Origin: a virus
DNA length: 25,962 nt
Reading direction: 5' to 3' (one strand)
IMG/VR virus record: IMGVR_UViG_3300006947_000074
Location: 1-25,962 of that record
Below the pieces are notes generated by a model. That model ran no database searches. It was not told the DNA's origin and saw only the letters and a program-made list of their open reading frames with translations. Within the stretch, counting starts at the first letter, position 1, and each line of letters begins with the position of its first letter. The translations under genes and the position numbers were made by a program. This document shows positions 1-25,962 of this stretch, piece after piece.

Positions 1-43
1 ACGTGCCAATGCGTCATTGGCATTGGCAATCAATCGATGATAA

Positions 44-253
44 TCATACATTACAATGCACCCTTCCTTTACCAATCCATTCCAGTTCTTCGAACTTCTC
101 TTCGAAGGACTTACCAGAAACCGTTAACCCTTCTTCGTGCATCGCTTTTAGTGCGAACTTCACTGCTTCCTTTGCGGTATCAAATGCGTACCACTTCAGA
201 CACTCAGCACCAGTTAGCGCGACTCTCACTTCATACATTCCTTTATTACTCAT
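44..253 (-). CDS. small early protein of unknown function (69 aa)
   Basis: I do not recognise this 69-residue protein. It is a mixed alpha/beta-looking, soluble polypeptide (KWYAFDTAKEAVKFALKAM, then a Glu/Phe-rich stretch) with no signal peptide or membrane segment. The ATG at 253 follows a GAGG ribosome-binding site and lies one base after the TAA of the upstream gene (255-446), so it is translated as the third gene of a three-gene minus-strand operon from the promoter at 770-798. It ends in TGA. Size, promoter type and position fit the small early host-takeover genes of T4-like phages, but no specific role can be read from the sequence. Confidence 0.7.
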   Translation of the reverse strand: MSNKGMYEVRVALTGAECLKWYAFDTAKEAVKFALKAMHEEGLTVSGKSFEEKFEELEWIGKGRVHCNV

Positions 254-254
254 A

Positions 255-446
255 TTATTTAACCTCTATTTTAATAAATTTTCTACGTGACTTCGAGAAC
301 TGTTTCATTGGTTTCTTGTACATAACAGCTTCGGTCTTACCTTGCGGAATAATACCCATCAACTGACCTGCGTCATTGACAATGTATGTATGGTTGGGGA
401 CATAAGTATATGAACCCCAGTCAGTGACTTCTTTTAAATACTGCAT
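255..446 (-). CDS. small early protein of unknown function (63 aa)
   Basis: This is an unrecognised 63-residue basic protein with a strongly lysine/arginine-rich C-terminus (KKPMKQFSKSRRKFIKIEVK), which could contact nucleic acid; that is inference only. An AGAGGG ribosome-binding site precedes the ATG. The start codon overlaps the stop of the upstream 97-aa gene (TAATG), so the two are translationally coupled. It is the middle gene of the operon running from the sigma70 promoter at 770-798. Confidence 0.7.
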   Translation of the reverse strand: MQYLKEVTDWGSYTYVPNHTYIVNDAGQLMGIIPQGKTEAVMYKKPMKQFSKSRRKFIKIEVK

Positions 447-739
447 TATGCAACCCTCTTCTTACGTTCTTTGAAACCTTTGACTTCCATTGCTTGCATC
501 GGACTGGTTTGTTCACTCAGTGCTTTATACTCTTCAATGGTGAAGTTCTTGACTAGGAAGTTAACCCAGCTCTTCCAAGGTTTACTACCATACTTGAATC
601 TTGCGATAAACTCTGACCTTGGAGTTCCTAATCTAGTAGGATGACAAGGTAACTCATAATACTTAGACTGAGTATGTTCACCTTGATACATCAAGTACAT
701 ACCGTCCCACGTGAATAGTTCTTTATCAAATTTAGTCAT
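446..739 (-). CDS. small early protein of unknown function (97 aa)
   Basis: First gene of the leftmost operon, just downstream of the consensus promoter at 770-798. There are two in-frame ATGs, at 745 and 739. I chose 739 because AAGGA lies seven bases before it, whereas the 745 ATG directly abuts the AGGA and leaves no spacing. The protein starts MTKFDKELFTWDG and ends in a basic run (KGFKERKKRVA). It has several aromatic residues (WDGMYLMYQG, KPWKSWVNFLVK), no membrane segment, and no family that I recognise. The stop TAA overlaps the next start. Confidence 0.72.
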   Translation of the reverse strand: MTKFDKELFTWDGMYLMYQGEHTQSKYYELPCHPTRLGTPRSEFIARFKYGSKPWKSWVNFLVKNFTIEEYKALSEQTSPMQAMEVKGFKERKKRVA

Positions 740-769
740 AATCATTTCCTTTCTCTAGTTTATGTACTT

Positions 770-798
770 ATTATAACAACAACAGCAACGTTTGTCAA
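770..798 (-). promoter_or_regulatory. sigma70-type early promoter (perfect consensus)
   Basis: Read on the minus strand: TTGACA (798-793), a 17-base spacer, then TATAAT (775-770). Both boxes match the sigma70 consensus exactly. It lies about 30 bases upstream of the 97-aa gene and should drive the three-gene operon 739-44. The block 764-798 is repeated with one mismatch at 1202-1236. Confidence 0.85.
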
Positions 799-801
799 GC
801 G

Positions 802-957
802 TTATTTTAGAATTGGATGAATAAAATCCTTAGTACTATAGTACTCCACTAGGATGGAGCGCACAATTGCAACACTTGAGTTGTGGATGGCAGCGAGATT
901 AGTGAGGTTTAAGTCACTATTGTTTAGGTGGAAACTGAGCAGGTCCTTATTGGTCAT
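802..957 (-). CDS. very small early protein (51 aa), unknown function
   Basis: This 51-codon frame starts at the ATG at 957 and ends in TAA at 802. A purine-rich AGAGAG ribosome-binding site stands a few bases before the ATG. The protein begins MTNKDLLSFHLNNSDLNLTN, continues with a predicted helix (LAAIHNSSVAIVRSILVEYY) and ends HPILK. The frame exactly fills the space between the 61-aa gene (985-1170) and the next promoter (770-798), as expected for the second cistron of an operon starting at 1208-1236. I do not recognise a family. The case for a real gene rests on the RBS, the tight packing and protein-like composition. Confidence 0.6.
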   Translation of the reverse strand: MTNKDLLSFHLNNSDLNLTNLAAIHNSSVAIVRSILVEYYSTKDFIHPILK

Positions 958-984
958 AAGGTTTTCTCTCTCTAATTAGTAACG

Positions 985-1170
985 TTATCGATAATCGCTA
1001 TATTTTTCACCGAATGCATCGTCAAGGTCTTTCATTGAGACTCCAACCTTGGACAAACAAGTGGCCGAACTCTTCATGACTGCCATGACACCATCATAAC
1101 GGTCATCCATCTCGTCCATTAATGTCCAAGAATCGTCTAACTCTGCAACAAAGGTATCTAAATCAGTCAT
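985..1170 (-). CDS. small acidic early protein (61 aa), unknown function
   Basis: A 61-residue acidic protein (MTDLDTFVAELDDSWTLMDE at the N-terminus, many Asp/Met residues), likely helical and soluble. The frame is open to a TTG at 1188, but the ATG at 1170 has AGAGGG eight bases upstream and is the better start. It is the first gene after the sigma70 promoter at 1208-1236, followed by the 51-aa gene. Small acidic early phage proteins often bind and inhibit host proteins, but nothing here identifies a target. Confidence 0.68.
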   Translation of the reverse strand: MTDLDTFVAELDDSWTLMDEMDDRYDGVMAVMKSSATCLSKVGVSMKDLDDAFGEKYSDYR

Positions 1171-1207
1171 AACGTTTTCCCTCTTCAACTCGATTAACTA
1201 AGTACTT

Positions 1208-1236
1208 ATTATAACAACAACAGCAACGTTTGGCAA
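1208..1236 (-). promoter_or_regulatory. sigma70-type early promoter
   Basis: Minus strand: TTGCCA (1236-1231), 17-base spacer, TATAAT (1213-1208). The spacer and flanks are identical to the promoter at 770-798. It should drive the 61-aa and 51-aa genes and stands back-to-back with the plus-strand promoter at 1262-1290. Confidence 0.82.
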
Positions 1237-1261
1237 CACTTATTTTCATTTAATTTAGTGC

Positions 1262-1290
1262 TTGACTTATATTGCTATATACTGTAGAAT
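1262..1290 (+). promoter_or_regulatory. sigma70-type early promoter
   Basis: Plus strand: TTGACT (1262-1267), 17-base spacer, TAGAAT (1285-1290), about 25 bases before the ATG at 1315. It is divergent from the minus-strand promoter at 1208-1236, with only 25 bases between the two -35 boxes. Confidence 0.75.
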
Positions 1291-1314
1291 GGTACACATA
1301 ACTGAGGAATCTAC

Positions 1315-2454
1315 ATGATACTTACACAACCTGACGCAGAATACGCTGCGAATGTCTTTACCGAGTTCTTTGCGAACTTTGAACGTATTGATGACTATAT
1401 GAGACAGATTAAGATGGAACGCATGGACTCTATGCCCTTCACTTTGCCTGGCATGGGCCCTGAAGAGGATATGTTCAACAACTTCGATATGCACCCCAAG
1501 GATATGGAGTTCAGTATCGCAACCGCACATCGTGACCAGTTCATGTCCTATATGGATATCACCACGTCCGCACCTGTAGAGGCGTCAATTCCAGGCAAGA
1601 TGATGAACTGGGTAGTACGTGAGAAGAACAGTGGTATGGTTGTGGGTATGATTCGTTTCGGTTCTCCTACTATTAATAGCAGACCACGTAATGAGTGGTT
1701 GGGCAAACCTCTGGACACCATGAATGGTGAGGTTATGAAACGATTCAACAAGACCTGTATCATGGGATTCAACATCGTACCAGTACAACCGTTCGGGTTC
1801 AACTACCTTGGTGGTAAGTTACTTGCAGCTATATGTACCTCGCATACGGTACGTGAGACACTTAATGAAAAGTATGATGCAAACATCTGTATGTTCGAGA
1901 CAACCTCCTTATACGGTAATGCCAAGGGTGGTGTGTCTATGTACTCAGGTATGAAACCACTATTGATTGGTAATGGACAGACAGACTCTAACTTTGCGCC
2001 ACTCATCAATGATGACAACTATCGTACATTGAGTGACTGGTTCATCAAACGCAATGGGGGTGAACCTCTTGTACCAAAGGATGCATCATCTCGTAAGTTA
2101 AAGACTCAACAGAAGATGGTATCAATCATCAAGAACTCTCTGAAACAATACGACATGGACACATACACTAAGTTCTGTCAAACCTTCATTGATGCAAAGG
2201 GACTGACACAACAAAAGAATTCATACTACTCTACTATGGGATATGACCGTGAGAGTGTGAAGAAGTATCTCAACCTTGAGACCGACACAATCGTCAAAGC
2301 AGATAACTATGACCGATTCAGTCTTGAGGGTGTGACAGATTGGTGGCGTAAGAAGGCAACCAATCGATATGACAATCTTAAACAGGACGGTCGTTTACGT
2401 ACTGTGCAAGAGACTTGGAATACAAATGCAAAAGATATTGATATAATTAGATAA
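1315..2454 (+). CDS. DUF4338/DruA-like protein (379 aa), probable early protein
   Basis: The ATG at 1315 follows a GAGGAA ribosome-binding site and a sigma70 promoter. The central third (about residues 95-225) looks like the DUF4338 fold known from DruA of the Druantia anti-phage system. The cues are the NWVVREKNSGMVVGMIRFGS strand pair, the R-N-E-W-L-G motif, the FNIVPVQPFGFNYLGGKLLA segment and the CMFETTSLYG segment, followed by a GGVSMYSGMKP stretch. DUF4338 proteins characteristically carry an R-D-x-I-G-W motif and an LLETF(V) motif at these places. This match is recognised from memory of the family pattern and is not a search result. The C-terminal 120 residues are charged and helical and may bind nucleic acid. 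The reaction is unknown. The next gene encodes a ParB-fold protein with its own promoter. It could also be a marine-phage family unrelated to DruA. Confidence 0.55.
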   Translation: MILTQPDAEYAANVFTEFFANFERIDDYMRQIKMERMDSMPFTLPGMGPEEDMFNNFDMHPKDMEFSIATAHRDQFMSYMDITTSAPVEASIPGKMMNWVVREKNSGMVVGMIRFGSPTINSRPRNEWLGKPLDTMNGEVMKRFNKTCIMGFNIVPVQPFGFNYLGGKLLAAICTSHTVRETLNEKYDANICMFETTSLYGNAKGGVSMYSGMKPLLIGNGQTDSNFAPLINDDNYRTLSDWFIKRNGGEPLVPKDASSRKLKTQQKMVSIIKNSLKQYDMDTYTKFCQTFIDAKGLTQQKNSYYSTMGYDRESVKKYLNLETDTIVKADNYDRFSLEGVTDWWRKKATNRYDNLKQDGRLRTVQETWNTNAKDIDIIR

Positions 2455-2459
2455 AACGC

Positions 2460-2488
2460 TTGCCATTATAGTAAAAGTGTTGTATAAT
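2460..2488 (+). promoter_or_regulatory. sigma70-type early promoter
   Basis: TTGCCA (2460-2465), 17-base spacer, TATAAT (2483-2488). It starts six bases after the stop of the 379-aa gene and leaves a leader of about 95 bases before the ATG at 2591. The leader has no gene. Confidence 0.82.
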
Positions 2489-2590
2489 GAACAGGTAAGA
2501 TAAGATAAAAGTTTTATATATACTATTGTGTTTTAGAAATTCTCTATGAGTCTTCTACTTCACTTAATTTAATCCAATAGGAGAAATACT

Positions 2591-3706
2591 ATGGCTATGC
2601 CTACACGTTACGTAACATTCAGTGATTTTCATCACACCAACCCTGACGCAATTGCGTTACCCGACTACACCGACCTTAGTGTAACATCTGTAAAAAATAT
2701 AAGACTCGACTTCAAAGATATTCATATTGATGATATCGATGGTCAGTACACCAAAGTGGAAACACACACCTCACAAGAGATTGAACAACTTCGTTTGTCT
2801 TTTGCTGGTGGAGTTGACACAATGGAGTTTCCTCCAGCGGTATATGACCGTGGTGAAGGATATGACAAAAGATATGTCTTGGTATATGGGTATGGTCGTT
2901 CCGAAGCGATTCGAGCACTTGCAATGAAGCCGTGGATATTTACTTTGTTCACTGGTACACCAGAACAGATGAAAGATGTCCAAGCAAGAGAAAACGAAGG
3001 ATACGTAAAACGTCTCAACAAAGAAGTTGATATGCGTAAATACCTAAGTTCTAAAGTTTCTAGAGGACTTATTAAAATCTCTGAGAAGGCAATCAACGGT
3101 GAGTTCGTTCGTATCTACGGTAAGACCCGTGATAAGACTTGTAGGAATCGTGTTGTGAAGATGGTTATGGAAGAGGCAGGGACGCCTCAACCATACATTC
3201 TATACACATCTGTTCCTAAAGTACAGGACTGGATTGATAACCACTCAGCGGTAGAACATAAAATCGGTGGTGAGTTTAACCCAGAAACCGATACCTATGG
3301 TGTGTGTATTGGTGAAGGTTACCAGTATCGTGCTATCATGCAATCCGTTACACGTTATGTCGAAACAGGTAAGTATACCGATTTGATTGGACACGTAGGT
3401 GCTCCAACGGCAAAGGCGACTCTAGAAACTAAAAGAGTGAAGTTCATGACACAGTTGGAACAACACAAACATGAATTGAAAATGTGTGGATTAAAAGTCT
3501 TTCCTTTGAACGTGATTGGGTTTCTACCACAAGAACGTGGAACAGAAAATTTGAAAGAATTGATGACGGGTACGGGTATTACTTCGCCCGTGGCGTTGAC
3601 TAGTACACCTTACGGTAATAAGGCATCCTTTAACTATAAAGAATCACTTGCAATTTTAAGAACCCGATACCCTGGCCTTGTAAGGGACTTGCCTTTAACT
3701 GTATAG
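2591..3706 (+). CDS. ParB/sulfiredoxin-fold protein (371 aa)
   Basis: Residues about 38-140 show a ParB N-terminal/sulfiredoxin-like domain: an IxLDFKDI strand, a helix (EIEQLRLSF), a PPAVYDRG strand, the signature YVLVYGYGRSEAIRAL (residues 95-110, equivalent to the G-x-x-R-x-x-A box) and an AREN motif (residues 132-135) resembling the ParB box. ParB-family domains bind CTP or act as small nucleases, usually on DNA. The middle region is basic and helical (GKTRDKTCRNRVVKMVMEE) and may be a DNA-binding unit. AGGAG lies at ideal spacing before the ATG. The gene has its own promoter (2460-2488). It is the only gene in the window that ends in TAG (3704-3706). Readthrough would add 11 residues and enter the tRNA gene, so TAG is very likely a true stop here. 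The exact role (DNA modification, packaging control or regulation) is not deducible. Confidence 0.7.
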   Translation: MAMPTRYVTFSDFHHTNPDAIALPDYTDLSVTSVKNIRLDFKDIHIDDIDGQYTKVETHTSQEIEQLRLSFAGGVDTMEFPPAVYDRGEGYDKRYVLVYGYGRSEAIRALAMKPWIFTLFTGTPEQMKDVQARENEGYVKRLNKEVDMRKYLSSKVSRGLIKISEKAINGEFVRIYGKTRDKTCRNRVVKMVMEEAGTPQPYILYTSVPKVQDWIDNHSAVEHKIGGEFNPETDTYGVCIGEGYQYRAIMQSVTRYVETGKYTDLIGHVGAPTAKATLETKRVKFMTQLEQHKHELKMCGLKVFPLNVIGFLPQERGTENLKELMTGTGITSPVALTSTPYGNKASFNYKESLAILRTRYPGLVRDLPLTV

Positions 3707-3717
3707 TGTGGTACTAT
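3689..3717 (+). promoter_or_regulatory. possible sigma70 promoter for the tRNA gene
   Basis: TTGCCT (3689-3694), 17-base spacer, TACTAT (3712-3717). It overlaps the last codons of the ParB-like gene and places transcription start close to the tRNA 5' end at 3728. The boxes are weaker than in the other early promoters, so the tRNA may instead be cut from the upstream gene's transcript. Confidence 0.45.
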
Positions 3718-3727
3718 ATACAATCAT

Positions 3728-3801
3728 GCGGAATTAGTATAATGGCATTACAAGAGGTTTCCAACCTCATGACGGGAGTTCGATTCTCTCATTCCGCTCC
3801 A
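3728..3801 (+). tRNA. tRNA-Gly (anticodon UCC)
   Basis: A complete 74-base cloverleaf. The acceptor stem GCGGAAT (3728-3734) pairs fully with ATTCCGC (3791-3797), followed by discriminator T and an encoded CCA. The anticodon loop TTTCCAA gives anticodon UCC (reads GGA/GGG). The T arm (GGGAG, TTCGATT, CTCTC) has one G-U pair. The uppermost anticodon-stem pair is an A-A mismatch. A U73 discriminator and GCGG start are typical of bacterial glycine tRNAs. It is not an amber suppressor. A strong terminator follows at once. Confidence 0.93.
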
Positions 3802-3810
3802 AACACACAC

Positions 3811-3833
3811 CCCCCGCACTAGGCGGGGGTTTT
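3811..3833 (+). terminator. intrinsic terminator after tRNA-Gly
   Basis: CCCCCGC (3811-3817), loop ACTAG, GCGGGGG (3823-3829), then TTTT. It separates the tRNA transcript from the sulfotransferase gene, which starts 19 bases further on. Expression of that gene therefore depends on readthrough or on a promoter I cannot see. Confidence 0.88.
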
Positions 3834-3851
3834 ATTATTAAGGGTATCATC

Positions 3852-4532
3852 ATGATTGATTGTATTGAGACTAACACATACTCGTTAGGGATATTGGGTC
3901 GTTCAGCATCACGTAGTTTTGCTAACTACATTTCCCGATATTACTTTGACTATGTGTGGGAACAATATCGTAACGTTCAGTTAGATGTAGAGAACACTGA
4001 CCTAAAGTACCCGTCACACCACCCTTACACATGGATAACCGTTGATGACTTCAATGACTGTAATGCTTTAGTCTTAGACCCACCAGCCATAATGGTAGTA
4101 CGTGATCCGATAGACCGAGCAAGAAGTGGTTCTGGTGTGAACTACGAACCTGTGTTTCACGGTGCGCCAATATTAACTGAGATTGATTGGGATGGTATAG
4201 ACTACATCATTCCGTTCGAAGACCTAGAGTTGTACATAGGTCAGACTCAGTGGTCTAATACAGATAACATGACAATTAATCCACGATCCTCTAAGGAAGA
4301 ACGGTACGCAAAGGAATCTGATAGGGGTTCTTTCTATCAAGCACTTGGTATAGAACCCTACGCGAATATTATTAAGGAGTGGAAGGTTGAGGATTATGAC
4401 TATGATGCAGAGATTAAGTGTTATGAAAACGTTCTACAGAACAAGAAACAACTACCACCAGAACTGTGGAAGAGCTTAGTCAGAGATACCGTGTGGTGTA
4501 ACATACCATCTAAACATCTAAAACTTATGTAA
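3852..4532 (+). CDS. sulfotransferase-like protein (226 aa)
   Basis: Two sequence patches match the PAPS-binding motifs of the sulfotransferase superfamily. The first is an N-terminal LGILGRSASRSF loop (residues 12-23, the 5'-phosphosulfate loop, with R17/S18/R21). The second is MVVRDPIDRARSG (residues 81-93, the 3'-phosphate motif, usually R-(D/N)-P-x-x-R-x-x-S), containing R84, R89 and S92. Family members transfer sulfate from PAPS to a hydroxyl or amine. At 226 residues it is slightly short for the family but has both halves of the PAPS site. An AAGGGT ribosome-binding site precedes the ATG. Strong terminators flank it on both sides, so it looks like an independently inserted cargo gene. 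The substrate is unknown: modification of a host surface glycan or of phage components are both possible. Confidence 0.68.
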   Translation: MIDCIETNTYSLGILGRSASRSFANYISRYYFDYVWEQYRNVQLDVENTDLKYPSHHPYTWITVDDFNDCNALVLDPPAIMVVRDPIDRARSGSGVNYEPVFHGAPILTEIDWDGIDYIIPFEDLELYIGQTQWSNTDNMTINPRSSKEERYAKESDRGSFYQALGIEPYANIIKEWKVEDYDYDAEIKCYENVLQNKKQLPPELWKSLVRDTVWCNIPSKHLKLM

Positions 4533-4539
4533 ACAAATC

Positions 4540-4564
4540 GGGGGACTCCATGTCCCCCTTTTTT
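4540..4564 (+). terminator. intrinsic terminator, possibly bidirectional
   Basis: GGGGGAC (4540-4546), loop TCCAT, GTCCCCC (4552-4558), followed by TTTTTT. It ends the plus-strand block. The converging minus-strand lipoprotein gene stops at 4569, so the same hairpin may end that transcript as well, although the T-run on that side is weak (GATTTGTTT). Confidence 0.87.
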
Positions 4565-4568
4565 ATTC

Positions 4569-4772
4569 TTATTCCTTTGGTTCGGTCTTAGCGGTTCCGG
4601 TCTTAACTGCAACATCTTTAATTAGATTAGAAGTTACGTCAAGAAAACCTGCGGTAATACCGAAAGTGTCTGAACCAACACCCTTGATAATTCCACCAGC
4701 GCCATCTACTGTCGCATCAACTGTACTACAAGCAGTCAAGAACAACATGGCAGATATGATTAAAAGTCTCAT
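4569..4772 (-). CDS. small phage lipoprotein (67 aa)
   Basis: The frame is open further upstream to 4874, but the start at 4772 is chosen. AGGAG lies six bases before this ATG, and the protein then begins with a textbook lipoprotein signal peptide: MRLLIISAMLFLTAC, with lipobox L-T-A-C and the modified cysteine at residue 15. The mature part is about 53 residues: small, Gly/Val/Asp-rich, with a hydrophobic-periodic helix (GAGGIIKGVGSDTFGITAGF) and a Lys-rich tail. Signal peptidase II processing and anchoring to a host membrane are expected from the lipobox; Ser follows Cys, which favours the outer membrane in enteric-type hosts. A T4-type late promoter lies 92 bases upstream. It is the last late gene downstream of the capsid gene. 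Possible roles, all inferred: superinfection exclusion, envelope stress or lysis assistance. Confidence 0.75.
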   Translation of the reverse strand: MRLLIISAMLFLTACSTVDATVDGAGGIIKGVGSDTFGITAGFLDVTSNLIKDVAVKTGTAKTEPKE

Positions 4773-4863
4773 ATCAATCTCCTGTTGGTGTCTTTCCGAT
4801 TGTGGATTCCTTTCCACTGGTGCGGTGCGTACCACTTGATACGCAGAGCGTCTTCCATGCATG

Positions 4864-4871
4864 TATTTATA
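4864..4871 (-). promoter_or_regulatory. T4-type late promoter (TATAAATA) for the lipoprotein gene
   Basis: The minus strand reads TATAAATA, the exact T4 late promoter -10 element, 92 bases before the lipoprotein start. It sits on the downstream side of the gp23 terminator (4877-4903), so it restarts late transcription after capsid-gene termination. Confidence 0.7.
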
Positions 4872-4876
4872 CATAT

Positions 4877-4903
4877 AAAAAAAGGGTCTCCGAAGAGACC
4901 CTT
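4877..4903 (-). terminator. UUCG-capped intrinsic terminator after gp23
   Basis: Minus strand: AAGGGTCTC, tetraloop TTCG, GAGACCCTT, followed by a run of T (complement of the A run 4877-4883). A nine-pair stem with a UUCG loop is the classic T4 terminator form. It lies 39 bases after the gp23 stop codon. Confidence 0.92.
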
Positions 4904-4941
4904 AAAGAACGGTGAGTTACCTCACTCTTCTTATTACAGAC

Positions 4942-6255
4942 TTATGTCAAGATGTTAGTAACCTTGAAGATTCTGTAGTACTGGTTAGTCTTAACAGTAG
5001 CAAGACCGTCCGAAGGTGTAGCACCAACGAATGGGTTAGATGCCATACCATAACGAGTTTTGAACCCGATACGTGGTTGGAAGTCATCTTCGCCAACAGC
5101 TTTAACCATTTGTAATGGTACATATGGGCAGTAGAATACACCGCTGTCATATGGGTTAGTACCCTTATAACCAACAGTTACATAGTCTACGTTGGCATAT
5201 GGATCAATGTACACACGAATGCGTCCATTCAACAAACCAGCAAAAGTGTTACCAGTATCATCAACCTGAAGTGGGTTGTTGATAGCAGGAGCATAGTCCA
5301 AAGTACCGGCAGCAGCAAGTGCAGTAGCAACATCTGAAGAACAGATTACTACGTTACCTTTACCACGGCGAGTTTCTTTAGCAATGACGTTACACTCACG
5401 ATCAATCTGAACACCAAGACCTTTGAACTTCTCAGCAGACCAACGACCATCAGTGTCAGCAGACATATTAAAGACACCTTTAGCGGTAACGTTAGCCTGT
5501 TGAGCACCAGTTTTTGCTTGGGTGTTGATAGTACGAATTACTTCGCGGTTGATTTCAGCAAGAATCTCAGTAGACAAGATGTTTGCCAACTCAGTTTCTG
5601 CGTCTAGACCGTGGATTGCTTTAAGGTCTTGAGCAAGTTCAAGCGTGTATTCTGCTTTAAGTGCACGTGACTTAGCAGTAACAGTTTGACGTTCGATGGT
5701 GAAACCCATCTCGTTGAACGCTGAACCACCAGTAGCACCAAGTGCTTCTGCATCAGCAGTTGGCATTCCGCCAGCAGCAAGTGCAGTTAGACGAGCGCCT
5801 TCTGAGTCGATTCCGTTCCAACCAGAAGCGTTATCAGAATCGTGAGTACCAGAACTATCACCAGAGAACCTAGTCTCAGCTTCGTTGAATAGTGCTTCAC
5901 GGTTACCAGTTGCTCCACCCTTATAACGTGACTTCATCGCGAAGATGAGACCAGTTGGGCCGTTCATTGGTTGTACACCACATACATCGTATGCGATTAG
6001 GTTAGGCATTGCACGGCGAACCAGTGAAATTAATACTGGGTTGAAGTTGTTTACAGAACCAGTGGTGTTAGCAGCAGATGCAGCATTCTCGCTTAAGAAT
6101 CCCATTGCAGATTCGCTCTGCTCCATCATTGCTTTTTCTTGGTTCTCTAGGATTGCAGCAGTAACTGAACGCTTGTGATTGTCTGTAATAGCACCACAAG
6201 ACGCTTCGTTAAGGACTGGAGCCCATTTTTCCATTAAACTATCGTAAGATTGCAT
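4942..6255 (-). CDS. 23: major capsid protein gp23
   Basis: The 437-residue precursor is recognisable as T4-family gp23. It starts MQSYDSLMEKWAPVLNEAS, has the NNFNPVLISLVRRAMPNLIAYDVCGVQPM segment (about residues 69-97) and ends in the conserved RTRYGMASNPF-type region. A candidate prohead protease site is F-L-S-E56 followed by N-A-A-S, matching the gp21 rule (I/L)-x-E, so about 56 residues would be removed at maturation. It is shorter than T4 gp23 (521 aa) but usual for marine relatives. The RBS is AAGGA before ATG 6255. It follows scaffold gp22 by 11 bases and is ended by the UUCG hairpin. It forms the hexameric capsid lattice. Confidence 0.97.
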   Translation of the reverse strand: MQSYDSLMEKWAPVLNEASCGAITDNHKRSVTAAILENQEKAMMEQSESAMGFLSENAASAANTTGSVNNFNPVLISLVRRAMPNLIAYDVCGVQPMNGPTGLIFAMKSRYKGGATGNREALFNEAETRFSGDSSGTHDSDNASGWNGIDSEGARLTALAAGGMPTADAEALGATGGSAFNEMGFTIERQTVTAKSRALKAEYTLELAQDLKAIHGLDAETELANILSTEILAEINREVIRTINTQAKTGAQQANVTAKGVFNMSADTDGRWSAEKFKGLGVQIDRECNVIAKETRRGKGNVVICSSDVATALAAAGTLDYAPAINNPLQVDDTGNTFAGLLNGRIRVYIDPYANVDYVTVGYKGTNPYDSGVFYCPYVPLQMVKAVGEDDFQPRIGFKTRYGMASNPFVGATPSDGLATVKTNQYYRIFKVTNILT

Positions 6256-6266
6256 TGTATTTTTCC

Positions 6267-7298
6267 TTAATATTTAGGTGTTGTTTTGCGAATTGCAGAG
6301 AGGTAACCTTCCATTACAGATGATACTTCGACTTCTTGATCAGCATCTTCTACAATTTGTTCTACTTCTTCGCTATTAGCGATTTCTTTGGTGAAGTACG
6401 ACTCTACAACAGTCTTAACTTTGGCAGCGAAAGAATCTTCGTCTTCAAAATCAATACTCTCTACGAGTGACTTCAATTTAACTACTTGAGTCTCTGCAAG
6501 GTCACGAGACGCTTCACGGATTACTGTGTCACGCTTGTATACTTCCAGTTCCTCAGTTGTATTAATAACTTTCTGAGTTGTTTCATTGAGAGTTTTCTCA
6601 AGTTGTTCAACAGATTCAGCAAGTTCGTCAACTAGGTCAACTTTGGATTGAGGTACGTCAATGTAAGACTCAGTAAATAAGTCCTTCATCTTGTCCATGA
6701 AAGTCTCGGCAATTTCAGTACGGAGACCGTTCTGGATTGCAATTTGATTTTCTTCCATCCAAGATTCAACTACATAGTTCAGGTAGCTGTCTACTTTCTC
6801 TACAAGGTCTGCTTTAGTAGAAGATACTTCTTCTGCCAACTCTTCCTTGTACTGCGCTTCTATACGGTCTACTTCTTCAGACAGTTTAGATTTTACAGCT
6901 GATTCAAAGATTATTGCGGTTTTAGCTTTAAACTCATCACTGAGTGTTGCTTCAGACTCGACTAGTGCGTCTAATTCAGCAGCAGTGTCAATCCGTGTTT
7001 CCACGATTGCATCCACATTATCCATATCTACTGATTCGTTTTTGTTATAACTTGCATACATGCTTTGCATGTCTAATTTAGACATCCCCAACATTTTGTT
7101 AGTCATAGCACTAATCATACCCGCTTTGGTCTTTGGAACCGGAGCTTTCTTTGTAGCTTTCGCTGCTTTGTCTATAGACGCAATTGATTCTTCTTCGTCT
7201 GTAGCATTAGCATCGACTGCTGCTTCTTCGAGAGTTTCTTCCACGATACCGTTAATATCATCGCGGAGTTCAATCTCTGAGTTACTTAGTTCAGTCAT
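6267..7298 (-). CDS. 22: prohead core scaffolding protein gp22
   Basis: A 343-residue, strongly acidic, almost wholly helical protein with long Glu/Lys heptad-like stretches (about residues 100-260). The N-terminus is Glu/Asp-rich (EIELRDDINGIVEETLEEAA), followed by the basic linker KATKKAPVPKTKAGMISAM. Position between protease gp21 and capsid gp23, composition and the GMISAMTNKMLGMSK region are those of T4 gp22, the main internal scaffold that gp21 degrades during head maturation. It is longer than the T4 protein (269 aa). An AAGGAG RBS stands seven bases before ATG 7298. The C-terminal SSVMEGYLSAIRK motif is typical of marine gp22 homologues. Confidence 0.93.
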   Translation of the reverse strand: MTELSNSEIELRDDINGIVEETLEEAAVDANATDEEESIASIDKAAKATKKAPVPKTKAGMISAMTNKMLGMSKLDMQSMYASYNKNESVDMDNVDAIVETRIDTAAELDALVESEATLSDEFKAKTAIIFESAVKSKLSEEVDRIEAQYKEELAEEVSSTKADLVEKVDSYLNYVVESWMEENQIAIQNGLRTEIAETFMDKMKDLFTESYIDVPQSKVDLVDELAESVEQLEKTLNETTQKVINTTEELEVYKRDTVIREASRDLAETQVVKLKSLVESIDFEDEDSFAAKVKTVVESYFTKEIANSEEVEQIVEDADQEVEVSSVMEGYLSAIRKTTPKY

Positions 7299-7308
7299 GT
7301 TTGACTCC

Positions 7309-7971
7309 TTAAATACTAGATTTAATTAACGAGAGGAAATTTTTGAACTCTCGAACACTTGTCTCATACAAGACAGTTTTCGGAGCAGTTTTAATTTCAG
7401 TCTCCATTTTTTCAATGACTTGAGGGGAAAGAATGCCGTTATTCCAAACCCAATCTACACCTTCCATGATACCATTAACAAAGGCTTCAGGTGCGGAGGG
7501 GTCTTGTACGATGTCAACTGTACTAAGAATGAAGTCGTCTTTAACGACCATTGCGCCATTTCTATTCTCAAGGCTACCCATACCACGAGTTGACACACCT
7601 AGTTGAACACCACCTTCAAGAAGACCTTTTACAATCCTACCCATTGGAGTATCCAATATTTGTGCCTTTCCAACCACATCATTTCCGTTAAACTTCAACT
7701 CGGTGATGAGGTGTGAAACTTTATCCAAGTTAACTGTCGGGCCTTCAGGGTGATTTAACTCACCTACTGCGCGTTTCTTGTTAACCTGTTCTGTAACATA
7801 CTTACCTACTGCCCGTTCCATAATTGCTTTGGGGTAGATACGTCCATTACGATTCTTTGTGTCTGCTTGTGCGAAAACGCCTTCGATCACGTATGATTTC
7901 TCACCGTTCTCTTTCTTCTCTATTAAACATTTTAGAGTGTCGTTTTCTGTAAACTCAGTAATAAGTTTCAT
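7309..7971 (-). CDS. 21: prohead core protease gp21
   Basis: A 220-residue serine protease of the phage prohead protease family (herpesvirus-assemblin-like fold). Visible active-site regions are VGELNHPEGP with His74 and GVSTRGMGS with Ser127. The FAQADTKNRNGRIYP opening and the VDIVQDPSAPEAFV motif are also family hallmarks. It cleaves scaffold and capsid proteins at (I/L)-x-E sites inside the prohead. The start ATG overlaps the upstream gp68-like stop (TAATG), with AAGGA upstream. Length matches T4 gp21 (212 aa). Confidence 0.96.
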   Translation of the reverse strand: MKLITEFTENDTLKCLIEKKENGEKSYVIEGVFAQADTKNRNGRIYPKAIMERAVGKYVTEQVNKKRAVGELNHPEGPTVNLDKVSHLITELKFNGNDVVGKAQILDTPMGRIVKGLLEGGVQLGVSTRGMGSLENRNGAMVVKDDFILSTVDIVQDPSAPEAFVNGIMEGVDWVWNNGILSPQVIEKMETEIKTAPKTVLYETSVREFKNFLSLIKSSI

Positions 7972-8189
7972 TAAGTTAATTCCTTGATTACTTTAGTTGC
8001 AGACTTTTCTGCGTCTTTTTGGGATTTGAAAGCGTCTAGTTTATCACCATCAATATACACCACAAAGGGCAAACTACCCGTGTCCTTAACTATAAGAACA
8101 GGGATACCATTTATTTTCTTTTTTAAGACCACGTCACCTTTCGGTTGTTTGGTCTTTAATTCTAATAGAATTGTTTTATAAGATTTCAT
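7971..8189 (-). CDS. 68: prohead core protein gp68-like (72 aa)
   Basis: A small basic protein in the exact T4 position of gene 68, between the acidic gp67-like protein and protease gp21, overlapping gp21 by one base. Residues 1-15 (MKSYKTILLELKTKQ) resemble the start of gp68-type core proteins. The rest (LKKKINGIPVLIVKDTG, FVVYIDGDKLDAF, then a Lys-rich helix) looks like a small alpha/beta domain. It is about half the length of T4 gp68, so the name rests mainly on synteny. There is no Shine-Dalgarno sequence: a late promoter (8195-8202) would start transcription almost at the ATG, suggesting a leaderless or near-leaderless message. Confidence 0.6.
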   Translation of the reverse strand: MKSYKTILLELKTKQPKGDVVLKKKINGIPVLIVKDTGSLPFVVYIDGDKLDAFKSQKDAEKSATKVIKELT

Positions 8190-8194
8190 AGTAT

Positions 8195-8202
8195 TATTTA
8201 TA
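8195..8202 (-). promoter_or_regulatory. T4-type late promoter (TATAAATA) before gp68/gp21
   Basis: The minus strand reads TATAAATA, ending six bases before the ATG at 8189. Late transcription normally starts about six to seven bases after this element, so the RNA would begin at or next to the start codon. It would feed gp68, gp21, gp22 and gp23. Confidence 0.65.
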
Positions 8203-8225
8203 AGAATTAGAATTTATAAACTGAA

Positions 8226-8525
8226 TTAATCTTCGTCTTCATCGTCTAGTTCAGCAATAACTTCTTCTTCTTCGTCTTCCTCTTCGTCTTCCTCTTCGAT
8301 ATCTATCTCTTCGATATCAGAGTCATCCTCGACTTCATCGTCATTAAACATAGCTTGTGCAACTGCAATACGTTGTGCTTCCAGTGCGTCAGCCATCTTA
8401 CTTTGGATAAGACTTTGGAACGATCCCTCAGCGTTGTTTAGTTCGCCATCGGTGATGTTATTAATCAGTTCCTGTACCGCAGATACTTCTACTACTTCAC
8501 CTTCTGAATTTTCTACTTCACTCAT
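8226..8525 (-). CDS. 67: acidic prohead core protein gp67-like (99 aa)
   Basis: A 99-residue protein whose last 38 residues are almost entirely Asp/Glu (DDEVEDDSDIEEIDIEEEDE and onward). T4 gp67, the precursor of internal peptides, is similarly small and acidic and lies directly after portal gene 20, as here. The N-terminal half is a helix-forming segment (VSAVQELINNITDG, SLIQSKMADALEAQ). Its ATG overlaps the TGA stop of gp20, with GAGGAAG as RBS. It probably forms part of the prohead core around the portal and is cut by gp21. Confidence 0.78.
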   Translation of the reverse strand: MSEVENSEGEVVEVSAVQELINNITDGELNNAEGSFQSLIQSKMADALEAQRIAVAQAMFNDDEVEDDSDIEEIDIEEEDEEEDEEEEVIAELDDEDED

Positions 8526-10033
8526 TCTACTTCCTCATCGTCTTCGTCTACGGTTGCGTTCTCACCTTCGACTTGTTTTTTCATTTCTTCAATGTCTTCG
8601 TCAGACATCATCATTACGTTCTTCATTGCCCACTCACGTGAGAAATACTCACCCACATACTGAGATACTTGGTCAAGGGTCTGTAGTCTGTTCTGTAACA
8701 GTTCCGCATCCTTCAACTCAGTAAAGTGGTTGTCTCTCTGGAAGTCTACTGTGATAAAACTCTTCCACTCAGCCCAGTCCTGTTCAGTGATAACACCTTT
8801 CAGTATGAGTTGTTTCTTGAGTATAGCAGTAAACAATGTAGAGAAACGTCTACGTAGACGGTCAATAAACTTCTAGAACTTAACTTCGTCCCGTCCGATT
8901 TCAGTTGAACGACCTAACGTAAATTGTGCTTCCTGTTCCAAACGAGACACAGGTACGTTCAATGAACGATACAATCTCTTCTGGAAATAGATAATATCAT
9001 CAATCTGTCCGAGGTTCTCACCGCCAGGCAGTGTACTAATCTCAGTACCACGACCACCTTCTCTACGTGGTAACCAGAAGTCTTCCAACATAGACATATG
9101 TTTACGGTCATCTTTCAACTGACCAGTGTTCGAATCGTAAACAATCTTATTACGATAACGAGACATGATGTCTTTCATATATGCTTCTGATTTATTACGA
9201 GGCATATTACCTACGTCAATATAGAAGATACGTCTTTCGGGTGCACGTGCGAGACGATAGATAACAAGACTGTCTTCCATCATACGCAGTTGATTAATTG
9301 GTTTCAGTGCTTTATGTAGGTATGAAACAACTTGTTTCTTACTAGGGTCTAATAGACCACTTGATACATAGGAAACACTATCTGGAGAAAGTCTTATGCC
9401 CTGTTGGGTTCCCGCTTTCTCTTGATAGATGTAAAACTCGTTGACTTCTTTGACTATTTTTGCACCAGTCTGTTGATCTTTGTCGTGTTTTACTTCTTTA
9501 ACTTTACGAATCTTTGCAGCATCAATTGTTCTGATCTCTTGAATGCCAGCTTTAAGATTGGATTCATTGACTACGAGGTGGTGGTATACACGACCATCTA
9601 CATAGAATGAACGGAATATGTCATGACCCAGTTCTCCAAAATTCAACATACTATAGATGTTCTTGAACTCTTCGGTCATTTGTTTTTTGATGTTGTTGGG
9701 TGCTTCTACCTTATCCAGATTGAGTTCGCAAGACATATCCTGTTCTGAACCAACGATGGATTCATTAACAATGTCTTCGATTGCGGCATCTACTTCTGGG
9801 TGTGTTGCAACTCCACGATACTTGATAATAAGCTGTTGATTGTCCTTTGCCTTATTACCTTCCATGTCAATGTATTGACCATAGTGAGAACCAGACGCAG
9901 TAACGTACCCCGCACCATCATCATCGGTGGGAGCAACAATAGACTTTAACTTGTCTTTTTCTTTCTCTGGTTTTTCCTGACGTTTCAGTTCAAACCCAAA
10001 GAGTTTTATGCCGTTATTGTCTGACTCTGCCAT
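8522..10033 (-). CDS. 20: portal protein gp20, interrupted by one in-frame TAG
   Basis: Read as one frame this is a 504-codon gene, close to T4 gp20 (524 aa). Codon 387 (8873-8875) is TAG. The upstream part (386 codons) contains the portal hallmarks: VDAAIEDIVNESIV, EDSLVIYRLARAPERRIFYI, DVGNMPRNKSEAYM and LEDFWLPRREGGRGTEISTL. It ends RSTEIGRDEVKF. After the TAG the same frame continues KFIDRLRRRFSTLFTAILKK, LILKGVITEQDW and an acidic tail, which is the expected C-terminal third of gp20, with no frame change. No RBS-supported restart is visible after the stop. The protein forms the dodecameric head-tail vertex and nucleates head assembly. It is therefore essential, so either the TAG is read through or this copy carries a mutation or error. 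It ends in TGA, overlapping gp67. Confidence 0.93.
8873..8875 (-). other. in-frame amber codon inside gp20
   Basis: TAG in the context TTC TAG AAG between Asp-Glu-Val-Lys-Phe and Lys-Phe-Ile-Asp. One transition from CAG would give Gln. Translation on either side is clearly portal protein. Confidence 0.9.
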
Positions 10034-10064
10034 ATGTACTTATCTCTCTCAATGCTCTTATAAT

Positions 10065-10094
10065 AAAGGGGTAGAGTTTATTCCCTACCCCTTT
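10065..10094 (-). terminator. hairpin between gp19 and gp20, probable weak terminator
   Basis: AAAGGGGTAG (10065-10074) pairs with CTACCCCTTT (10085-10094) around a 10-base loop. It lies in the 85-base gap after the gp19 stop. The following minus-strand sequence is only moderately T-rich (ATTATAAGAG), so it may be an attenuator or an mRNA-stabilising stem rather than a full stop. Confidence 0.55.
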
Positions 10095-10118
10095 ACTTAT
10101 AACTAGTTTAACTATGGA

Positions 10119-10646
10119 TTAACTAGTGGTGTCACTTTCCCAATACTGAATTTGGAAGTCTACAGTAAACTCTTCGATAGCATCGTTGGTTTCGTAACTA
10201 ACGGCAATCTCACTGACGGTAGTAGGGAAACATCCACGGAAGTTATAAGTTTTTATTGTAGAACCATCACGGTCAAGTTGTTCAATGATCAGGTCTGCTT
10301 GATAATCGGTAGGATTATTCAAACCAGTATTTATCTGGTGACCATTCATACCATTCATCCAACGTTCCATAGCATTACGGATTGCGAAATCGGTATCATT
10401 GATAATTGTTACTGTCCAAGGTGCAAATATACGGTCACCCGCCATTTTTAATTGACGACCTCTGAACGGAACTTCGAACACTCCCATTTCTGAAGCAGGT
10501 AACGCTGCCGTCTTACACAAGAAGGATGTAAGTTCTACGTCTCCCCCCGCATAGCCAGGAAAGTTGATGGTTGCTTTGAAGAGGTTGGGACGTGCGCCCC
10601 CGCCTCTTAGTTTTGATTTAAAATCGTCTACGCCTAAAATTGCCAT
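10119..10646 (-). CDS. 19: tail tube protein gp19
   Basis: A 175-residue T4 gp19 family protein (T4: 163 aa). Diagnostic stretches are RPNLFKATINFPGY near the N-terminus, LCKTAALPASEMGVFEVPFRGRQLKMAGDR, a WTVTIINDTDFAIRNAMERW segment and the ending FTVDFQIQYWE. It polymerises into the hexameric inner tube through which DNA passes and is the partner of sheath gp18, encoded 13 bases upstream. The RBS is AAGGAG before ATG 10646. A hairpin follows the stop. Confidence 0.96.
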   Translation of the reverse strand: MAILGVDDFKSKLRGGGARPNLFKATINFPGYAGGDVELTSFLCKTAALPASEMGVFEVPFRGRQLKMAGDRIFAPWTVTIINDTDFAIRNAMERWMNGMNGHQINTGLNNPTDYQADLIIEQLDRDGSTIKTYNFRGCFPTTVSEIAVSYETNDAIEEFTVDFQIQYWESDTTS

Positions 10647-10659
10647 TTCTCAATACTCC

Positions 10660-12513
10660 TTATACTGTGCCAACTATTTCTTCAAACTCGACACCAGTTC
10701 TAACTGCAACAAAATTCAATGTTACGTAGTTAATAGAACGAGCGGGTTTGATGAAGATAGAAGCTATGAATTCATTACGTGCGGTAACTGCTGGAGTGTT
10801 GTTCGTCTCGTCACAGATTACTCGGAAGTCCGTGATACCACGTCTACCTTGAATCTCACGAAGGAACGGTTCAACGATGTTAACAAACTCAGCACGAGTA
10901 AACTCGTCATTGAATTCAAACATTACGTTGCGACCAGCAATTGCAATTGCACGTTCTATTCCTAGGAACAATCTACGAACGTTAATGCGATCAAACGCAC
11001 TTGGACGTGACATATTTGTCTTATCACCGAAGAGCATAACACCTTCGCCTGGGATATTTGCGATTGGGTTAATACCAACCTTGTACAATGCATCTCTTTC
11101 TGCTTTAGTCGGAGATACTACGATGTCGGTAATACCAAGGTAACGACCACGTCTAGAACCAGCAGGACTGAACCAAGGTGCAGCGACTAAGTCGGTTGCA
11201 GCCATAAGACCAGCAGTGGAAGATGCAGCAGGAATCTTAATATACTTATCATTGTACTTATCAAATACTTTGATGTAGTTGTTATCTTGTATAGCGTAAG
11301 ATGACTTAGTGTATAGGTTACCGTTAGTAAGGATAGCAGCGTTAGTACCAGTAGTGACTACAGAAGTACGAGAAGGTGATGCAACAGCAACACAATCCTT
11401 ACGTAGTTCAGCAGTAGCGATTAGGTCATTTACGACAGTAGTAGCCGATGCATCGGAGATTGATTCGGGTGCAATTAAGAAGTCAACTTCGATGTTGTCA
11501 ACGTCTTCGAACTTGTTGTATCCACGAAGAACGTCATCAGTTCCAAGGGAAGCAGAAGTGATACCACTGTTGAACGACCATGTGCTTTGAGCACTGTCGA
11601 AACTACGACCATTAAATGCGGCACCATTCATTGCTGGGGTACTAAGGGTTGCGAAGTCTGCGGTAGATACGGCAGAGGTGCCCCAATTACCAACTCCATT
11701 ACGGGCTGTTACTGCCGCGGCATTACCTGCACCAACGAAATCGTTTGATGCACCATTAGAGTCTGCGTGGAATGCACCTGCATAAATCCAAGCGGAACGA
11801 TCCTTTAGAACGTCTACATAGTAGTTTGATGTTCCGTCAGGAGATTTTGCGTTGGAAGCAACAGATAGGTACGGGAACGTCTCAAGGACAGTTCCAGCAG
11901 TTCCAGAGATGTCACCAGTTTCGTCAATAACCGCAATGTGGATTTCATCGTTCAGTGCGCCAATACTAGTAGTGAAAGGAGATGTACCAGTTGGGCCATC
12001 GAACGAACCTTTATAAGCCCAACCATCGAAGATAGTCTTAGCTCTGGCAGTGTTACTACTACCTGCCGTATCTACTCCTATAAGAGAAACTTTAAGAGAG
12101 TTACCTAGTGCGCCAGGATATTTCGCAATAAAAGCACCATCAGAACTATCTATAGATAGTGCGTCAAGTGCGTCTCGGTTATTGACCGTCTGTGCGGTCA
12201 ACGAGCCAAGACTAGCGTTGTTCGCAACAGCGTTAACGCCGTCACTGTCCTGTTCACGTACTACGTACATTGAATTGGAGTATCTTAAAAAATATGCAGC
12301 AGAGTGAAAATCTACCGAGTTTGCGTCAGTTGGTGCGCTGAATGTGCTTACTAAACCAGTCTCATCCGAGATTAGTGTTGCAACACCTACAGGGCCCCAT
12401 CCGAAATTTCCTACGATTGCACCAGTAGAGGTTTGAACATTGGGGACTACGCCCGTCAGGTCAATTTCCTTTACGGTTACCGCAGGAGAAGCAGAGGGTG
12501 TAAAAAGAGCCAT
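10660..12513 (-). CDS. 18: contractile tail sheath protein gp18
   Basis: A 617-residue sheath protein (T4: 659 aa). The N-terminus ALFTPSASPAVTVKEIDLTG followed by TGAIVGNFGWGPVGV is the conserved sheath opening. The C-terminal third (residues about 450-617) holds the classic sheath signatures: WFSPAGSRRGRYLGI, GINPIANIPGEGVMLFGDKT, INVRRLFLGIERAI and FEFNDEFTRAEFVNIVEPFL. The middle part is a variable Ala/Ser/Thr/Asp-rich surface domain. It polymerises around gp19 and contracts at infection. The RBS is AAAGGA before ATG 12513. A late promoter lies 88 bases upstream. Confidence 0.96.
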   Translation of the reverse strand: MALFTPSASPAVTVKEIDLTGVVPNVQTSTGAIVGNFGWGPVGVATLISDETGLVSTFSAPTDANSVDFHSAAYFLRYSNSMYVVREQDSDGVNAVANNASLGSLTAQTVNNRDALDALSIDSSDGAFIAKYPGALGNSLKVSLIGVDTAGSSNTARAKTIFDGWAYKGSFDGPTGTSPFTTSIGALNDEIHIAVIDETGDISGTAGTVLETFPYLSVASNAKSPDGTSNYYVDVLKDRSAWIYAGAFHADSNGASNDFVGAGNAAAVTARNGVGNWGTSAVSTADFATLSTPAMNGAAFNGRSFDSAQSTWSFNSGITSASLGTDDVLRGYNKFEDVDNIEVDFLIAPESISDASATTVVNDLIATAELRKDCVAVASPSRTSVVTTGTNAAILTNGNLYTKSSYAIQDNNYIKVFDKYNDKYIKIPAASSTAGLMAATDLVAAPWFSPAGSRRGRYLGITDIVVSPTKAERDALYKVGINPIANIPGEGVMLFGDKTNMSRPSAFDRINVRRLFLGIERAIAIAGRNVMFEFNDEFTRAEFVNIVEPFLREIQGRRGITDFRVICDETNNTPAVTARNEFIASIFIKPARSINYVTLNFVAVRTGVEFEEIVGTV

Positions 12514-12600
12514 AACTTTATCCTTTCGTTTTTTATCTAATTATAAGTTAACATAATACGGTGCGAACACCGTCATTATTAACGGTAGTTTCAATACATT

Positions 12601-12608
12601 TATTTATA
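12601..12608 (-). promoter_or_regulatory. T4-type late promoter (TATAAATA) for gp18
   Basis: An exact TATAAATA on the minus strand, 88 bases before the gp18 ATG and downstream of the terminase gene. It should drive gp18 and gp19. Confidence 0.78.
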
Positions 12609-12632
12609 AGAATTGTTATTTAAAGAAAGTGC

Positions 12633-12661
12633 TTGACAAATTGTGTAAAATAGTGTATAAT
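12633..12661 (+). promoter_or_regulatory. perfect-consensus sigma70 promoter, antisense to terminase
   Basis: TTGACA (12633-12638), 17-base spacer, TATAAT (12656-12661), an exact consensus on the plus strand. All genes for several kilobases on both sides are on the minus strand, so the transcript would run antisense into the 3' part of gp17. No RBS-supported plus-strand gene follows. The first ATG (12719) opens only a five-codon frame. Confidence 0.75.
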
Positions 12662-12667
12662 CCTAGC

Positions 12668-12688
12668 TGTTCAGGGGAAAGCTGAATA
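12668..12688 (+). ncRNA. possible small or antisense RNA beginning with a 5' stem-loop
   Basis: TGTTCAG (12668-12674) pairs with CTGAATA (12682-12688, one G-U pair) around loop GGGAAAG. It starts about seven bases after the -10 box of the promoter at 12633-12661, that is, at the predicted transcript 5' end. The 3' end is unknown because no plus-strand terminator is evident nearby. Only the 5' stem-loop is annotated. Confidence 0.35.
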
Positions 12689-12695
12689 CCCTTAG

Positions 12696-14300
12696 TTACC
12701 ACTGAGTTCCAGCTTCGAATGTGTGCCATCCTCTAGATGTGTCTTCGTCATCAATAACATCATCTAATCCATTATCAATGAAACCAACTGGTGGTACGTC
12801 ATCGTCAATCTCTTTCATCTTCCTCGCAAACATCATCTCTTTAAGATTGATATCTGTCATGTCAGCAAAGAACTGTGACGTTACGAAGTATCCGAACATA
12901 ACAAGATTCATCATCAGGTCATCGTGGTTACCATCAGATGCTTCGTATGACTGACCTCTTGAAGTAAAGGTTGATATCTCCATGATGGTATTCTCATCAA
13001 CGATACTCAACTTCTTCTCTTCTAGTATATCCTTGATAGAAGAACAACCAAGTCTCTTGGTCTTCCTATTTATCTCTATGCCAATTCGGTCTGCCTTGAC
13101 TGCAGACTCCATATGAAGGTTCTCATACTCTAGGTCTTGATACAGTCCATTACACACAACCGTACCTTGGTCGTTTGATTCAACAACAACATATGCCTCA
13201 TTGTAGAAATTTGCATACTTATATATAATATTAGGAAAGAGTAATGGAGAAATAGTATTATTGCGATAGACAGCAACCTGTTTGAAAGGTCTTGTGCTAA
13301 TGTCGATTACGTTAAACGTAGAATAATCTTGACCTCTTCCTTTTGATACGTCCACACACATAACATATTCGTGTTCTTGTTCTGGATTGTCATATATTAA
13401 AAAGTCACCCCCTTCACGATGAGACGAAGGGTTTGATGCACGAAACCCCAATAGTGTCTCGGCATTAATTAGGGTGTCACCTGTTCCAAAGAAAGTATTG
13501 CCAAATTCTTGGTCAAACTGTAATAGGGATGTATTACCTATCGTCTGTTTCTTCCATGCCTCGTCTCGGCCCGGCACATCATACCAGTTCACTGTAAACG
13601 GAATGAAGTCATTTACCTTCTGTACCGCACCTTCCCATATCTTATGGAACGTATTACCGATGCCATTTGCGGTAGATGTAATGATAACCTTAGTATCTTT
13701 ACCCGCAGAGATTACCGGATAGGTAGATGTGTAGAACTCATTTGCACGTTCAACAAACGCAAACTCATCTAGGAACAATAGGTTAACCGACATACCACGA
13801 ATAGAACTACCAGAGGTAGATGCGGCAATGATACGTGAGTTGTTACTGAATTCGATAGAACCCTTGTTGAGTGCCTTAGTTCCTGGCTGAAGGAAGAACG
13901 GAAGGTTCTCCAACATGAGTGTGACACGACCCAACATCTCCCTTGCAGTAGAACCTTTATTCGCAAGTACAGCAATGACCTTCTCACTGTGGAAGACCGC
14001 AAACCAGAGTATGTAACCAACCGAACTGATTGATTTACCTGACTGTCTACACGCAAGTACGATAGAGAATCGGTTGTTATTGAAGTGGTCAAACATAGTC
14101 TCTTGATATGGATACAAGTCAAACGGCACTAACCCGTCATCCAGAGAGATTACTTTTAGATAATTCTTACAGAAGTATACAGGGTCACTCGAACACTTTA
14201 AGTATTCTTTGATTTCCCATTCGGTAAAACTATGTTGAACTCCATCACGCTTAACATTAATGTTACCTAGATAGGATTCATTCCTGTTCGGGTTCGACAT
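12696..14300 (-). CDS. 17: large terminase subunit gp17
   Basis: A 534-residue packaging motor (T4: 610 aa). ATPase domain: an adenine-binding PYQ motif (YPYQ, residues 63-66), Walker A CRQSGKS (84-90, K89), Walker B LLFLDEFAF with D178 and catalytic E179, and coupling motif ITSTANG (207-213). RNase H-like nuclease domain: D317 in MCVDVSKGRG, E374 in VVVESND and D460/D461 in NHDDLMMN, the three acidic metal ligands. It pumps DNA into the prohead through portal gp20 and cuts the concatemer. The ATG at 14300 lies inside the end of gp16 (23-base overlap) with no strong RBS, suggesting translational coupling. It ends in TAA. Confidence 0.97.
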   Translation of the reverse strand: MSNPNRNESYLGNINVKRDGVQHSFTEWEIKEYLKCSSDPVYFCKNYLKVISLDDGLVPFDLYPYQETMFDHFNNNRFSIVLACRQSGKSISSVGYILWFAVFHSEKVIAVLANKGSTAREMLGRVTLMLENLPFFLQPGTKALNKGSIEFSNNSRIIAASTSGSSIRGMSVNLLFLDEFAFVERANEFYTSTYPVISAGKDTKVIITSTANGIGNTFHKIWEGAVQKVNDFIPFTVNWYDVPGRDEAWKKQTIGNTSLLQFDQEFGNTFFGTGDTLINAETLLGFRASNPSSHREGGDFLIYDNPEQEHEYVMCVDVSKGRGQDYSTFNVIDISTRPFKQVAVYRNNTISPLLFPNIIYKYANFYNEAYVVVESNDQGTVVCNGLYQDLEYENLHMESAVKADRIGIEINRKTKRLGCSSIKDILEEKKLSIVDENTIMEISTFTSRGQSYEASDGNHDDLMMNLVMFGYFVTSQFFADMTDINLKEMMFARKMKEIDDDVPPVGFIDNGLDDVIDDEDTSRGWHTFEAGTQW

Positions 14301-14643
14301 CTATTATGGTATCCACTTGTTTTTCATTCTGTATAAGACGTTGTAGGTCTGTAGTAGTTCCTACGAACAGGTTATTGGTAGTTGTACCACCAATTTGTTT
14401 GGGTTCATCGGTCTGGTTGATTTCCTTGTGTTTCTTATTCAAGTCCATCAGTTTGTCAGTGACATCTGCCATGTTCTTCATCATACCAGATAGTACTTCA
14501 AAAGCACGGGGGTGTTCACTCTCACGTGCCACCTCAATCATCAACTCCATACTCTCCTTACCCTTCTCGATTATATCGTGATAGGTTTCACGGGAGGTAG
14601 TATAGTCATCTTTGATATTCTTATCGTTACTTGTATCACTCAT
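14278..14643 (-). CDS. 16: small terminase subunit gp16
   Basis: A 121-residue, mostly helical protein directly upstream of gp17, as in T4 (gp16, 164 aa). The central helices (YHDIIEKGKESMELMIEVAR, PRAFEVLSGMMKNMADVTDK, LMDLNKKHKEI) match the coiled-coil oligomerisation region of T4-family small terminases. The Asp/Asn-rich N-terminus and the acidic C-terminal tail (TIIDVEPEQE) are short. It forms a ring that recognises or regulates DNA entry and stimulates the gp17 ATPase. It starts four bases after the gp15 stop and ends in TGA inside gp17. Confidence 0.9.
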   Translation of the reverse strand: MSDTSNDKNIKDDYTTSRETYHDIIEKGKESMELMIEVARESEHPRAFEVLSGMMKNMADVTDKLMDLNKKHKEINQTDEPKQIGGTTTNNLFVGTTTDLQRLIQNEKQVDTIIDVEPEQE

Positions 14644-14646
14644 ATA

Positions 14647-15426
14647 TTATCCACTGCTATCCAAGTCTACTGTAGTAAATCCATAGTCACTGTCCGCAGC
14701 AACACTAGATGGATTCGGAGTAATCTTCTGCGTCTTGAGATATGTGTCACTGTCCCGTAATCCAGTTTCTTGTAAGAAGAAGTTGTTTCGGACATCACGA
14801 ATAATCTCACCAGTCCCTTCGGGCCCGTATAACGCAATTTTCATTTCGAAGTCTAATGTATATATAATAGTCCTACGTTGTTCTATCGAACCCTCGTAAT
14901 CATCTTGGAAGGTTATGCCCGACATAGAGATAGGAACATCTTCGGTTAGTGTGGGAATATCTGCAAAGGGTTTAATCGTTGCGGTGTACTGTGGTGCAAA
15001 ATATGGTAGAATCTGTTCAACAAGTTGTAACGCATCGTCCTGTGATTTTGCATAGATGTTTAACTGAAACGAGATTGTATACGGAGTAGATGTGTAAATC
15101 TTCTGTCGTTTAGTTATCTCATTACTCGCTTTAGAGATTTTGTTTACCTTGGGTAACTGTCGTGACGGGTCATATGCCATGTTTGTAATCTCAAACGACA
15201 TACGAGGTAACTTAATAGCAACCCTACGTTCTGCATCCTCACCCTTACTCATCTCATCCAAACGTGAGATGAAGTTTCTCTTTGGTGCATATGACAGAGG
15301 TACTTTAACCTGTGATACTGTCTCCCCCGCACTATTGTGACGGAGGACATGTAGGTTGTTGAACATCGACCCAAATACAGATACCGCAGTTCTTACTCTC
15401 TTATGATAAAACCATGTTCCAAACAT
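14647..15426 (-). CDS. 15: tail sheath terminator / proximal tail completion protein gp15
   Basis: A 259-residue T4 gp15 family protein (T4: 272 aa). Hallmarks are the N-terminal MFGTWFYHKRVRTAVSVFGS with SMFNNLHV, the VPLSYAPKRNFISRL segment (residues about 42-56), RVAIKLPRMSFEITNMAYDP, and the central QLNIYAKSQDDALQLVEQIL with PYFAPQ. It forms the hexameric ring that caps the tail and locks the sheath before head joining. Its ATG overlaps the gp14 stop, with GGAG as RBS. Confidence 0.94.
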   Translation of the reverse strand: MFGTWFYHKRVRTAVSVFGSMFNNLHVLRHNSAGETVSQVKVPLSYAPKRNFISRLDEMSKGEDAERRVAIKLPRMSFEITNMAYDPSRQLPKVNKISKASNEITKRQKIYTSTPYTISFQLNIYAKSQDDALQLVEQILPYFAPQYTATIKPFADIPTLTEDVPISMSGITFQDDYEGSIEQRRTIIYTLDFEMKIALYGPEGTGEIIRDVRNNFFLQETGLRDSDTYLKTQKITPNPSSVAADSDYGFTTVDLDSSG

Positions 15427-16328
15427 TACAAGTCTCCGAACGGATTGGACTCAGAGAAGTCGAGGAATTCGGCTTCGAAGTCATTAAAGGTTTTGTTCTG
15501 TGCGTCTTTCTGAATCTCTTGTAATTCTGCAACAAGAGTAGGTTTAGCGACCCTACCCGAAGATTGTCCGGTAACCGATCTGCCTGTTACGAAAACATGA
15601 TACTTACCATCAGTTGCACCTGCGTGTCCGATATGTAAGGTGTTGTCAGAATCACTCCAACGAGTAATTTCACCTACCATGTCATATCCAGTGAAAGTCT
15701 GCAATACCTGTTCACCAATCGTGAAACTAGTACCAGTTGTACCAGCAAGGTTGTTGTATAAACCAGAGGAGTCGAGTGTCAAGGAGTATTGGAATGCACC
15801 TTCACCTTCCACCATGTCAATATCAACAACATCAGTATCAAAGTCTTCGTCACTGTATTCAAACAGTTCACACTGCATACGGAACGTGGGAAGATTTTGT
15901 AACTGGAAAAATGGACTCTCAGTCTCTACCTTACGGATCTCGAAGATAGACTTGGACAATGACAAGAAGATTAGGTCACCTTCACGTGGACGGAAGTTTG
16001 CCGTTTCCGCTAGACGTGCACCGACAAGTTGTTTCCATCTCTTTCTAGAGACGATGAAGTTTGCTTGGTCTCGGAGTTCGATTCCAAATTTGGTGAATAA
16101 GTCTCCCTCTCCATCAAACGCTTCGGTGTTCTCGATATACATTTCTATCTTGTATGCAGAACCAAAACGTGACGGGATGTCATCAAGAAAGATTGAATCC
16201 TTGTTAACGATTTCTCGTGGGAGGTAATATACGTCCTGTCCATACATCTGGAGGGCTTCAATTATGATGTCCTCGTAGACGTTTTGTTCAGAACGAACAC
16301 CTTGTTTGAAATACGGGTTCGTTGCCAT
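15426..16328 (-). CDS. 14: neck protein gp14
   Basis: A 300-residue homologue of T4 gp14 (256 aa). The start ATNPYFKQGVRSEQNVYEDI and the segments DVYYLPREIVNKDSIFLDDI, SAYKIEMYIENTEAFDGEGD and FGIELRDQANFIVSRKRW are characteristic. The C-terminus (NDFEAEFLDFSESNPFGDL) is also typical. With gp13 it completes the head-tail connector after DNA packaging. The extra length against T4 lies in a central Gly/Thr-rich insertion (about residues 190-260, including DSSGLYNNLAGTTGTSFTIG), probably an added surface domain. The RBS is AGGA before ATG 16328. Confidence 0.94.
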   Translation of the reverse strand: MATNPYFKQGVRSEQNVYEDIIIEALQMYGQDVYYLPREIVNKDSIFLDDIPSRFGSAYKIEMYIENTEAFDGEGDLFTKFGIELRDQANFIVSRKRWKQLVGARLAETANFRPREGDLIFLSLSKSIFEIRKVETESPFFQLQNLPTFRMQCELFEYSDEDFDTDVVDIDMVEGEGAFQYSLTLDSSGLYNNLAGTTGTSFTIGEQVLQTFTGYDMVGEITRWSDSDNTLHIGHAGATDGKYHVFVTGRSVTGQSSGRVAKPTLVAELQEIQKDAQNKTFNDFEAEFLDFSESNPFGDL

Positions 16329-16332
16329 TATG

Positions 16333-17132
16333 TTATCCTACAAAGAAGTCTGGTGGAGTGTCATACTCATTATATATGCGTTGACGAATAACTTCGATTT
16401 CCGATTTGGCATCTTCGTAAATTTGTCTACCATGAAGTTGAACACCGCCAGGCAGTACCATTCCTTCAAACTTAATAAGGTTTGCACCCCACTGTTCTTT
16501 TATGAGTGCGGTTGCGTATTCTTTCAGGAATATATTATTATATAGTTTACCATTAGCGTTGGCACTTGTCGCAACATACATTTCAGCCACGATTGATTTA
16601 CCAGCCTTGAGGTCTCCAGTTCACCAAGATCACCAAATATCTGTAAGGCGTTACCCTGTCTTGTCCATTGAATCTGTGGAGTACCCGTCAGTTTCATATC
16701 AATGAGACTCAGGTACTGTTGCATTTGTTCGTAACCCGCAATGTCAGCCAGACCATTTTGCATACCATGAATATCATTAAGACGCATTTGATATTTAGCG
16801 TCCATGAAACTAGTGCTACTAGATGAAGTGTCAAACGGAAGTACTCGCAAAATACTCAATATGTCATCTGGGTTTATACCTGACGGTAGTAGCCCTTCGT
16901 CCAAATCGAAATCAATACTACCTCTAGATACCATTGCAGCTGTTATGGTGATTGTAACGTAAATTCGGTAACTACCCTCACCATTGTATTCACCAAACAG
17001 TTGTAACGCATCGTTAACACGGTCTTCAATTTGTTCATCGTCCACGTTGATTTCGATCACGGGGTGTCCCAATCTACGGAGACAGTAATCGACAAACTGG
17101 GATCGGCTTGTTATTCTATTGTATTGTGACAT
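16333..17132 (-). CDS. 13: neck protein gp13, split by a -1 frameshift
   Basis: The N-terminal part (17132 to about 16614, 173 codons) is gp13: SQYNRITSRSQFVDYCLRRL, GHPVIEINVDDEQIEDRVND, ALQLFGEYN. It runs to ALQIFGDLGELE, then goes off into nonsense (TSRLVNQSWLKC) and stops at 16524. Shifting by -1 at 16614 restores the conserved C-terminus DLKAGKSIVAEMYVATSANA, IFLKEYATALIKEQWGANLI, FEGMVLPGGVQLHGRQIYED and TPPDFFVG, stopping at 16333. The join gives about 266 residues (T4: 309). One base appears to be missing near 16605-16630, most simply a second A or G in CTGGAGACC. I see no canonical X-XXY-YYZ slippery heptamer at the junction. gp13 seals the packaged head with gp14, so it should be essential. 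The RBS is AAGGA before ATG 17132. Confidence 0.9.
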
Positions 17133-17146
17133 TTATCTATTTATCC

Positions 17147-20100
17147 TTAGTTTAACAACGAACCTGCGTTATTGTATACGTTGATGCGGTAGTGTGCACC
17201 GTGTTGTCCATCTAACAAGTCCGCATCCAAACCACTTGAGGCACCATCCACTGCTTTGATTGCGGTCAATGTGTCGGCATTTGATCTGTTAGTAAATGTG
17301 TACGCACCAGTACCTGAGTTGTAAGCAAGTTGACCACTTGCACTAAACATTCCTCTAACATTCGCAGAGTCAATATCCATCACACCAGTAGAAGCATTAT
17401 ATGCAAGTCCGTTACGACCTGCGATAGATGCTCTTGCTCTTGCGTTGGTGTAGTAGAGATTGGTGTTCTCGGCCAAGTTCGCAGTAGTGAATGGACTTAG
17501 GTTAATGTTATCAACAAAGTCATCTCCGCTTGTTGCGATAGTAAGATTACCATTACTTGAGTCGTATGTTACACCAGTGATACCTGATACACCAATCGTT
17601 CCAGCACTATCAACAAAACCATTTGCGTCAATTGTAAGGACAGGGATTGCAGTTGCAGAACCATATGTTCCTGCGGTTACTGTAGTTTGTGCATCACGGT
17701 TGACTTCACCAGTGAATGTACCACCAGCAAAGTTACCACTCGCATTACGGGCAATGATTGCAGACCCAGTGTTTGCGGCAGTAGCAGTTGTTGCAGAGTT
17801 ATTTACCTTACCCGCAGTAGCGATTGTAGCAAGTTTAGTGTCTACAATTGCGGCATCGGACTTAATATCAGCATTGATAATCGAACCAGCAGTAATCGCA
17901 GCTGCGATACTGATAGATGAACCACCGTTGAATGAGGTTGCAGTACCAGTAACATCACCATTGATTGCAATGGTTCTTGCATTCTGTAGGAGTGTTGCGG
18001 TAGAGGCATTACCAGTTACCGCACCAGTCAAGGCACCAGTAAAGGATGCGGCTTCCACATCACCTAGTGCGAAGTTACCACCACTAGTATTTACGTTTCC
18101 TGCGATATCAAGGTCGTATCTATCAAAGAACTTAAACTTAGTTGCGGATGCATCATAGAACATACCCGCATGAGTAAAGGGTTGTGAACCCGTATTGTAG
18201 TTACCAAAGAAACCAAAGTCTTCGTTAAGTGGTGCAGCGGCACCTTTCCATACGTCACCACTATCGTGACCGTTGTCTGTACCAACATCTAGAGTAATAT
18301 TGAAACGTAGTGGAATGTTTGTTAGACCATTAGTCTTTAAGTTCCAATCAGAGTCTCCACCCGCAGAATCGAATCCTACGTGTTTGACCGCACCAATGCC
18401 CGGCCCACCATTCGCAGAGTCAAGACCCCATCGAATGACATCACCCGCAGCAGCACTATCCGCATCGTAGATTTGTACAAAGTATGTTTGTGTATCGTCA
18501 CCCTTATAATGATCCTTAAAGAGTACGTTGTTGACACCTGAGTCACCAGTACGTAGTACAGTAGTGATTGTGTCACCTTCTTGTACAGAGATAAACTGGT
18601 CACCAACCGCAAGAGTGGCAACCGTAGTCTTAGACTCGGAACCAAGGATGTTCAAGTTACCTGCGTTAGTTACATTACCATCGAATCTTGATACACCATC
18701 AACTCGTACTGTTTCAAATACTTCCGATTTCGGGTCAACCTGAATACAACCACCTACACCACCAGCACTAGCGGAGTCACCAACAAGTACTGTACCAATC
18801 TCAAATGCGTAGTTGGGGAATACTGGGTTGACAGTTACCAACTCACCCGCAGAATCAGGGGATACGTGTACTCTATTACCCGCAGAAAATGCCGCAGTGT
18901 TAATACCACCAAAACAACCACGAGTTGTTACGAAACCAAAGGCACCGTTTGCAATTACGTGTGCAGTAAGACCAAGTGTGTTTTGAACAGTAGAGAACGC
19001 ATTCGACCTTGCAAGTGCAATGGTAGGGAAGTCACTGGATGCGCCAGATACGTATACTGCCTTACCCTTTGCGATACTAGTACCACTGTTGTTATATACA
19101 CGAGTAACATCATCTTGAGAAAGTTTTATAGTTACGTCAGCATTCTGATACGCTAGTGCGTCAGGGCCATTCATGTAGAACAGGTTACCTTCACGCAACG
19201 TTGGAACAACCGCACCAGTGTACTCAGAGTTTGACATCTGCACTAGATTGAATTCAGCACTATCCGCAGTTATTTTTCTATCCGCAACTATATCATGTGT
19301 TGCACGGACATTATCAAATGTCTCGGTAGAGTTACGAACCAATACTCGACCCGCAGATGAATCAGCAGTAATTACCCAACCAACTGTATATGGGAAATCT
19401 CCACCAGTAGGTTCTGTTGTAGTAAATACACCCGCAGAATCAGGAGATAGATAAAGAGTTGCACCTTCAGTAAATCCACCTGTATTAACATCATTTACAA
19501 AACCTGTCTCGGTAACAAAACCGTCTGAATTGTTGACGATATCTTGAGTCGCCATACCAATTGCTTTATAGGTTGTAAAGGAGTTGGAACGTGCGGGAGC
19601 AACCGTAGGAACTCCAGCTGTAGAACCTGTAACATATACAAGACTACCATTAGTAATCGTTGCACCAGTCTCGTTCTTAACACGAATCAAGAATTCTTGA
19701 CCCACGTTTACAGTTATATCAGCAGTCGAATTGTAATAGGAAAGTGCTTCTTCTGCACTATCATAGAAGATACGACCACGTACCTTATTAGGATTTGGTG
19801 ACTGTGGTATAAGGTCAAGGTGGTCTGCAATCGCACTATCAACAGTTAATTTGTCGAAGGTTACATCAGCAGATGTACCAACATCCTGTCCGATAGAGAT
19901 TGCACCACCCGAATAGGTGACACCAGTTCCCGCACTAAGATGTGCTCTTACTTCGGTTGCACTTGGGCCAGTATATGTAATGACACCATTTGAATAGGAT
20001 AGAGAACCATCACCACCAGCATCGGTTACCGAGAACATTCCCTTAACGTTTGCGGAGTCAATGTTAAACTGACCACCAGACGTTACCGACAAACCTCTGT

Positions 20101-22662
20101 TTGCGGTTAGATGCGCTCTTACTTCTGATGCACTTGGGCCAGTGTAAGTAAATACACCAGTCGCACTATCGTATGCGAGAGAACCGTCTCCACCCGCATC
20201 GTTAACAAGTAGAGATGCCTTTGCATCACTGTCAGCACGTGCGGTAGTGTAATAAAGATTGTTTCCTTCGGATACGTTGGTTGTGGACTTAGTTGCAAGT
20301 CTAATATCAAAGTCAGAGTCCGACCGAGCAGTAGTGTAATAGAGGTTTGAACCTTCGGTGACATTAGCAGTTGTTTTGGTAGCAAGTCTAATATCAAAGT
20401 CTGAATCAGAACGAGCAGTAGTGTAATAGAGGTTGGTTCCTTCGGGTAACTGTGCTGTATTCGCATCACCTAGGTCACTATCAAAGTTTGCTTTGGTGTA
20501 TACAGTCTCAACATCAAAGGAGTATTGACCAGTAGAAGCGTTATATGTTAAGTCTCCACCCGCAGAGAATAGACCACGTAACGTAGAAGTTGATGTCGCA
20601 TCAAACCCAGTGATACCACCAAGTGCAGTAATGTTTGCAGAATCAAAGGTTGCTTGACTTCCCACCATGTTTGTGTTGGTGAGTGTAGTAATAGTTGCGG
20701 AATCAAAGGTTGCTTGACTTCCTACCAAGGTTGTGTTATTGAGTGTGCCAATAGTCGCAGTAGTAATACCCGCACTATCAATCTGTGTCACTAGACGTGA
20801 AAGGAAGTCGGAATCAAAGTTTGCTTTGGTATAAATCTGTTCAACATCAATCGAGAAACGACCAGTTGAACTATCATAGGTCATGTCTCCGCCAGCACTG
20901 AAGTGTGCTCTTGTTTCTGAAGCACTTGGGCCAGTATAGGTTAATACACCAGTAGAAGTGTTGTACGAAAGAGAACCGTCTCCACCCGCATCAGTAACGG
21001 ATTGGGAGTTTCTTGCTCTCACATCAGTGTAGTACAAGTTACCTTGTTCTGTCAGGGTGCTTGTCGTGAAAGGACTAAGATTAATTCGTGTAGTGAATGT
21101 TGCACCATCGGCAGTACCGATTGAGATATCACCGTCCGAAGAGTCGAATGTAAATGATGTTACACCCGCAACCGCAACAGTACCCGCACTGTCTAACTGA
21201 CCCTGTGCGTTTACCGTGAATACCGGAATCTGTGTTGCAGAACCATAGGTCGCAGCAGCAACACCAGTATTTGTAATAGAGATTGTATCACTACTACTAT
21301 CATAACTGATACCTGTACCACCGACCAATGCGTCACCAAGGTCACTATCAAAGTTTACTTTAGTGTATACGTCTTCTACATCAAACGAAAATGCACCAGT
21401 AGAACTATTGTATGTTAAGTCACCAGTAGCAGAGAACATGCCTTTGATATTTGCAGAGTCTATATCAAACACACCCGTAGATGAATTGTATACTAGACCT
21501 TTATCTCCAGATACATATCCACGAACACTTGCGGTAGATGTTGCATCACCCAATGCAGAGGCGAATCTTGCACGAGTATAATATAAGTTAGACCCTTCGG
21601 TTAAACTTGCGGTGGTTGACGATGTTTCGTCTAATAGTTTGTGCCATGCACCCGCATGTGAAAAGTAACCCTTACCAGTTCCATGTACGTGTGCGAACAT
21701 ACCATGATAGGTTGATGCACTAGGTAAGTCACCTTCCGCACTGTACATGTTACCGAATAGAACTTTACCAGTAGTTACAAGACTCTCACTACCTAATGTC
21801 CAGTAATCGTTAGTCTCGTCCCATAAGAAGCTCTTGTTAGCACTGTCACCACGTTCAACTTCAATACCACTATTCTGGGATGGTGCACCAGTTGCGTTTG
21901 AGTTGAGGATGATTGTGTTGTCAGCAAGGTTATCGTTTCCGTGTTTACTACGGTCTCTGTTCCGGTAATCGTCAGGTTACCCTGAAGAATTGTATTACCA
22001 GTTACCAGAAGGTTACCAATTGCAGCACTGTCTAGTGTTGCAGCTTTACCTGTTAAGACTGAGTTTGCAATGTTTGTAATGGTCGCACTATCAACAGTCG
22101 CACCGTTAACTACAGTTACACCTTGGTGGAACGTCTCATTGATATTGGTTCGTGCAATATCTGAATCATTGAATACAAACGTACCCGCATTACTGTCAAA
22201 GGACATAATTGCTGTGTTGTTTGTACTTAGAGATATGCCTAGGTTGAGTTTATTATTCTGTGAATCAACAATGATTAAGTCACCACCACTGTCTTTCAGT
22301 GATAGTGTTCCTAGACCAATAGTGTTACCACTCAGGTATATGTCACGGAACCTCTTGGTTGCACTACCTAAGTCATATGCTTCGTTCGAGTCTGGAATTA
22401 AGGAACCCGTAAATGCAGTATTGTCAAAACCAAATGTGTACTTATTCTGTGCACTATCAAAATTGAGATTTATGTTTGCATCGGTTCGTAAGTTGGTGAT
22501 CTCCCACTTACCAGAAAGTTTGTTATATGCGAGTATGGAACCATCAGATTCCGTGGCAGTAACATCTACACCAGCGAGGTTTGCTATACTGAAAGCACCA
22601 GCGGTCACTCGTTTAATAGGAGTTCCGACAACTACCTTTTTTACAATGATTTTATCAGCCAT
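17147..22662 (-). CDS. giant repeat-rich tail fibre protein (about 1838 aa), split by a -1 frameshift
   Basis: Frame one (22662-21925) starts MADKIIVKKVVVGTPIKRVT and ends LTITGTETVVNTETITL. Frame two resumes at 21925 with ADNTIILNSNATGAPSQNSG, the standard continuation in marine T4-like fibres, and runs to 17147. Restoring one base (probably TTGGCT for TTGCT) gives one protein. Domains in order: a fibre N-terminal region with the LGSATKRFRDIYLSG motif; beta-repeats with many FDSA and EGSNLYYTTAR units; two tandem paralogous modules of about 180 residues (about 19800-19250 and 19210-18660, each with a VYV(T/S)G...ARSN(S/A)F core and a SPDSAG motif); an Ala/Thr-rich stretch with TGAVTGNASTATLLQNAR; and the C-terminal LDADLLDGQHGAHY signature. 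It probably binds host receptors as a trimer. It lies directly upstream of gp13. No trimerisation peptidase or dedicated chaperone is visible. Confidence 0.87.
20241..20440 (-). repeat. 87-bp tandem repeats in the tail fibre gene
   Basis: Successive units begin at 20241, 20328 and 20415, exactly 87 bases (29 codons) apart. They encode SNLYYTTARSDSDFDIRLAT-type repeats joined by T-T/S-x-N-V-(T/S)-E linkers. Identity decreases toward the downstream edge, so they look like an old duplication drifting apart. Confidence 0.8.
20641..20760 (-). repeat. 60-bp direct repeat pair in the tail fibre gene
   Basis: 20641-20700 and 20701-20760 are adjacent 60-base copies differing at roughly a dozen sites. 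The first 22 bases of the two copies match exactly. Each encodes a 20-residue beta-helix-like unit with LVGSQATFDSA or MVGSQATFDSA at its core. Confidence 0.8.
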
Positions 22663-22681
22663 TATTGACGTTCCTTCCTTA

Positions 22682-23050
22682 TTATTTCGTTGCCGATGGG
22701 GAAACTTCGGCTTGTCCTTCAAGGACTCGTTGAATGATTGCGTTATTATCACTATCGGTATAGGAAACTTCCACATCATAAACATATCGACCACGAGGTT
22801 TCATCGCATCTGTTTGTGTGTTAGTTAGAGATAGGTTTATGATTCCATCAGTTGATGGAGATACAACCACGGCATTAAATTGAACTGTAAAGGGATCATT
22901 TGCGGAATCAGCATATCTGCGTTTTAGACTGGCAGCTACGCTGTGGTTGGAGAGGTTATATGTACTACCACTATCATGCACCAGATGTATTTCTACAGAA
23001 ACATCGGTGCCTTGATTAATGGTAATATCTTCGTAATTTGCTGATGACAT
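22682..23050 (-). CDS. small beta-rich virion-associated protein (122 aa)
   Basis: A 122-residue protein with an immunoglobulin-like strand pattern: DITINQGTDVSVEIHLVHDS, YNLSNHSVAASLKRRYAD, GIINLSLTNTQTDAMKPRGR, YVYDVEVSYTDSDN, VLEGQAEVSPSATK. This pattern (ITINQG at the start, a GRYVYDVE strand and a final V-x-G-x-x-x-V-S-P) is common in marine T4-like phages just upstream of large tail fibre genes. It also resembles the N-terminal domain of BppU-type baseplate upper proteins; both statements are from memory of the families. It may be an adaptor between fibre and baseplate. No strong RBS is seen. A T4 late promoter lies 41 bases upstream. The fibre gene begins 19 bases after its stop. Confidence 0.68.
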   Translation of the reverse strand: MSSANYEDITINQGTDVSVEIHLVHDSGSTYNLSNHSVAASLKRRYADSANDPFTVQFNAVVVSPSTDGIINLSLTNTQTDAMKPRGRYVYDVEVSYTDSDNNAIIQRVLEGQAEVSPSATK

Positions 23051-23090
23051 CTATGATACCCGTTATAAAAACAATTTGTTTACTTGTCTT

Positions 23091-23098
23091 TATTTATA
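23091..23098 (-). promoter_or_regulatory. T4-type late promoter (TATAAATA) for the tail fibre operon
   Basis: An exact TATAAATA on the minus strand, 41 bases before the ATG at 23050 and after the stop of the oxygenase gene. It should drive the 122-aa protein, the giant fibre and probably gp13 onward. Confidence 0.8.
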
Positions 23099-23118
23099 AG
23101 GTTTGGAACGTGTACTTT

Positions 23119-23805
23119 TTAGTAATCGGACATTATTTCTTCTATAATTTCATCTTGTAGTCCGTGGGCAATATCGGTTCTATCAAATACATAGGACACC
23201 GTAACTCTCCAACAGTTTGTTTGGGCAGCATGATATACTCGATTGTACCAAGGTTCACCATACGCACCGAAGTATCCAGCTTTACACTGCCACCCCTTTT
23301 TGTCTTTCATAACGACCATCTTACCGGTATGACCATCAACATACCTAAAATCACCATCACCGGTTTCTGACCAACTGAAGATTAGGTTATATGCCGAAGC
23401 ATTGGCATTGTTGTGCCACGCGATAAACCCATCTGGTGGATACATAATTTGTAATGCGTTATTTCTTGTAGATAATAGTGTACAGAGTTCTGTATTCAAC
23501 TCACCATACTTCGCAAGTATCTTAACCATCTCCTTTCCGTGATCGGGCTGTCTTAGATCATCCAACTTTTGATACAGTTGATCTTCTTTCAAACTATAAC
23601 TATATGAATCTTCGGGGAACCCTTCGTGTTTTGTATCTTCCGCAATAATCTTGTCACGATATTCATCACATACATAGTGTTCACGGTGTTCCTTACGACC
23701 ATTTTTCCGTAAATACTTACTAATATGTTCCCGATTTTCGTAATACCACTCGAACTTTTTCAGGGTTGCTAGTATTTCTTTGTTGTTGATAGGGACATCA
23801 ATCAT
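23119..23805 (-). CDS. 2OG-Fe(II) oxygenase family protein (228 aa)
   Basis: The frame is open to a TTG at 23832, but the ATG at 23805 overlaps the glycosyltransferase stop as ATGA and is chosen. The C-terminal half fits a double-stranded beta-helix dioxygenase: MYPPDGFIAWHNNANASAYN with H131 and N133, then FSWSETGDGDFRYVDG, CKAGYFGAYGEPWY, and YHAAQTNCWRVTVSYVF with H192 and R200. The usual iron triad is H-x-(D/E)...H plus an Arg for 2-oxoglutarate. Here H131, H192 and R200 are present, but the carboxylate position is Asn (H-N-N), so the enzyme may use a different ligand or be altered. Marine phages commonly carry such genes next to tail genes, possibly to hydroxylate virion or host proteins. 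The substrate is unknown. Confidence 0.72.
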   Translation of the reverse strand: MIDVPINNKEILATLKKFEWYYENREHISKYLRKNGRKEHREHYVCDEYRDKIIAEDTKHEGFPEDSYSYSLKEDQLYQKLDDLRQPDHGKEMVKILAKYGELNTELCTLLSTRNNALQIMYPPDGFIAWHNNANASAYNLIFSWSETGDGDFRYVDGHTGKMVVMKDKKGWQCKAGYFGAYGEPWYNRVYHAAQTNCWRVTVSYVFDRTDIAHGLQDEIIEEIMSDY

Positions 23806-24551
23806 ACTATAGGTGTGTCCTTTTGTAAACAACCTGAGTAATGTCTAAGGATAGGTGGAGCACCAGTCTTAGACTTCAAACCTTCGTATCCGTATTGTGT
23901 AAAGTAATTCCATCGGATATCATCTTCGAAGATTCCAATCTTGAGGTCTTTGTATTTCTCGACCTTATTCACTAACCACCAGAGGGTTGTCTGATCGAAA
24001 TGTCGGAGGTCTTTAGCCCACTGTGCTTTATCGAAACCATCGGGCATCCATCTATTATCATATTGTTTACAATACAGTTCATACCAATCGTCCATAAACT
24101 CCTTTACTAATGGATTTCCACTGCGATATAAACACACTCCTCCACACAATTTATACTTCTCATATCCACCGTTGTACATGAACTCACGAATAGCATAGAA
24201 TTGTTCACGTTCCTTGGTTAACTCGTGAAAGACCATATCATAGTCTTTCATCTCATCCCATATGGTCATGATATCTTCGTGTTCACACTCCATATCGGCA
24301 TCGACATACATCGTAATGTCGTAGGGTGTGTTTGCCATACCCCACAGTTTTGCACGGTAGTGGTTATCACAGATGATGATTTGATCAGTGTCTTCGGTTT
24401 CACGGCCGTCAAAGAACCTTTCCTCGGTCACCAAGGTGATGAGTGCTTCTGGGTAATAGTCTTTGATTGATTGTATTAGATTTATTGCATAAGTGTAAAA
24501 ATTAATATTTCTTGATGCAACAATAACAAAACCTTTACTTAGTTCCGACAT
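23802..24551 (-). CDS. GT-A fold glycosyltransferase (249 aa)
   Basis: The N-terminus FVIVASRNINFYTYAINLIQ with SIKDYYPEALITLVTE is a Rossmann-like nucleotide-sugar-binding start. TMYVDADMEC (residues 80-89) provides the D84-x-D86 metal motif of GT-A enzymes. Later segments LCGGVCLYR, DQTTLWWLVNK and RHYSG fit a GT8-like acceptor region. It transfers a sugar from a nucleotide donor; the acceptor is unknown. Overlaps with both neighbours (17 bases with the upstream gene, ATGA with the oxygenase) put it in a tight three-gene cluster upstream of the fibre genes. Decoration of virion proteins is therefore a plausible inference. AGGA lies about 11 bases before the ATG. It ends in TGA. Confidence 0.8.
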   Translation of the reverse strand: MSELSKGFVIVASRNINFYTYAINLIQSIKDYYPEALITLVTEERFFDGRETEDTDQIIICDNHYRAKLWGMANTPYDITMYVDADMECEHEDIMTIWDEMKDYDMVFHELTKEREQFYAIREFMYNGGYEKYKLCGGVCLYRSGNPLVKEFMDDWYELYCKQYDNRWMPDGFDKAQWAKDLRHFDQTTLWWLVNKVEKYKDLKIGIFEDDIRWNYFTQYGYEGLKSKTGAPPILRHYSGCLQKDTPIV

Positions 24552-24984
24552 CTTCTAATGATTCCTGTACCAATAAAATAGCATATAAATTCACTTCAGG
24601 GACAGATTTAGACCGTCTTAGTTTTGATTTCAACAAACGATTTTTAGATTCTTTAATCTCTGGAATTTCAAAGGTTTCTAGTTTATACTCAAAGAGTTGT
24701 TCTAGTTTCTTTGCACGTTCGTGTTCCATTTTCTTTTGTTTTTCGATGTCCGCTTCGTCTTGTTTTTTCGACAATCGTTTTTGACTAGAGGCATTAATCT
24801 TTTCTTCACCGAGAAATTCAATCGCTTCTATGAACAATTCATTGGGGGTGCCATCGGCATTCAATTTCTCTATTTTGTGAACCTGACGTTTAGTTTTATT
24901 ACCGTCAACTTCTTCGCTTATTGCGTTTAATAACTATTTTCTGGGTGTTTCCCAAAACGCATTATCTAACCATGTTCTAGACAT
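24535..24984 (-). CDS. charged coiled-coil protein (149 codons) with in-frame TAG at codon 17
   Basis: An AGGAG ribosome-binding site seven bases before ATG 24984 starts MSRTWLDNAFWETPRK. Codon 17 (24934-24936) is TAG, and the same frame continues LLNAISEEVDGNKTKRQVHK, IEKLNADGTPNELFIEAIEF and onward to TAA at 24535. The middle (KRLSKKQDEADIEKQKKMEH with ERAKKLEQLFEY) is a Lys/Glu-rich coiled coil. No family is recognised. The only initiation option after the TAG is a TTG at 24864, without a clear RBS, and it would discard a good protein-like segment. I therefore treat the frame as one gene with an amber codon. It overlaps the glycosyltransferase by 17 bases. It could be a tail-associated or chaperone-like protein, but that is a guess. 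Confidence 0.65.
24934..24936 (-). other. in-frame amber codon in the coiled-coil gene
   Basis: TAG in the context AAA TAG TTA at codon 17, sixteen codons after an RBS-supported start. The frame remains open for another 131 sense codons with protein-like composition. Gln (CAG) is one transition away, as in the gp20 amber. Confidence 0.75.
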
Positions 24985-25023
24985 TATAGTCTCCTGTTTC
25001 ATTCAGTTTTATATATAAGTAAT

Positions 25024-25962
25024 TTATGCCGTTCTATGATACAATGTGTATGTCTCAATGGTAGACGACCCAGTATCAATTGTGGTTCCTACATAGTTTC
25101 CCGTGTAATTACCAGTAAAGTCTTGTGTGCTAGTTGAGGTGTATGCGCTCGAACGAGTCACCGTAGATACCCCAGTGGACGCCCTAGTCGAATCGGTCGT
25201 AGATGTTCTAAGGTAATCAGCCGCATAACTCGAAGTCCGTGTTCTTTGATAGACAGCAGAATAGGTCGAACTTCTTGTTCTATTATAGGCCGCAGAGTAT
25301 GCGGAACTTCTGGTTCTCTGATAATCCGCAGAGTACGCACGAGCATAGTTTCCGGTATATTCTCCAAGGAAATTACCAGTAAATGTCTGGGTAAAGTTGG
25401 TGGTATAATCCGCAGAGAATGCACGAGCATAGTTACCAACATAGTTACCTACGAAGTTACCAACGTAATTCGTTACACGAGTACGTGTAGACGTTCTCTG
25501 GTAATCCGCAGAAAATGCACGAGCATAGTTACCAACATAGTTACCTAAGTAGTAAGCAGTGTAATTCGTTACACGTGTTCTCTGGTAGTTAGTAGCACGT
25601 GTTCTCTGGTAGTTGGTAGCACGAGTTCTTGCGTATGCGGTAGCACGTGTTCTTGCGTATGCGGTAGCACGTGTTCTTCCGTAGTTACCAACATAGTATA
25701 AATTTCTGGAATAGTTACCTACATAGGATAAATTTCTGGAATAGTTACCTACATAGGATAAATTTCTGGAATAGTTACCTACATAGGATAAATTTCTGGA
25801 ATAGTTACCTACATAGTTACCAACATAGTTACCTACGAAGTTACCTTGGTAGCTATAAGCGTTACCACTTTTACCACCACCCGAATACCCGCTCACCCGA
25901 ACTCGCACAAATGTACCTACTCTTGTTCTCGCATACGAGGCACTTGCGGTACGAGTTCTTGC
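25024..25962 (-). CDS. YxGNY-repeat structural protein, 5' end beyond window
   Basis: The frame is open to the window edge, so the start is missing and 312 residues are visible. It is extremely repetitive and made mostly of Tyr, Arg, Thr, Ser, Asn, Gly, Ala and Val. Units include YVGNYSRNLS (ten residues, at least three copies identical at DNA level), YVGNYVGNY, YQRTRATN and YARTRATA. Proteins with such Y-x-G-N-Y and RTR(A/S/V) repeats occur in marine T4-like phages near tail genes and are thought to be structural, but their role is not established. The regular tyrosine spacing suggests an extended stacked beta or fibre structure. It ends ETYTLYHRTA, TAA. Upstream signals lie outside the window. 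Confidence 0.72.
   Translation of the reverse strand, partial: ARTRTASASYARTRVGTFVRVRVSGYSGGGKSGNAYSYQGNFVGNYVGNYVGNYSRNLSYVGNYSRNLSYVGNYSRNLSYVGNYSRNLYYVGNYGRTRATAYARTRATAYARTRATNYQRTRATNYQRTRVTNYTAYYLGNYVGNYARAFSADYQRTSTRTRVTNYVGNFVGNYVGNYARAFSADYTTNFTQTFTGNFLGEYTGNYARAYSADYQRTRSSAYSAAYNRTRSSTYSAVYQRTRTSSYAADYLRTSTTDSTRASTGVSTVTRSSAYTSTSTQDFTGNYTGNYVGTTIDTGSSTIETYTLYHRTA
25681..25816 (-). repeat. 30-bp tandem repeats within the YxGNY gene
   Basis: Three identical 30-base units at 25711-25740, 25741-25770 and 25771-25800. A diverged copy precedes them (25681-25710) and a 16-base partial copy follows (25801-25816). Each unit encodes ten residues (YVGNYSRNLS in permuted phase). Exact identity implies recent expansion or gene conversion. 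Confidence 0.92.

Follow-up and report, generated by a model that had tools for sequence, protein, structure and literature searches.

The in-frame TAG at codon 387 of the phage portal gene gp20 is most likely not a real biological feature and is mainly a case for caution. It probably stems from faulty base calling, low coverage or misassembly in an error-bearing metagenome contig; an error is the favoured explanation because the stop is shared by none of more than 100 relatives and three more lone frame-breaking flaws occur in the same fragment. The TAG, its uniqueness, the three other flaws and the intact genes of two near-identical records (the twins) were all directly observed, and what we infer from them is an error as the source instead of a real mutation. 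The change would be an isolated C-to-T in a conserved gp20 glutamine codon, in this contig alone, and the portal of the actual phage is presumably full length and ordinary, with glutamine at position 387. In our best reading, an error-bearing contig ranks first and a truly defective genome second, while recoding or readthrough is very unlikely.

The portal gene and its codon 387

The window, by which we mean the whole stretch of DNA analysed here (25,962 nucleotides), is the 26 kb virus record of a marine T4-like phage. The head and neck genes lie on its minus strand in the usual order (gp23, gp22, gp21, gp20, gp19, gp18, gp17, gp16, gp15, gp14, gp13), and two features concern us first.

8522-10033, minus strand: gp20 portal protein gene, 503 codons plus TGA, broken by a single TAG and otherwise open
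8873-8875, minus strand: TAG, codon 387 of gp20, a glutamine codon in all relatives examined

With its one internal TAG, gp20 scores 577 bits against Pfam Portal_T4 (positions 2-433 of the 433-position model) and 642 bits against PHROG 213 (portal protein; residues 9-499), and the match to T4 gp20 spans almost the whole protein (E 1e-112). The full-length match to Portal_T4 and PHROG 213 is that of a T4-type portal, while the uninterrupted frame found in the relatives examined is broken here at codon 387. A preliminary description of this DNA had placed the TAG at 8873-8875 as codon 387, with gp20 sequence in one frame on both sides, and the minus-strand reading and the two profile matches bear this out. 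The gene is also otherwise full length, as described there, but consists of 503 sense codons plus TGA and not of 504 codons. The further claim that no ribosome-binding site drives a restart past the stop held as well: no clear Shine-Dalgarno sequence precedes the in-frame TTG, GTG or ATG codons at 400, 440, 460 and 470-484, none makes a convincing restart, and a start at the later ones would keep little of the portal domain.

Alignment with gp20 of relatives, a check proposed in the preliminary description, gave glutamine at this site in 80 of 80 first-pass IMG/VR relatives (CAG in 56, CAA in 24), which share 71 to 95% identity over their longest alignments. The first position of the codon is C in 108 of 108 loci of a wider set, whose loci partly overlap and so include certain records repeatedly. 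A scan that required the exact 40-base flanks and allowed either C or T at the site retrieved 25 viral records, every one of which has C. A degenerate-pattern scan for the portal motif with TAG at the site returned no portal gene; its three TAG-site matches were rejected as out-of-frame chance matches without gp20 homology. The flank and motif scans apparently exclude the window's own record, which is the only one from which the codon 387 TAG is known. A megablast search of the whole window against isolate phages returned weak relatives only.

The closest comparison is provided by the 38 kb record IMGVR_UViG_3300027810_000024, reached via a gp13 search. Across 19 kb its DNA is 98% identical to that of the window, rising to about 99% in the gp20 region. 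Its gp20 is intact and has no TAG. Of the four bases at which the two gp20 genes differ, one makes the stop, one is synonymous and two alter an amino acid. The window's gp20 is not decaying, since of these four differences the stop alone is absent from other relatives. The second twin is the 14.7 kb record IMGVR_UViG_3300009441_000121.

Further frame-breaking changes in the contig

Comparison of the window with the two twins revealed three further lone frame-breaking changes besides the gp20 TAG.

16333-17132, minus strand: neck gene gp13, with a lone one-base deletion at 16621/16622 that leaves ORFs 16524-17132 and 16333-16590
17147-22794, minus strand: large structural protein gene, with a lone one-base deletion at 21931/21932 that leaves ORFs 17147-21748 and 21793-22794
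24535-25002, minus strand: conserved 155-codon gene, with TAG at codon 23 (24934-24936) where both twins have GAG (Glu)

Both gp13 pieces match PHROG 211; four near relatives carry an additional base at 16621/16622, and the twin ORF has 266 codons. The large structural gene has 1887 codons in both twins. As a separate observation on this gene, the window is far more divergent from the twins around 19350-19850 than in the remainder. The 155-codon gene, of unknown function, has 77 related loci in IMG/VR, and its codon 23 site is variable, with glutamine in 18 of the 77 relatives. In searches at each of the three sites, every other viral record in which the flanks occur lacked the flaw. For the flaws at 21931/21932 and 24934-24936, the twins amount to about one independent witness, since the two are nearly the same sequence, with 25 differences between them in 12.8 kb.

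Across gp13-gp23, about three other records carry comparable flaws among 727 distinct gene copies (689 kb). Under this background, two flaws in the window's 11.5 kb of gp13-gp23 exceed expectation (P about 0.001), so they are to be ascribed to the contig and not to the gene. Stops that lie at the very N-terminus, upstream of where translation probably begins, were left out of the tally of flaws; these are apparent stops in gp17 of the relatives L048, L053, L056 and L058 and stops in four 155-codon family records.

Three further observations were made in the terminase gene gp17 of relatives. L100:3516-4901 has a lone in-frame TAG where the twin has Glu, probably a flaw of the same kind. In the 107 kb contig L042, the gp17 match (1912-3485) is spread over three frames and breaks near residues 95 and 230. 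At L140:10410-11480, a 1071-base insertion near residue 270 contains an ORF resembling a GIY-YIG homing endonuclease, as is seen in introns, and has no Rfam family match.

A real and recent nonsense mutation, in a genome that is either a dead copy or complemented by co-infection, is a possible but distinctly less probable source of the TAG; the truncated 386-residue portal would then be non-functional. One transition suffices to turn CAG into TAG, gene 20 amber lines of T4 exist in the laboratory (10am13am17am20am; PMC9958956), and the undecayed remainder of gp20 is what a very young mutation would leave. The types of flaw in the window are mixed (one C-to-T, one G-to-T and two one-base deletions from two-base runs), which is compatible with error, and with ordinary mutation too, and damage to several structural genes is compatible with a dead genome. 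However, four independent lethal or near-lethal changes in a single lytic genome otherwise near identical to its intact twins would be unlikely in a replicating lineage, and a dead copy would be unlikely to emerge as the assembled consensus unless coverage was very low. We therefore prefer an erroneous contig, and suggest that when a metagenome contig shows a lone stop in an essential gene, it be compared with near-identical records and examined for other flaws before recoding is proposed.

Proposed TAG decoding and 386-residue product

The preliminary description had left a choice between a TAG decoded as an amino acid and a mutant or misread copy. The evidence speaks for the second of these, given that the TAG is unique, that no tRNA with a CUA anticodon was seen in the loci scanned and that the contig has further lone flaws. 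Decoding as glutamine, whether by reassignment resembling genetic code 15 or by a phage or host suppressor tRNA encoded elsewhere, would restore a full-length portal. In known TAG-recoded phages glutamine is the residue inserted, in-frame TAGs are numerous, coding density is clearly raised and suppressor tRNAs are present (PMC9523058). The glutamine of relatives at position 387 agrees with this, as does the glutamine found in some relatives at the second TAG site, and both in-gene TAGs of the window are on the structural-gene strand. The second TAG nevertheless neither supports nor excludes a glutamine reading, its site being variable and accepting glutamine. For the same reason, the contrast between glutamine at one TAG site and Glu in the twins at the other is only a weak argument against a single decoding, and we make no use of it.

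The remaining evidence makes decoding very improbable. The tRNA scan identified a single tRNA in the window and no CUA suppressor.

3728-3801, plus strand: tRNA-Gly(TCC), the sole tRNA in the window

The search for a CUA anticodon, suggested in the preliminary description, yielded none in the window, which is a genome fragment, or in any of the other loci scanned, which fall short of complete genomes. The window has only two in-gene TAGs (in gp20 and in the 155-codon gene), and a tally of 20 ORFs, with about 6,850 codons, has one in-frame TAG against 210 CAA/CAG codons. TAG has also not been abandoned as a terminator: it ends two of the 20 ORFs (2591-3706 and 21793-22794), and the first of these is the informative one, the second being a fragment made by the frameshift. 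The TAG of ORF 2591-3706 lies immediately before the tRNA-Gly gene, which the frame would otherwise enter. The coding gained if TAG is read as sense is roughly 2% of the window, where the threshold for calling code 15 is a gain of 10% (PMC9523058). Finally, the two one-base deletions in the contig are beyond rescue by recoding, and the twin at 99% identity has no TAG. It is equally hard to credit that a marine T4-like lineage is starting to use TAG as sense in its late structural genes, with a suppressor tRNA outside the fragment, although TAG decoding, if true, would represent an early stage of stop reassignment in such a phage.

The preliminary description had also raised a short portal of 386 residues, and a functional product of this kind was not supported. 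Stop codons followed by A can be leaky. The TAG at codon 387 is followed by A, and the truncation point lies past the tunnel loop, as a regulated short form made by programmed readthrough or early termination might have it, but this reading is the least probable of those considered here. No relative keeps the stop (0 of 108 relatives and 0 of 25 exact-flank records), so none could make such a form, whereas a programmed stop would be conserved among them. Counted from the pairwise alignment, codon 387 aligns with residue 404 of T4 gp20, in which the bent wing-domain helix alpha8 spans residues 399-428 and the crown residues 451-524 (PMC4493910); the T4 gp20 dodecamer initiates head assembly (PMC9958956). 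Judged from this alignment, the 386-residue product is unlikely to be functional because it would lose most of alpha8, the last wing helix (alpha9) and the crown.

Comparison with known systems

Like the crAss-like phages that use code 15, the window has an in-frame TAG where relatives have glutamine. Those phages carry TAGs across many late genes together with a suppressor tRNA, whereas the window has two TAGs, keeps TAG stops and has no such tRNA in view. Its resemblance to T4-type portal genes is much more extensive. The window's gp20 is a full-length collinear homologue of T4-type gp20 (PDB 6UZC, 3JA7; PF07230; PHROG 213) and shares its neighbours, with gp21, gp22 and gp23 downstream and gp19, gp18 and gp17 upstream; it differs in having TAG where T4 has the codon for residue 404. 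Phage C48C1 (OQ984149, Kyanoviridae) has the same head-gene order and about 78% DNA identity to the window's head genes, and its portal CDS is intact, with no annotated internal stop. The same gene order is found in IMGVR_UViG_3300027810_000024, where all four of the genes broken in the window are free of its frame-breaking changes.
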